DNA of 64,000 nucleotides, taken from the NCBI GenBank assembly GCA_902614905.1, contig CACMMN010000004.1, positions 1 through 64,000 on the forward strand. The letters are read 5' to 3'. The notes beneath the pieces are model-generated. The model ran no database searches, was not told the DNA's origin, and saw only the letters and a list, made by a program, of their open reading frames with translations. Every line of letters begins with the position of its first letter. Position 1 is the stretch's first letter. The translations under genes were made by a program, and so were the position numbers. Of the stretch, positions 1 to 64,000 are shown piece by piece. The DNA is from an uncultured Pelagibacteraceae bacterium (GTDB lineage Bacteria; Pseudomonadota; Alphaproteobacteria; Pelagibacterales; Pelagibacteraceae).

Positions 1-120
1 GCATCCTGGAGTATCATCTTTTGGATAAAAGTATAAAACTGTATATTTTGATTTAATTTTATTTAATTCAACTAGCTTATTTGATGTTCCTAATAGCTTA
101 AAATTTTTTGCTTTTTTCAT
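1..120 (-). CDS. bcp: Peroxiredoxin / bacterioferritin comigratory protein, N-terminal fragment (runs off left edge)
   Basis: Minus-strand translation from ATG at 120: MKKAKNFKLLGTSNKLVELNKIKSKYTVLYFYPKDDTPGC..., with the YFYPKDDTPGC peroxidatic Cys motif. Start overlaps the cutA stop (ATGA). Not in ORF track. Confidence 0.85.
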   Translation of the reverse strand, partial: MKKAKNFKLLGTSNKLVELNKIKSKYTVLYFYPKDDTPGC

Positions 121-428
121 CGTGTAGAATTGCTAATCCATTTTAAAAAATCTTTATTTCCTGAGGAAATTTTAGAAAATATAATACAAGGCACTTCATA
201 CGAGTGTATTTTTTTTACCTCTGAAATTATTTTAGATTGTAGTTTTTTTGTTGTCTTTCCCATTATTATTACTTCTTTTGAGAAGTTAACTTTGTTTTTC
301 CACGAAAAAACAGACTGAATGTTGTTAAAAATATTTGCACAAGCAATCAATTTTTTCCTGATTAAAACTGATGAAATTTTTTTTGCTTCTCTAATATTAG
401 TGCAGGTTATGTAAAAAAATATTTGCAT
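117..428 (-). CDS. cutA: Divalent cation tolerance protein CutA
   Basis: 103 aa; CutA1-like pattern (LIRKKLIACANIF..., KTTKKLQSKIISEVKKIHSYEVPCII). Confidence 0.85.
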   Translation of the reverse strand: MQIFFYITCTNIREAKKISSVLIRKKLIACANIFNNIQSVFSWKNKVNFSKEVIIMGKTTKKLQSKIISEVKKIHSYEVPCIIFSKISSGNKDFLKWISNSTR

Positions 429-1420
429 CAGTTAATTTTGTTTTCCGCCCAAAGCTTCTTGATATCTACAAAGGGAGATAAACCATAACTTGAATTTACA
501 TTGGTTAGATGAACAGAGAGTGTGTTAATTGGTGATATACCAATCTCATTTAACAAAATTTCATTGATATATTTTTCAAAAGGGTCGTGTCTTTTTTCAC
601 AAGTTTTTTTTAAATTATCCCAATATTTTTCCAGCATATTTCTAGATATCATAAATGTACATAAAATTTTTTGAACTGTTCTCCAGTGTTGATTACTGCC
701 TATTAAAATATTTGTTTTTTCATTAGACATATAATTAAAAGGATAGTCACAAGGACAAATTATGATATCTTTTTTAATTTGTGAGCTTACCCTTTCATAA
801 GTATTGATCATATCGGTTAAAGAATTTTCAAAATGCAAATAATCGTCTTCTACAAAATAAATTAAATCGCTATTTTCCTTTTTCGCAGTTTCGAAACATT
901 TTAATAGGCTAGATAGGTTTGAAAATGTTTGATCATTTGTATTCTCAAATATTTTTTCCTTATGCTCCTCTTTTTTGTGATTTATAATTAAATATTTTGA
1001 TTGGTTTTTATTTAAAACATCCTTAATTTTATTTAAGTTATCTGATTTAGAATTGTCATCAATAATCAGTAAGTTAACGTTAATTGATAAATTTTCTTTT
1101 TTAAGTCGGTTAATAGATTTTATTAATGAAAACAAACATCTTAATACATATTCAATTTTGGGTTCTTCAAAAATTCTCTTTTTGTTTTGGTCCCAAATGT
1201 CTATGTTAGAATTAGTCCTAAATATAATTGACAAATTTTTAATTTTTTTCTTTAATTTTACCTCACCTAAAGGAAGAATTATTGATTTATCTTTACTAGA
1301 TAATTTTTCATCAAGATTTTTTTCAAGAGTTGGTGAGTAAAATTCGTTTTGATCTATTAATTCGTAACCTATAAACTTAGATAATTTTATAAACAATTTT
1401 TTAAAGATGTTTTTTTTCAT
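428..1420 (-). CDS. Glycosyltransferase-like protein (GT-A-like)
   Basis: LLIIDDNSKSDN and IYFVEDDYLHFENSL (DxD-like) segments. Internal Met at 1420 (MKKNIFKK) preferred over the track start at 1447, which overlaps the divergent rhodanese gene. Confidence 0.5.
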   Translation of the reverse strand: MKKNIFKKLFIKLSKFIGYELIDQNEFYSPTLEKNLDEKLSSKDKSIILPLGEVKLKKKIKNLSIIFRTNSNIDIWDQNKKRIFEEPKIEYVLRCLFSLIKSINRLKKENLSINVNLLIIDDNSKSDNLNKIKDVLNKNQSKYLIINHKKEEHKEKIFENTNDQTFSNLSSLLKCFETAKKENSDLIYFVEDDYLHFENSLTDMINTYERVSSQIKKDIIICPCDYPFNYMSNEKTNILIGSNQHWRTVQKILCTFMISRNMLEKYWDNLKKTCEKRHDPFEKYINEILLNEIGISPINTLSVHLTNVNSSYGLSPFVDIKKLWAENKIN

Positions 1421-1449
1421 TTTTTTTGATATTAACAGATTACACATAT

Positions 1450-1833
1450 ATGACTATTAAATCATCACAAGATCTAGTTAATAATGCATTAAAAGAAATT
1501 AAAACTATTTCAAGCAATGAGGCTGCAAAATTATTTAAGGAAAATAAATGTAATTTAATCGATATTAGGGACATAAGAGAACTTGAAAGAGATGGAAGAG
1601 TAAAAAATTCTCTACATATTCCTAGAGGGATGTTAGAATTTTGGATGGATCCATCTAGTCCATATTACAAAGAAGGAAAAATCGATCCAGCAAAAGAAAC
1701 AATATTATTTTGTGCTGCTGGTTTAAGATCTGCGCTTGCCACCAAAACTTTACAAGACATGGGTTTTAAAAGTGTGTCTCATGTTGATGGTGGTTTTAGT
1801 AGTATTAAAGCAAGCGATTTCGAAATTATTTAA
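1450..1833 (+). CDS. Rhodanese-like domain protein
   Basis: CNLIDIRDIRELERDGRVKNSLHIPRGM and ETILFCAAGLRSALATKTLQDMGF: rhodanese fold with catalytic Cys loop CAAGLRS. Start at 1450 (MTIKSSQ) preferred. Confidence 0.85.
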   Translation: MTIKSSQDLVNNALKEIKTISSNEAAKLFKENKCNLIDIRDIRELERDGRVKNSLHIPRGMLEFWMDPSSPYYKEGKIDPAKETILFCAAGLRSALATKTLQDMGFKSVSHVDGGFSSIKASDFEII

Positions 1834-2410
1834 TTGCCTCATCAATTACATAATCTAATCTATCTTGTCCCCAGTAAATTTTATTATTATAAAAAAAAGT
1901 CGGAGCGCCAAAAATTTTTTTTGAAAAAGCTTCACCAGTAAGCAACTTTAGCTTTTCTTTAGTCTCCTTTTTATCAATATCTTGAAAAAATTTATCAACA
2001 TCAATGCTTATCTCTTTTAATTTTTTTTCAAAAATACTTCTGTCTGATAAATCTAAATTTAACTGCCAGTAGGAGTCAAAAAAAGTATCTATATATTTTT
2101 CAAGTAAATTACCCTTTAAAACCAACGTACCTCTCATTAAATATAAAGAATTAATAGGAAATTTTTTATTAAAATAAAAATTGATACCATGTTTCTTTGA
2201 AATCATTTCACAATCTTGAATCATAAATTCATTTTTATGACCAATAAATGCATTCGCGGTTATGCCAGCTAATTTGTGTAAACCACCTAAAAGCATGGGT
2301 TTGTATAAAAAATTAATTTTTTTATCATCCTTTAATTTTTTAATTTTTTTATGGGCAATGTATGTATATGGACTTGAAAAATCGTAATAAAACTGAATTT
2401 CTTTAATCAT
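1826..2410 (-). CDS. DsbA-family / 2-hydroxychromene-2-carboxylate isomerase-like protein
   Basis: IQFYYDFSSPYTYIAHKKI at N-terminus and FGAPTFFYNNKIYWGQDRLDYV at C-terminus. Start at 2410 (MIKEIQFYYDF) preferred over 2431. Confidence 0.8.
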   Translation of the reverse strand: MIKEIQFYYDFSSPYTYIAHKKIKKLKDDKKINFLYKPMLLGGLHKLAGITANAFIGHKNEFMIQDCEMISKKHGINFYFNKKFPINSLYLMRGTLVLKGNLLEKYIDTFFDSYWQLNLDLSDRSIFEKKLKEISIDVDKFFQDIDKKETKEKLKLLTGEAFSKKIFGAPTFFYNNKIYWGQDRLDYVIDEAIK

Positions 2411-2876
2411 ACAATGATAATTTTTTTGCAAAAAAGATTCTTATCAGCCAATATAAAAATAATCCAATTGGACCTATAAAATATGTAATCAACAATGGAA
2501 AAAAAACTAAAAATTTTGACATAGAAAATTTTAAACTATCACTTACAATCCAAGCACCACAAAATAAATTTATCGCTAAAAAATGGCACCAAAACATAAT
2601 TAAAAAACCTGTTTCAGAAAATAATTCAGACAATTGTTCCAAACCTAGATAAAGATTAAAATTATTCTTAAAATCAAATTCTGTAAGAAAAAAGTAATAT
2701 AATAAATAAGCATAAATAAATGAAAAAATCATAAATGGAAATATTGACCTAACCATATATTTACTTACACCTGAGCTTGGAAAAAATAATAGCACTAACC
2801 AAAAGGGCAGAACACCTAAATTCAACCATAAGTAAATCATTGGAACTGTGAAGAAGGTATTAATTTGCTCAATCAT
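2403..2876 (-). CDS. ABA4-like family membrane protein (DUF4281)
   Basis: 157 aa, several TM segments; FSETGFLIMFWCHFLAINLFCGAWIVSDS and FIGPIGLFLYWLIR resemble ABA4-like proteins. Confidence 0.65.
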   Translation of the reverse strand: MIEQINTFFTVPMIYLWLNLGVLPFWLVLLFFPSSGVSKYMVRSIFPFMIFSFIYAYLLYYFFLTEFDFKNNFNLYLGLEQLSELFSETGFLIMFWCHFLAINLFCGAWIVSDSLKFSMSKFLVFFPLLITYFIGPIGLFLYWLIRIFFAKKLSLYD

Positions 2877-2904
2877 TAAAATTTATAATATATTAAAAAT
2901 TAAA

Positions 2905-3468
2905 ATGATTCCTATAAAAAATAAAAAAAAGAGTTTTGAAGACACAGTTCAAGAGATGAGAGATTTTTCAATGAAGTATGTTGAAAAGTATGCTCCATCA
3001 AAGCAGCAATTAAGGACTTATTTACTTAAAAAATATTTGAAATTTGGAGCTGTGGGTATAAAAAAAAATGAAATTAAAGATTTAATCGATGTAGTCCTGA
3101 ACGATCTTGAAAACTCTAAATATTTAAATGACAAATTTTATTCTAATAGTAAAGCAAAAAATCTAATTCAAAGGGGTAGCTCAATTAATAAGATAAGAAG
3201 TTATTTAATGTCAAAAGGTATTAATCAAAAATTTGTTAAGGAAACTTTAAACAAAATAAAAGATGAAAATGAGGATCAAGATTTTTTTTCTGCTTTAAAA
3301 GTGTGTAAAAAAAGACGAATAGGCCCATGTAGAGTAGAAGACAATAGACCATTATTTTATAAAAAAGATATTGCAGTTTTAGCAAGAAATGGTTTCGATT
3401 TTGATACATCAAAACGAGTTATGGATCTTTCAAAAGAAGAGTTCGAGAAAATCACTCGTCTTTTTTAG
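2905..3468 (+). CDS. recX: Regulatory protein RecX
   Basis: RecX-like helical repeats (YAPSKQQLRTYLLKKYLKFG, IRSYLMSKGINQKFVKETLNKI, VLARNGFDFDTSKRVMDLSKEEFE). Start at 2905 (MIPIKNKK) likely. Confidence 0.75.
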   Translation: MIPIKNKKKSFEDTVQEMRDFSMKYVEKYAPSKQQLRTYLLKKYLKFGAVGIKKNEIKDLIDVVLNDLENSKYLNDKFYSNSKAKNLIQRGSSINKIRSYLMSKGINQKFVKETLNKIKDENEDQDFFSALKVCKKRRIGPCRVEDNRPLFYKKDIAVLARNGFDFDTSKRVMDLSKEEFEKITRLF

Positions 3469-3601
3469 TTTTCTTATTTTTTTCTATTAAATAATAATCA
3501 ATTTTTGATTTAATAAAATTTTTAACTATCACAAAGACAATTAAGCCAAAAATTGATACGCTAACAATTATAATTAAGATAATTCTTAATTGTTCACTCA
3601 T
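3452..3601 (-). CDS. Small single-TM protein (49 aa), unknown function
   Basis: ATG at 3601: MSEQLRIILIIIVSVSIFGLIVFVIVKNFIKSKIDYYLIEKNKKTKKDE*. Start overlaps the upstream cysQ stop (ATGAGTGA) and the 3' end overlaps the convergent recX stop. Not in ORF track. Confidence 0.55.
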   Translation of the reverse strand: MSEQLRIILIIIVSVSIFGLIVFVIVKNFIKSKIDYYLIEKNKKTKKDE

Positions 3602-4376
3602 TATTAAGCAATCTTGCACTTTTTATTACTAAACTTGGATTTTTAAAATCCTTTTTTCCATACAATATTTCATTTCCGTCCATATCTTTAACCGAACCCC
3701 CAGCATTTCTTAATATTGCGTCACCTGCTGCTATATCCCACTCCGAAGCTCTAGGGTCTGCAACATATAAGTCAAACTCCCCAGAGGCAATAGTACAAAA
3801 CTTATAAGAACTTTTCATTTTTGTTATTTTTTTTAGTTTATATTTATTGTGAACATTTTTTATTTCATCTTTGATATTATCAGAGTAAACTAAAGCACTT
3901 AGTTCTTTATTTTTAGAGTCAGCGCCAGAATCTAATTTCGTTTCTACATTATCTTTTAACTCAAAACTATTATTGATACCAAAAGTATAAAATAACCTTT
4001 TTTTTGCTGGTGCATTAATAATTGCTATTTCAGGTTTTTTATTAATAATTAAACCAGCGTTTAAAGTAAATTCTTCTTTATTGTTTAAATAGTCATATGT
4101 TCCATCTATTGGATCTACCAACCAAAAAGTTGACAGACTATTAGAATTTTTATTCTCAGATACTTCCTCTGAAACAATTGGAATTTCAGGAGTTATTTCT
4201 TTTAGTTTATTAATTATTATTTTATTTACCTCTAAATCCCCATTAGTAACGGGAGTATTATCATCCTTTATAATTTTCTTTAAACCCTTATCTCTTAAAT
4301 CAAGAGCAATATCTCCAGCACTAATAAAAGTTTTGATTAATTCATAAATAATTTTTTTTTTAAACTTATTGTCCAT
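3594..4376 (-). CDS. cysQ: 3'(2'),5'-bisphosphate nucleotidase CysQ / inositol monophosphatase family
   Basis: Motifs ...PIVSEE..., FWLVDPIDGTYDYLN, and SEWDIAAGDAILRNAGG. Confidence 0.85.
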   Translation of the reverse strand: MDNKFKKKIIYELIKTFISAGDIALDLRDKGLKKIIKDDNTPVTNGDLEVNKIIINKLKEITPEIPIVSEEVSENKNSNSLSTFWLVDPIDGTYDYLNNKEEFTLNAGLIINKKPEIAIINAPAKKRLFYTFGINNSFELKDNVETKLDSGADSKNKELSALVYSDNIKDEIKNVHNKYKLKKITKMKSSYKFCTIASGEFDLYVADPRASEWDIAAGDAILRNAGGSVKDMDGNEILYGKKDFKNPSLVIKSARLLNNE

Positions 4377-4545
4377 TTGACTTTAACTTAGTTAACTCAA
4401 CTATATTTGAATTTATTACTTTTTTACCTACATTTTCAAAATTTACTGTCACTTTCCCTTTAATAATAGATTGCACTTGCCCGATTCCCCAGTCTTTTTG
4501 TTTGGGATTAACTACTTTGTCACCTGGCTCAAAATCTAAAATCAT
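4366..4545 (-). CDS. DUF3553-like domain protein (59 aa)
   Basis: ATG at 4545: MILDFEPGDKVVNPKQKDWGIGQVQSIIKGKVTVNFENVGKKVINSNIVELTKLKSNGQ*. PGDKV.NP...WGIGQVQS...G.VTVNFEN.GK is the DUF3553 pattern. Overlaps cysQ start. Not in ORF track. Confidence 0.8.
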   Translation of the reverse strand: MILDFEPGDKVVNPKQKDWGIGQVQSIIKGKVTVNFENVGKKVINSNIVELTKLKSNGQ

Positions 4546-4587
4546 ATAGTTTAACTTATAATAGAAAAAAGTATAATTTCCAAACTT

Positions 4588-5703
4588 ATGAAAAATATTT
4601 TAAATTCTCTTGGATTTGAAAAGAGCCCAAAAGATACAACTATAGTTGTTGCAATGTCTGGAGGGGTAGACTCTTCTACTGTTGCAGGCATGATGAAAAA
4701 AGAGGGCTATAAAGTAATTGGGATAACACTGAAATTATATGATGACAATAAAGAGGTAGCTGCCTCAAAAACTTGTTGCTCAGGTCAAGATATATTTGAT
4801 GCCAAAAGAGTAGCTAACAAATTAAATATTGAACACAAAATTTTGTATTATCAAAATAAGTTTAAGGAAGGTGTAATAGACAACTTTGTAGATAGCTATC
4901 TTAAAGGAGAAACACCTATTCCATGTGTTCAATGTAATAAGACAGTAAAATTTAATGATTTATTTCAAGAGTCATTAAATATTAAAGCAGATGCTTTAGT
5001 TACTGGTCATTATGTTAAAAGTATAACAAAAAATAATCAAACGGAAATGTATAGAGCTGTTGACACAAACAGAGACCAGAGCTACTTTTTATTCAACACT
5101 ACTAGAGACCAATTAAACTTTTTAAGATTTCCATTAGGAAAATTGTTAAAAAAAGAAACCAGAGAAATAGCACAAAAACTTCAATTAAATGTTGCAGACA
5201 AACCTGATAGTCAAGATATTTGCTTTGTGCCAAATGGTGATTATGTATCAGTTATCCAAAAATTCAGACCTGATGCATTTAAAAAAGGAAATATAAAAGA
5301 CTCTTTAGGTAAAGTTTTAGGAGTACACGATGGGATTGTAAACTTTACTATTGGTCAAAGAAGGGGAATAAAAATCGCAGCAAAAGAACCACTGTATGTT
5401 ATTGATATAAATTCTGATAAAAACGAGATAATCGTTGGTGAAAAAAAAGAATTAATAAAAAAAAATATTAATTTAAAAAACTTAAATCTTTTAGCAGACG
5501 AAATGTGCTTTAATAAAAATATTTTTGTAAAAGTGAGATCTACAGGTAAGCTTTTGAAATCTAAACTAAATTTAAATAATGGTAAAACTTCTTTAACACT
5601 ATTAGAAGATGAATATGGTATTTCGCCAGGCCAAGCATGTGTTTTTTACCAAAAAGATAAATATGGAGATAGAGTTCTTGGTGGAGGATGGATTACTAAA
5701 TAA
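4588..5703 (+). CDS. mnmA: tRNA-specific 2-thiouridylase MnmA
   Basis: [68 protein letters not shown]. Confidence 0.95.
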
Positions 5704-6393
5704 TTAATTCTGTTTCTTCCACATAAAGAAAGTTAGAACATAAAACAATATTACCCCTAGAAAAAAATCCCATTCCAAAGCGTGCTTTATATGTTTATTA
5801 CCTGGCATACTTACTATTGGAATACTAACAATCATTACAAAAACTAAAAAAGATACTAGAATAGCTTTTAATTTAAGAAATTTTAGATTTATAAATTCTA
5901 ATAATTTATTCTTTATTGAGTAAAAAGTAATTACCAAATAAGCTTGAGCCACTACCTCAAAAATAATAAAGATTAGCATTATTACTCTTCTGAATAATTT
6001 ATATAGATCATAATCAAATTTAATTCCTAAAAATATAGAATGAATAACTAAACAAATAGCTGAACCTACCCCAAAAATTAAAATTTTTTTTGTATTTTTA
6101 TGTTCTCCGTGTATGGCTAAAATAATTTTTTTAATATAAAGCCAATATCTTACTAACAAGTAGGCTGTTATAAACATGGCTGGCTTAAAAATTAAGTATG
6201 TTGGAAAAACTCTAGCTGTTCTACTTATTGAAGCCCCACCATCTATGTAAGGAATTGTAAAATGAATAACGTGTTCTTTATTTGGAAAAAGATCGTGAAA
6301 ATTTGTAATTAATATTAAACAAGTATTAATAGCAACGAAGGGAACTATAAAAATCCATATACTAATGGATTTAACTTTGTTTATTGTATCCAT
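5704..6393 (-). CDS. Multi-TM membrane protein, possibly Frag1/DRAM/Sfk1-like
   Basis: 229 aa, several hydrophobic segments; ISRTARVFPTYLIFKPAMFITAYLL and a late HALEWDFFLGVILFYVLTFF faintly recall Frag1/DRAM proteins. Family assignment uncertain. Confidence 0.4.
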   Translation of the reverse strand: MDTINKVKSISIWIFIVPFVAINTCLILITNFHDLFPNKEHVIHFTIPYIDGGASISRTARVFPTYLIFKPAMFITAYLLVRYWLYIKKIILAIHGEHKNTKKILIFGVGSAICLVIHSIFLGIKFDYDLYKLFRRVIMLIFIIFEVVAQAYLVITFYSIKNKLLEFINLKFLKLKAILVSFLVFVMIVSIPIVSMPGNKHIKHALEWDFFLGVILFYVLTFFMWKKQN

Positions 6394-6404
6394 TTTGAGT
6401 AGAT

Positions 6405-6488
6405 TTATTTTTTCTTATTTTTTTTTCTAGCTCTTCTTTTTTTTGATCCCATTTTTCTTCTACCACGATGTTTCTTTGGGTATCCCAT
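6405..6488 (-). CDS. Very small, highly basic protein (27 aa); candidate ribosome-associated or COX24/AURKAIP1-like small protein
   Basis: Minus strand: GGAGG (6495-6499) 6 nt upstream of ATG 6488, encoding MGYPKKHRGRRKMGSKKRRARKKNKKK*. Not in ORF track because of its length. Confidence 0.65.
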   Translation of the reverse strand: MGYPKKHRGRRKMGSKKRRARKKNKKK

Positions 6489-6563
6489 ATATAACCTCCA
6501 TTTATTATTTTATTGACATATATCTTGGATATAGCATTGTCATATTTAGTTATCAAATTTTTT

Positions 6564-7739
6564 ATGGGTTATTCATTTAAAACTTTTTTAAAACATACTG
6601 CTAAAGATTTCTATAATCAGTCAGTAAATCCCCCAGTTGTTAGAGCATCTACAATTTTGTTTAAGTCTCTTAATGACATTAGAAAAACTCAAAAAAAACA
6701 CTTAAAAGATCCTACTGGAGGCCATTTTGATTATGGAAGGCAAGGAACTTCGACAACACATGCATTATCAAAAATTTTAACAAAATTAGAAGAATCATAT
6801 CATGTTTTCCTAACACCAACTGGTTTTGGTTCCGTTTTTCTTGCAATGTTTAGTGTAGTAAGACCTGGAGATGAAATTCTAGTTTCTGATCCAGTATACA
6901 GTCCTACGCGAATATTAACTCAAGATTTTTTCAATGATTTTAATATTAAAGCCATATTTTATAATCCAAGAGATTTGTCCACATTGAAAAATAATATAAC
7001 AAAAAAAACAAAATTGATATTTGTTGAAAATCCAGGCAGTAACACATTTGAATTTCAAGATCTCTCAAAAATAATTTCTATTGCCAAAAAAAATAAAATT
7101 TTTACAGCTATGGATAATACATGGGGAACTCCATATTTTCTAAAACCTATTAAATTAGGATTTGATATGGCTATCGTATCGGCAACCAAATATTATTCTG
7201 GACACTCAGATGTAATGGGAGGAAGTTTAGCAGTCAATAAAAGGGTATTTAAATTTGTTCAAAAAGCAGAAAAAATTTCTGGTTTAAGAATGGGACCCGA
7301 TGATGCTTATTTAATAATTAGAGGTCTTAGAACTTTAGATACGAGATTAGATAGACACGAGATAAATACAAAAAAAATTGCTTCTTTTTTAAGTAAACAT
7401 AAAAAGATTACAGTTTTATATCCTTATAAAAAAGGAACTAAAGATTATAAGATGTGGAAAAAATATTATAAAGGCTCCTCAGGTCTAATGGGCCTCAAAA
7501 TAAAATCTAGAAATATAAGCTCCATAGATAGATTTGTTAACTCTTTAAGATTGTTTGGTTATGGTTATAGTTGGGGAGGTTTTGAAAGTTTAGCTTTGCA
7601 CCAAAAAATAAAAGAACAAGGAAAAAGAAAATACTTGAATTTATCAAAAGATGAACACATTGTTAGATTGCATATTGGTTTGGAAGATCCTAAAGATTTA
7701 ATAAAAGACTTAAAAAATTCATTAAAATTTATTAAATGA
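6564..7739 (+). CDS. metC: Cystathionine beta-lyase / Cys-Met metabolism PLP-dependent enzyme
   Basis: VSATKYYSGHSDVMGGSL PLP-Lys motif; TAMDNTWGTPYF; SWGGFESL C-terminal motif. Start at 6564 (MGYSFKTF) preferred. Confidence 0.85.
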   Translation: MGYSFKTFLKHTAKDFYNQSVNPPVVRASTILFKSLNDIRKTQKKHLKDPTGGHFDYGRQGTSTTHALSKILTKLEESYHVFLTPTGFGSVFLAMFSVVRPGDEILVSDPVYSPTRILTQDFFNDFNIKAIFYNPRDLSTLKNNITKKTKLIFVENPGSNTFEFQDLSKIISIAKKNKIFTAMDNTWGTPYFLKPIKLGFDMAIVSATKYYSGHSDVMGGSLAVNKRVFKFVQKAEKISGLRMGPDDAYLIIRGLRTLDTRLDRHEINTKKIASFLSKHKKITVLYPYKKGTKDYKMWKKYYKGSSGLMGLKIKSRNISSIDRFVNSLRLFGYGYSWGGFESLALHQKIKEQGKRKYLNLSKDEHIVRLHIGLEDPKDLIKDLKNSLKFIK

Positions 7740-8953
7740 GTTCCGAAAAATTCATAAAAAGTAATTTAGCATTAGTTACTTTAATTGCAGCATCACTTGT
7801 AGTTTTTATATCTTTAAGTGTAAGACAAGTGTTTGGCATGTTCTTCATGGACTTTAATGCAGATTTAGGAATTACTAACACTGAATTTGGTTTAGCTATT
7901 GGTATACAAATGTTAGGCTGGGGTTTATCTGGCCCAGTTTTTGGAGCAATTGCTGATAAATATGGCGGGAATAAAGCTATATCTTTAGCTTTTGTGTTTT
8001 ATATTATTGGTATCTACTTTTTGTATAATGGTCCTAATACAGGAATTTACTTTCAAATTTGGTTAGGTGTTCTTGTTGGAATTGGATGTGGTGGAACAGC
8101 CATAAGCATACCAATGTCGATTGTCGGTAAGCATTTTCCATTATCAAATAGAACTATCGCGATGAGTATTGTAACGGCAGTAGGGTCATTTGGATATTTT
8201 TTATCACCATTATTTACAAATTATTCACTTGGAAATTATGGATGGGTACAAACATTATTTTATTTCATGTTATTTTTGTCGTTAGGTTTTTTGATATCAT
8301 TTTTTGTTCGTTCGCCTCAAATAAATGTAACAAAAGATGGAGGCAGCCAGTCAACTATTGAAGCTTTAAGTGAAGCTTTTAGATATAAAAGTTATTTATT
8401 ACTTTTGTCTGGCTTTTTTGTTTGTGGTTTTCATATAACATTAGTAGGAACCCACGTTCCAAAATATGTAATTGATAGAGGCCTAGAGGATTGGACTGCT
8501 GCAATGATATTATCTTTAATAGGGTTATTTAATATCTTCGGATCACTTATGAGCGGCTATCTTTGTACAAAAAGAAAAAAGAAAACAATTTTAAGTATAA
8601 TTTATTTCTTAAGAGGTATTTCAATATGTTTGTTTATTTTCTTACCTCCTAGCACTTTAGGTTCTATTTTTTTTGGGGCAAGCTTTGGTATTTTGTGGCT
8701 ATCAACTGTTCCTGCAACAAGTGGGATAGTTGCACATATTTTTGGAACAAAGTACCTGGGATTATTGTATGGATTAGTTTTTTTAAGCCATCAAATTGGA
8801 TCATTCTTTGGAGCTTATCTAGGAGGATTATTTTATGATTTGTATGGCTCTTATGACTATGCGTGGTATTTGGCAATTGCATTATCAGTTTTTGCAGGTT
8901 TAATACACTTACCAATTAAAGAGCAAGCTATTGAGAGATTACAAAAAGCATAA
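7736..8953 (+). CDS. MFS transporter
   Basis: 12-TM-like pattern, GAIADKYGGNKAISLAFV MFS loop, LGLLYGLVFLSHQIGSFFGAYLGG. ATGA overlap with metC. Confidence 0.85.
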   Translation: MSSEKFIKSNLALVTLIAASLVVFISLSVRQVFGMFFMDFNADLGITNTEFGLAIGIQMLGWGLSGPVFGAIADKYGGNKAISLAFVFYIIGIYFLYNGPNTGIYFQIWLGVLVGIGCGGTAISIPMSIVGKHFPLSNRTIAMSIVTAVGSFGYFLSPLFTNYSLGNYGWVQTLFYFMLFLSLGFLISFFVRSPQINVTKDGGSQSTIEALSEAFRYKSYLLLLSGFFVCGFHITLVGTHVPKYVIDRGLEDWTAAMILSLIGLFNIFGSLMSGYLCTKRKKKTILSIIYFLRGISICLFIFLPPSTLGSIFFGASFGILWLSTVPATSGIVAHIFGTKYLGLLYGLVFLSHQIGSFFGAYLGGLFYDLYGSYDYAWYLAIALSVFAGLIHLPIKEQAIERLQKA

Positions 8954-10145
8954 ACTAAGATTTAGTCCTTATCTGGAAAAACTATATCAATCCGATAAGC
9001 CAATGATTATTTATAAATTTGGAAATAAGTATAAAATATTTACAGATTTTTCAAAAAAAATAATACTTAATAATTCAAATATAAAAAGTTTTTTAAATAG
9101 TTTTTCAAATAAAACATATAAAAAAGAGCAGGATTTATTTATAGGTTTTTTCGGATATGAAATATTATGCAATCTATTAAATATAAAATTAAAAAATCAG
9201 AAAAAAACTAATTTTTATAAAGGTATTTTTTATAAACCAGAGACTGTAATTACAATATCTGATAAAGTCAAAATTTCCTCAAATATAAAACAAAATAAAT
9301 TTAATAATAAATTCAATCCAACTAAGATTTTAAGTCCTTTTAAAATAAATACTGATTTCAATAAATATAAAAGAATTTTTGATCTGTTTTCAAAAAAAAT
9401 TAAACAAGGTGAAACATATCAAATTAAAATTTGCACAAAATACAAAAATAATTCAGTAATTAACCCAGTTAATTTTTTCTGGAAGTTAATGAAAGTAAAT
9501 TCATCGCCTGAGTCTTTTATGATAAGAGATAAAAATTATTCAATTGTCAGCTGTTCCCCTGAAACATTGATTGAAAAAAAAGGCTTAAAATTAAAAACAA
9601 AACCAATAGCCGGGACTTTAAAAAAAAACTCAAAGCTCAATAAATCAAAAGCACTTAGTTTTTTTAAGAATAATAATAAAGAAACAAAAGAACATAATAT
9701 GATAGTTGATATGGAAAGAAATGATTTATCAAGAATTTGCAAACCAGGAACTGTAAGGATAACAAGAAAAAAATATGTTGAGGAATATAAACATCTTTTT
9801 CACTATGTAACCACGATAGAAGGTAATTTAAGAAAAAAAATTAAATTAATAAATATTATTAAATCAATGATGCCAGGTGGATCTGTAATAGGTTGCCCTA
9901 AAATTAGAACATTAGAATTGCTTAATAGCCAAGAAAAAGAAGATAGAAATATATTTACTGGAAGTTTTGGATTTATTAAGTTTAACAAAGATTTGCGTTT
10001 TAATATAATAATTAGATCAATTTTAAATTTTCAAAACAAATCTGAAATATCAGCGGCATCTGGAGTTGTGTTAGAAAGTTCTCCTAAAAAAGAATTTAAT
10101 GAAAATTTTATAAAAGCAAAATCTTTGTTGGAATTATTTAAATGA
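8931..10145 (+). CDS. pabB: Chorismate-binding aminodeoxychorismate/anthranilate synthase component I
   Basis: GETYQIKICTKY, PIAGTLKK, EHNMIVDMERNDLSRICKPGTV, MPGGSVIGCPKIRTLELL. Track start is TTG; ATG at 9003 is an alternative. Confidence 0.8.
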   Translation: MRDYKKHKLRFSPYLEKLYQSDKPMIIYKFGNKYKIFTDFSKKIILNNSNIKSFLNSFSNKTYKKEQDLFIGFFGYEILCNLLNIKLKNQKKTNFYKGIFYKPETVITISDKVKISSNIKQNKFNNKFNPTKILSPFKINTDFNKYKRIFDLFSKKIKQGETYQIKICTKYKNNSVINPVNFFWKLMKVNSSPESFMIRDKNYSIVSCSPETLIEKKGLKLKTKPIAGTLKKNSKLNKSKALSFFKNNNKETKEHNMIVDMERNDLSRICKPGTVRITRKKYVEEYKHLFHYVTTIEGNLRKKIKLINIIKSMMPGGSVIGCPKIRTLELLNSQEKEDRNIFTGSFGFIKFNKDLRFNIIIRSILNFQNKSEISAASGVVLESSPKKEFNENFIKAKSLLELFK

Positions 10146-10699
10146 TTTATATTATTGATCACCAAGACTCATTTACATGGAACGTTGTTCATCAATTTGC
10201 AGAATTTGAAAAAGTATACTGCTCAGATTATTTTAATTTGAATTTAAAATTACTAAAAAAATCAGATGTAATAGTTTTCTCTCCTGGTCCTGGCTCGCCC
10301 AAAAATTATCCAGAGACTTCGAAAATATATAAATTATTTAAAGGTAAAAAAAAAATAATAGGTATATGTTTAGGATTTCAACTAATTTTATTTAATGAAG
10401 GAGGAATAATCAAACAACAGAACAATATTTATCATGGCTATCAATCAAAAGTAAAAGTAAATAATAAAAGTAAAATATTTCAAAAAAATAAAATATTTAA
10501 GATTGGAAGATATCATTCATTAAAATTACATGAGCCCTTTAAATCTAATAATATTGATATAACTATGCGTTGTACAAAATCAAATACTCCAATGGCTTTT
10601 GAAGATAACTTTAATAAAGTTTATGGATTTCAATTTCACCCAGATTCATTCTTAACCGAAAATGGCAAATTTTTTATTAAAAAAATCTTATCATATTAA
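10142..10699 (+). CDS. pabA: Aminodeoxychorismate/anthranilate synthase glutamine amidotransferase component
   Basis: Class I GATase: IDHQDSFTWNVVHQF, VFSPGPGSPKNYPET, IIGICLGFQLI (nucleophile Cys), VYGFQFHPDSF. Confidence 0.85.
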   Translation: MIYIIDHQDSFTWNVVHQFAEFEKVYCSDYFNLNLKLLKKSDVIVFSPGPGSPKNYPETSKIYKLFKGKKKIIGICLGFQLILFNEGGIIKQQNNIYHGYQSKVKVNNKSKIFQKNKIFKIGRYHSLKLHEPFKSNNIDITMRCTKSNTPMAFEDNFNKVYGFQFHPDSFLTENGKFFIKKILSY

Positions 10700-11408
10700 T
10701 AATCTTAAAATTTCACAATTTAAGGATTTATGGGGATCACATGGTGTGTTCACGACAATAAGACTTGTTGGTAAACCAGGTAAATTAGTTTTATTTAATA
10801 ATCATTTTATAAACTTAATTAAGTCTTTAAAAAAATATAAGATTTATTCTAAAAATATCGAAGAGAATATTAAAGCTCTAATAAGAGCAAATATAAGAAA
10901 TAATTTTAAATATAACCATTTGTTTAGAATTGCTCTATCAAAAAAATTAATATCTATTTCTATTCGTAAAAGGCTCAAACTTTCAAATAATTTTGAATTA
11001 AAGGTTTTAAATTATAAAAGAACTGATCCTAAATATAAAAATCTAAAATATAAATACATTCTAAAAAAATTAAATTTCTATGATGCTACGAAGGTGGATA
11101 TATTATTAGTTTACAAAAAGAAAATTCTTGAGACCTGTACCTCTAATTTATTACTTATTAGAAATAATAAATATTATTCACCAAAGAATAACTGCTATAT
11201 CGGAAACACAATTAATTATTTAAGTAAAAAAGTAAAAATAAATTTTAAAGATATAAATTTGAAAGATATACATAAATTTGATGAAATCTTGCTGATTGGG
11301 TCAGGGAAAGGTGTTACTCCTGTTAAATTTATTAAACAGTATAAATGGAAAAATAGGAGTATGACTGGTTTTAAAAGAATAAAAAAAAACTTTAAATTAT
11401 TAATTTAA
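10662..11408 (+). CDS. pabC: Aminotransferase class IV, probable 4-amino-4-deoxychorismate lyase
   Basis: HGVFTTIRL, ETCTSNLLLIRNNKYYSP, FDEILLIGSGKGVTPV; directly follows pabB-pabA. Confidence 0.75.
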   Translation: MANFLLKKSYHINNLKISQFKDLWGSHGVFTTIRLVGKPGKLVLFNNHFINLIKSLKKYKIYSKNIEENIKALIRANIRNNFKYNHLFRIALSKKLISISIRKRLKLSNNFELKVLNYKRTDPKYKNLKYKYILKKLNFYDATKVDILLVYKKKILETCTSNLLLIRNNKYYSPKNNCYIGNTINYLSKKVKINFKDINLKDIHKFDEILLIGSGKGVTPVKFIKQYKWKNRSMTGFKRIKKNFKLLI

Positions 11409-11412
11409 TAAA

Positions 11413-11811
11413 ATGAAAGATCCAAATAATCCTTGTATATTTTGCTCAATACGAAAAAATGAATTGATATTTGAAAATAGTCTTGCTTATGCATCAAGAG
11501 ATAGTTACCCTGTAACTAAATTTCATTCATTAGTAGTACCTAAAAGGTGTATTAAAAATTATTTTGAATTAAATGATAAAGAAATTTTAGCTTGTGACGA
11601 TTTAATTAAAAAATTACAACAAAAAATCAGCTCAGAAGATATCACTGTAAAAGGTTTTAATATTGGCACAAACTCAGGAAAAGTTGCGGGTCAATCTATT
11701 TTTCACTGTCATATACATGTGATTCCTAGAAGAGAAGGCGATGTAGAAAATCCTCAAGGCGGTGTTCGAAGTGTTATACCTTCTAAACAGCATTATATAA
11801 GAAAAAAATAA
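11413..11811 (+). CDS. HIT family protein
   Basis: NPCIFCSI N-terminus and the HIT motif QSIFHCHIHVIPRR. Confidence 0.92.
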   Translation: MKDPNNPCIFCSIRKNELIFENSLAYASRDSYPVTKFHSLVVPKRCIKNYFELNDKEILACDDLIKKLQQKISSEDITVKGFNIGTNSGKVAGQSIFHCHIHVIPRREGDVENPQGGVRSVIPSKQHYIRKK

Positions 11812-11905
11812 CACTTTTGATTATTGAAAACCCTCATAATGGGTCTATATCGCAGTTGAACTATTTTTTTAAGTGTACTACTAATATAACGATTTTATAA
11901 ATTTT

Positions 11906-12694
11906 ATGTTCTCAACTAATCCATTTTCTATTTTATCTGAAACTGTTCCGTTAATAGGAATACAATCTTTTGTAGTTATTATGGTTGCACTTGTAATTTT
12001 AGGAACTGTATTGGATATGATACACAAAAAAAATGTAAAATATTTTTTTAATAACGCTAGGAAAGCAAAGAAAAATGCTAAAAGAGAATTAGGTAGTGGG
12101 GAGAGAATTGCAGTAATAGCAAAAACAATTGTCCATGACATTGGCACTACTTCAGAATTAGGCTTAGGCAAAAGAAGAATAGCTCATGTTCTTGGGATGT
12201 ATGGCACAATTTTATTTTGGATTGGTTCAGGTGCAATGATTTTCTTTTATACAACGTCAGACACGCCGGCAATCTGGCCAATTCTTTGGCATGTTGGAGC
12301 AATAATGACATGCTTAGGTGGATATTGGTTCTGGTTATTTTTAAGGGTAGATGTTGCAGCTGAAGCTAATTCTGTATTTAGAATAATTACAGCAGATCTT
12401 TTTGTACTAGCTTTACTAGCATCTTCCACATTTGGATTAATATGGTCCTATTTGCAGTTTAATAATATCTCTGGATGGGACAATTTATTTCTAGTGCTCT
12501 TTGCATTATCAAATATAGTTTTATTCGGTGGAGTATATTGGTCTAAATTTGCACACATGTTTTATAAACCTGGTGCTGCTATACAAAAAAATTTAGCTGA
12601 AGCTGATGGTTCAAGAGATAATTTACCACCTCCAGCTGATGCTCCAGAACAATTTGGTCTTGGTATAAAAAGAGAAGAGCCAAAACACTATTAA
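11906..12694 (+). CDS. aprM: AprM-type membrane protein associated with APS reductase
   Basis: Multi-TM protein immediately upstream of and co-directional with aprB-aprA; assignment rests on membrane pattern plus gene context. Confidence 0.7.
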   Translation: MFSTNPFSILSETVPLIGIQSFVVIMVALVILGTVLDMIHKKNVKYFFNNARKAKKNAKRELGSGERIAVIAKTIVHDIGTTSELGLGKRRIAHVLGMYGTILFWIGSGAMIFFYTTSDTPAIWPILWHVGAIMTCLGGYWFWLFLRVDVAAEANSVFRIITADLFVLALLASSTFGLIWSYLQFNNISGWDNLFLVLFALSNIVLFGGVYWSKFAHMFYKPGAAIQKNLAEADGSRDNLPPPADAPEQFGLGIKREEPKHY

Positions 12695-12725
12695 TATGGT
12701 AAGATTTAAAAAGGAGATAAAATAA

Positions 12726-13196
12726 ATGTCGACATTTGTATATATGACTAGGTGCGATGGATGCGGACACTGCGTAGATATATGTCCTTCAGACATAATG
12801 CATATTGATAAAAATATTAGAAGAGCAAAAAATATAGAACCGAATTTTTGTTGGGAATGTTATTCTTGTGTTAAAGCATGTCCTAATCACGCAATAGATG
12901 TCAGAGGTTATGCCGACTTTGCTCCCATGGGACACAGTGTTAGAGTAAGAAGAGAGGAAGAAAAAGGAACGATATCTTGGAAAATAAAATTTAGAAATGG
13001 AACAGAAAAAGATTTTGTTTCCCCAATAACTACTAAACCTTGGGGAAAATATATCCCTAAACTTGCAGAAGGTGACAAACCTAATCAAGGAGAAATAAAC
13101 TCTCAAATTTTATACAATGAACCTCACGGTTTAAATACGGATAAAGATTTACCAACACTTGATAAAAGCTCTTTTAAAAAAGGAGTTTATTATTAA
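12726..13196 (+). CDS. aprB: Adenylylsulfate reductase subunit beta (ferredoxin-type)
   Basis: Two [4Fe-4S] motifs (CDGCGHCVDICPS, CWECYSCVKACPN); IDVRGYADFAPMGHSVRVRRE. Strong SD AAGGAGA upstream. Confidence 0.93.
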   Translation: MSTFVYMTRCDGCGHCVDICPSDIMHIDKNIRRAKNIEPNFCWECYSCVKACPNHAIDVRGYADFAPMGHSVRVRREEEKGTISWKIKFRNGTEKDFVSPITTKPWGKYIPKLAEGDKPNQGEINSQILYNEPHGLNTDKDLPTLDKSSFKKGVYY

Positions 13197-15055
13197 TGCC
13201 AAAACACAAAACTGTATTTGAAGATTGCGATGTTTTAATTGTTGGTGGTGGAATGGCTGGTACCGGAGCCACTTTTGAAGCTAGACATTGGGGAAGAGAT
13301 CTAAAAATAATCTGTGTAGAAAAAGCAAACATTGATAGAAGTGGTGCTGTAGCACAAGGTCTTTACGCTATTAATTGTTACATGGGAATGCAGTGGGGAG
13401 AAAATCAACCAGAAGATCATGTGAGATATGCAAGAAATGACTTGATGGGATTAGTAAGAGAAGACCTTGGGTACGATATGGCAAGACACGTTGACTCAAC
13501 TGTTCACATGTTTGATGAATGGGGTTTACCGATGATGAAAAATAAAGAAACTGGTAGATATCAAAGAGAAGGTAAATGGCAAATTATGATTCATGGCGAA
13601 AGTTACAAACCAATTGTTGCTGAAGCAGCAAAAAAGTCAGCTGATAAAATTTATAACAGAATAATGATTACTCATCTTTTAAAAGATGAAGAAAATGAAA
13701 ATAGAATTGCAGGTGCAGTAGGTTTTAATATGAGAACGGGTGATTACCACGTGTTTAAGGCTAAAGCGGTCATTATTGCAGCTGGTGGAGCTTCTCACAT
13801 TTTTAAACCAAGAGCAGTTGGAGAAGGAATGGGAAGAACATGGTACGCACCTTGGAGTAATGGCTCTGCATATGCATTACCAATTGCTGCAGGCGCGAAA
13901 ATGACACAAATGGAAAATAGAATTGTGTTATGTAGATTTAAAGACGGATATGGTCCAGTTGGTGCATATTTTTTACATTTAAAAACTTATACTCAAAATG
14001 CAAATGGCGAGAACTATGAAAAGAAATGGTATGATGCTACAAAAAAACTTGTTGGCGAGTACATTGATCATCACCCAACTCCAACTTGTCTAAGAAATCA
14101 TGCTTTTATTCAAGAAGTAGCAGCAGGTGGTGGACCAATTCACATGGTTACAAAAGAGGCTTTTCAGGATCCACACCTAGAAACAGTAGGTTGGGAAAAT
14201 TTTTTAGGTATGACAGTAGGACAAGCTGTAGTTTGGGCATCTCAAAACATTGATCCAAAATATACTAATCCAGAATTAACAACTTCAGAGCCTTATGTTA
14301 TGGGCTCACATGCAACTTGTTCAGGAGCATGGGTAAGCGGTCCAGAAGATATTGCACCGGACGATTATTTCTGGGGATATAACAGAATGATGTCTGTTGA
14401 GGGTTTATTTGGTGCAGGCGATACTGTAGGTGGCAGTGCACATAAATTTTCATCGGGTTCTTTCACTGAGGGAAGACTAGCTGCAAAAGCTGCGGTTAAA
14501 TACATTGAAGATAAAAAAGCAAACAATATTAAAGTAAGTGAAAAACAATATAATGATCTAAAAGAAGTAATTTATAAACCACTAGAGAATTATACGGTTG
14601 GTAGAAATGAAATAACTGGAGGCACAGTTTCACCAAGTTATATCTCACCGATACAAGGTTTACAAAGACTTCAAAAAATCATGGATGAATATTGCGGTGG
14701 TATCACCAATAACTACATGACAAATGACAATCTCCTTAAAAAAGCTTTAGAATTACTAGATTGGCTTCAGGAAGACTTGGAAAACGTAGGAGCTGAGGAT
14801 TACCATCAGTTAATGAGAGCATGGGAGTTAAAACACAGAACTTTGACATCTCAGTGTGTTACAGAACATACTTTATATAGAGAGGAAACTCGTTGGCCAG
14901 GGTACTATTATAGAGGCGATCATATGAAACTTGATGATGAAAATTGGCATTGTTTAACTGTTTCAAGACGTGATCCAGAAACTGGCAAGTTCACTATGGA
15001 AAAAAAACCTGTCTATCACATAGTCGACGATAAAGAGAAGAAAAAAGCATCTTAA
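13196..15055 (+). CDS. aprA: Adenylylsulfate reductase subunit alpha
   Basis: DVLIVGGGMAGTGATFEARHWG (FAD), VEKANIDRSGAVAQGLYAINCYMG, AAGGASHIFKPRAVGEGMGRTWYAPWSNGS, LTSQCVTEHTLYREETRWPGYYYRGD. Confidence 0.96.
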   Translation: MPKHKTVFEDCDVLIVGGGMAGTGATFEARHWGRDLKIICVEKANIDRSGAVAQGLYAINCYMGMQWGENQPEDHVRYARNDLMGLVREDLGYDMARHVDSTVHMFDEWGLPMMKNKETGRYQREGKWQIMIHGESYKPIVAEAAKKSADKIYNRIMITHLLKDEENENRIAGAVGFNMRTGDYHVFKAKAVIIAAGGASHIFKPRAVGEGMGRTWYAPWSNGSAYALPIAAGAKMTQMENRIVLCRFKDGYGPVGAYFLHLKTYTQNANGENYEKKWYDATKKLVGEYIDHHPTPTCLRNHAFIQEVAAGGGPIHMVTKEAFQDPHLETVGWENFLGMTVGQAVVWASQNIDPKYTNPELTTSEPYVMGSHATCSGAWVSGPEDIAPDDYFWGYNRMMSVEGLFGAGDTVGGSAHKFSSGSFTEGRLAAKAAVKYIEDKKANNIKVSEKQYNDLKEVIYKPLENYTVGRNEITGGTVSPSYISPIQGLQRLQKIMDEYCGGITNNYMTNDNLLKKALELLDWLQEDLENVGAEDYHQLMRAWELKHRTLTSQCVTEHTLYREETRWPGYYYRGDHMKLDDENWHCLTVSRRDPETGKFTMEKKPVYHIVDDKEKKKAS

Positions 15056-15073
15056 GTCCTAACAATTACAAAT

Positions 15074-15424
15074 ATGAGTTTCACATCAAAATCAGATGAA
15101 CAAATAATAGAAATTGCTAATCCAATTTGGCAAAATTTGATTAAATCATCAAATATGAAGGATTATGGCGGTTTTACCAAAGATTTTTCATCTCAAATGC
15201 TTTATGGAGCAAATGAAGTGGAGCTCGGGAAGCAATGGGCCAGCAACAAATTAATATGTAGTTTGTCTGATGATTATAAGGCTTTTGGCTGCCTTAGAAG
15301 AGGATTACACGTGACCGTTCTTTTTAAACAGAAGAGCACCACTGAAGAAGGGGAGTTTCTTGGAAGACTTGTTCTTGGAGAAGAAGGCGACTCAGTCAAA
15401 GTTTTTGGTGCAACGATTTTTTAA
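15074..15424 (+). CDS. Conserved-looking hypothetical protein (116 aa) downstream of aprA; possible NTF2-like fold
   Basis: Soluble ORF 18 nt after aprA, same strand. Pattern loosely resembles SnoaL/NTF2-like proteins (IEIANPIWQNLI...DYGGFTKDFS...GRLVLGEEGDSVKVFGATIF). Confidence 0.65.
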   Translation: MSFTSKSDEQIIEIANPIWQNLIKSSNMKDYGGFTKDFSSQMLYGANEVELGKQWASNKLICSLSDDYKAFGCLRRGLHVTVLFKQKSTTEEGEFLGRLVLGEEGDSVKVFGATIF

Positions 15425-15466
15425 ATAAGACTTGATAAATATTCTTTCTGGGTGTACTTGATAAGT

Positions 15467-15616
15467 ATGCTTGAAAATTTAAATAAAAACCTAAACATTT
15501 TCAAGCTTATAAAAAACTCAAAAATATTTTCATATATAAATGCTAAGTTTGTACTCTACATGGGTTTAGCAGCATATTGGGTAGTAATTCTTTCGAGCAC
15601 ATTTTTTGGAATTTAA
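15467..15616 (+). CDS. Small membrane protein (49 aa) between the apr block and tauE/safE
   Basis: ATG 15467: MLENLNKNLNIFKLIKNSKIFSYINAKFVLYMGLAAYWVVILSSTFFGI*. One C-terminal TM-like segment. Not in ORF track. Confidence 0.5.
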   Translation: MLENLNKNLNIFKLIKNSKIFSYINAKFVLYMGLAAYWVVILSSTFFGI

Positions 15617-15661
15617 TAATCAAATAGTTGACTTCAAATATTTTCGGGATAATTAACAGGC

Positions 15662-16756
15662 ATGGAATTCTTTCTTCCAATAGCAGAAGTTTACGTAAGC
15701 CTTCCATTCATATTTATATTAAGCTTAGCAGTTGGGATTTTATCAGGTCTTTTTGGTGTTGGTGGTGGATTTTTAATGACGCCTTTTTTAATTTTTTTGG
15801 GAATTCCACCAGCTTATGCGGTACCAAATGAGGCCAACAATATTTTAGGAACTTCTATATCAGGATCAACCACACATTATCTTAAAGGAACATTAGACTA
15901 TAAAATGGGTTTGATGATAGTAGTTGGAGGAGTAGTGGGTACTGCTTTAGGAATTTATACTTTTAGTTATTTTCAAGATATCGGTAAAATTAACATCGTA
16001 ATATCTCTTGCGTATATGTATATACTTGCAATCATTGGTACAATTATGCTTGTCCAGGGTGTCACTGAGATAGATAGAGCACGAAAGAAAATTGTAGTTA
16101 AGAAAAAATTACATGATCATTATTGGTTTCACGGCTTACCATTTAGAATGAGATTTAAGAAATCAAAACTCTATGAGAGCGCATTTACTCCAATAGTAAT
16201 TGGGTTTTTGGTAGGTTTTATTGCAGCAATACTAGGTGTTGGTGGAGCTTTTATTTTAGTTCCTGCCATGATTTATATAATTGGAATGCCTACAAAATTA
16301 ATTCCAGGAACATCTTTATTTGTAACAATTTTTGTGAGCGCAATAGTTACTGTATTGCATGCATTTAACTATGGAACAATTGATCTTATATTAGTTACAG
16401 TTTTAATTTTAGGCTCGATATTAGGTGTACAAATTGGACAAAAACTTGGGGAAAGAGTGGATAGCTCACAATTCAAAACTATTTTAGCAGTTTTATTATT
16501 GTTGGTTGGCGTTGCAATTGCTTATGATACTTTTTTTGCAGCAGAAAATTTATCAGAAATATATAAATATTCAAAACCTTCACTTGGGCCAGTTTCAGAA
16601 TTTGTAAGAGATTTATCTAATAATGTTCCTTTTCTTTACGGTATGGCATCCATAGTTTTAGCTTTAGGATTAGGAGTTGGAGCAGCAGTTTTACGAAAAG
16701 TTTTGTCTAAATTAAAAGATAAGTATATTCCAAAACCAACGATATCAACTAAGTAA
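15662..16756 (+). CDS. Sulfite exporter TauE/SafE family permease
   Basis: Two repeats typical of TSUP: GILSGLFGVGGGFLMTPFLIFLGIPPAYAVPNEANNI and GFIAAILGVGGAFILVPAMIYIIGMPTKLIPGTSLF. Confidence 0.88.
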   Translation: MEFFLPIAEVYVSLPFIFILSLAVGILSGLFGVGGGFLMTPFLIFLGIPPAYAVPNEANNILGTSISGSTTHYLKGTLDYKMGLMIVVGGVVGTALGIYTFSYFQDIGKINIVISLAYMYILAIIGTIMLVQGVTEIDRARKKIVVKKKLHDHYWFHGLPFRMRFKKSKLYESAFTPIVIGFLVGFIAAILGVGGAFILVPAMIYIIGMPTKLIPGTSLFVTIFVSAIVTVLHAFNYGTIDLILVTVLILGSILGVQIGQKLGERVDSSQFKTILAVLLLLVGVAIAYDTFFAAENLSEIYKYSKPSLGPVSEFVRDLSNNVPFLYGMASIVLALGLGVGAAVLRKVLSKLKDKYIPKPTISTK

Positions 16757-16758
16757 TT

Positions 16759-17934
16759 TTAAGCGCTTCTATAAAGTTTGGTCATTACGAACTCTTTATG
16801 ACCGAGTGACTCTGCGCAAGTTAACCTACCATTTGCAACTTTAAGAGTTGCTTTTATTAATTCATCACCTGCTTGATCAAGATTCATTTCTCTAGAAAGT
16901 ATTTTAGATACATCAAGATCAATGTGTTCACTCATAGTTTTAGCAGTTAATGGATTTGCAGTTAATTTAATAACCGGTTCTATTGGATTTCCAATTATAT
17001 TTCCTTGTCCAGTTGGAAATAAATGAATATTAAATCCGCCTGCTGCTTGAAGTGTGACACACTCAGCAGCTGCTGAGGATGTATCCATAAAATACAATCC
17101 TTTTCCCTTACTCGGTTCTTCGGCAGGTTCAAGAACATCAATAAATTCTCTTGATCCAATTTTTTGAAAATTTCCAAAAGCTTTTTCTTCAATTGTAGTC
17201 AATCCTCCTGCAATATTTCCTGCAGTTGGTTGGCTCTCAGATAGGTCGTTAGTTGCTTCTTTTAAAATGAAATCGTTATATGAACTCCAAGTTTTCATAA
17301 ATTTGTCTTGAGCTTCTTTAGTTTTACCTCTTTTAGCACAAACGTTTTCAGCACCCGTTAACTCAGATGTTTCTCCAAAACAAAGATGAACACCTAAAGG
17401 TTCAAGTTTATCCATCAAATTTCCAACTGTAGGATTTGATGCTAACCCTGATGTTGTATCAGATTCTCCACACTTTACTGAAATCCACAAATCGCTTATT
17501 GGGCATTCCTCTCTTTGTTTTTCAGAGGCCCACATTGAGAATTCTTGAGCCTTTTTAGAAACTTTTGCGATTGTATCAATATCTCCAACACCCTCGATAC
17601 TAAATCCTTCCACAGGTTTTCCAGTTTTTGCAATGGCATCTACAATTCTTTTAGTCCATTTAGGCTCTATACCTATAACTATGACAGCTGCAACGTTAGG
17701 ATTTTTACCTGTTCCAATCATTGTTCTAAAATGTAATTCAAGATCAGCACCAAATTGTAGCCTCCCGTAAGAATGAGGCAAAGCAATAGTCCCTTTAATA
17801 TTGTTAGATACAGCTTCAGCACATGCATTTGAAATATCATCAACTGGAAGAATAATCACATGATTTCTTGTACCCGCTCTTCCATTTTCTCTTTTGTAAC
17901 CTAAAAAACTTTTTGGAATATCCATTTTTACCAC
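16759..17934 (-). CDS. suyB: Sulfolactate sulfo-lyase large subunit (altronate dehydratase/UxaA family)
   Basis: [86 protein letters not shown]. Close to SuyB as I recall that family. Confidence 0.82.
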
Positions 17935-18215
17935 TTTTTTGTTTTTACATTATGTACATGAACATGGTCACCTTTTTTTATTGACTTAACTACTTTACCA
18001 ATATCATGTCCATATTTTATAATTGTGTCACCTTCTTTAAAATCTTGTAAAGCAATTTTGTGTCCAAGGGGAATTTCTGCTTCAGATTTAATGTTATTTG
18101 AGGCGTCATTTTCCATGATCCAACAACCACAATCTTGGCCTTTAGTTACCTTTTCAACAACTATTACCCCAACATTGTCTTTTTTATCGTGAATTATTAT
18201 GTCTGTTTTAGCCAT
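17928..18215 (-). CDS. suyA: Sulfolactate sulfo-lyase small subunit (SAF domain)
   Basis: SAF/UxaA N-terminal pattern ([48 protein letters not shown]); overlaps suyB start. Confidence 0.82.
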
Positions 18216-18296
18216 TGTGACGATTTCTTAGTAGAAACTTTGAAAGAATTTATATATTAATCGTTCGATTGCAAACAAATTTTATTGAGTTTTTTT

Positions 18297-20081
18297 ATGA
18301 CTAAAATGACAACAGAAGAAGCTTTTATTAAAGTTCTTCAAATGCATGGAATTGAACACGCCTTCGGAATTATAGGTTCTGCTTTTATGCCTATTTCAGA
18401 TTTATTTCCAAAAGCTGGTATAACATTCTGGGATGTAGCTCATGAGACGAACGGCGGATTAATTGCTGATGGTTACACAAGAGCTACTGGAAAAATGTCG
18501 ATGGTGATAGCCCAAAATGGTCCGGGTATAACTGGATTAGTAACTCCGATTAAAACTGCATACTGGAATCACACACCCTTATTAGTGGTGACACCACAAG
18601 CAGCAAATAAAACTATGGGTCAAGGAGGTTTTCAAGAAGTTGAACAAATGAATTTATTTAAAGATATGGTTTGTTATCAAGAAGAAGTAAGAGACCCATC
18701 TAGAATGGCAGAAGTTCTTAATAGAGTTATTGAAAAAGCATTTAGAGGCTCTGCACCTGCGCAAATAAATGTTCCAAGAGATTATTGGACACAAGTTATA
18801 GACATTGAATTACCACCTATTGTTAGATTTGAAAGACAGGGCGGGGGAAAAGAAGCAATCGAGAACGCGGCAAAACTTTTATCAAAAGCTAAATTTCCAG
18901 TAATTTTGTCTGGAGCTGGAGTTGTTTTAGGTGGAGCAATTGATGAATGTAAAAAATTAGCTGAAAAATTGGACGCACCGGTTTGTAATGGTTATCAACA
19001 TAATGATAGTTTTCCAGGAAGCCACCCTTTAGCTGTAGGACCCTTAGGATACAATGGATCTAAAGCTGCTATGGAATTAATATCTAAAGCAGATGTAGTA
19101 CTAGCACTTGGCACTAGACTTAATCCTTTTTCAACATTACCAGGATATGGAATTGATTATTGGCCAAAAAAGGCAACAATAATTCAAGTAGATATGAATC
19201 CTGACAGAATTGGTCTTACTAAAAAAGTTTCAGTTGGAATTTGTGGAGATGCCAAACAAGTAGCTCAACAGATTTTAGATAAACTTTCTTCAGACGCAGG
19301 CAATACTGGCAGAGAAGAGAGAAAAAATTTAATACATAAAACTAAATCTGCGTGGTTACAAACTTTATCTGGTTTAGATCATGAGGAGGACGATCCTGGT
19401 ACAGTTTGGAACAAAGAAGCAAGGGAAAGAGATAAAGATAGAATGTCCCCAAGACAAGCATGGAGAGCAATTCAAGACGCTTTACCTCAAGACGCAATTA
19501 TCTCTAGCGATATAGGTAACAATTGCGCAATAGGAAATGCTTACCCAACTTTCGAAAAACCAAGAAAATATTTGGCACCTGGTTTATTCGGTCCTTGTGG
19601 ATATGGTTTTCCAGCCATACTAGGCGCAAAAATTGGCTGTCCTGATACTCCGGTGGTAGGATTTGCAGGTGATGGAGCTTTTGGAATTAGTATGAACGAA
19701 ATGAGCTCATGTGCAAGAGAAGAATGGCCAGCTATCACAATGGTAATTTTTAGAAATTATCAATGGGGTGCCGAAAAAAGAAATTCAATACTTTGGTTTG
19801 ATGATAATTTTGTTGGAACAGAACTTGATCCTGAATTAAGTTATGCAAAAGTTGCTAATGCTTGTGGATTAAAAGGAGTAACTTGTAAAACAATGGAAGA
19901 GACAACCAAAGCAATTAAACAATCTTGCGAAGATCAAAAAAAAGGTATTACAACTTTTATTGAAATAATTTTAAATCAAGAGCTTGGTGAACCTTTTAGA
20001 AGAGATGCTATGAAAAAACCTGTTAAAGTTGCAGGTATTAAAAAAGAGGATATGAAGAAACAACCCTCTTTAATTTCTTAA
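18297..20081 (+). CDS. xsc: Sulfoacetaldehyde acetyltransferase (ThDP-dependent)
   Basis: MTTEEAFIKVLQMHGIEHAFGIIGSAFMPISDLFPKAGITFWDVAHE, TMGQGGFQEVEQMNLFKDM, VGFAGDGAFGISMNEMSSC, WGAEKRNSILWFDDNFVGTEL. ATG at 18297 preferred over TTG 18285. Confidence 0.93.
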   Translation: MTKMTTEEAFIKVLQMHGIEHAFGIIGSAFMPISDLFPKAGITFWDVAHETNGGLIADGYTRATGKMSMVIAQNGPGITGLVTPIKTAYWNHTPLLVVTPQAANKTMGQGGFQEVEQMNLFKDMVCYQEEVRDPSRMAEVLNRVIEKAFRGSAPAQINVPRDYWTQVIDIELPPIVRFERQGGGKEAIENAAKLLSKAKFPVILSGAGVVLGGAIDECKKLAEKLDAPVCNGYQHNDSFPGSHPLAVGPLGYNGSKAAMELISKADVVLALGTRLNPFSTLPGYGIDYWPKKATIIQVDMNPDRIGLTKKVSVGICGDAKQVAQQILDKLSSDAGNTGREERKNLIHKTKSAWLQTLSGLDHEEDDPGTVWNKEARERDKDRMSPRQAWRAIQDALPQDAIISSDIGNNCAIGNAYPTFEKPRKYLAPGLFGPCGYGFPAILGAKIGCPDTPVVGFAGDGAFGISMNEMSSCAREEWPAITMVIFRNYQWGAEKRNSILWFDDNFVGTELDPELSYAKVANACGLKGVTCKTMEETTKAIKQSCEDQKKGITTFIEIILNQELGEPFRRDAMKKPVKVAGIKKEDMKKQPSLIS

Positions 20082-20093
20082 TTTAAACAATTT

Positions 20094-20870
20094 TCATCTT
20101 ATAACTGCTTTAACAGAGCCTAGTTTATCAACTTTACCAGTATAAAGACCCTTACCTTTAATTGGAACTACACCAACCGAAGAACCAGTAAAAACCCAAA
20201 AATCTTTATTTAAATTTATTTTATCTTTTTTAACTTTATTCAAAACAAATCTCAAAGAGTTTAATGGGTTTATATAAACTGTATTAGTGTTACCACTTAC
20301 GCTTTGATTAATTTTTTTATTTGAAATATTAGTTTTCAAATTCCCAATGTTTATTCTTTTATATTTCTTTTTAGCACCTATTAAAAATTTTACATTTGCA
20401 CCAAAATCACTACATAAGTCACCAAAAGAAGTAATTCCTTTTTTTCTTTGTCTATAACCAACCACCTCAATACATGGCGCCATGTGAGAAATATATTTCG
20501 ATATGTTTTTCATGGTAATTACACCTTTAGATAAAAAAAAGGATTTTTTAACTTTATAACAAACTTCAAGCTCTATACCTAAAGTTGCTTTATTTATTTT
20601 AACACTTTTACCACTACTTAAAAAATTTCTTTTATAAACTGTTGCGTAAAAAGGCTCCTTTTCTTTTAACTTTTTAATTAAAGGAATACCTGTGCCAGCA
20701 GCTTTAAAACCAATTACAGGCAATTTAATTTTGCTTTCACAAAGTTTTCTCAATTTTTGTGCTTCTTTTATTTTTTTTGTATATTTATTAGGGATTGCTT
20801 TTATTAGTTTATTTTTCAAAAACGCAGTTACAAGTTTATTTGAGATTTTTTCTAAATTATTTTGTTTCAT
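20094..20870 (-). CDS. 2-keto-4-pentenoate hydratase / FAH-superfamily hydratase-like protein
   Basis: MhpD-like pattern: IGFKAAGTG.., LGIELEVCYKV, FGDLCSDFGANVKFLIGAKK, WVFTGSSVGVVPIKGKGLYTGKVDKLGSVKAVI. Confidence 0.65.
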   Translation of the reverse strand: MKQNNLEKISNKLVTAFLKNKLIKAIPNKYTKKIKEAQKLRKLCESKIKLPVIGFKAAGTGIPLIKKLKEKEPFYATVYKRNFLSSGKSVKINKATLGIELEVCYKVKKSFFLSKGVITMKNISKYISHMAPCIEVVGYRQRKKGITSFGDLCSDFGANVKFLIGAKKKYKRINIGNLKTNISNKKINQSVSGNTNTVYINPLNSLRFVLNKVKKDKINLNKDFWVFTGSSVGVVPIKGKGLYTGKVDKLGSVKAVIR

Positions 20871-21679
20871 AATTTTATATCTATAATTGTTGAGGGATCT
20901 AACTTAATCCCAAACCAATTTAGCCTAATGTCTAAATGAGGTCCAGTTGATCTTCCGCTAGAACCTACAGTACCGATTATATCACCTTGTTTTACAATAT
21001 CACCTTCTTCTACAAATATTTTATCCATGTGCATATATAATGTAGAAATTCCATGTCCGTGATCAAAAATAAGCGTTGCCCCAGTGTAATATAAATCATT
21101 TTCAGCAAGTGTGACTACTCCATTAGCCATCGCTTTTATTGGAGTTCCAAGTTTACCTGCAAAATCTATTCCATAGTGTGGAGATCTAGGTTTACCGTTA
21201 AGAATCCTTTGACTACCATAAATTCCTGTTATTATTGCATCATCTAAGGGAGCAATAAATTTATTTTTGAAAAATTTCAAATTTGAATTTATTTCTCTAG
21301 CTCTAACAATTAATTTATTTTCTTTTTTAATCCTTGCATAAACTTCTTTAGGAGGTGTGACTTTCTTAGGCTCAAGACCATCAATTCTTTGAATTTTGTA
21401 TTCTCTTTTAATTACCTTTTTAACTATTTTAGTCTTATTACCATTAAATGTTTTGAGGATCACTACATCATTTTTTCTATCTCTATCAAGTCCAAAAACA
21501 AAATCACCATCTTCAGTAACTTTTATTTCTTTATCATCAATTTTAATTTTGGCTCCAGGATCTGTTTTTCCTAAAATAAAGTGACCTTGAATAAATTTAC
21601 CATTGAATTCAATTGATTTTGCTTCAAATGAAAAAATGAAAATAAATAATAAAATATATTTTATTATTTTGCTGTCCAT
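20867..21679 (-). CDS. M23 family metallopeptidase (secreted)
   Basis: Signal peptide; SPHYGIDFAGKLGTPIKAMANGVVTLAENDLYYTGATLIFDHGHGISTLYMHMDK...GSSGRSTGPHLDIRLNW: M23/LytM zinc motifs. Confidence 0.9.
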   Translation of the reverse strand: MDSKIIKYILLFIFIFSFEAKSIEFNGKFIQGHFILGKTDPGAKIKIDDKEIKVTEDGDFVFGLDRDRKNDVVILKTFNGNKTKIVKKVIKREYKIQRIDGLEPKKVTPPKEVYARIKKENKLIVRAREINSNLKFFKNKFIAPLDDAIITGIYGSQRILNGKPRSPHYGIDFAGKLGTPIKAMANGVVTLAENDLYYTGATLIFDHGHGISTLYMHMDKIFVEEGDIVKQGDIIGTVGSSGRSTGPHLDIRLNWFGIKLDPSTIIDIKL

Positions 21680-22434
21680 CCACCGTCTACCAATAAAGAT
21701 GTGCCAGTAATCATTGATGCTTGATCTGAGGCTAAAAAAACAACAGCACTTGCAATATCTGACAGTTCTGCAAACTTTCCTAGTGGAATATTACCAAGAA
21801 CTTCTTTCATAAATTTTTTGTCTTTTAAAAATTTTTTAGTCATTGGAGTTACAACAAAAGTTGGGCATATAGTATTTACTCTTATATTGTATTTAGCTAA
21901 ATCTATTGACATACCTTTAGTTAATCCCTCTAAACCAAATTTATTCATATTATAAACACTTCTAATTGGCCCACCCACATGCCCCATTTGTGAAGACATA
22001 TTAATTATAACTCCCCCAGTTTTTTTTCTTGTTTTTAATTCAATCATCTTTAATGCGCTTAGCTGAGCTATATTAAATGAAGCTATAGTGTTAACTTTTA
22101 CCAAATACTCCATATTACTTTTTTTAACTTTAGTAAAATGTTCTGGAATATTTGTTCCTGCATTATTGACAACAACATCTATTCTTTTTTGAGAATTTAT
22201 AACTTTTTTAACTTGTTCATATTTTGTAACATCACATACAAAATATTTACAATTTACTCTAAATTTTTTAATAATTTTTGACACTTCTTTTAAATCTTTT
22301 TCAGTCCTGCTAATTATTATTAGATTTGTTCCGGCTTCAGCTAAAGCAATTGCGCAGGCTCTCCCCAAACCTTTACCGGCGCCTGTAACAAGAGCTGTTT
22401 TGTTTTTTAAGTTATATTTTTTTAGGTACATCAA
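21664..22434 (-). CDS. SDR family oxidoreductase
   Basis: ALVTGAGKGLGRACAIALAEAG, NNAG, INMSSQMGHVGGPIRSVYNMNKFGLEGLTKG, GTSLLVDGGWTAK. Confidence 0.9.
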   Translation of the reverse strand: MMYLKKYNLKNKTALVTGAGKGLGRACAIALAEAGTNLIIISRTEKDLKEVSKIIKKFRVNCKYFVCDVTKYEQVKKVINSQKRIDVVVNNAGTNIPEHFTKVKKSNMEYLVKVNTIASFNIAQLSALKMIELKTRKKTGGVIINMSSQMGHVGGPIRSVYNMNKFGLEGLTKGMSIDLAKYNIRVNTICPTFVVTPMTKKFLKDKKFMKEVLGNIPLGKFAELSDIASAVVFLASDQASMITGTSLLVDGGWTAK

Positions 22435-23012
22435 ATAATTAAAATTTTAAGGTCAGTATAAATCAAATCTATTGCAACTACCAGTATTGCTAATAAACCA
22501 ACCCAACCAATCCATTTATACTTTTTTATCCATCCAGATATTAAAGTAGCAGCAGTTGCCATTAAAACTATTGATAAGACTAAACCAAAAACCAAAAGTC
22601 CGTAGTGATCTTTTGCTGCCCCAGCTACACCAAGCACGTTATCTAAACTCATCGTAAAATCTGCAATTAATACAGTTGATATAGCTTTTATAAAACTAGA
22701 CTTATCTATTTTTATCTTACTATTTGGTTCACTATTAGAATTTTTTAGAATATCTTTATAAAGTTTATAGCAAATATATAATAACGCTAAACCACCAATC
22801 AATCTTAGACCAGTTATTTGTAACAAGTATGCAGTTAAAAGAGTTAGTATTATTCTTAATACAACAGCTCCACCAATTCCCCAAAAAATAATTTTTTTTC
22901 TCTCCGCGGCTGGAAATTGAGATGCAACCATACCAATTATTATTGCATTATCACCCGCTAAAACTAAATCGATAAAAACTATTTGTGTAAAAATTATTAT
23001 TTCTTCATTCAT
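22431..23012 (-). CDS. TerC family membrane protein
   Basis: [16 protein letters not shown] and [20 protein letters not shown]: paired acidic TM motifs of TerC/YjbE family. Confidence 0.88.
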
Positions 23013-24634
23013 TGCAGATTGTCTTCTAATATCATGTCAGATGCTTTTTCTGCAATCATTATAGTTGGTGCGTTTGTATTTCCTGATGTAATATTAGGCA
23101 TAATTGATGCATCAACTACTCTTAAATTTTCAACTCCATGAACTTTAAGTCTGTCGTTTACAACTGAATTCTCATCTTGACCCATTTTGCAAGTGCCAAC
23201 AGGATGAAAAATTGTTTGTGCATAGTCACTACCAGCTTTAACTAGCTCCTCGTCATCTTTAATGTGAGCACCAGGACGGTATTCCTCTGGTTCATATTTT
23301 TTAAAAGTTTCAGTATCTAGCATTATTTTTCTTACAAGCTTTAATCCTTGTGCAGCAACATACCTATCATCATCAGTTGATAAATAATTCATCTTAATCT
23401 TTGGATTATCTTTAATATTTTTACTTACAATGTTAATTTCTCCTCTACTTGTTGGTCTAATATTAGCAACTGTTGGTGTAATTCCGTCAAAATCATGGAG
23501 TTTAGTTGCTCCTAAAATATCTGTACTAATGGGCTGTACATGGAATTGTAGATTTGGAGTTTCTCTAGAACTATCACTTTTAGCAAAACCACACACCTGA
23601 CTTGCCCCCATAGTCATTGGTCCACTTTGATTAAAAATATATTCTAATCCAATTAAAAATTTTCCAAAAAGACTATTAATTTTCTTATTCAACGATTTTA
23701 AATTTTTAACTTTATATACCGGTCTAAACATTAAGTGGTCTTGTAAATTTTTACCAACTCCTTTAAGATTTTTTATTAAATCTATCCCAATTTTACTTAA
23801 TTTATCACCATCGCCAATTCCTGAGACTTGTAAGATATGAGGCGATCCAATTGAGCCCGCACATAATATAACCTCTTTATTGGCAGAAATTTTACTCAAA
23901 TTTTCTCCAAGAAAGTATTCAATACCTGAAGCTTTTTTACCTTCAAAATTAATTTTTTGAACATGAGCACTAGTTATTATCTTTAAATTCGATCTTTTTT
24001 TTGCAGGATTTAAGTAACCTTTTGCTGCACTATATCTTAATTTCAAACCTAATTTATTAAAAGTTGTAGTAAATTGAAAAAAACCAACACCAAAATTATC
24101 ACCTGTATTAAAATCATTTACCTTAGGAATCCCTTTCTCTTCTGCTGCGTTTATAAATTCATCAAGCATTTTTAATTTAATTTTTTTATTTGCAACCATG
24201 ATTGGACCTTCATCACTATGAAATTTGCCTTTGCCTAGCTCATTGTTTTCTGATTTTATAAAGTACGGTAATACATCATCCCATCCCCAACCTTTGTTAC
24301 CTTGCTGACGCCAATTATCGTAATCATTACTTTGACCCCTTATCCACAACAAGCCATTTATTGATGAACTGCCTCCTAATGTTTTGCCTCTAGGATATCT
24401 GATTGACCTGTTATTCATCGTCTCATCTTTTTCTGTACGAAAACACCAATCTACTTTTGGATTATGCATTGTCTTATAATAACCAACGGGTATATGTATC
24501 CATGGATAATTATCTTTTCCACCAGCCTCTAATAGTAAAACTTTATTTTTAGGATTTTCTGATAATCGATTAGCTAAAACACAACCAGCTGAGCCTGCTC
24601 CAATAATAATGTAATCAAAATTTTCCATAATCAC
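23009..24634 (-). CDS. GMC family oxidoreductase (choline dehydrogenase-like)
   Basis: [102 protein letters not shown]. Confidence 0.92.
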
Positions 24635-24693
24635 TTTGGGTTTATTTTTATACTGAATCTCTCATTTTTACTAGGTTTATTGAGATATTTGGT

Positions 24694-24711
24694 TCTTGTA
24701 TCGTTACAAGA
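24694..24711. promoter_or_regulatory. Inverted repeat in the divergent GMC/dctP intergenic region
   Basis: TCTTGTA-TCGT-TACAAGA, perfect 7-bp arms with 4-nt centre, between the divergently oriented genes. Candidate operator. Confidence 0.35.
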
Positions 24712-24758
24712 TTTTTGTCAGAATTAGTTTTTTAAAAATAACTTAAGAGAGGGAAATT

Positions 24759-25850
24759 ATGAAAAAAATTATTTCAATCTTGTTTACCGCTTTTTTAGTT
24801 TTTGGTTTTGTATCAAACGCTAGCGCTAAAACATTGAAATGTCAGACCGTTCTTAATACTAAAGCAGATGAAGTAAAAATGCTTAAAGACTTCACTGATA
24901 CTGTAACAGCTTTAACTGATGGATCTTTAAAATTTGAAATTTTACCAGCAGGAGCAGTTGTTGGAGTTAAAGAAACTTTAGATGCGGTTGACAAAGGTTT
25001 AATTGACTGTGGATTTGCTTGGACACACTATTGGTCAGGTGATCACCCAGCAGCTATGTTATTTGGTTCACCTGTAGCAGGTGGTGGAGTAGGTATAGAT
25101 AACTTAGCATTTCTATCATGGTTCCAATACGGTGGTGGTAAAGAGCTTTACGACCAATTATGGAAAGAAATGGGAAGAGACATAAAAGGATTTATGCTTC
25201 AACCAGTTGGACCAGAAGCTTTAGGTTGGTTTCCAAAACCAATTAAAGATATGGCTGACTTTAGAAAATATAAATTCAGAACTCCTCCAGGAATCCCAGG
25301 ACAAACTTACAAAGACATTGGTATAGCATCTGTTGCTATGGGTGGTGGTGATATTTTACCAGCACTTGAAGCAGGTACTATTGATGCAGCTGAGTGGTGT
25401 TGTCCAAAACCAGATTTAACGTTTGGTTTTCAAAAAGTCTTAAAACATTACTACTTACAAGGATTACACCAAGTTGTAGTTAATGCTGACTTTTACATAA
25501 CTGGAAAAACTTATAATGCGATGACAGCTCACGAGAAAAAATCTCTTGAAGTTGCTGCTAATGCATCACTAGCAAAATCTTTAAGCTACAGAATTTACGA
25601 AAACGGTAAAGCTTTACAAGAGCTTACTACTAAACATGGGGTTAAATTAGAAGACACTCCATCTGATTATTTCGTAGAATATATGGCTGCAGCAAAAGCT
25701 ACTTTAAATAAAAATGCTGAGAAAAACGCATTTTTCAAAAAAGTATATGACTCTATGAAAGAGTTTGCTGATGTTGCTGTTCCTTTCTGGAGCGGTGCTC
25801 AAATGTCTAATGCTAAGCTTGGAATGGCTCACGCAGCGACATTAAAGTAA
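24759..25850 (+). CDS. dctP: TRAP transporter substrate-binding protein (DctP/TakP-like)
   Basis: Signal peptide MKKIISILFTAFLVFGFVSNASA; GTIDAAEWCCPKPDLTFGFQKVLKHYYLQGLHQ; followed by DctQ/DctM. SD AGAGGG upstream. Confidence 0.9.
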   Translation: MKKIISILFTAFLVFGFVSNASAKTLKCQTVLNTKADEVKMLKDFTDTVTALTDGSLKFEILPAGAVVGVKETLDAVDKGLIDCGFAWTHYWSGDHPAAMLFGSPVAGGGVGIDNLAFLSWFQYGGGKELYDQLWKEMGRDIKGFMLQPVGPEALGWFPKPIKDMADFRKYKFRTPPGIPGQTYKDIGIASVAMGGGDILPALEAGTIDAAEWCCPKPDLTFGFQKVLKHYYLQGLHQVVVNADFYITGKTYNAMTAHEKKSLEVAANASLAKSLSYRIYENGKALQELTTKHGVKLEDTPSDYFVEYMAAAKATLNKNAEKNAFFKKVYDSMKEFADVAVPFWSGAQMSNAKLGMAHAATLK

Positions 25851-25877
25851 AAAAGTAATAACTTTTAAATTTAATTA

Positions 25878-25905
25878 AGAGCGGACTTTACAGTCCGCTC
25901 TTTTT
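25878..25905 (+). terminator. Rho-independent terminator/attenuator between dctP and dctQ
   Basis: AGAGCGGACT-TTAC-AGTCCGCTCT, perfect 10-bp stem with 4-nt loop, followed by a T-run. Confidence 0.88.
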
Positions 25906-25920
25906 GTTTAAAATTCCTTT

Positions 25921-26535
25921 ATGTCAGACAAACAATCAAACTTTGATATATCAGATGAAATGATTGCTGAGAGGCGAGGGACCTCTAATAAAATGCCTGA
26001 AGATATGCCATCATGGATGGCAAACACCATATTAAGAGTAGATAAATTTAGTAAAATCGTTGGAAATATAGTTTGTTGGATTTTAATTCCATTAATTTTT
26101 GCAATGACTTATGAGGTTATTGCTCGAAAATTATTTTTAGCTCCTACAATTTGGGCATACGATATAAGTAGATTTCTTTATGGTGCATTATTTATGTTGG
26201 GTGCAGCTTATGCTCTATCAAAAGGAGTTCATATAAGAGCAGATTTTTTATATAGAAATTTTAAAACTAAGACACAGGGTTTAATAGATTTTTGGTTATA
26301 TATTTTATTTTATTTTCCAGGACTTCTTGTTTTTTTATACATGACAATCGGTTTTGTTGAAGAGTCTATTAGAAGAGGTGAAAGAGGCATGGATACTACT
26401 TGGATGCCTTTTATGTGGCCAATTAAAACATGTTTATTGGTTGGAATAATCTTTTTATTAATTCAAGGTGTATCAGAATTATTAAAAAGTTATTGGGCAA
26501 GCAAAAAAGGTGAATGGCCAGGGGACAATAAATGA
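25921..26535 (+). CDS. dctQ: TRAP transporter small permease subunit DctQ
   Basis: 4-TM protein; FAMTYEVIARKLFLAPTIWAYDISRFLYGALFMLGAAYALSKGVHIRADFLY. Confidence 0.9.
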   Translation: MSDKQSNFDISDEMIAERRGTSNKMPEDMPSWMANTILRVDKFSKIVGNIVCWILIPLIFAMTYEVIARKLFLAPTIWAYDISRFLYGALFMLGAAYALSKGVHIRADFLYRNFKTKTQGLIDFWLYILFYFPGLLVFLYMTIGFVEESIRRGERGMDTTWMPFMWPIKTCLLVGIIFLLIQGVSELLKSYWASKKGEWPGDNK

Positions 26536-27866
26536 TCGCAGAGTTAATTGATCCAGCAATATTAGGTTTTATTTTAGTTGGTGTAATGTTATTTGCAATA
26601 TTTGTTGGTTTTCCTATTTCATTTACATTAATTTTTTTAGGATTTGTTTTCGGATATTTAGGATTTGGAAAATTAGTTTTTTATTTAATGACGCTACAAT
26701 TTTCCATGGTAATGACTGAGCAAACCCTAGCAGCAGTTCCACTATTTGTATTTATGGGTATAATGATGGAACAAGCTGGTTTAATGGAAAGATTATTTTC
26801 TGCTTTTCAACTAATGCTGGCTAAAGTTCGAGGCTCTTTATATTACGCTGTTTTATTTGTCTCAGTTATATTCGCAGCTGCAACAGGAATTGTTGGTGCT
26901 TCGGTTACAATTTTAGGAATTATGGCTGCAAAATCAATGAACCGTTCAAGTTACGATGTGAGACTTGCGGCTGGAACCATAACTGCTGGCGGAACATTAG
27001 GAATATTAATCCCACCAAGTATAATGTTAGTTGTAATGGGTCCTATTATGGAGATTCCTGTTATTGACTTATTTGCGGCTGCAATTTTCCCTGGAATTTT
27101 ATTAGCAACATTGTACGCGGCTTATACAACAATAAGATGCATGATGAACCCAAATCTTGGGCCACCATTACCAGAAGATATGAGGGCTACAAGTATGAAA
27201 AAAGTTTGGATTGAATTTTTTTTAGGTTTAGTACCTCCAGCAGCTTTAGTGTTTGCAGCACTTGGAAGTATTCTGTTAGGATTTGCCACTCCAACTGAAG
27301 CTGCAGGATGCGGTGCAATGGGTGCATTATTATTGTCTTTAGCTTATAAAAAATTGACATTACCAAAATTACAAGAAGCATTAGTAAAAACATTGGAAAT
27401 TACTGCACTTATAATGGTTTTAGTTGCGGCATCAAACTTTTTTGGTGCAGTATTTGCAAGACTAGGTACACCAACTTTATTAACAGAATTTTTATTAGGA
27501 TTAGAAATGAACAAATATCTAATCCTTGCAATGATAATGGTTATGATCTTTCTATTAGGTTGGCCTCTTGAATGGGTACCAATAGTAATGATTATAATTC
27601 CGATAATTTTACCTTTAGTTGAAGCTTTAGGATTTAATTTAACCTGGTTTGCAATATTAGTTGCCGTAAATTTACAAACCGCCTGGCTATCACCTCCTGT
27701 AGCATTATCAGCTTATTTTTTAAAAGGAGTCGTACCAGAATGGGATTTAAAGGATATTTATCTAGGAATGATGCAATTTATGGTACTCCAAATAATTGGT
27801 CTTATTATTATTATTATATTTCCTAAAATAGTCCTTTGGCTGCCATCTGTCTTGTATGGACAGTAA
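26532..27866 (+). CDS. dctM: TRAP transporter large permease subunit DctM
   Basis: LAAVPLFVFMGIMMEQAGLMERLF, GTITAGGTLGILIPPSIMLVVMG, GFATPTEAAGCGAMGALLL, LGWPLEWVPIVMIIIPIILPL. Confidence 0.93.
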   Translation: MIAELIDPAILGFILVGVMLFAIFVGFPISFTLIFLGFVFGYLGFGKLVFYLMTLQFSMVMTEQTLAAVPLFVFMGIMMEQAGLMERLFSAFQLMLAKVRGSLYYAVLFVSVIFAAATGIVGASVTILGIMAAKSMNRSSYDVRLAAGTITAGGTLGILIPPSIMLVVMGPIMEIPVIDLFAAAIFPGILLATLYAAYTTIRCMMNPNLGPPLPEDMRATSMKKVWIEFFLGLVPPAALVFAALGSILLGFATPTEAAGCGAMGALLLSLAYKKLTLPKLQEALVKTLEITALIMVLVAASNFFGAVFARLGTPTLLTEFLLGLEMNKYLILAMIMVMIFLLGWPLEWVPIVMIIIPIILPLVEALGFNLTWFAILVAVNLQTAWLSPPVALSAYFLKGVVPEWDLKDIYLGMMQFMVLQIIGLIIIIIFPKIVLWLPSVLYGQ

Positions 27867-27890
27867 TTTATATATGATTATTATGGAATA

Positions 27891-29351
27891 GTGAGTCCTA
27901 ATAAAGAAAATATTCATTTAACAAACTGGGAAATAGTTTCAGTAAATCCAACAAATAAAAATTGGAATTGGAAAGATATATTTTGTTTTTGGACTGTTGG
28001 AACGCAAAGCATCATTTCTTTCGCTTTATTAGGTTCTTTATATTTACTTTATAATTTAAATTTTTATGAAGTTTTATTTGGCTCAATATTAGCATCAATT
28101 TTAGTTTGTTTTTTTTCAAACCTTGGTGGAGCACCTTCACAAAGACATGGTATACCTTTTCCAGTATTTTTAAGAATATCAACTGGTTATTTGGGAGCAA
28201 AATATATTAGTCTTTTAAGAGGATTTGTTGGCTTATTTTTTTTTGGAGTACAAACTTTTTTTATCTCTAAATCAATTGGATACTTAATAAGAATTACTTT
28301 ATTCAATATTGATAGTAATTTTTTAGATATCGATATTTTTTTAATATATTTCATGTCAATGAACCTGATTGACTGGTTATCTTTCGTATTCACTTTATTG
28401 ATTCAGTTTTTAATTTTTAGCAATGGACAAAAAAGAATAAAGAATTTCGTAAATTTTTCAGCAATGTTTGTTTTTTTTGGACTATTTTTATTTTTTTTAA
28501 TTTTTATTTCTGAAAGTGACCTATATGTTATAGAAACATTATCAGATAGGTTAAACTTATCTGGTGGATTTGAAGAATTTAAATTAGCGAATATGATTGG
28601 TATCACAGGAACATTATTTGCATATTATTCAATATTAATTTTGAACTTTGGTGACTACTCACGATATGTAAAGGATACAAAAGAATTAACTAAAGGTAAT
28701 ATATCTTTAGCTTTTTCTTTAATTCTGTTTTCTTTTTTTGTATTAGTTATTATTGTTGGTTCTGATACATATTTTAGAAGTAATAACATTAACATTTCAA
28801 CAGTTCTTACAAACCCTACAGATATTATAGGAAAACTAAATAATACAATTTTAACAGTGGTTGTATTAATATTTATTTTATTTGCGTCGTCCTCTACAAA
28901 TTTAATTGCAAACTATATCCCAACTCAAAATATCATTATAAATTTTATGCCGAAAAATATGACTTTAAAAAAATCAGGTTTAACTATATTGTTTTTTGGT
29001 TTTTTTGTTGGAGCACTTTGGACACCACTTTTGAGCCAAAACGGGTCCTTATCAATCTTAGATACCATTGCGAGTTTTTTTGGACCTATATTTGGAATTG
29101 TAATTGTTGATTATTATGTAATTAAAAAAAGAATTTTAATCAATAAAGACATATTTTTTGCAGATGAAAAAAGTGCCTACATGTATTCTAAAGGATGGAA
29201 TTTAAAAGCATTATATTCAATTTTAATTGGAACTATCTTTGCATTTTCAACTATTTGGAATACTAATCTTAATATATTTCAATCTTTTTCTTGGATAATT
29301 GGTTTTGTTGTTTCAAGTATTGTCTATTACCTGCTAGCAAGTGAAAAATGA
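27891..29351 (+). CDS. NCS1 family nucleobase:cation symporter / cytosine permease-like
   Basis: 12-TM-like; WKDIFCFWTVGTQSIISFALLG, SQRHGIPFPVFLRISTGYLGA, SILILNFGDYSRYVKDTKEL, FFGPIFGIVIVDYYVIKKR. GTG start. Confidence 0.8.
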   Translation: MSPNKENIHLTNWEIVSVNPTNKNWNWKDIFCFWTVGTQSIISFALLGSLYLLYNLNFYEVLFGSILASILVCFFSNLGGAPSQRHGIPFPVFLRISTGYLGAKYISLLRGFVGLFFFGVQTFFISKSIGYLIRITLFNIDSNFLDIDIFLIYFMSMNLIDWLSFVFTLLIQFLIFSNGQKRIKNFVNFSAMFVFFGLFLFFLIFISESDLYVIETLSDRLNLSGGFEEFKLANMIGITGTLFAYYSILILNFGDYSRYVKDTKELTKGNISLAFSLILFSFFVLVIIVGSDTYFRSNNINISTVLTNPTDIIGKLNNTILTVVVLIFILFASSSTNLIANYIPTQNIIINFMPKNMTLKKSGLTILFFGFFVGALWTPLLSQNGSLSILDTIASFFGPIFGIVIVDYYVIKKRILINKDIFFADEKSAYMYSKGWNLKALYSILIGTIFAFSTIWNTNLNIFQSFSWIIGFVVSSIVYYLLASEK

Positions 29352-30094
29352 ATACATTTGATTTAAAAAAAAAAGTTGCGATAGTTACAGGTGGAGCCCA
29401 AGGTTTTGGTTTGGATATAACAAAAAGATTTCTTAAATCAGGGGCGAAAGTAATTATTTGGGATAATGACGAAAATGAATTAAAAAAAATTGTTAAGAAA
29501 ATTAACAATAAAAATTTATATAAACAACTAGTCGATGTAACAGATCCTGAAAACGTTGAAGATGCTGTCAGCAAAATCACTAAAAACATGAAAATTGATA
29601 TATTAGTTAATAGTGCTGGTATCACCGGTTCAACTAATGAGCTGTGGAATTACGATTACGAAGAGTGGAAAACAATTGTTGATATAAATTTACACGGAAC
29701 TTTTAATTGCTGTAAGGCTGTAGTTCCACATATGATAAAAAAAAATTATGGAAGAATAGTTAATATAGCTTCAGTTTCTGGAAAAGATGGTAATGCAAAA
29801 GCTAGCGCATATAGCTCTTCAAAAGCAGGCGTAATTGCACTTACAAAATCTCTCGGAAAGGAATTAGCACATAAAAATATAGCCGTAAATGCAGTAACAC
29901 CAGCGGGTGCTAAAACAAGGATTTTAAATCAAATGTCAAAAGAACACGTTAAAAGAATGCTTTCTAAAGTTCCAAGAGCAAGATTTCTGAAATTAAACGA
30001 GCTTTCATCAATGATATGTTGGCTTTCATCTGACGAAAATTCGTTTTCCACCGCCGCAGTCTTTGATATTAGCGGCGGTAGATCTACCTATTAA
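29348..30094 (+). CDS. SDR family oxidoreductase (FabG-like)
   Basis: VAIVTGGAQGFGLDITKRFL, NSAGITG, NIASVSGKDGNAKASAYSSSKAGVIALTKSLGKEL, VFDISGGRSTY. Confidence 0.9.
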   Translation: MNTFDLKKKVAIVTGGAQGFGLDITKRFLKSGAKVIIWDNDENELKKIVKKINNKNLYKQLVDVTDPENVEDAVSKITKNMKIDILVNSAGITGSTNELWNYDYEEWKTIVDINLHGTFNCCKAVVPHMIKKNYGRIVNIASVSGKDGNAKASAYSSSKAGVIALTKSLGKELAHKNIAVNAVTPAGAKTRILNQMSKEHVKRMLSKVPRARFLKLNELSSMICWLSSDENSFSTAAVFDISGGRSTY

Positions 30095-30095
30095 T

Positions 30096-30230
30096 TTATT
30101 TATTTTTAGGTTTTTCTAAAGGCAAAATTGTATTTTCAAGTTTAAATAAACTATCTTCGTTAGCGATAACAGGTGCTAAAATAATTACTGACCAATAAAT
30201 TAAAAGTATGAAGATTGATACTAATTTCAA
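30096..30230 (-). CDS. Small secreted/membrane peptide (44 aa), TTG start
   Basis: TTG at 30230 overlapping the upstream stop (TTGA), GGAG 6-7 nt upstream: MKLVSIFILLIYWSVIILAPVIANEDSLFKLENTILPLEKPKNK*. Not in ORF track. Confidence 0.4.
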   Translation of the reverse strand: MKLVSIFILLIYWSVIILAPVIANEDSLFKLENTILPLEKPKNK

Positions 30231-30433
30231 AGTTTCTCTCCATTGACTACACAATTTTGCTTATTTATTTTTTGATCAAAGTTTTCTAAATTTTCATTGT
30301 TGATAATCCATACAAAAGATTTTTCGTAAGTATTATCTTCGGCTAATTTAGTACATTTTTTACCAAGTTTAACTGAATGTGTTGAGCATCCAGTCATAAC
30401 TAATAGTAATATAAGGGGTATTAAAAGTTTCAT
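30227..30433 (-). CDS. Small putative lipoprotein
   Basis: MKLLIPLILLLVMTGCSTHS: signal peptide plus VMTGC lipobox. Confidence 0.6.
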   Translation of the reverse strand: MKLLIPLILLLVMTGCSTHSVKLGKKCTKLAEDNTYEKSFVWIINNENLENFDQKINKQNCVVNGEKL

Positions 30434-30540
30434 GAGTAATAAATAGCCTTAAATAATGAATTTCGAATGTCTGAAAAATGTCAAAAGTAAGATTTTCAAA
30501 TTATTTGAATTTTTTTTTTTTTAGTCTATAGCTTCCCAAA

Positions 30541-31188
30541 ATGAAAAAAATTTTAATATTAATTATCTCAATTTTCTTCTTTAACAATGTATACGGGGAT
30601 AATTTAAAAATATTTCATTTTAATAATGAGGAGTTAGATACTTTAAAAGTAAGAAAAATTAGAGGCGCTAAAAATCTCACTAATTATAGCTTGGGCAATA
30701 ATGAAAAAGGTAATTATTTGAGGGCTGAAGTTGAAGATGGGGGATCAGGTTTAGGAAAAGAAGTTTTAGTGGATCTTAATAAAACCCCATTTTTAAATAT
30801 TACCTGGAAAGTTGAAAAAGACTTAAGCGGCATTAATGAGAAAACAAAAAAAGGGCATGATTTTGCTGCGAGATTCTTCGTAGTTAAAAAAACTGGTCTA
30901 ACACCACTTTCAAACAAAGCGATAAACTACGTTTTTTCAAGCAATGAAGAAATTGAAGACCATTGGACTAGCCCTTATACCAAAAGTTCGATTGACTATG
31001 TGTTATCATCTACGAAAAATACCTTAGATGAGTGGGTTACGGTGAAAACTAATGTAAAAGAAGATTATAAAAAATTGCATAATTTAGATGTCGATATATT
31101 AGACGGGGTTGCGATAATGGCCGATACTGATCAGTCAAAAAAGCGATCAATTTCTTATTTCCAAAACATATATTTTTCAGCCAATTAA
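30541..31188 (+). CDS. DUF3047-like secreted protein
   Basis: Signal peptide; FLNITWKVEKDL, KKGHDFAARFFVVKK, NVKEDYKKL, DGVAIMADTDQSKKRSISYFQNIYFS typical of DUF3047. Confidence 0.7.
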   Translation: MKKILILIISIFFFNNVYGDNLKIFHFNNEELDTLKVRKIRGAKNLTNYSLGNNEKGNYLRAEVEDGGSGLGKEVLVDLNKTPFLNITWKVEKDLSGINEKTKKGHDFAARFFVVKKTGLTPLSNKAINYVFSSNEEIEDHWTSPYTKSSIDYVLSSTKNTLDEWVTVKTNVKEDYKKLHNLDVDILDGVAIMADTDQSKKRSISYFQNIYFSAN

Positions 31189-31198
31189 TAAATTTATA

Positions 31199-31594
31199 AT
31201 GAATGAATTTAGCTATAAATTAAAAGTTTTTTATGAGGATACCGACTCAGGTGGTGTGGTTTATTATGCAAATTATTTAAAGTTTTTTGAGAGAGCAAGA
31301 ACTGAGGCAATTGCACAAATTGGCTTAAGCAATAAAAAACTATTAGAGGAAAATGGAATTTTTATAATAGTGAAATCTTGTAATATCGAATACAAAAAAC
31401 CTGCCAAACTTGAAGACCAAATAGAAATAAAATCTAATATAATTTCAATATCTAATACATCTTTTAAGATGAGACAAAAGGCTTTCAGAGATAATGTATT
31501 AATAACTGACTGTGAAATACACTTAGTTATAGTTGATAAAAAAGGAAAACCATCAAAAATACCTGAAATCCTAAAAAAAAAATTAGAGAACTAA
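31199..31594 (+). CDS. ybgC: YbgC/FadM family acyl-CoA thioesterase
   Basis: FYEDTDSGGVVYYANYLKFFERARTEAI hot-dog thioesterase motif. Confidence 0.92.
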   Translation: MNEFSYKLKVFYEDTDSGGVVYYANYLKFFERARTEAIAQIGLSNKKLLEENGIFIIVKSCNIEYKKPAKLEDQIEIKSNIISISNTSFKMRQKAFRDNVLITDCEIHLVIVDKKGKPSKIPEILKKKLEN

Positions 31595-32265
31595 TTTAAT
31601 TCAAGTGCCTTTTTAAAAAGGTGCTTCATTTTTTTTTCGTTAATTCTTCCGGTATTAACATTTCTTGGACTTGGATGATAACAGGCAACTAAATTAATAT
31701 TTTTTGGTAGAGTATAAATTTTGCCGTGAGAAAAATATACTTTGTCTTTAAAGTCATAATTTTCTTTAAAAAACAATACACAACTATCAAAAGCAATTTT
31801 TCCTAATGCAACAATTGTTTTTAGATTTTTTAGATTTTTTATTTCATTATGAAAAAAACTAAAACAATTGCTTAATTCATTTTTATTGGGCTTATCTCCA
31901 GGAGGTACACACTTAAGGGCTGTAGTTATATACGCATTTTTTAATTCTAATCCATCGTTTATGTTATCCGAATACGACTGATTTGAAATTTTAACACCAT
32001 ACAAACATTTATATAAAAAATCTGATGATCTATCGCCAGTAAAAACTCTACCAGTTCTTGTTCCACCATGTGCAGCTGGTGCTAGTCCCACAAAAAGTAA
32101 TTTTCCGAAAACATCACCAAATCCTGTTATAGGTTTGCCCCAATAGGTTTCATTTTGATATTGCTTCCTTTTTTCATTTGATATCTTATTTCTAAATTTT
32201 ACCAATCTTGGACATTTACTACATTTAATTATAGATTTATTTAGTTTTATAAAACCAAAGTTCAT
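31591..32265 (-). CDS. Uracil-DNA glycosylase family protein (family 5/UDGb-like)
   Basis: CPRLVKFR, LLFVGLAPAAHGGTRTGRVFTGDRSSDFLYKCLY, ITTALKCVPPGDKPN, CYHPSPRNVNTGR. Confidence 0.88.
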   Translation of the reverse strand: MNFGFIKLNKSIIKCSKCPRLVKFRNKISNEKRKQYQNETYWGKPITGFGDVFGKLLFVGLAPAAHGGTRTGRVFTGDRSSDFLYKCLYGVKISNQSYSDNINDGLELKNAYITTALKCVPPGDKPNKNELSNCFSFFHNEIKNLKNLKTIVALGKIAFDSCVLFFKENYDFKDKVYFSHGKIYTLPKNINLVACYHPSPRNVNTGRINEKKMKHLFKKALELN

Positions 32266-32818
32266 GATGAAACATTTTAAAATAATAATTCTAATTATTC
32301 TATTTCTTTTTAATAATAAAAGTTATGCTGAAGAAAATATTGTGGAAATCTTAAAAAAAAACAATAATATTATTTTTATAAGACATTCACTTGCACCAGG
32401 GTCTGGAGATCCAGAAAATATAAATTTAAAAGATTGCAAAACACAAAGAAATTTAAGCAGTGAAGGAATTAAACAATCAAAAAAAATTGGTAACTTTTTT
32501 AAAAAAAATAATATTAAAGTTGAACATGTTTTTTCGAGCGAGTGGTGTAGATGTAAAGATACTGCTTATCATGCATTCGAGAATTTTAAAACATTTGATG
32601 CACTTAACTCCTTTTATAGTGAAAAATTTTATAAAAATAAAAATAATCAAATAAAGAAGCTTAAAAAATTTATAAGTGATTGGGATAGTACCTCAAATTT
32701 AGTTTTAGTAACCCATTACGTTGTAATATTAGAAATATTTGGAATCGGAACTGGATCAGGAGAAATAATAATTTCCAATAAAAAATATGAAATAAAAGAT
32801 AGAATTGAAATAAATTAA
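32264..32818 (+). CDS. Histidine phosphatase family protein (secreted)
   Basis: Signal peptide; NIIFIRHSLAPGSGDP (RH motif), RNLSSEGIKQSKKIG, VFSSEWCRCKDTA, LVLVTHYVVI. Confidence 0.8.
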   Translation: MMKHFKIIILIILFLFNNKSYAEENIVEILKKNNNIIFIRHSLAPGSGDPENINLKDCKTQRNLSSEGIKQSKKIGNFFKKNNIKVEHVFSSEWCRCKDTAYHAFENFKTFDALNSFYSEKFYKNKNNQIKKLKKFISDWDSTSNLVLVTHYVVILEIFGIGTGSGEIIISNKKYEIKDRIEIN

Positions 32819-33499
32819 CTATTTAAAATATATATAAAAAAAGCTTTTAATAATTTCATAAGAGATCAAAAGACCATCTTTAATAACATTTACTTTTTTC
32901 TTACCATCAAATCTTTTTCTCTCAAACATTTCTAAATCCACATAGGTGTGATTATTTTTTTTTACTTTTACAGGTAGCTCAATACAAAGTTTAAAATCAT
33001 TATTTTTTAAATTTAAATTGTTAAATTTATCCACATTACAAAGTACATAAGTATATAAAATATCTGATAACTTTATTCCTAAGATAAATCTTGTAATAAA
33101 AGTAAAGATTTTATTACCAATAAAAGTAACGATATCATCATCGTCACTACCACCAGAACCCTTATATCTGCTACCAAATATAAAATCGTTATTTTTTGAT
33201 AATTTAATTAACTCATCAAAATATTTTGGATCAAAAGAGTGATCTGCATTATATATGCATCCAAAGTTATTTTTAGCATTTTTAAATCCCTCTACAATAG
33301 CTGAGCCATATCCTTTACTTTTTTGAATTATCAATTCACAATTAAATTTTTGAGTAACAGGTATCGAATTATCTGTCTCGCTATCAACAACTACAATTAT
33401 TTCATCAACAAATTTATTATCTTTAATCTCCTCAAGAACAGCCCCCAATGACTCCACCTCATTTTTACAAGGAATTATTAAAGATATCTTTTCCATCAT
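32819..33499 (-). CDS. Glycosyltransferase family 2
   Basis: SLIIPCKNEVESLGAVLEEI, VDEIIVVVDSETDNS, GSAIVEGFKNAKNNFGCIYNADHSFDP. Confidence 0.85.
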   Translation of the reverse strand: MMEKISLIIPCKNEVESLGAVLEEIKDNKFVDEIIVVVDSETDNSIPVTQKFNCELIIQKSKGYGSAIVEGFKNAKNNFGCIYNADHSFDPKYFDELIKLSKNNDFIFGSRYKGSGGSDDDDIVTFIGNKIFTFITRFILGIKLSDILYTYVLCNVDKFNNLNLKNNDFKLCIELPVKVKKNNHTYVDLEMFERKRFDGKKKVNVIKDGLLISYEIIKSFFYIYFK

Positions 33500-33520
33500 T
33501 AAATTTTTTAAAAGAGTTGA

Positions 33521-33697
33521 TTAATTCTCTTCTTTATTTTTTTCTACAAATATTAGAGCAACTAAGAATAATGCAGTCCAAAACATTGCTATTAAACCTT
33601 TTTTAATGTTAGTTTCAGCTCCCCATATATCTAGAAACACAGCACCAAATAAAATTCCAAGAATATATAAAATTACAACATGTTTTAACTTAATCAT
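33521..33697 (-). CDS. Small two-TM protein (58 aa), unknown function
   Basis: ATG 33697: MIKLKHVVILYILGILFGAVFLDIWGAETNIKKGLIAMFWTALFLVALIFVEKNKEEN*; overlaps the upstream DUF1289 gene end. Not in ORF track. Confidence 0.6.
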   Translation of the reverse strand: MIKLKHVVILYILGILFGAVFLDIWGAETNIKKGLIAMFWTALFLVALIFVEKNKEEN

Positions 33698-33947
33698 TTA
33701 ATTCCATTTTTCTTTTTTTTTCTAAAGAAATTCCATGTTTGCATTTATAGTTATATGATTTCTCAAAACTTTCTAGCTTCCAACCCTTCATCCTAGACTT
33801 TATCTCTGTTAAATTTTTTAATTTCCAATTATCTGAAGTATTTTTATCTTTCCACTGAAGTTTTTCTTCAGAATTTCTCGCACAACCGTAACAAAAATCA
33901 GTTACTGGATCAGATTTACAAATACTAATACACGGTGAAACTATCAT
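33690..33947 (-). CDS. DUF1289 domain protein
   Basis: MIVSPCISICKSDPVTDFCYGCARNSEEKLQWK: conserved Cys pattern of DUF1289. Confidence 0.9.
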   Translation of the reverse strand: MIVSPCISICKSDPVTDFCYGCARNSEEKLQWKDKNTSDNWKLKNLTEIKSRMKGWKLESFEKSYNYKCKHGISLEKKRKMELND

Positions 33948-33983
33948 AAATTTAATGGATTATTTATTGCACAAATATTCTAA

Positions 33984-34012
33984 TTGGACAAATTTAATCT
34001 ATCATATATAAG
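33984..34012 (+). promoter_or_regulatory. Sigma70-type promoter for tRNA-Leu
   Basis: TTGGAC - 17 nt - TATAAG, about 15 nt upstream of the tRNA 5' end. Confidence 0.6.
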
Positions 34013-34026
34013 TCTTTTAAATATTT

Positions 34027-34111
34027 GGGCGAGTGGCGGAATTGGTAGACGCGTTGGTCTTAGGAACCAATATGGCAACATGTGAAGGTTCGAGTCCTTT
34101 CTCGCCTACCA
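34027..34111 (+). tRNA. tRNA-Leu (anticodon TAG), CCA encoded
   Basis: Acceptor GGGCGAG/CTCGCCT, anticodon arm TTGGT-CTTAGGA-ACCAA, variable arm, T-loop GGTTCGAGTCC, 3' ACCA. Confidence 0.96.
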
Positions 34112-34118
34112 TATAATT

Positions 34119-35534
34119 ATGAAAGTAACAGTAGAAAATAAAAAAAATTTAGAAAAGAATTTAAAAGTTTTTGTTGACAAAACTACAATCAACAAAGAGC
34201 TAGAATTAAGATATGAACAAATCAAAAAAGATGTTGTTCTTAAAGGATTTAGACCAGGCAAAGTTCCAACAGACATTATTAAAAAACAATTTGGAAAAGC
34301 AGTCTATGGAGAAGTTATTGACAAAATTCTAAAAGAAAGTTCCGCAAAAGCTATTGACGAAAAAAAAATTAGGCCTGCCTTACAGCCAAAAATTGATCTT
34401 AAAAGCTTTGGTGAGGGTAAAGATTTAGAATACATAATTAGTGTTACAGAGTTTCCAGAGGTTAAATTAGACTCTTTAGAAAAAATAAAGTTCGATGATT
34501 ATGAAATAAAAATTGATGATAATGAAGTGAATAAAAGAATCAAAGATATTGCAAAAAACCAAAAAAACTTTATTGAAGTTGATCCATCCAAAGTAGCTAA
34601 TGAGGGAGATCTTATTTCATTTGATTACACAGCAACAGTTGATGGTAATAGTTTTGAGGGTAACGAAGGAAAAAACACTCAATTAGAGATTGGTAAAGAT
34701 TTATTTATCAAAGGTTTCGATAAACAATTATTGAAATCAAAAAAAGATGATGAGATTAGTGTAGAAGTTACATTGCCAGAGAACTTTCCTAAAAAAGAAC
34801 TAGTAGGCAAAAAAGGTATTTTTAAGTGCAAAATAAATTCAGTCAAAAAACCAAAAGAGGTTGAAGTTACGGATGAATTTGCAAAAACACTTGGCGCTAA
34901 AGATTTAAATGATTTAAAAAAAATTATATCAAAACAAATAAATGAGGAGTTTAAAAACTCTTTAAACATAATTTCAAAAAATCAAATATTAAAAGGATTA
35001 GAACAAATTAAAGTTGAAGATCTTCCACAATCTTTAATAGACGAAGAAGTAAAAGTACTAGGCCAAGGTCAAACTGAGGAAGAATTAAAAAAAAATAAAA
35101 ATAATTTAGAAAAAAATGCCTCTAAAAGAATCAAACTTGGTTTAATTTTAAATGAAATCGGGGAAAAAAATAAAATAAAAGTTGACCCAAATGAAATTCA
35201 AGCAGAAATTCAAAAACAGTTAAGTATGATGCCTGGTCAAGAAAAAATAATTATGGATTATTATAAAAAAAATCCATCAGCTTCAGCTAGTCTTAGAGGC
35301 ACACTTTATGAGGAAAAAATAATTAATTTTATAAAATCAAAAGCAAAATCAAACAAGCGAATTTTAGATAAAAATGAAGCTGAGAAAATAATAAAGGCTG
35401 AGAATGAAAAAAATTTAGAAGATCAAAAAAAAACTACAAAAGCTCTATCTCCAAATGAAACTAAAATAAAATCTAAAAAAAAAGAAAATAAAGCCCTAGT
35501 TAAGAAAAAAGCAAAAAAAGTTAGCAAAAAGTAA
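34119..35534 (+). CDS. tig: Trigger factor
   Basis: VLKGFRPGKVPTDIIKKQFGKAVYGEVI; FKBP-type region (EGDLISFDYTATVDGNSFEGNEGKNTQLEIG); Lys-rich C-terminal tail. Confidence 0.95.
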   Translation: MKVTVENKKNLEKNLKVFVDKTTINKELELRYEQIKKDVVLKGFRPGKVPTDIIKKQFGKAVYGEVIDKILKESSAKAIDEKKIRPALQPKIDLKSFGEGKDLEYIISVTEFPEVKLDSLEKIKFDDYEIKIDDNEVNKRIKDIAKNQKNFIEVDPSKVANEGDLISFDYTATVDGNSFEGNEGKNTQLEIGKDLFIKGFDKQLLKSKKDDEISVEVTLPENFPKKELVGKKGIFKCKINSVKKPKEVEVTDEFAKTLGAKDLNDLKKIISKQINEEFKNSLNIISKNQILKGLEQIKVEDLPQSLIDEEVKVLGQGQTEEELKKNKNNLEKNASKRIKLGLILNEIGEKNKIKVDPNEIQAEIQKQLSMMPGQEKIIMDYYKKNPSASASLRGTLYEEKIINFIKSKAKSNKRILDKNEAEKIIKAENEKNLEDQKKTTKALSPNETKIKSKKKENKALVKKKAKKVSKK

Positions 35535-35566
35535 TTACAAGTTGTATAAGTAACTGATTCGTAATT

Positions 35567-36178
35567 ATGAGCATTAAAATACCAGAGTATATGAACACTC
35601 TTATCCCAATGGTTGTAGAACAATCATCAAGAGGTGAAAGAGCATACGACATTTATTCAAGACTATTAAAAGAGAGAATAGTTTTTTTAGTTGGTCCTAT
35701 AAATGATAACGTAGCTTCACTGGTCACAGCACAATTATTATTTTTAGAGTCCGAAAATCCAAAAAAAGAAATTTTTTTATACATAAACAGTCCTGGCGGT
35801 CTAGTGACAGCTGGTCTAGGTATTTATGACACAATGCAATATATAAAACCAGATGTATCAACTCTTTGTATCGGCCAAGCAGCATCAATGGGTTCTTTCT
35901 TATTAGCCGCAGGAAAAAAAGGTAAAAGGTTTTCTTTACCTAATTCAAGAATTATGGTTCACCAACCATCGGCAGGATTTCAAGGTCAAGCTACTGACAT
36001 TGAAATACATGCAAATGAAGTACTGTCCTTAAAAAAAAGATTAAATGAAATTTATTCTAAACATACAGGAAAAAATGTTGATCAAATTAAAGATGCTCTA
36101 GAAAGAGATAATTTTATGACCCCAGAAAACGCTAAAGATTTTGGTTTAATTGATCAAGTTGTTGACAAGAGAATTTAG
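35567..36178 (+). CDS. clpP: ATP-dependent Clp protease proteolytic subunit
   Basis: [71 protein letters not shown]. Confidence 0.97.
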
Positions 36179-36270
36179 TTATCCACCAGATCTAGATAAA
36201 GTATTATACTAAACTTGAAACAAGTGTACAAAATATAATAAAGTATAGTCATTGATTCGTTTTAAAAGTT

Positions 36271-37536
36271 ATGAGTAATAATAAAAATATTTTATACTGT
36301 TCCTTTTGTGGCAAAAGCCAACACGAAGTTAGAAAATTAATTGCTGGTCCTACAGTATTCATTTGTGATGAATGTGTAGAATTATGCATGGACATCATAA
36401 AAGAGGAAAATAAAGATACTTTTGTAAAACATCAAGACGGATTGCCTTCACCTAAACAAATATGTTCAGTATTAGATGACTATGTAATAGGACAAGACTT
36501 AGCAAAAAAAGTTTTATCAGTTGCTGTTCATAACCACTACAAAAGATTAAATTACGAGAACAAAACAAGCAAAAATGTTGAACTTGCAAAATCTAATATT
36601 CTTTTAATAGGTCCAACAGGTTGTGGAAAAACTTTACTTGCTCAAACCTTAGCCAGAATTTTAGACGTTCCCTTTACTATGGCTGACGCAACTACTCTTA
36701 CTGAAGCTGGTTATGTTGGTGAAGATGTAGAAAACATTATATTAAAATTATTACAAGCTGCAGATTACAATGTTGAAAAAGCTCAAAGAGGAATAGTATA
36801 TATTGATGAGGTAGACAAAATTAGTAGGAAATCTGAAAATCCGTCTATAACTAGGGATGTTTCTGGAGAAGGTGTCCAACAAGCATTGCTTAAAATTATG
36901 GAGGGAACTATAGCTAGTGTTCCACCGCAAGGAGGTAGAAAACATCCACAACAAGAATTTTTGCAAGTTGATACAACAAATATTTTATTTATTTGTGGAG
37001 GAGCATTTGCGGGGCTAGATAAAATAATTTCTCAAAGAGATAAGGGTTCTTCTATCGGCTTTGGTGCCAAAGTAAAATCTATTGAGGACAAAAAAACAGG
37101 TGAATGGATTAAAAATTTAGAACCAGAGGATTTATTGAAATATGGTCTCATCCCGGAGTTTATTGGTAGGCTGCCAATAACAGCAACTCTAGATGATTTG
37201 GATGAAAAATCATTAATTAAAATTTTACAAGAGCCAAAAAATTCTTTGATCAAACAGTACCAAGAATTATTTAAACTAGAGGGAGTAAAACTAAATTTTA
37301 AAGAAAACGCTATAAAAGAAGTTGCTGTCAAAGCTATCAAAAAGAAAACTGGCGCAAGGGGTTTAAGATCAATTTTAGAAAATGTATTATTAAAAACTAT
37401 GTTTGAAATCCCTAGCTTGGAAAATGTAAGTGAAGTTATAGTAGATATTAGCTCAGTTAAAGGAGAGTCGCAGCCAATTATTGTTCATTCAAAGAATAAA
37501 CAAGATAAAGATAAGTCTAAAACCTCAGCTGCGTAA
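36271..37536 (+). CDS. clpX: ATP-dependent Clp protease ATP-binding subunit ClpX
   Basis: N-terminal zinc finger [11 protein letters not shown]...[41 protein letters not shown]. Confidence 0.97.
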
Positions 37537-37565
37537 TATTGCACTTAATAAAAGATAAAAAACTA

Positions 37566-37595
37566 TTGCATTATTGAGTTTAATATCCATATAAT
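37566..37595 (+). promoter_or_regulatory. Sigma70-type promoter upstream of lon; predicted TSS at or next to the ATG
   Basis: TTGCAT - 18 nt - TATAAT; only 6 nt between the -10 end and the ATG at 37602. Confidence 0.5.
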
Positions 37596-37601
37596 TACTT
37601 T

Positions 37602-39989
37602 ATGGAAGTTAAATTTAATTCAGCATTACTACCTTTAAGAGATATAGTGGTCTTCCCGCACATGGTTATACCTTTATTTGTTGGTAGGGATAAATCTATA
37701 ACCGCTTTAAATGAAGTTATGAAGAAAGATAAAAAAATTATTTTAGTAACTCAAAAAAATTCTGAAGTAGACGACCCAAAAAAAAATGATATTTTTAATT
37801 ACGGATGTGAAAGTAATATTCTACAATTGCTCAAATTACCTGATGGGACGGTTAAAGTTTTAGTCGAAGGTATATCAAGAGTTAAAATAAATGAATTTCA
37901 AGATAATAATGAGTTTCTGTCATGTTCTTATGAAAAACTATCAGAAATGATTAATAAAGACGAAGATTTAATGCCATTGGCATTAAATTCAATAAAGAAA
38001 CTAGAAAAACTTACATCGATTAATAAAAAAATTTCTAATGAAACAATAAACAATATTAAACTTTTAAAAGATCCATCAAAAATCTCAGATAATATTGCAT
38101 CCCACCTGAATGCTACAATTTCTGAAAAACAACAAGTTTTCGAAACTTTGGATTTAAAGAAAAGATTAAATTTAATTAACAAAATTATGGATAATGAAAC
38201 AAGTATTATTGGAGTTGAAAAAAGAATACGTGGAAGAGTTAAAACACAAATGGAAAAAACCCAAAGAGAGTATTATTTAAATGAACAGCTTAAAGCTATA
38301 CAAAAGGAATTAGGTGAAATAGAAGATGGAAAAGATGAAACATCAAGTTTAAATAAAGCAATCTTAAGATCAAAAATGCCAAGAGAAGTAGAAAAGAAAT
38401 GCATGTCAGAATTAAAAAAACTTAAAAATATGAGTCCTATGTCAGCAGAAGCGACTGTAGTAAGAAATTATTTAGATTGGATGATCGATATACCGTGGTT
38501 TAAAAAAGACAAAGTAGATATAGATCTAAATAAAGCTCTTAAAGTTTTAGATGAAGACCACTTTGGACTAGAGAAGGTAAAAGAAAGAATTATAGAATTT
38601 TTGGCTGTTCAAAAAAGAATGAATAAAATTAGAGGACCAATACTTTGTTTAGTAGGACCACCTGGTGTAGGTAAAACTTCTTTAGGAAAATCAATAGCGA
38701 AAGCAACAAACAGACAGTTTGTTAGAATGTCTCTTGGTGGTGTAAGAGATGAAGCAGAGATTAGAGGACATAGGAGAACTTATATAGGTTCACTTCCAGG
38801 AAAAATTATTCAAATGATGAAAAAAGCTGGAACAAAAAATCCTTTATTTTTGCTCGATGAAATTGACAAAGTTGGAAATGATTATAGAGGAGATCCATCT
38901 TCAGCATTATTAGAGGCTTTAGATCCAGAGCAGAACACAACTTTTAATGATCATTATCTAGAGGTAGATTATGATCTTTCAGATGTTTTGTTTGTTACAA
39001 CTGCAAACACATTAAATATTCTACCACCTCTTCTTGATAGGATGGAAGTAATAAGAATACCTGGTTACACTGAGGATGAAAAAATTAATATAGCAAATAA
39101 ATATTTACTACCTAAGCAAATTAAAGACAATGGTGTTAAAGAGGGAGAAATGAACTTTGACGACGAAACTATTAAAGATGTAATTAGATATTATACAAAG
39201 GAGTCAGGAGTTAGAAATTTAGAAAGAGAAATATCCAAAATATCTAGAAAGGTTGTTAAAAAAGTTGTGAATAAAGAGTCTGAAAAAGTTAAAGTTGATA
39301 GTCAAAATTTATCAGACTTTTTAGGAGTGAGAAAATTTAAGTTTGGAGAAATTGAAGATTCAAATAAAATTGGAATAGTGACTGGTTTAGCTTGGACTGA
39401 GTTTGGTGGTGAAATACTAAAAATTGAGACTGTTAATATGCCGGGCAAAGGTAGAATGCAAATAACTGGAAAATTAGGTGATGTTATGCAGGAGTCAGTT
39501 AAAGCTGCTAAATCTTATGTAAGGTCTAAGTGTTTGGATTTTGGTATCATACCACCTACTTTTGAAAAGAAAGATTTTCATATTCATGTACCAGAGGGAG
39601 CTACACCAAAAGATGGACCATCTGCTGGTATCGCAATGGTCACTTCAATAGTTTCATCTATAACTAAAATTCCAGTTAATAAAGATGTTGCTATGACAGG
39701 CGAGGTAACTATTACAGGACAAGTTTTACCAATAGGTGGTTTAAAGGAAAAATTACTTGCTGCTCACAGAGCTGGAATAAAAGAAGTTTTAATTCCAAAA
39801 GAAAATAAAAAAGATTTGATAGATATACCAAAAAAAGTAAAAGATGATGTAAAAATCACCACAGTGGAGACTGCTGATGAAGTTTTAAAAATAGCCTTAA
39901 TAAAAGATCTAAAATCAGTCGAATGGGTTGAAGTTGATAGTATATCTGATAATAAAAAAAGCGAAAAAACTCCCGCAAGTATTCAATAA
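37602..39989 (+). CDS. lon: Lon endopeptidase La
   Basis: LLPLRDIVVFPHMVIPLFVGR, GPPGVGKTSLGKSIAKA, MSLGGVRDEAEIRGHRRTYIGSLPG, PKDGPSAGIAM catalytic Ser. Confidence 0.97.
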   Translation: MEVKFNSALLPLRDIVVFPHMVIPLFVGRDKSITALNEVMKKDKKIILVTQKNSEVDDPKKNDIFNYGCESNILQLLKLPDGTVKVLVEGISRVKINEFQDNNEFLSCSYEKLSEMINKDEDLMPLALNSIKKLEKLTSINKKISNETINNIKLLKDPSKISDNIASHLNATISEKQQVFETLDLKKRLNLINKIMDNETSIIGVEKRIRGRVKTQMEKTQREYYLNEQLKAIQKELGEIEDGKDETSSLNKAILRSKMPREVEKKCMSELKKLKNMSPMSAEATVVRNYLDWMIDIPWFKKDKVDIDLNKALKVLDEDHFGLEKVKERIIEFLAVQKRMNKIRGPILCLVGPPGVGKTSLGKSIAKATNRQFVRMSLGGVRDEAEIRGHRRTYIGSLPGKIIQMMKKAGTKNPLFLLDEIDKVGNDYRGDPSSALLEALDPEQNTTFNDHYLEVDYDLSDVLFVTTANTLNILPPLLDRMEVIRIPGYTEDEKINIANKYLLPKQIKDNGVKEGEMNFDDETIKDVIRYYTKESGVRNLEREISKISRKVVKKVVNKESEKVKVDSQNLSDFLGVRKFKFGEIEDSNKIGIVTGLAWTEFGGEILKIETVNMPGKGRMQITGKLGDVMQESVKAAKSYVRSKCLDFGIIPPTFEKKDFHIHVPEGATPKDGPSAGIAMVTSIVSSITKIPVNKDVAMTGEVTITGQVLPIGGLKEKLLAAHRAGIKEVLIPKENKKDLIDIPKKVKDDVKITTVETADEVLKIALIKDLKSVEWVEVDSISDNKKSEKTPASIQ

Positions 39990-40039
39990 TAAATAATTTA
40001 CATTATATCCACACTGATGTATTAGTAAATCACGTTGGA

Positions 40040-40115
40040 GGGCGGTTAGCTCAGTTGGTAGAGCATCTCGTTTACACCGAGGGGGTCAAAGGTTCGAGTC
40101 CTTTACTGCCCACCA
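40040..40115 (+). tRNA. tRNA-Val (anticodon TAC), CCA encoded
   Basis: Acceptor GGGCGGT/ACTGCCC, anticodon loop TTTACAC, T-loop GGTTCGAGTCC, ACCA. Upstream TTTACA-N17-TATTAG. Confidence 0.96.
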
Positions 40116-40126
40116 AAAAAAATTTA

Positions 40127-40203
40127 GGGGGTGTAGCTCAGTTGGTTAGAGCGATCGCCTGTCACGCGATAGGTCGCGGGTTCGAGTCCCGTCACTCCCG
40201 CCA
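40127..40203 (+). tRNA. tRNA-Asp (anticodon GTC), CCA encoded
   Basis: Acceptor GGGGGTG/CACTCCC, anticodon loop CTGTCAC, T-loop GGTTCGAGTCC, GCCA. Confidence 0.96.
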
Positions 40204-40307
40204 TAATGATAACTATTATCAATTAACGAAATCTTATAGCAAATAAGCCAATAAAAACGTGACGTAACTGCACTTTCAATTAGCATAAAAAATTATATAT
40301 AAATGAT

Positions 40308-40676
40308 ATGTCTTTAGAATTTTTAAATAATTATTTAACTATAATAATTTTTTTAACCATTGCTATATTACTTAGCTTGGGTTTTGTTGTACTTAATTTT
40401 GCTTTATCACCAAAAAATCCTGATCCAGAAAAGCTATCTGCTTATGAGTGTGGTTTTGAACCATTTAACGACTCTAGAATGGAATTTGATATAAGATTTT
40501 ATCTTGTAGCAATTCTATTCATTATTTTTGATTTAGAAATAGCATTTCTTTTTCCTTGGGCAATAACTTTAGGCAACATAGGTTATTTTGGTTTCTTTTC
40601 CATGATGTTATTTTTATTTATTTTAACTATTGGTTTTATTTATGAATGGAAGAAAGGCGCATTAGATTGGGAATAA
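40308..40676 (+). CDS. nuoA: NADH-quinone oxidoreductase subunit A
   Basis: [44 protein letters not shown]. Confidence 0.97.
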
Positions 40677-40677
40677 T

Positions 40678-41199
40678 ATGAATTTAGTAGATAGAGAAAA
40701 ACAAATACCTGAGGAGTTTAAAGATCTTGCAAAAGAATTTGCAGACAAAGGTTTTATCACTACATCAATGGATAATTTGATTAATTGGGCTCGATCAGGA
40801 TCATTACATTGGATGACATTTGGTCTTGCATGTTGCGCTGTGGAAATGATGCAAACATCTATGCCAAGATACGATCTAGAGAGATTTGGAGCAGCACCTA
40901 GAGCATCACCCAGGCAATCTGATGTAATGATTGTAGCAGGAACATTAACAAATAAAATGGCACCAGCTTTAAGAAAAGTTTATGATCAAATGCCGGAACC
41001 TAGATATGTAATATCTATGGGTAGCTGCGCAAATGGAGGTGGTTACTATCATTACTCTTACTCGGTTGTTAGAGGTTGTGACAGAATAGTTCCGGTCGAT
41101 GTTTATGTGCCTGGTTGCCCACCTTCGGCTGAAGCATTGTTATACGGAATATTGCAACTACAGAAAAAAATAAGGAATCGTGGATCTTTACAAAGATAA
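40678..41199 (+). CDS. nuoB: NADH-quinone oxidoreductase subunit B
   Basis: [82 protein letters not shown]. Confidence 0.98.
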
Positions 41200-41200
41200 A

Positions 41201-41794
41201 ATGTCATTATCAAACTTAGAAAAAAAAATTAATTCTGAACTAACAACAAAAATTAATTCATCAAGAATTAATCATGATCAACTCGAAATTCAGATAAATA
41301 AAGAGTCGCTATTAGATGTTGTAATTTTTTTAAAGAAAAATAATTCAACTAAATTTAAGCAACTAATAGATATTACGGCAGTAGATTATATTGGGAGTGA
41401 AAATAGGTTTAAAATGATTTATTTATTTTTAAGTCACGAATATAATCTAAGAATTAATTTATATTTTAATATAAATGAAAACGAAATGGTAAATTCTCTT
41501 ACGAAAGTTTATCCTTCTGCTAATTGGATGGAAAGAGAAGTTTTTGATATGTATGGTATTAAATTTAATGATCATCCAGATCTCAGAAGAATACTTACAG
41601 ATTATGGTTTTTCTGGACATCCTTTAAGGAAAGATTTTCCTATAACTGGTCATTCAGAGGTTAGATACAGTGAGGAAAAGAAAAAAGTTATTTACGAGCC
41701 AGTAAAACTTGAACAAAATTATAGAAATTTTGATTACGCAAGTCCTTGGGAAGGAACAGAATATATTAAAGAAGTGCAAAAAAAAAATGACTAA
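41201..41794 (+). CDS. nuoC: NADH-quinone oxidoreductase subunit C
   Basis: [40 protein letters not shown]. Start at 41201 preferred. Confidence 0.96.
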
Positions 41795-42962
41795 AGAAAA
41801 AAAAACTCTTAACTTAAATTTTGGACCCCAGCACCCTGCTGCGCATGGTGTTTTAAGATTAATATTAGAATTGGATGGTGAAATAGTTGAAAAAGCAGAT
41901 CCACACATAGGTTTATTACACAGAGGTACTGAAAAATTAATTGAAAACAAAACTTACTCACAAGCTATACCTTATTTCGATCGACTTGATTATGTTGCAC
42001 CTATGAATCAAGAGCATGCATTTGCTCTTGCAATTGAAAGAATTATGAATGTTGAAGTTCCAATTAGAGGACAATATATAAGAGTAATTTTTTGCGAAAT
42101 TGGTAGAATTTTAAGTCATATTTTAAATATTACTACACAAGCATTAGATGTTGGAGCTTTAACACCTTCTCTTTGGGGATTTGAAGAAAGAGAAAAATTA
42201 ATGGGTTTTTATGAAAGAGTATCTGGTTCGAGACTACATGCTAATTATTTTAGACCAGGTGGTGTACATAAAGATTTACCAAGAGGTTTAGAAAAAGATA
42301 TTTTAGACTTTTGTAAAACATTTCCAAAAATAATTGATGATTTAGAAATATTGTTGACAGATAACAGAATATTTAAACAAAGAAACGTTGATATTGGAAT
42401 TGTGTCTAAAGAAGATGCATTAAATTACTCTTTTTCAGGAGTAATGCTAAGAGGTTCAGGAATACCTTGGGATTTAAGAAAATCACAACCTTATGATTGT
42501 TATGAACAAATAGATTTTAAAATTCCGATTGGAAAGAATGGAGACTGTTACGATAGATATTTGTGTAGAATTGAAGAAATGAGAGAAAGTGTAAAAATTA
42601 TTGAACAATGTTTAAAAAATCTCCCCAAAGGTCCAGTTAAATCTATGGATAACAAACTTACGCCTCCACCAAAAAAAGAGATTAAACAATCAATGGAGGC
42701 TTTAATACACCATTTTAAATTGTTTACAGAGGGATATAGAGTTAAAAAAGATGAAATTTATACTGCTGTTGAGGCACCTAAAGGTGAGTTTGGTGTTTAT
42801 TTAATTTCAGATGGAACTAACAGACCTTATAAATGTAAAATTAGAGCACCAGGTTTTTCCCATCTGCAAGCAATGGATTACTTAATTAAAGGACACATGT
42901 TAGCTGATGTACCAGCTGTGCTAGGTTCCTTAGATATAGTTTTTGGAGAGATTGATCGATGA
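41787..42962 (+). CDS. nuoD: NADH-quinone oxidoreductase subunit D
   Basis: [53 protein letters not shown]. Start at 41787 preferred. Confidence 0.97.
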
Positions 42963-43567
42963 GTTTAAAAAAAGTTTCTAAAGAGCAACCACATAAATTT
43001 GAATTTAGTGAAGAGAATTTGAATTTAGCAAAAAAAATAGTTTTAAATTATCCAACTGGAAAAAAGAAGAGCGCAGTTATGGCGCTGCTTTATTTAGCGC
43101 AAAAACAAAATAATAACTGGATACCTTTAGCGGCTATGAAATACATAGCTAAATATTTAGATATTTCTTACATAAATGTTTATGAGGTTGCAACCTTTTA
43201 TTCAATGTACAATTTGAGTCCAGTTGGAAAATATTTTATACAAATTTGTACAACAACACCATGCATGATAAGAGGAGCGTATAAACTTGTTGATGTTTGT
43301 AAAAAAAATATTTCTGAAAAAGAAAATGAATCCCCTGGCAAAAAAAATTGCTCTTGGACTGAGGTTGAGTGTTTAGGTGCCTGCATAAGTGCTCCAATGG
43401 CTCAAATTAACGAAGATTATTATGAAGACTTAAATGTAAAACAGTTTGAAAGTATAGTTAAAGATATTTTAAAAGATGTAAAACCTAAACCAGGTTCATA
43501 TCGTGGAAGAGTAAATTCAGAACCTGAAAAAAACAGACAAACTCTACTGGAAATTAAGAATGCTTGA
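42959..43567 (+). CDS. nuoE: NADH-quinone oxidoreductase subunit E
   Basis: [32 protein letters not shown]...[19 protein letters not shown]. Confidence 0.96.
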
Positions 43568-44903
43568 AGATAAAGATAGAATTTTTAAAAATTTATATAA
43601 TGACTTGGGTGCAGACATAGATTCAGCAAAAAATAGGGGTGATTGGTCTAATACAAAAGAAATTTGCTCTAAAGGACGAGATTGGATTATCGAAGAAGTA
43701 AAAAAATCAGAGTTAAGGGGTAGAGGTGGAGCGGGTTTTCCAACTGGCTTAAAGTGGTCCTTCGCACCAAAAAAAGTTGGAGCTAAACCTCATTATCTAG
43801 TGATAAATGCAGATGAGTCTGAGCCTGGCACATGTAAAGATAGAGATATTTTGAGATTTGAACCTCATAAACTTATTGAGGGTTGTTTAATTGCATCATA
43901 CGCAGTCAACGCTCACAAATGTTACATTTATTTGAGAGGAGAATATTATAATGAAGGTTTAAAACTTCAAAAAGCAATTGATGAAGCTTACAAAGCTAAT
44001 CTAATTGGAAAAAACTCATCAGGTACTGGGTGGGAACTTGATATTTATATACACTATGGTGCAGGTGCATATATCTGTGGTGAAGAAACTGCTCTTTTAG
44101 AGAGCATTGAAGGTAATAAAGGACAACCAAGGTTAAAACCACCTTTTCCAGCTATCGTAGGACTATATGGATGTCCCACAATCATAAATAACGTCGAGAC
44201 TATAGCGGTAGTACCTACAATATTAAGAAAAGGATCAAAATGGTTTGCATCTTTGGGTAAACCAAAAAATACTGGAACTAAAATATTTTGCATTTCAGGA
44301 AATGTTAACAGTCCATGTAACGTTGAGGAAGAGATGGGTATTAAATTAAAAGATTTAATAGAAAAACATGCTGGTGGAGTTGTTGGGGGATGGGATAATT
44401 TACAAGCTGTTATTCCAGGAGGTTCATCTATGCCAATGTTAAGCAAAGAAATAAGTGAAAATATAACTATGGACTTTGACTCACTTGTGGAAAATAACAG
44501 TGGTTTAGGAACAGCAGGAATAATTGTTATAAATAAAGATCAAGACATTATTAAATGTATGGCTAGAATAGCTAGATTTTATAAACATGAAAGTTGCGGA
44601 CAATGCACACCATGCAGAGAAGGCTCAGGTTGGATGTGGAGAATTTTGGAAAGGATGGCAAAGGGAGAAGCTTCAAAAGATGAGGTTAACATGCTTTCTG
44701 ATGTCACCAAACAAATCGAAGGTCATACTATTTGTGCGTTTGGAGAAGGATCAGCCTGGCCAGTACAAGGTTTACTGAGACATTTCAAAAAAGAAATTAT
44801 CGAGAGAAATAATTTTGATCCATTAGTTAAAAATAGTAAAAATATTCCATATTTAATTGACCAACATATATTAGAGGAAGATATTAAAAATGTTAAAAGT
44901 TAA
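43560..44903 (+). CDS. nuoF: NADH-quinone oxidoreductase subunit F
   Basis: [63 protein letters not shown]. Confidence 0.98.
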
Positions 44904-46911
44904 AGTTAATGACATTGATATTGAGGTAGAGGAAGGTCTAACAGTTTTACAAGCTTGTGAAATAGCAGGAGCGGAGATACCTAGGTTCTGTTATCACGAA
45001 AAACTATCAATTGCCGGTAATTGTAGAATGTGCTTGGTTGAAATTGAAAAATCAAAAAAACCAGTTGCATCATGCGCAATGCCAGTTGCAGATGGAATGA
45101 ACATCAAAACAAATACAAAACTAGTCGAAAAGGCTAGAAAAGGAGTAATGGAATTTCTTTTAGCAAATCATCCTTTAGATTGTCCCGTCTGCGACCAAGG
45201 TGGAGAATGTGACTTACAAGATCAATCAATGTTTTATGGAATTGATAAATCAAGATTTAAGGAAAATAAAAGATTTGTACCAGAAAAATATATGGGGCCA
45301 CTAATAAAAACTCAGATGACTAGATGTATACATTGTACAAGGTGTGTAAGATTTGCAACTGAGGTTGCTGGAGTGCCAGAAATTGGTGCTATTGGCAGAG
45401 GCGAAGATATGCAAATAACAACTTATTTAGAAAAGGCAATGAAGTCTGAACTATCAGCAAATGTTATTGATTTATGTCCAGTTGGAGCACTTACCTCTAA
45501 ACCTTATGTATTTGAAGCAAGACCTTGGGAGTTAAAAAAAACTGAAACTGTAGACGTTATGGATGCAGTAGGTTCCAATATACGTGTTGATACTTATGGA
45601 TGGGAAGTAAAAAGAATTTTGCCAAAAATAAATGAAGATATTAATGAAGAATGGATTTCGGATAAGACTAGATATGCATGCGATGGTTTGAAGTATCAGA
45701 GATTAGATGCTCCTTATATTAAAAAAGACAATAGTTTTAAAAAAATTAGTTGGCAAGATGCACTTCAAATTTTAAAAGATAAAATAAATGTAACAAAACC
45801 TGAAAAAATAGCAGGTTTAACTGGTGATCTTACAAATATGGAAACATTGTTTGCGTGTAAAGAATTGTTTCATAAAGTTCTAAAATCTAAAAATTTAGAG
45901 TCTAGAGAAAAAAATATTTATATAAATTTAAATGATAGAAAAAACTACCTTTTTAACTCTGAAATCAAAGGTATTGAAAAAAGTGATTTGATTTTATTAA
46001 TTGGTACAAATCCAAGATATGAAGCCACAATGCTGAACACTAGAATTAGAAAGTCTTTTTTAAAAAATAATACAGAAATTTTTTCTTTAGAGAATTTAGG
46101 AGATCTTACGTACAATTATAAAGTACTTTCAAATACGACAGAGGAAATAAAAAAAATTATCGAAAATAATTGTGATATCTCAAGTAAAATCAAAAATGCA
46201 AAATACCCTTTAGTAATATTTGGTGAGTCTGCTCTTACATTGAATTCATCTAAATATATGTTTGAAGGTTTTAAAAAATTTCTACATGAAAATAATAAAA
46301 TCACCGAGGAATGGAATTCACTAAATATTCTTAATACTAATGCTTCAGCTGTTGGTTCATATGACCTAGATATAGTTTGTAAAACAAATGAAACATTAGA
46401 AAAAATAAACAAAAACTTTTTTGAAATAATATTTTTAATTGGTCAAGATAATGTCTCAATAAATAAAAAAAATGAATTTATTGTTTATGTAGGAAGTCAT
46501 GGAGACAAAGGTGCTGAAATAGCTGATCTTGTGCTTCCAGGTGCTGCGTTTACAGAACAAAATGGATTTTTTACAAATTTAGAGGGAAAGTTGCAGATGG
46601 CATTTAAAGCTTCTTACCCTCCTGGTGAAGCAAAGGAAGATTGGGTTATAATTAATGAAATATCTAAATTAATTGATGGAAATGGTTTGTTTAAAGATAA
46701 AAATGAACTTTTGACTGCAATGAACAGTTATATTAACTCAAATAAAAAAAACGAATTTTCAAACTTATTCAAAGAAGAATATATAAATGAAAAGATTTTA
46801 ACTTTGCCTATAGATTATTATCATTCAAATGTTATTGCTAGATCATCAAAAACTATGAATGAATGTAGAAATATTAGATCTAAATTAAAAAAAACAGGTA
46901 CAGAAGGATAA
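44890..46911 (+). CDS. nuoG: NADH-quinone oxidoreductase subunit G
   Basis: [58 protein letters not shown]. Confidence 0.97.
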
Positions 46912-46912
46912 A

Positions 46913-47911
46913 GTGGAGTATTTAAATATTTTATTTTCAGAGACTTACAAAATTTTATTTCTCTTGTTACCAGTTTTGGTCTCAGTCGCCATGATAGTAT
47001 GGTTAGATAGACGTATTTGGGCTTTTGTTCAGAAAAGAAAAGGACCAAACGTTGTTGGACCTTTTGGATTACTTCAATCTTTAGCGGATGCTTTAAAATA
47101 CATATTTAAAGAAATAATAATTCCTGCAAGCTCAAACAAAATTATTTTTATTCTTGCTCCCATAGTTACAATGACACTTGCTTTAGTGGCTTGGGCAGTA
47201 ATTCCATTTAGTGAAGATTTTGTGCTAGCAGACATTAATGTTGGAATATTATATATTTTTGCAATCTCATCGTTAGGTGTTTATGGTATTATAATGGGAG
47301 GTTGGGCCTCAAACTCAAAATATCCTTTTTTAGGCTCGATTAGATCTGCTGCACAAATGGTTTCTTATGAAGTTTCAATAGGTGTAATAATAATAAATGT
47401 TTTGCTATGTGTAGGTTCTTTAAATTTAGGTGACATTGTTTTAGCTCAAGAAAACATATGGTTTGTGGTTCCGCTTTTTCCTATGTTTGTAATTTTTTTT
47501 ATTTCTGCGTTAGCAGAGACAAATCGACCACCATTTGATTTGCCCGAAGCAGAGGCAGAATTAGTATCTGGATACCAAACAGAATATTCAGGAATGATGT
47601 ATGCAATGTTTTGGTTAGGTGAATATGCAAATATTTTATTAATGTGTGCATTAGGTTCTATATTGTTTTTAGGTGGTTGGCTCTCTCCTTTAGATATTTT
47701 TCCCTTTACAATGGTACCAGATCCACTGTGGCTAGTTATAAAAATACTTTTTTTATTTATTTTATTTGCTTTAGTTAAAGCTATTGTGCCAAGATATAGA
47801 TATGATCAATTGATGAGACTAGGATGGAAAGTATTTTTACCAATTTCGTTAATTTGGGTTGTTTTAACTTCTGGCTACTTATTGTATTTTGATCTGTTAC
47901 CAAAAAGCTAA
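46913..47911 (+). CDS. nuoH: NADH-quinone oxidoreductase subunit H
   Basis: [60 protein letters not shown] start. Confidence 0.97.
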
Positions 47912-47913
47912 TT

Positions 47914-48399
47914 ATGAAAATATCAAGATTTATAAAAACTGTTTTTATGTTTGACTTTTTAAGAGGTTTAATGATCGCAATAAAAGAAATGTTTAAAACA
48001 AAAAAAACTATCAACTACCCATTTGAAAAGGGCAAAATAAGCCCAAGGTTTAGAGGAGAGCACGCATTAAGAAGATATCCTAATGGAGAAGAAAGATGTA
48101 TCGCATGTAAGTTATGTGAAGCTGTTTGTCCAGCGCAAGCAATTACAATAGAATCTAGTGAAAGAGAAGATGGTAGCAGAAAAACTACTAGATATGATAT
48201 CGATATGTTAAAGTGTATTTATTGTGGTTTATGCGAAGAGTCTTGTCCTGTAGATGCGATTGTGCAAGGACCAAATTTTGAGTTCGCAACAGAAACTAGA
48301 GAAGAGCTGTATTATACAAAAGAAAAACTTCTTGAAAATGGAGATAGATGGGAAAGTGTTTTATCCGCAAATATTAAGGCAGATAATCCACATAGATAA
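47914..48399 (+). CDS. nuoI: NADH-quinone oxidoreductase subunit I
   Basis: [35 protein letters not shown]...[24 protein letters not shown]. Confidence 0.98.
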
Positions 48400-48407
48400 T
48401 TATTTAC

Positions 48408-49040
48408 ATGCCAGCTCACGCATTTTTTTTTTACATATTTTCATTAATTGCAATTGTATCAGCAATAATGGTAACAGCTTCAAAAAACACAGTTCACTCA
48501 GTTTTTTTTTTAATCTTAGATTTTATTAGTATTTCTTGCTTATTCATTTTAATAGGCGCAGAATTTCTTGGAATGATAATGTTGATTGTGTATGTGGGCG
48601 CTGTAGCTGTATTGTTTTTATTTGTGGTTATGATGTTGAACGTTGCTCAGCAAAAAAACCAATGGTTTGGTGCTGCCACAGGAAGCAAACATATTCCAGT
48701 AGGAATGGTTGTAAGTTTAATAATTTTCTTTGAATTATTAATTGTTATTGGTGGATGGAAATTAAAACCTGATTTAAGTAATGACTTTATAAATCTTTCG
48801 ACTACTAATATTACTAATACACATTCTATTGGCAATGTCCTTTATACTGATTATATACACTTGTTTCAATTATCCGGAATGATTTTGCTAGTTGCAATGA
48901 TTGGTGCAATAGTTTTAACGTTTAGACAACGATCTGGCTTAAAAAGACAAAGTTATATTAGGCAAATCTCAAGAGAAAAAAATGATGGAGTAGAATTAGT
49001 AGATGTTAAAAATAAAGAAGGGGTCAAAATAGATGTTTGA
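48408..49040 (+). CDS. nuoJ: NADH-quinone oxidoreductase subunit J
   Basis: [30 protein letters not shown]. Confidence 0.96.
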
Positions 49041-49344
49041 TATTAGCATAGGACATTATTTAACTCTGGGTGCAGTAATTTTTACAATTGGAGTTGTTGG
49101 AATTTTTTTAAATAGAAAAAATGTAATAGTAATTCTAATGAGCATTGAATTGATATTATTAGCAGTAAATATAAATTTAGTATCTTTTTCTATTTTTTTG
49201 AATGATTTAAGTGGTCAAATTTTTACTCTATTTATATTAACTGTTGCAGCAGCAGAAGCTGCAATAGGTTTAGCTATAATAGTTGTTTACTATAGAAATT
49301 CAGGCACAATTAGGGTTGAGGAAATAGACAAGCTTAAAGGGTAA
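49033..49344 (+). CDS. nuoK: NADH-quinone oxidoreductase subunit K
   Basis: [24 protein letters not shown]. Confidence 0.96.
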
Positions 49345-49345
49345 A

Positions 49346-51259
49346 ATGGAAATTTTAATAGTTTTTCTTCCACTGTTAGCAGCAATTATCTCTGGTTTTT
49401 TTGGAAATAAATTAGGTAACAGATTTTCAGAAATTTTAACAAGTTTATTTGTTTCAATTTCTGCAATTTTTTCAATCTATATTTTTTACAATGTGATGAT
49501 CAATGATTATAATTCAAATATAATTATTTCGTCGTGGATTAGCTCTGGAACACTAGTAGTAAACTGGTCAATTAAAATTGACCCATTATCATCTGTAATG
49601 TTAGTAGTTGTTACTTTTATATCCTCGCTTGTTCACATCTATTCAATTGGATATATGCATCACGACCCTCATAAACCAAGATTTATGTCATATTTGTCTT
49701 TATTTACTTTCTCAATGTTGATGTTGGTAACGTCAGACAATTTTTTACAACTCTTTTTTGGTTGGGAGGGAGTTGGTGTATGCTCTTATTTTTTGATTGG
49801 TTTTTGGTTTAAAAAACAAAGCGCAAATAATGCAGCAATAAAAGCTTTTATTGTTAACAGAGTAGGAGACTTTGGTTTAGCATTAGGTATTTTTTTGATA
49901 TTTTATTATTTTGGCACTATCAACTTCAACGAGGTATTCAATTTAATTCCAACCCTAATATCAGAAAAAATTAATTTTCTTGGGTTTAATTTCGTTGTTA
50001 TAGATTTAATTTGTATTCTATTGTTCATTGGAGCAATGGGTAAATCAGCTCAAATTTTCCTCCACACATGGTTACCAGATGCTATGGAAGGTCCAACTCC
50101 GGTTTCCGCATTAATTCATGCAGCAACTATGGTAACAGCTGGAGTTTTTTTAGTTGTGAGGTGTTCACCAATTTATGAGTTATCTCCATTAGGTTTAGAA
50201 ATTGTTACATTAATAGGAATGTCAACCGCATTCTTTGCAGCTACTGTAGCCTTAGTACAAAATGATATTAAAAAAATAATTGCCTATTCAACATGTAGTC
50301 AACTAGGATATATGTTTTTTGCAGCTGGAGTTGGTGCGTACAATGTAGCAATGTTTCATTTATTTACTCACGCATTTTTTAAGGCTTTATTATTTCTAGG
50401 AGCCGGTTCTGTGATCCACTCATTTCAAAATGAACAAGATATTAAAAATATGGGTGGTGTTTGGAGAAAATTGCCTTTTACATATTTAATGATGATTATA
50501 GGCACACTAGCATTAACTGGCTTTCCCTTTTTGTCAGGCTTTTATTCAAAGGATGCAATTATCGAATTTGCTTATCTTGAGAAAGGAAGTTTAAGTAATT
50601 ATGCGGCAGCAATAGGTGTAATCACTGCAATTTTTACCTCAATTTATTCATGGAGATTAATATTTTTAACTTTCCACGGTAGTTTTAATAATAACAAACT
50701 AGATATAAAAGATCTACATGAATCACCTTTAGTTATGTTGATACCACTGGTTTTATTATCTGTTGGAGCTTTATTTTCTGGAATGTTTTTTAAAGAAATA
50801 TTTATTGGTGCTGAAAGTAGTCAATTATTTTGGAAAGACTCAATAATGTTTTTAGAACCATTGAGCAAAGACCATCCGCCTTTATGGTTTTTATTACTAA
50901 CCCCATCATTTGTGATTATTTCTATTCCATTTTCATATTATTTATTTCTAAAGAAAAAATTAATTATTGAGCAAATTGTAAAAATTAACTACCCATTATA
51001 TGTTTTCTTGAAAAAAAAATGGTACTTCGATGAACTTTATGATTTTATATTTGTTAAATCATTTAAAAATTTAGGTAATTTTTTTTGGAGAAAAATTGAT
51101 AATTTAATTATTGATAGATTTGGTCCTGATGGTATCTCTAATATCATAAAAAAATTTTCCTTATATGCGGTGAAATTCCAAAGTGGATTTATTTATCAAT
51201 ATGCCTTCATAATGTTGTTGGGTTTTTCAATTTTACTAACATTTTTAATTATTAAATAA
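49346..51259 (+). CDS. nuoL: NADH-quinone oxidoreductase subunit L
   Basis: LFFGWEGVGVCSYFLIGFWF, LPDAMEGPTPVSALIHAATMVTAGVFLV. Confidence 0.98.
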   Translation: MEILIVFLPLLAAIISGFFGNKLGNRFSEILTSLFVSISAIFSIYIFYNVMINDYNSNIIISSWISSGTLVVNWSIKIDPLSSVMLVVVTFISSLVHIYSIGYMHHDPHKPRFMSYLSLFTFSMLMLVTSDNFLQLFFGWEGVGVCSYFLIGFWFKKQSANNAAIKAFIVNRVGDFGLALGIFLIFYYFGTINFNEVFNLIPTLISEKINFLGFNFVVIDLICILLFIGAMGKSAQIFLHTWLPDAMEGPTPVSALIHAATMVTAGVFLVVRCSPIYELSPLGLEIVTLIGMSTAFFAATVALVQNDIKKIIAYSTCSQLGYMFFAAGVGAYNVAMFHLFTHAFFKALLFLGAGSVIHSFQNEQDIKNMGGVWRKLPFTYLMMIIGTLALTGFPFLSGFYSKDAIIEFAYLEKGSLSNYAAAIGVITAIFTSIYSWRLIFLTFHGSFNNNKLDIKDLHESPLVMLIPLVLLSVGALFSGMFFKEIFIGAESSQLFWKDSIMFLEPLSKDHPPLWFLLLTPSFVIISIPFSYYLFLKKKLIIEQIVKINYPLYVFLKKKWYFDELYDFIFVKSFKNLGNFFWRKIDNLIIDRFGPDGISNIIKKFSLYAVKFQSGFIYQYAFIMLLGFSILLTFLIIK

Positions 51260-51261
51260 AC

Positions 51262-52758
51262 ATGTTTCCGATTCTTTCATCTTTAATAATTTTACCACTT
51301 ATTGGTTCTTTATTTTTAATATTTATCAGATCTTCAGAAAAAAATACTAGCCTTAAATATGTTGCGTTATTTATTACTTTTGCAAATTTTTTTTTATCAC
51401 TTTATCTTTGGAAAATTTTTGATCCATCAATATCGACATTTCAGTTTGTAGAAAATAGAATTTGGATTGAAGGTTTTATAAATTATAAAGTCGGTATAGA
51501 TGGCATATCAATTTTATTTGTAATTCTTACAACTTTTATAACACCACTTTGTATAATTTCAGTTAATTCAACAATAACTTACAGATTAAAGGAGTTTTTA
51601 ATAGCAATTTTAATCATGGAAACTTTAATGATTGGAATATTTTGTTCATTAGACTTGGTAATTTTTTATTTATTCTTTGAAGGAGGACTTATTCCAATGT
51701 TTTTAATTATTGGAATATGGGGTGGAGATAGAAGAGTTTACTCTGCATTTAAATTTTTTCTTTTTACATTAGTTGGATCTGTTTTAATGTTAGTTGCAAT
51801 AATTGCAATTTATTGGATAAGTGGAACAACTGATGTTGAAAAATTATATGAATTAGGAATTCAGGAAGAATATCAAAAATTATTATGGCTAGCATTTTTT
51901 TCATCTTTTGCAGTGAAAACTCCAATGTGGCCTGTACACACATGGCTACCTGATGCACACGTTGAGGCACCTACCGCTGGTTCAGTTTTGCTTGCTGCTA
52001 TCCTACTTAAAATGGCTGGTTATGGTTTTATAAGGTTTTCAGTGGGTTTATTTCCTTTAGCATCAATTTATTTTGTGCCATTGGTTTATTCATTAAGCTT
52101 AATAGCAATAATTTACACCTCGTTGGTAGCCTTAATGCAGGAAGATATGAAAAAGCTCATTGCGTATTCATCGGTTGCACATATGGGTTTTGTAACGCTT
52201 GGTATTTTTACATTTACGCAACAAGGAATTGAAGGAAGTATTTTTCAGATGATTAGTCATGGTTTAATTTCAGCTGCTTTGTTTTTATCTGTTGGTGTTG
52301 TTTACGACAGATTAAAAACTAGACAAATTAAAGATTACTCTGGACTTGTGAATATAATGCCTAAGTACGCAATAGTGATGATGATATTTACTCTCGGAGC
52401 TTTGGGTTTGCCTGGAACAAGCGGATTTATTGGTGAATTTTTAGTTTTAATGGGAACGTTTAAAAAAAGTATTATAACGGCTGCTATTGCAAGTATCGGA
52501 GTAATACTTGGTGCTGCTTATATGTTATGGCTATACAAAAGAGTCGTTTTTGGAAATTTATTAAAAACAATTGATGTAAAAAAAATGGTAGATCTAAATA
52601 AATATGAAACATTAATTTTATCTTCGCTAGCAATTTTAATAATAGTTTTCGGTTTTTATCCGGAACCTTTAATTAAAACATACGCTACATCAATAGATAA
52701 TTTTATAAATACTATTAATGTACCCACAGAATTAAGTTTAATAGAAAAAGTCAAATGA
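51262..52758 (+). CDS. nuoM: NADH-quinone oxidoreductase subunit M
   Basis: FFEGGLIPMFLIIGIWGG, WLPDAHVEAPTAGSVLLAAILLKMAGYG, GLPGTSGFIGEFLVL. Confidence 0.98.
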   Translation: MFPILSSLIILPLIGSLFLIFIRSSEKNTSLKYVALFITFANFFLSLYLWKIFDPSISTFQFVENRIWIEGFINYKVGIDGISILFVILTTFITPLCIISVNSTITYRLKEFLIAILIMETLMIGIFCSLDLVIFYLFFEGGLIPMFLIIGIWGGDRRVYSAFKFFLFTLVGSVLMLVAIIAIYWISGTTDVEKLYELGIQEEYQKLLWLAFFSSFAVKTPMWPVHTWLPDAHVEAPTAGSVLLAAILLKMAGYGFIRFSVGLFPLASIYFVPLVYSLSLIAIIYTSLVALMQEDMKKLIAYSSVAHMGFVTLGIFTFTQQGIEGSIFQMISHGLISAALFLSVGVVYDRLKTRQIKDYSGLVNIMPKYAIVMMIFTLGALGLPGTSGFIGEFLVLMGTFKKSIITAAIASIGVILGAAYMLWLYKRVVFGNLLKTIDVKKMVDLNKYETLILSSLAILIIVFGFYPEPLIKTYATSIDNFINTINVPTELSLIEKVK

Positions 52759-54167
52759 GTAACTTATATTTTATAATCCCTGAACTATTTATTTCATTAA
52801 GCGTGATGGCTCTTTTAGTTTTAGGAGTTTTCAAAAATAATAGTTCTAAAATTATTTTTTACTTCTCTTGCTTAATTATATTGGTATCTCTTGCGATTAA
52901 TTTAAACATAAACATAACGCAAACAATCTTTCTTTTTAATAATAGTTATTTAGTAGATCAGCTATCTTTATTTATAAAATCAATAATTTTGATTTCAGCT
53001 TTCTTTGTAATGTTTTGTTCATATAACTATGTCATAGTTAACAATATACTTAAAATTGAATACCCAATATTAATTCTATGTTCATTACTTGGCATGTTGG
53101 TAATGATAAGCTCAAACGATCTCATTGTATTTTATATAGGTTTAGAATTACAATCTCTTGCATTATATGTGTTAGCATCTTTTAATAGAGATAATATTTT
53201 ATCCTCAGAGTCTGGATTAAAATATTTTGTTTTAAGTGCCTTATCATCAGGTTTGCTTTTATATGGTTGCTCATTAATTTATGGTTTTTCTAATTCAACT
53301 AACTTTAATGAAATTTCTCAAAATTTTAATTTTGAATATGGAGTTATTTTCGGCATGGTTTTTGTAATTGTTGGATTAGCATTTAAAATTTCCGCTGTCC
53401 CTTTTCATATGTGGGCTCCTGATGTTTATCAAGGTTCACCAACCTCTGTGACTGTATTATTTGCAATTTTACCAAAAATAGCAGCTCTTACAGTTTTTAT
53501 AAAATTTTTATACGGTCCATTTATAAATCTCTTCGAAGAGTGGCAGGCCATAATTATATTTTTATCAGTTGCTTCAATGATTTTAGGCGCAGTTGCCGCT
53601 ATTGGTCAGAAAAATCTTAAAAGACTTATAGCTTACAGCTCAATTAGTCATATGGGTTATGCGTTAGCAGGTTTAACTACGGGCACTAACCAAGGTATTC
53701 AAAGTTCAATAATTTATTTAATTATTTATTTAATTATGAATCTTGCATTTTTTAGTTGCCTTTTTATGTTAAAAAGAAAAGACAAATTTTACGAAAACAT
53801 TGAGGATTTATCAGGTCTATCAAAAAAACATCCTATTCTAGCATTAAGTTTTTTAATAATACTATTTTCACTTGCCGGAATACCGCCACTTGCAGGATTC
53901 TTTGCAAAATTTTATGTTTTTATGGCAGTAATTCAAAAAGAAATGTATTTTTTAGCTATTGTAGGATTACTGGCAACCGTAATAGCTGCTTTTTATTATT
54001 TAAGAGTTATAAAAATAATTTACTTTGATCCAGAACAAGAAAAATTTGACACCTCAATGAGTTTGGGATTAAAGCTTACATTAATTTTGTCAACATCAGC
54101 AATATTAATGTATTTTCTAAATCCAAATTTTTTAAATAAATATATAACAAATATTTTAGTTATTTAA
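52755..54167 (+). CDS. nuoN: NADH-quinone oxidoreductase subunit N
   Basis: FKISAVPFHMWAPDVYQGSPTSVTVLFAILPKIAAL, FSLAGIPPLAGFFAKFYVF. Confidence 0.97.
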   Translation: MSNLYFIIPELFISLSVMALLVLGVFKNNSSKIIFYFSCLIILVSLAINLNINITQTIFLFNNSYLVDQLSLFIKSIILISAFFVMFCSYNYVIVNNILKIEYPILILCSLLGMLVMISSNDLIVFYIGLELQSLALYVLASFNRDNILSSESGLKYFVLSALSSGLLLYGCSLIYGFSNSTNFNEISQNFNFEYGVIFGMVFVIVGLAFKISAVPFHMWAPDVYQGSPTSVTVLFAILPKIAALTVFIKFLYGPFINLFEEWQAIIIFLSVASMILGAVAAIGQKNLKRLIAYSSISHMGYALAGLTTGTNQGIQSSIIYLIIYLIMNLAFFSCLFMLKRKDKFYENIEDLSGLSKKHPILALSFLIILFSLAGIPPLAGFFAKFYVFMAVIQKEMYFLAIVGLLATVIAAFYYLRVIKIIYFDPEQEKFDTSMSLGLKLTLILSTSAILMYFLNPNFLNKYITNILVI

Positions 54168-54679
54168 TGGTTTTAAAAAAATTTAAATATAAAAAAGTTT
54201 CAAGTACAAATGATATTGCGATACAAAAAATTAGACAAGGTTATAACGCAGGTATTATTATTTCTGATAAACAAACACGTGGCAGGGGTCAACATGGTAA
54301 AAAATGGATTTCTAACAAAGGAAATTTATTTTTTAGTGTATTTTTTATTATTAATAAAAAAATACAAATTTCAAGATTGGCTATTAATAATTTAAGAATA
54401 GTAAAAAAAATATTATCCAAGCATATAAAATCAAAAATAAAAATTAAAAGACCTAATGATATTATAGTAAATAAAAAAAAGATTTGCGGGATTTTAAATG
54501 AAACTCTATTTTATAATGATTTAAAATTTTTAGTTATTGGCATTGGAATAAATATAGTTAGTTCTCCTAATTTAAAAGATTACCCAACTACTAACTTAGA
54601 TGAGGAAACTAACAGAAAAGTTAGTAAAACTAAATTATTAAATAAAATTATTAAAGCATTTGATATAAAAATAAGATGA
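54167..54679 (+). CDS. birA: Biotin--[acetyl-CoA-carboxylase] ligase (catalytic domain only, 170 aa)
   Basis: VSSTNDIA, DKQTRGRGQHGKKWISNKGNLFFS, IKRPNDIIVNKKKICGILNE, IGIGINI. Confidence 0.88.
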   Translation: MVLKKFKYKKVSSTNDIAIQKIRQGYNAGIIISDKQTRGRGQHGKKWISNKGNLFFSVFFIINKKIQISRLAINNLRIVKKILSKHIKSKIKIKRPNDIIVNKKKICGILNETLFYNDLKFLVIGIGINIVSSPNLKDYPTTNLDEETNRKVSKTKLLNKIIKAFDIKIR

Positions 54680-55416
54680 TCATTGTAGGTGATATAGGAA
54701 ATACAGAAGTAAAAATATGTTTTTTTTATAACGGCTTAAAAAAAAAATTTTTATTCAAAACAGATTCGCTTAATAAAAAAATTATAAGAAGAAAATTCAA
54801 TTTTTTGCGTAAAAAAATTTATCTCAAAAATGCAATTATAAGTAGTGTAGTACCAAAAACCTTTAATCAAATTAAAAAAATTTTTTTCAATTTATATAAA
54901 GTTAATTGTATCGAATTAAAAAAATTAAATTTATCAAAACTAATAAGCATTAAAGTCAACAAGAAAGAAATTGGATCTGATCGTTTAGCCAACGCAATTA
55001 GTGTAATGAATAAAAAAAAAAATTTTATCGTTGTTGATTTTGGAACTGCTACAACTTTTGATGTAATTAAGAAAAATAATTATTTGGGAGGAGTAATTGC
55101 CCCAGGTGTAAACTTGTCACTAGATAATTTAATTAAAAAAGCAAGCTTAATACCAAATATTAAATTAAATAAATCAAAATCTATAATTGGAAAAAATACA
55201 AAGCAAGCAGTCCTATCCGGTTTTTTTTGGGGTTATAATGGCTTAATTAATGGCATAATTTCAAAAATTAAAAAAAAAACTAATCAAAAATATAAGATAA
55301 TTTTTACAGGTGGTCTTGCGCACTTATTTAATAAAGATATAAAAGATAAAATTACTGTAGATAAAAATCTAACAATTAATGGTTTAATTAAAGTTTCAAA
55401 ACATTTTAATTTATGA
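54676..55416 (+). CDS. coaX: Type III pantothenate kinase
   Basis: DIGNTEVKICFF, EIGSDRLANAISV, IVVDFGTATTFDVI, GGVIAPGVNLSLDNL. Confidence 0.9.
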   Translation: MIIVGDIGNTEVKICFFYNGLKKKFLFKTDSLNKKIIRRKFNFLRKKIYLKNAIISSVVPKTFNQIKKIFFNLYKVNCIELKKLNLSKLISIKVNKKEIGSDRLANAISVMNKKKNFIVVDFGTATTFDVIKKNNYLGGVIAPGVNLSLDNLIKKASLIPNIKLNKSKSIIGKNTKQAVLSGFFWGYNGLINGIISKIKKKTNQKYKIIFTGGLAHLFNKDIKDKITVDKNLTINGLIKVSKHFNL

Positions 55417-57071
55417 AAGATGAATTAATTTTTTGTCCTCTTGGCGGATCAGGTGAAATAGGCATGAATATGAATTTGTTTGGTTATGGTAAACCTGGTG
55501 AACATAAATGGATTATAGTTGACATTGGTGTTACTTTTGCAGATGAGAGTATTCCAGGTATAGATTTAATATATCCGGATCCTGGATTTATCATTGATAA
55601 AAAAGATTCCTTACTAGCCATTGTTCTTACGCATGCTCATGAAGATCATATAGGTGCAATTACTCAAATATGGCCAAAGTTAAATTGTAAAATTTTTGCA
55701 ACTCCCTTTACTGCTGCTCTTGTAGTAGAAAAGTTTAGAGAAAAAAATATTGACATAACAACTTATCTTAACATTGTCCAACTTAATGGTAAAATTAATT
55801 TAGAAAATTTTGAAATCGATTTTATAACTTTAACCCATTCAATTCTTGAACCAAATGGATTAAGAATAAAAACTCCTTTAGGAAATGTTTTACACACTGG
55901 CGATTGGAAGTGTGATCCAGATCCTTTAATAGGAAAAAAAATAGACTCAGATAAACTAAAATTAATTGGAAAAGAAGGTGTATTAACAATGATTTGTGAC
56001 TCTACTAACGTCTTTAGCATTGGTAGATCAGGATCCGAATTGAGTGTAAGAAAAAGTTTATTAAAAATAATTGGAAGACTTAAAAAAAGAGTAATTGTAA
56101 CCTCATTTGCATCTAACGTGGCAAGGATGGAAACAATATTTTATTGTGCTGAAAAAACCGGTAGACAAATTTCATTAGTTGGAAGATCAATGCACCGAAT
56201 TTACAAAGCAGCAAGACAATGTGGATATTTAAAAAACGTGATTGATCCAATTGATCCAAGAGATGCCAAAAAAATATCAAGAGACAAAATAATATATCTT
56301 TGTACCGGCAGCCAAGGTGAGCCAATGGGCGCTATGAATAGAATATCTAATTATACTCATCCAGATGTATTTTTAGAAAAAGATGATACTGTAATATTTT
56401 CTTCAAAAATAATACCAGGTAATGAAAAAAAACTTTCAAAATTACACAATACTCTAGTTTTAGAAGGTGTAGAAGTTATTAATGAGGAAAATGAGTTTGT
56501 GCACGTATCAGGCCATCCTAATAGAGATGATCTTAAAGATATGTACAACTGGATTAAACCTAAATCTGTGATACCGGTTCACGGAGAACATAGACACATT
56601 CTTGAACACCTTTCTTTTGCTAAAGAAATGAATGTTCCATATCCGATAAAAGCAAAAAATGGAGATATAATTAAAATTGCGCCATGTGAAAAACCTCAAG
56701 TATTTGATAAAGCACCATCAGGTAAACTTTATTTAGACGGTGATATAAGTGTTTTTGAGGACTCCAGATCAATAAAAGAAAGAAAAAATTTATCTATTAA
56801 CGGTAGTCTTGAGGTAACAATTTTAGTGAATAACAAGGGAAATATTTATGACTCACCGGTTATATCAGTAAAGGGACTACCAATAGAAAATTTAGAAGAA
56901 TTTAAATTTGGACTGGAAAAAGAAATAAATAAAACAGCAAGATCATTTGCGTTGAATAATATAAAACAAGAGGAAAATGCAATTAATGCATTAAAAACAG
57001 TTTGCAGAAAGTTTACGAAAGAGCAAGTGGGAAAAAGACCATTTACTAATATAAATTTAGTCAATATTTAA
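55413..57071 (+). CDS. rnj: Ribonuclease J
   Basis: GGSGEIGMNMNLFGY, VLTHAHEDHIGAI metallo-beta-lactamase motif, ASNVARMET, GSQGEPMGAM, PVHGEHRH. Confidence 0.94.
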   Translation: MKDELIFCPLGGSGEIGMNMNLFGYGKPGEHKWIIVDIGVTFADESIPGIDLIYPDPGFIIDKKDSLLAIVLTHAHEDHIGAITQIWPKLNCKIFATPFTAALVVEKFREKNIDITTYLNIVQLNGKINLENFEIDFITLTHSILEPNGLRIKTPLGNVLHTGDWKCDPDPLIGKKIDSDKLKLIGKEGVLTMICDSTNVFSIGRSGSELSVRKSLLKIIGRLKKRVIVTSFASNVARMETIFYCAEKTGRQISLVGRSMHRIYKAARQCGYLKNVIDPIDPRDAKKISRDKIIYLCTGSQGEPMGAMNRISNYTHPDVFLEKDDTVIFSSKIIPGNEKKLSKLHNTLVLEGVEVINEENEFVHVSGHPNRDDLKDMYNWIKPKSVIPVHGEHRHILEHLSFAKEMNVPYPIKAKNGDIIKIAPCEKPQVFDKAPSGKLYLDGDISVFEDSRSIKERKNLSINGSLEVTILVNNKGNIYDSPVISVKGLPIENLEEFKFGLEKEINKTARSFALNNIKQEENAINALKTVCRKFTKEQVGKRPFTNINLVNI

Positions 57072-57072
57072 T

Positions 57073-57318
57073 ATGAGTATTACTGGTTCGCTGATAATTT
57101 TTGTTTTAATTTGGTGGATCATTTTTTTTTCATTATTACCAATAGATGTTGATAGAAAACATAAGGAAATGGTTGAAGGTGCAGACAAGGGATCGCCTGA
57201 AAATCCTAAAATTATCAAAAAAATAATTTATACAACTATAATAACCTCAATTATTTTTATAGGTATATTTACATTAGTAAAGTATGATTACCTTAATTTA
57301 AGAAGGTTTATTTCGTAA
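57073..57318 (+). CDS. DUF1467 family membrane protein
   Basis: ITGSLIIFVLIWWIIFFSLLPIDVDRKH...VEGADKGSPENPKIIKKI pattern; conserved position before proS. Confidence 0.85.
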   Translation: MSITGSLIIFVLIWWIIFFSLLPIDVDRKHKEMVEGADKGSPENPKIIKKIIYTTIITSIIFIGIFTLVKYDYLNLRRFIS

Positions 57319-58646
57319 TGTTTTTTTCTACTTTATTAATTCCTATTTTAAAAAATTATCCCTCTGAGGCAAAAATTAAATCACACAAATTAATGTTAAG
57401 AACAGGAATGATAAAACAATCCTCTGCGGGCATATATTCTTGGCTACCTTTGGGTTTCAAAGTAATGAAAAAAATTGAAAATATAGTTAGAGAGGAACAA
57501 AATAAAATTTTTGCACAAGAAATATTAATGCCAACTATACAATCCAGTGAAATTTGGAAAGAGAGCGGTAGATATGAAGACTACGGTGAAGAGATGTTAA
57601 GAATTACAGATAGGCAAAAAAGAGAAATGTTATATGGGCCAACTAATGAAGAATTAATAACCGATATATTTAGAAATAGTATAAAGTCATATAAATCTTT
57701 ACCACAACTTTTGTATCATATTCAATGGAAGTTCAGAGATGAATTGAGACCAAGATTTGGAATAATGCGTTGTAGAGAATTTTATATGAAGGATGCTTAT
57801 TCTTTTGATCTTAACGACGATTTAGGTGAACATTCTTATAATAAATTTTTTTTATCATATCTTAAAACTTTCAAAAGGCTGGATTTAAAGGCAATCCCAA
57901 TGGCAGCTGACACAGGTCCTATAGGAGGTAATTTATCACATGAGTTTATTATTTTAGCCGAAACAGGCGAAAGTAAAATTTATACTGATAAAAATATATT
58001 TGAGGTGGATCATTCAGATTGCACTTTAGAAAAAAAATCACTATCAATTTTAAGAAAAAAATTTGAAAATTATTATGCAGTCACGGACGAAAAATTTAAT
58101 AAAGCTGAATTTGATAAATTAGTTACAAAAGAAAATCAGTTAGAGACGAAGGGCATAGAAGTTGGCCACATATTTTATTTTGGCGATAAATATTCTAAAC
58201 CAATGAACGCATCTGTGGACCACAATGGCAAAAAAGTTTTTGTAAAAATGGGATCTTATGGTGTAGGGGTTTCAAGATTAGTTGGTGCCATAATAGAGGC
58301 TAAATTTGATGAGAAAAGCGATAATATGAATTGGCCAGTAAACATAGCGCCATATGAATGCGCGATTTTACCATTAGTTTCTAAGCATGATAAAACAAAT
58401 TTAGAAAAATCTATTAATATATTTAAAAAACTTAAAGATAGAAATATTGATGCAATCATTGATGATACAGATGAAAACTTTTCTTCAAAAATGAAAAAGT
58501 TTAATCTTATAGGTGTTCCTTATCAAATACTTTTAGGTAATAAATCTGATGATGACATGCTTGAATTTAAAAAAGTTGGCGAAGAGTCAATTAGATTAAA
58601 AGTAGATGAAATTATAAAAATAATAAATTCAAAAAAAGAAAATTGA
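57318..58646 (+). CDS. proS: Proline--tRNA ligase
   Basis: GMIKQSSAGIYSWLPLGFKVMKKIENIVREE, LYGPTNEELITDIFRN, QWKFRDELRPRFGIMRCREFYMKDAYSFD. Confidence 0.97.
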   Translation: MFFSTLLIPILKNYPSEAKIKSHKLMLRTGMIKQSSAGIYSWLPLGFKVMKKIENIVREEQNKIFAQEILMPTIQSSEIWKESGRYEDYGEEMLRITDRQKREMLYGPTNEELITDIFRNSIKSYKSLPQLLYHIQWKFRDELRPRFGIMRCREFYMKDAYSFDLNDDLGEHSYNKFFLSYLKTFKRLDLKAIPMAADTGPIGGNLSHEFIILAETGESKIYTDKNIFEVDHSDCTLEKKSLSILRKKFENYYAVTDEKFNKAEFDKLVTKENQLETKGIEVGHIFYFGDKYSKPMNASVDHNGKKVFVKMGSYGVGVSRLVGAIIEAKFDEKSDNMNWPVNIAPYECAILPLVSKHDKTNLEKSINIFKKLKDRNIDAIIDDTDENFSSKMKKFNLIGVPYQILLGNKSDDDMLEFKKVGEESIRLKVDEIIKIINSKKEN

Positions 58647-59872
58647 TTTCAAACTTAGAAAAAGAAATAACATTTAGATATTTAAAAACCAGAAAAAAGG
58701 ATGGTTTTTTAAATGTTATCACAATATTTTCATTTATTGGTATTAGCCTAGGTGTAGCAGTTTTAATAATTGTTATGTCAGTAATGAATGGTTTTAGATC
58801 TGATCTTATTAAAAAAATTAATGGATTTAATTCTCATGCAACAATTCAAAGTTATGATGGTGAATTCAATTTAAAAAAACTAGATAATTCTAATTTAATA
58901 AGTCAAATCGATGATGTTATGATCAGTAACAACGGAGAAGGTATTATAATTAAGAAGGAAACTTCAAAAGGAATTTTACTTAGAGGTTACAAAAAAGAGG
59001 ATTTTAAAAAAATCAATATAGTTAAAAATCAAGATTTTTTAGGTTCTAAAAATTTAGACAAAAATGGAATCTCAATTAGTCGAGAAATGGGATATGATTT
59101 AGATTTAGAAATTGGTGACAAATTAAACATACTATTTTCAACTTTTGAGGATACTCTTATAGGGTCATTGCCAAAACAAAAAACTTTTCAAATTATTTCC
59201 TTTTATAAAAGTGGTTTTAATGATTTTGATAAAAATATTGCCTTCGTAAATCTTGAAGATTTAGAAAATCAATTAAATTTAAAACCAGAAAGTAGATTTT
59301 TAGAAATTTATTTTAAAAATCCAACCGATATTGATAAAATAAAAAAAAATTTAGTTAAACTCTTCCCCAATAATTTAATTTATACGTGGTCAGATTTAAA
59401 TAAACCGCTTTTCTCAGCATTAAAAGTAGAGAGAAATGTTATGTTTATTATTTTATCTCTGATAATCATTGTTGCTGCATTCAATATAATTTCAGGATTG
59501 ACAATTTTAGTAAAAAACAAAACAAGAGAAATTGCAATTTTAAAATCCATTGGTGTTAAAAACGGATCTATTAGAAAAATTTTCTTTTTAGTTGGATTTA
59601 TTATTGGATGTAGTGCTACAATTTTTGGTGTTGTTTTAGGTATAATTTTCTCAATTTATATAGAAAATATTAGACAATTTATAAGTAATTTATTTAATAT
59701 AACTTTATTTCCTGAAGAAATTTATTTTCTTAGCACAATGCCTTATGAATTAGATTTTAAATCAATTCTTTTAATTTCTATTTGTTCAATTATTTCAACT
59801 TGTTTAGTATCCTTGTTTCCAGCAATTAAAGCATCTAATTTAGACACTATTAAATCACTTAAATATGAATAA
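58643..59872 (+). CDS. Lipoprotein-releasing system permease LolC/LolE family
   Basis: FRYLKTRKKDGFLNVITIFSFIGISLGVAVLIIVMSVMNGFRSDL; FtsX-like C-terminus (REIAILKSIGVKNGSIRKIFFLVGFIIG). TTG start. Confidence 0.9.
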   Translation: MISNLEKEITFRYLKTRKKDGFLNVITIFSFIGISLGVAVLIIVMSVMNGFRSDLIKKINGFNSHATIQSYDGEFNLKKLDNSNLISQIDDVMISNNGEGIIIKKETSKGILLRGYKKEDFKKINIVKNQDFLGSKNLDKNGISISREMGYDLDLEIGDKLNILFSTFEDTLIGSLPKQKTFQIISFYKSGFNDFDKNIAFVNLEDLENQLNLKPESRFLEIYFKNPTDIDKIKKNLVKLFPNNLIYTWSDLNKPLFSALKVERNVMFIILSLIIIVAAFNIISGLTILVKNKTREIAILKSIGVKNGSIRKIFFLVGFIIGCSATIFGVVLGIIFSIYIENIRQFISNLFNITLFPEEIYFLSTMPYELDFKSILLISICSIISTCLVSLFPAIKASNLDTIKSLKYE

Positions 59873-60560
59873 TTTGATTGAATTAAAAAATGTATCAAAA
59901 AATTATATTTCTTCAAAAAAAATAGAAGTTTTAAAAAATATTAATTATACATTTAAGTCGGGCAAAACATATTCTTTAATTGGTCCTTCAGGTTCAGGAA
60001 AGTCCACATTGCTTAACTTAATATCCTTAATAGATAAACCAACTAGCGGTTTTATAAAATTAGATAATGTTAAAATTAATGATAATGATATCGATCAAAG
60101 AGACAAAATAAGATCAAAAAAAATAGGTATTATTTACCAAGACAAAAATTTATTAGCTGATTTTACCACTTTAGAAAATGTGTATATGGCAAGATTATCA
60201 TTAAATAATAATAAAAAAAAAGCAGTTGTAGATGCTAAAAATCTTTTGAAAAAAGTCGGTTTAGATAAAAGACTAAACCATTTCCCTAGTGAGTTATCTG
60301 GTGGCGAATCCCAGAGGGTTGCTATATCGAGAGCATTAATAAATTCACCTGATATAATTTTAGCAGATGAACCAACAGGAAATTTAGACAACAAAAATGC
60401 AAGAGATATATTCAATTTATTATTAGGCTTAAGAAATAAAAATAGAATTATAATATTTGCAACTCACAATAGATATTTTGCAGACATGTCCGACTGTAAA
60501 TTGAGTTTAATTGATGGTAAAATAATAACTGTCAATGCAAGAAACAAAAAAAGTTTTTAA
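59865..60560 (+). CDS. lolD: Lipoprotein-releasing system ATP-binding protein LolD
   Basis: Walker A GPSGSGKSTLLNLIS, signature LSGGESQRVAISRAL, Walker B IILADEPTGNLD. Confidence 0.93.
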   Translation: MNNLIELKNVSKNYISSKKIEVLKNINYTFKSGKTYSLIGPSGSGKSTLLNLISLIDKPTSGFIKLDNVKINDNDIDQRDKIRSKKIGIIYQDKNLLADFTTLENVYMARLSLNNNKKKAVVDAKNLLKKVGLDKRLNHFPSELSGGESQRVAISRALINSPDIILADEPTGNLDNKNARDIFNLLLGLRNKNRIIIFATHNRYFADMSDCKLSLIDGKIITVNARNKKSF

Positions 60561-63500
60561 TCACTATAAATTACATACACAGTATTCTATATGTGAAGGT
60601 GCTATTAAAATTGAAGATCTAGAAAAATTTTGCAAAAATAATAAAATCAACTCAATAGGTATTTCTGATACATCCAACCTTTGTGGTGTTTTGCAATTCT
60701 CAGAAACTGTCTCAAAATCAAAAACACAACCAATTATTGGATCCCAAATAAATTTTAAACATAAAGATTCAATAGGTTTAATTCCAATAATCGCCAAAAA
60801 CGACACTGGATACAAAAATATTGTAAAATTATCATCAAACTCATATTTAAATCATGAAACTTTTAACGAACCATTTTGTAAATTTAGCGACTTATCCCAG
60901 CACAAAGAAGGCTTGATAGTCACGCTCGGAGGATTAAATAGTTTAGCCGGACAATTATTTCAAAAAGATAAATTAAATGAATTGAAGGAAATTTATACTT
61001 TTTTAAAAGATCTATTGAATGAGAATTTCTACATAGAAATACAAAGACATGGTGATATTAATGAAAAAAATTTGGAGGCCTATAACCTAAAAATATCCAA
61101 AGAATTGAATATACCGCTAATAGCCTCTCACGAAGTTTATTATTTAGATAGAAATATTTATGATGCTCACGATGCTCTAATGTGTATCGGATCAAAAAAT
61201 TATATTAACGATAAAAATCGCTCAAGGCTTTCGGATAATCACTACTTTAAGAATAGCGATGAAATGATTAAGTTGTTTTCCGATTTACCAGAAGCATTAG
61301 AAAACAATTTTAATTTACATTTCAGATGTTGTTATAGACCTTTAAGTTCAAAACCGCTACTTCCGAATATTAGCTCAAAAAAAAATCTTTCTCCTGACGA
61401 TACTCTTAAAAAGGAGGCAGAAGAGGGTTTAAAATTTAGACTTAAAATAGATATAGAAAAAAAAAACAATGTTAAAATTAATGAATATGAGAAAAGACTG
61501 AAACATGAAATAAATATTATATGTAAAATGAAGTATGCTAGTTATTTCTTAATAGTTTCAGATTATATAAAATGGGCAAAAAATAATGGTATACCAGTTG
61601 GCCCAGGCAGAGGATCAGGCGCAGGCTCATTAGTTGCGTGGAGTTTATCAATTACTGATGTAGATCCTTTGAAATTTGATTTAATTTTTGAACGATTTCT
61701 TAATCCTGACAGAGTTTCCATGCCTGATTTTGATATCGATTTTTGTGAAGAAAAAAGAGATTTGGTATTTGAATATTTAAAAAAAAAATATCCAGACTCT
61801 GTTGCACATATAATAACATTTGGAAAACTTAAGGCACGAATGGTAATAAGAGACGTTGGAAGAGTTATGGGTTTACCTTATGGTTTTGTTGATAGCATTT
61901 GTAAAATGATACCTTTTGATCCATCAAGACCAATGAATTTAAACCAATGTATTAACTCTGAACCTAAGCTTCAAAAATTAATAAATGAAGACAAAAGAGT
62001 AGAAAGATTAATAAATTTATCTTTAAAACTTGAGGGACTAAATAGAAATTTTGCTACTCATGCCGCAGGCGTTGTTATTGCCGATAAAAAACTCTCAGAA
62101 ACGGTACCACTTTACAAAGACCCATCCGCAAATCTTTTATTACCATCTACTCAATTTGATATGTACTCTGCTGAAAATGCAGGCCTTATCAAATTTGATT
62201 TTTTGGGTTTAAAAACTTTAACAGTTATAAATAAGACACAAAATTTAGTTAAGAATAAATTAAATGATTTTGATATAAAAAATATAAAATACGATGACCA
62301 AAAAGTTTATCAACTTTTGTCTACAGGTAATACTGTAGGTTTGTTTCAATTAGAGAGCACTGGAATGCGAGAGGCATTAACTCAAATGAAACCAAATCAG
62401 TTAGAAGATATAATTGCATTAGTCGCTTTATACAGGCCTGGCCCAATGAGTAATATTTCAATATATAACGATTGCAAACATGGAAAGCGAGAACCTGATT
62501 ATTTACATCCAAAATTAGAAAAAATATTAAAACCAACACATGGAGTAATTATTTATCAGGAACAAGTAATGCAAATTGCACAAATTTTATCTGGTTTTTC
62601 TCCTGGAGAAGCAGATTTATTAAGAAGAGCTATGGGAAAAAAAAAAAGAGCAGAACTAGAAAGACAAAAAACTAGATTTGTAGAAGGAGCTTTTAAAAAT
62701 GGCATAAAAAAAGATATAGCAGCGGGTATATTCTTAAAGATAGAGCCTTTTGCTGAATATGGTTTTAACAAAAGTCATGCTGCAGCTTATGCAATTATCG
62801 CTTATCAAACTGCATATCTTAAAACATATTACCCCGAAGAATTTTTTGCTGCATCTATGTCTATGGAATTATCTAATCAAAAAAAACTTAGTGAATTTTG
62901 TGAAGAAATAAAAAGGTTAAAAATTAATATTATACGTCCTGATATAAACACATGTTTTACTGATTTTTATTCTAAAAATAATAACTTCTATTATGCATTA
63001 GGAGCTATAAAAAATGTAGGTTATGAGTCGATTACGAATATAGTTAAAGAAAGAAATAAAAATGGAAAATTCAAATCAGTCTTAGATTTTTTAAATAGAG
63101 TAAACCCTAAGGATATAAATAAATTACAATTAGAAGGTCTTACCAAGGCTGGAGCGTTTGATAGTATTACAAATAATAGAAGATCCTTTTATGAGGCAAT
63201 TCCAAATTTAATTCAAAAATCTAAAAACATTTTTGAAAATAAGTCTCAAAACCAAATAGATCTATTTTCTAAGAATGATAATAATGAAAATATTATAGAT
63301 GAAAAATCTGAGTGGAACTTTCAAAACAAGATGTTGAAGGAATTTGAAACAATAGGTTTTTATCTATCTGACCATCCATTAAATCAATATAAAAATATTT
63401 TTGATGAATATAATATAACCAAATACTCTGATTTTATTGCTGACCAAAATCAATCAGAAAGTATGGTGGCATCAACAATTTTAAAAATTCAAGAAAAAAA

Positions 63501-63927
63501 AACACAAAAAGGAACATCATATGCAATTATAAAATTTTCAGATTTGGGTAGTGTGTTTGAGCTTTTTGTTTTTTCTGATATCTTTGAATTAAATAGAGAG
63601 AATATAAAAGAAGGCAAGTCAGTAATAATAACCCTTTTTAAAAATTTTAATGATACTGAACAAAGAATAAGAGTTAATGTAAAAAAAATCATACCTTTAG
63701 ATGAAATTATTAATAAACCAATCAATTACTTAAAAATTAAAATATCAAAACTTGAAGAATTAGAGTTATTGTCAAAAATTTTAATTAATCAAGGAAATGT
63801 AGAGGTTGAGTTTGAGATGACAGATAAAGACAAAATATACAGACTTAAATTAAAAAAAAAACGATTTGTTGATAAAAACCTTTTAAATTCTATTAAAAAT
63901 CAAGGTATTTTAGCTACAATTTACTAA
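60535..63927 (+). CDS. dnaE: DNA polymerase III subunit alpha
   Basis: PHP-type N-terminus; VGPGRGSGAGSLVAWSLSITDVDPL, PDFDIDFCEEKRD, FATHAAGVVIADK, ALYRPGPM, EYGFNKSHAAAYAIIAYQTAYLK. Confidence 0.97.
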   Translation: MQETKKVFNHYKLHTQYSICEGAIKIEDLEKFCKNNKINSIGISDTSNLCGVLQFSETVSKSKTQPIIGSQINFKHKDSIGLIPIIAKNDTGYKNIVKLSSNSYLNHETFNEPFCKFSDLSQHKEGLIVTLGGLNSLAGQLFQKDKLNELKEIYTFLKDLLNENFYIEIQRHGDINEKNLEAYNLKISKELNIPLIASHEVYYLDRNIYDAHDALMCIGSKNYINDKNRSRLSDNHYFKNSDEMIKLFSDLPEALENNFNLHFRCCYRPLSSKPLLPNISSKKNLSPDDTLKKEAEEGLKFRLKIDIEKKNNVKINEYEKRLKHEINIICKMKYASYFLIVSDYIKWAKNNGIPVGPGRGSGAGSLVAWSLSITDVDPLKFDLIFERFLNPDRVSMPDFDIDFCEEKRDLVFEYLKKKYPDSVAHIITFGKLKARMVIRDVGRVMGLPYGFVDSICKMIPFDPSRPMNLNQCINSEPKLQKLINEDKRVERLINLSLKLEGLNRNFATHAAGVVIADKKLSETVPLYKDPSANLLLPSTQFDMYSAENAGLIKFDFLGLKTLTVINKTQNLVKNKLNDFDIKNIKYDDQKVYQLLSTGNTVGLFQLESTGMREALTQMKPNQLEDIIALVALYRPGPMSNISIYNDCKHGKREPDYLHPKLEKILKPTHGVIIYQEQVMQIAQILSGFSPGEADLLRRAMGKKKRAELERQKTRFVEGAFKNGIKKDIAAGIFLKIEPFAEYGFNKSHAAAYAIIAYQTAYLKTYYPEEFFAASMSMELSNQKKLSEFCEEIKRLKINIIRPDINTCFTDFYSKNNNFYYALGAIKNVGYESITNIVKERNKNGKFKSVLDFLNRVNPKDINKLQLEGLTKAGAFDSITNNRRSFYEAIPNLIQKSKNIFENKSQNQIDLFSKNDNNENIIDEKSEWNFQNKMLKEFETIGFYLSDHPLNQYKNIFDEYNITKYSDFIADQNQSESMVASTILKIQEKKTQKGTSYAIIKFSDLGSVFELFVFSDIFELNRENIKEGKSVIITLFKNFNDTEQRIRVNVKKIIPLDEIINKPINYLKIKISKLEELELLSKILINQGNVEVEFEMTDKDKIYRLKLKKKRFVDKNLLNSIKNQGILATIY

Positions 63928-64000
63928 TAAATTACTTGCCTTTGATTAATAAAATTAATAAAAAATCGAAAAAAACTCACACAGTTAGTGGTTAAAAACC

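Follow-up and report, generated by a model that had tools for sequence, protein, structure and literature searches.

Among the very small ribosomal proteins described so far, bS22 of Borrelia is a previously unannotated protein with 61% Lys/Arg that was identified in cryo-EM density after mass spectrometry had missed it as the single ribosomal protein; its pocket is formed by h2, h27, h44 and h45 of the 16S rRNA and faces H68 of the 23S rRNA (PMC10618245). It is the nearest precedent for the peptide analysed in this work. The proteins bS22, mS38/COX24 and eL41 share with our peptide a length of about 25–33 aa (more in the mitochondrial forms), about 60% Lys/Arg and a basic helix, and the bacterial bS22, just like the peptide, has its own tiny gene, often unannotated. 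Nevertheless, no significant sequence similarity was found between the peptide and bS22, mS38 or eL41, which lack its N-terminal YPKK[HR]RGRRK, and no phage copies of bS22 were encountered in the literature consulted, whereas the peptide has them. The bS22 proteins considered were those from Bacteroidota and Borrelia (7jil chain 5, 8fmw chain V), with Actinobacteria represented by NF047430. The 30S protein bTHX (PF17070, TIGR04560) is likewise highly basic, starts with MG and comprises 27 aa in Thermus, but the peptide has neither its GKGD start nor its RPRKK end, and an alignment of the two is no better than that of shuffles. Finally, phages encode exchangeable ribosomal proteins, e.g., bS21, and the peptide resembles bS21 and other viral ribosomal proteins in being a host gene carried by phages of marine bacteria (PMC6375957). 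In sequence it is unrelated to bS21, for which incorporation into the ribosome has been demonstrated (PMC6375957), whereas for the peptide it is proposed.

The peptide gene lies in a 64-kb stretch of Pelagibacteraceae DNA (64,000 nucleotides; hereafter, the window), the relevant features of which are listed in Table 1. Direct translation exactly reproduced the minus-strand gene of 27 aa plus stop given in a preliminary description, and Lys/Arg accounts for 16 of the 27 residues (59%, compared with the “about 60%” stated there); the GGAGG at 6 nt before the ATG was located as well, and the longer overlapping ORF (6371..6556, 61 aa) starts with TTG and indeed occupies a different frame. The peptide gene is the sole ATG ORF in the window that combines a length of 20–60 aa, at least 55% Lys/Arg and an SD-like site, and 20 windows simulated with a Markov-1 model yielded no counterpart. 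A genome-wide search showed it to be single-copy in its own genome.

Table 1. Positions of the peptide gene, its expression signals and its neighbours in the window.
Feature	Position	Strand	Evidence or remark
27-aa coding sequence MGYPKKHRGRRKMGSKKRRARKKNKKK plus stop	6405..6488	-	translation, orthologues, 107 distinct coding sequences, NG86 dN/dS
Shine-Dalgarno GGAGG, 6 nt before ATG	6495..6499	-	sequence; SD-like site at 126/126 loci encoding the identical protein
near-invariant promoter block GACAATGCTATATCC, with -10 TATATC (6528-6533) inside	6527..6541	-	upstream alignment
probable -35 TTGATA, spacer to -10 of 17 nt	6551..6556	-	position conserved upstream
metC-like gene	6564-7739	opposite to peptide gene	Cys_Met_Meta_PP (Pfam)
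membrane-like protein, 229 aa	5704-6393	- (same as peptide gene)	
mnmA, beyond the membrane-like gene	4588-5703		identity read from sequence

Orthologues of the peptide were detected in 85 of the 101 genomes of the same genus and in 249 of the 297 Pelagibacteraceae genomes sampled (115/127 for the near-complete ones). Eleven near-complete genomes without the peptide were searched for mnmA; ten of them also lacked mnmA, and in the eleventh it is truncated by a contig end, so that in these misses the peptide locus is mostly just unassembled. The joint absence of the mnmA–peptide region from assemblies scored as 90–99% complete (G151, G168, G240, G152, G158 and others) could stem either from repeated assembly gaps at this place or from a loss of the two together in some genomes. 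Two assemblies, G089 (C13, C17) and G110 (C62, C66), each contain two differing versions of the peptide and are possibly mixed genomes.

The 194 distinct loci comprise 163 coding sequences that specify just 25 proteins, and 107 distinct DNA sequences, differing by up to 21 nt, all specify the very same protein of 27 aa. The mean NG86 values over related loci (dN 0.062, dS 1.34) give a dN/dS of about 0.05, which is not near neutrality; all 194 intact loci keep the ATG, and no frameshift was seen, so that these signs of decay, named in the preliminary description as refuting the gene, did not appear. The alternative frames are not kept: over the span tested, stop codons interrupt one of them in 164 of the 194 loci and the other in every locus. 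Moreover, the protein of one phage contig (L290) is identical over its first 25 residues to that of the alphaproteobacterial family f141 even though the corresponding DNA matches at only 59 of 75 nt. Short length and an A+T-rich genome might still suggest an ORF arisen by chance or a conserved RNA without coding function, but the synonymous versions, the dN/dS value, the simulated windows and the phage homologue with diverged DNA refute this explanation, which we regard as next to impossible. Conservation settles that the ORF did not arise by chance: it is a real, unannotated gene, just as the proposal of a missed small gene had it, with strong conservation, an apparent promoter of its own and homologues in phages. 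As to codon usage, Gly codons 9 and 14 are GGC in about 70% of the 194 loci vs. about 16% across the ORFs of the window, possibly owing to a constraint at the RNA level or to uneven sampling of clades.

Alignment of the upstream regions within the genus revealed that the promoter block is conserved in almost all of them amid varying flanking bases, with TTGATA, TTGATT or TTGAAT at the conserved −35 position. Taken together, the block and a TTGA-type −35 at a distance of 17 nt argue for a dedicated promoter of the peptide gene, which appears to be conserved in the SAR11 genus. A generic promoter consensus scan gave it no score, since the last base of the −10 is C instead of T. Within the window's genus, the anticipated preservation of the SD sequence holds for almost every locus, but it fails in some other genera and in the outside families, where the SD is absent. 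From the conserved promoter and SD, the peptide is presumably expressed. In family f31 (L085-L087, L260-L288), there is no SD upstream of the peptide, and a conserved −10-like element, TATTATAC or CTATAGTG, stops roughly 6 nt short of the ATG, thus suggesting that the f31 mRNA may be leaderless, in contrast to the 5′ leader with SD in SAR11.

The genomic context differs between lineages. In Pelagibacteraceae, the peptide is found between metC and mnmA, in f31 beside a gene clustering with the MFS-like gene (MFS transporter) of the window, in f24 beside an rpoH-like gene, and in f141 beside LysR-like and SbmA-like genes; except for the Pfam-tested metC, these names come from our reading of the sequences. 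The membrane-like gene between the peptide and mnmA, whose product has no match in Pfam or NCBIfam, is present or absent depending on the lineage. Its start shortly after the peptide stop, in the window and in many relatives, would fit a Lys/Arg attenuator leader peptide controlling this gene. However, several genomes (L111, L113, L114, L116, L126) have the peptide without the membrane gene at this position, the residues are conserved beyond Lys/Arg codons alone, and the locus has neither a terminator-like hairpin nor an Rfam match, the sub-threshold Rfam matches all lying elsewhere. The genomes without the downstream gene largely refute a leader function, which is thus highly improbable. The lineage-specific neighbours and the presence of the peptide where the membrane gene is absent indicate that the gene is independent of any neighbour.

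Among 385 sampled Alphaproteobacteria, clear matches to the peptide were limited to the window's family and to f24, f31 and f141, three families outside its order. In the order represented by G416 (a complete genome of 1.41 Mb), which we suspect to be HIMB59, it was present in all 20 near-complete genomes, and the homologue from this second order is 78% identical across all 27 residues. In contrast, the peptide was not found among the genomes listed for f174, the sister family within the window's own order. Candidate matches in f174 were rejected as unrelated frames, and weak matches in other Proteobacteria (E 0.02–1) look like pieces of unrelated frames as well; in a search of genome contigs, the best 80 matches all belonged to SAR11. 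Having been found in Pelagibacteraceae and in the second order but not in f174, the peptide provides a clear and testable evolutionary character.

Bacterial and phage members have in common the near-invariant motif Mx[YF]PKK[HR]RGRRKxGS, followed by a Lys/Arg-rich tail, the length of which differs among the phage members; 12 N-terminal residues hardly vary between bacterial families and phages. For a 33-aa phage homologue (L300; mean pLDDT 83, pTM 0.40), AlphaFold2 predicted an extended segment at residues 1–14 and a basic C-terminal helix at 15–31. The N-terminus is conserved residue by residue, which argues for specific contacts, and the free exchange of Lys and Arg in the helix may point to contacts with backbone phosphates.

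A scan of viral contigs, which are metagenomic, found the peptide family in 12 of them; a search with a degenerate motif detected 26, whose translations all proved to be true members, and one further contig was picked up by another pattern, giving a total of at least 27 phage contigs. Searches of the phage collection by tblastn gave no matches, and a search at the DNA level was no better; the tblastn result has little weight, since the low-complexity filter probably masks Lys/Arg-rich queries. In the pelagiphages HTVC023P and HTVC027P, in DSL-LC04 and in roseophage CRP-901, cultured phages with related virion genes, the motif was absent from the stretches examined. The likeness between L290 and f141 suggests an exchange between host and phage in either direction.

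The location of the phage genes bears on function. In one phage group (L293), the gene sits in a structural module, between virion-protein-like and Cpn10 genes, and in another (L300) between DnaA_C and HNH genes in a region with integrase-like genes. Both arrangements would suit a nucleoid or DNA-binding (protamine-like) peptide or a non-ribosomal RNA-binding one, e.g., an arginine-rich peptide with RNA polymerase or a small RNA as its target, which phages would use for DNA condensation or transcription control; besides, such a charge would bind any nucleic acid. On the other hand, non-specific condensers usually evolve fast in sequence, unlike the nearly fixed N-terminal residues of the peptide, and other phage locations indicate translation. 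For instance, tRNA genes flank the peptide gene of L303, with tRNA-Ser at a distance of 20 nt, on a stretch that holds ten tRNAs and a tmRNA; in L316, it is surrounded by a tmRNA and 13 tRNAs; and in L313 and L326, tRNAs occur on the same stretch. The phages L303, L316 and L326 are possibly related and hence should not be counted as three independent observations. The dense arrays of L303 and L316 are interspersed with deaminase-like and unknown small genes. We consider a nucleic-acid-binding role elsewhere the main rival of a ribosomal one, albeit a rather unlikely rival.

Sequence searches in Pfam, NCBIfam, PHROGs and the PDB gave no match to the peptide family, no curated model was found to recognise it, and its motif was not encountered in the open-access literature searched; searching revealed no SAR11 ribosome structure or proteome. 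A fold search in the PDB gave no structural match either, which for a single helix has little weight. The resemblance to COX24, bS22 and bTHX noted in the preliminary description turned out to be no better than that expected from composition, and the profile check gave no match over the cut-off: COX24_C (PF08213) had none in the window's own genome, NF047430 nothing above its curated cut-off in nine relatives, and the bTHX models PF17070 and TIGR04560 were unmatched, with TIGR04560 below cut-off in nine SAR11 and related genomes. In composition-preserving shuffles, the family compared with bS22 mostly gave p values of 0.1–0.9, and 61 of 120 column-shuffled profiles reached the real bS22 score. 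These tests have low power, because accepted cross-phylum bS22 pairs and curated libraries fail likewise: F. johnsoniae bS22 gave p 0.32 with that of M. smegmatis, whereas its pairing with that of Borrelia passed (p 0.0005), and it is itself unmatched by the curated libraries.

A special case of a ribosomal role would be a divergent bS22/mS38/eL41 orthologue occupying the same 16S rRNA pocket. Size and charge agree, the peptide stretch [RH]K[VMI][AG][TS][HK]KR aligns by eye with RHKVATHKR of F. johnsoniae bS22, hhalign gives the same register (columns 8–19 vs. 7–18), and the phage member MGFPKKRRGRRKIGSKKRKNRKKNKKR reached p of about 0.03 against F. johnsoniae bS22, an uncorrected value from one of many comparisons. 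Yet most members stay within the shuffles, the COX24_C and NF047430 searches were negative, and the conserved YPKK[HR]RGRRK has no counterpart. Such orthology is, in our opinion, unlikely.

Taken together, the results allow us to propose that the peptide represents a new family of small basic proteins, most likely ribosome- or rRNA-associated (with a probability of about 0.55). It shows the general traits of a small basic ribosomal protein, being short, very basic, under strong purifying selection and equipped with its own signals. The original proposal of a ribosomal or RNA-binding protein is plausible. More specifically, and only tentatively, it may be a ribosomal family restricted to the SAR11 and HIMB59-like lineages, without relation to bS22 or bTHX, and adopted by several unrelated phages, whose infected hosts would then contain phage-modified ribosomes. 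We infer rRNA as the partner, a pocket in it and the reason for phage carriage. According to this proposal, the peptide would be a stable part of the translation machinery, as a protein of the small ribosomal subunit or otherwise bound to rRNA. The N-terminal motif segment would thread into a conserved rRNA pocket and make sequence-specific contacts, and Ser15 would cap the basic helix, which would run along rRNA phosphates and thus tolerate Lys/Arg swaps, an architecture resembling that of bS22, mS38 and eL41 at the decoding/intersubunit region. Like bS21, the phage copies might modify or maintain the host ribosome. Several points speak against the ribosomal reading: the gene is not adjacent to ribosomal genes, its product has no sequence match to any ribosomal protein, and many unrelated small genes also sit in tRNA-rich phage regions. 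Furthermore, its absence from f174 and nearly all other sampled Alphaproteobacteria means that it is not a universal ribosome component.

SAR11 bacteria are heavily streamlined. Numerically, they rank among the most abundant cells on Earth (PMC6375957). That so abundant and streamlined a group keeps a 27-aa protein nearly letter for letter argues for an important role. Should the peptide prove to be ribosomal, the ribosome of SAR11 would contain a component that has gone unrecognised, and a further type of tiny ribosomal gene would be present in phages.
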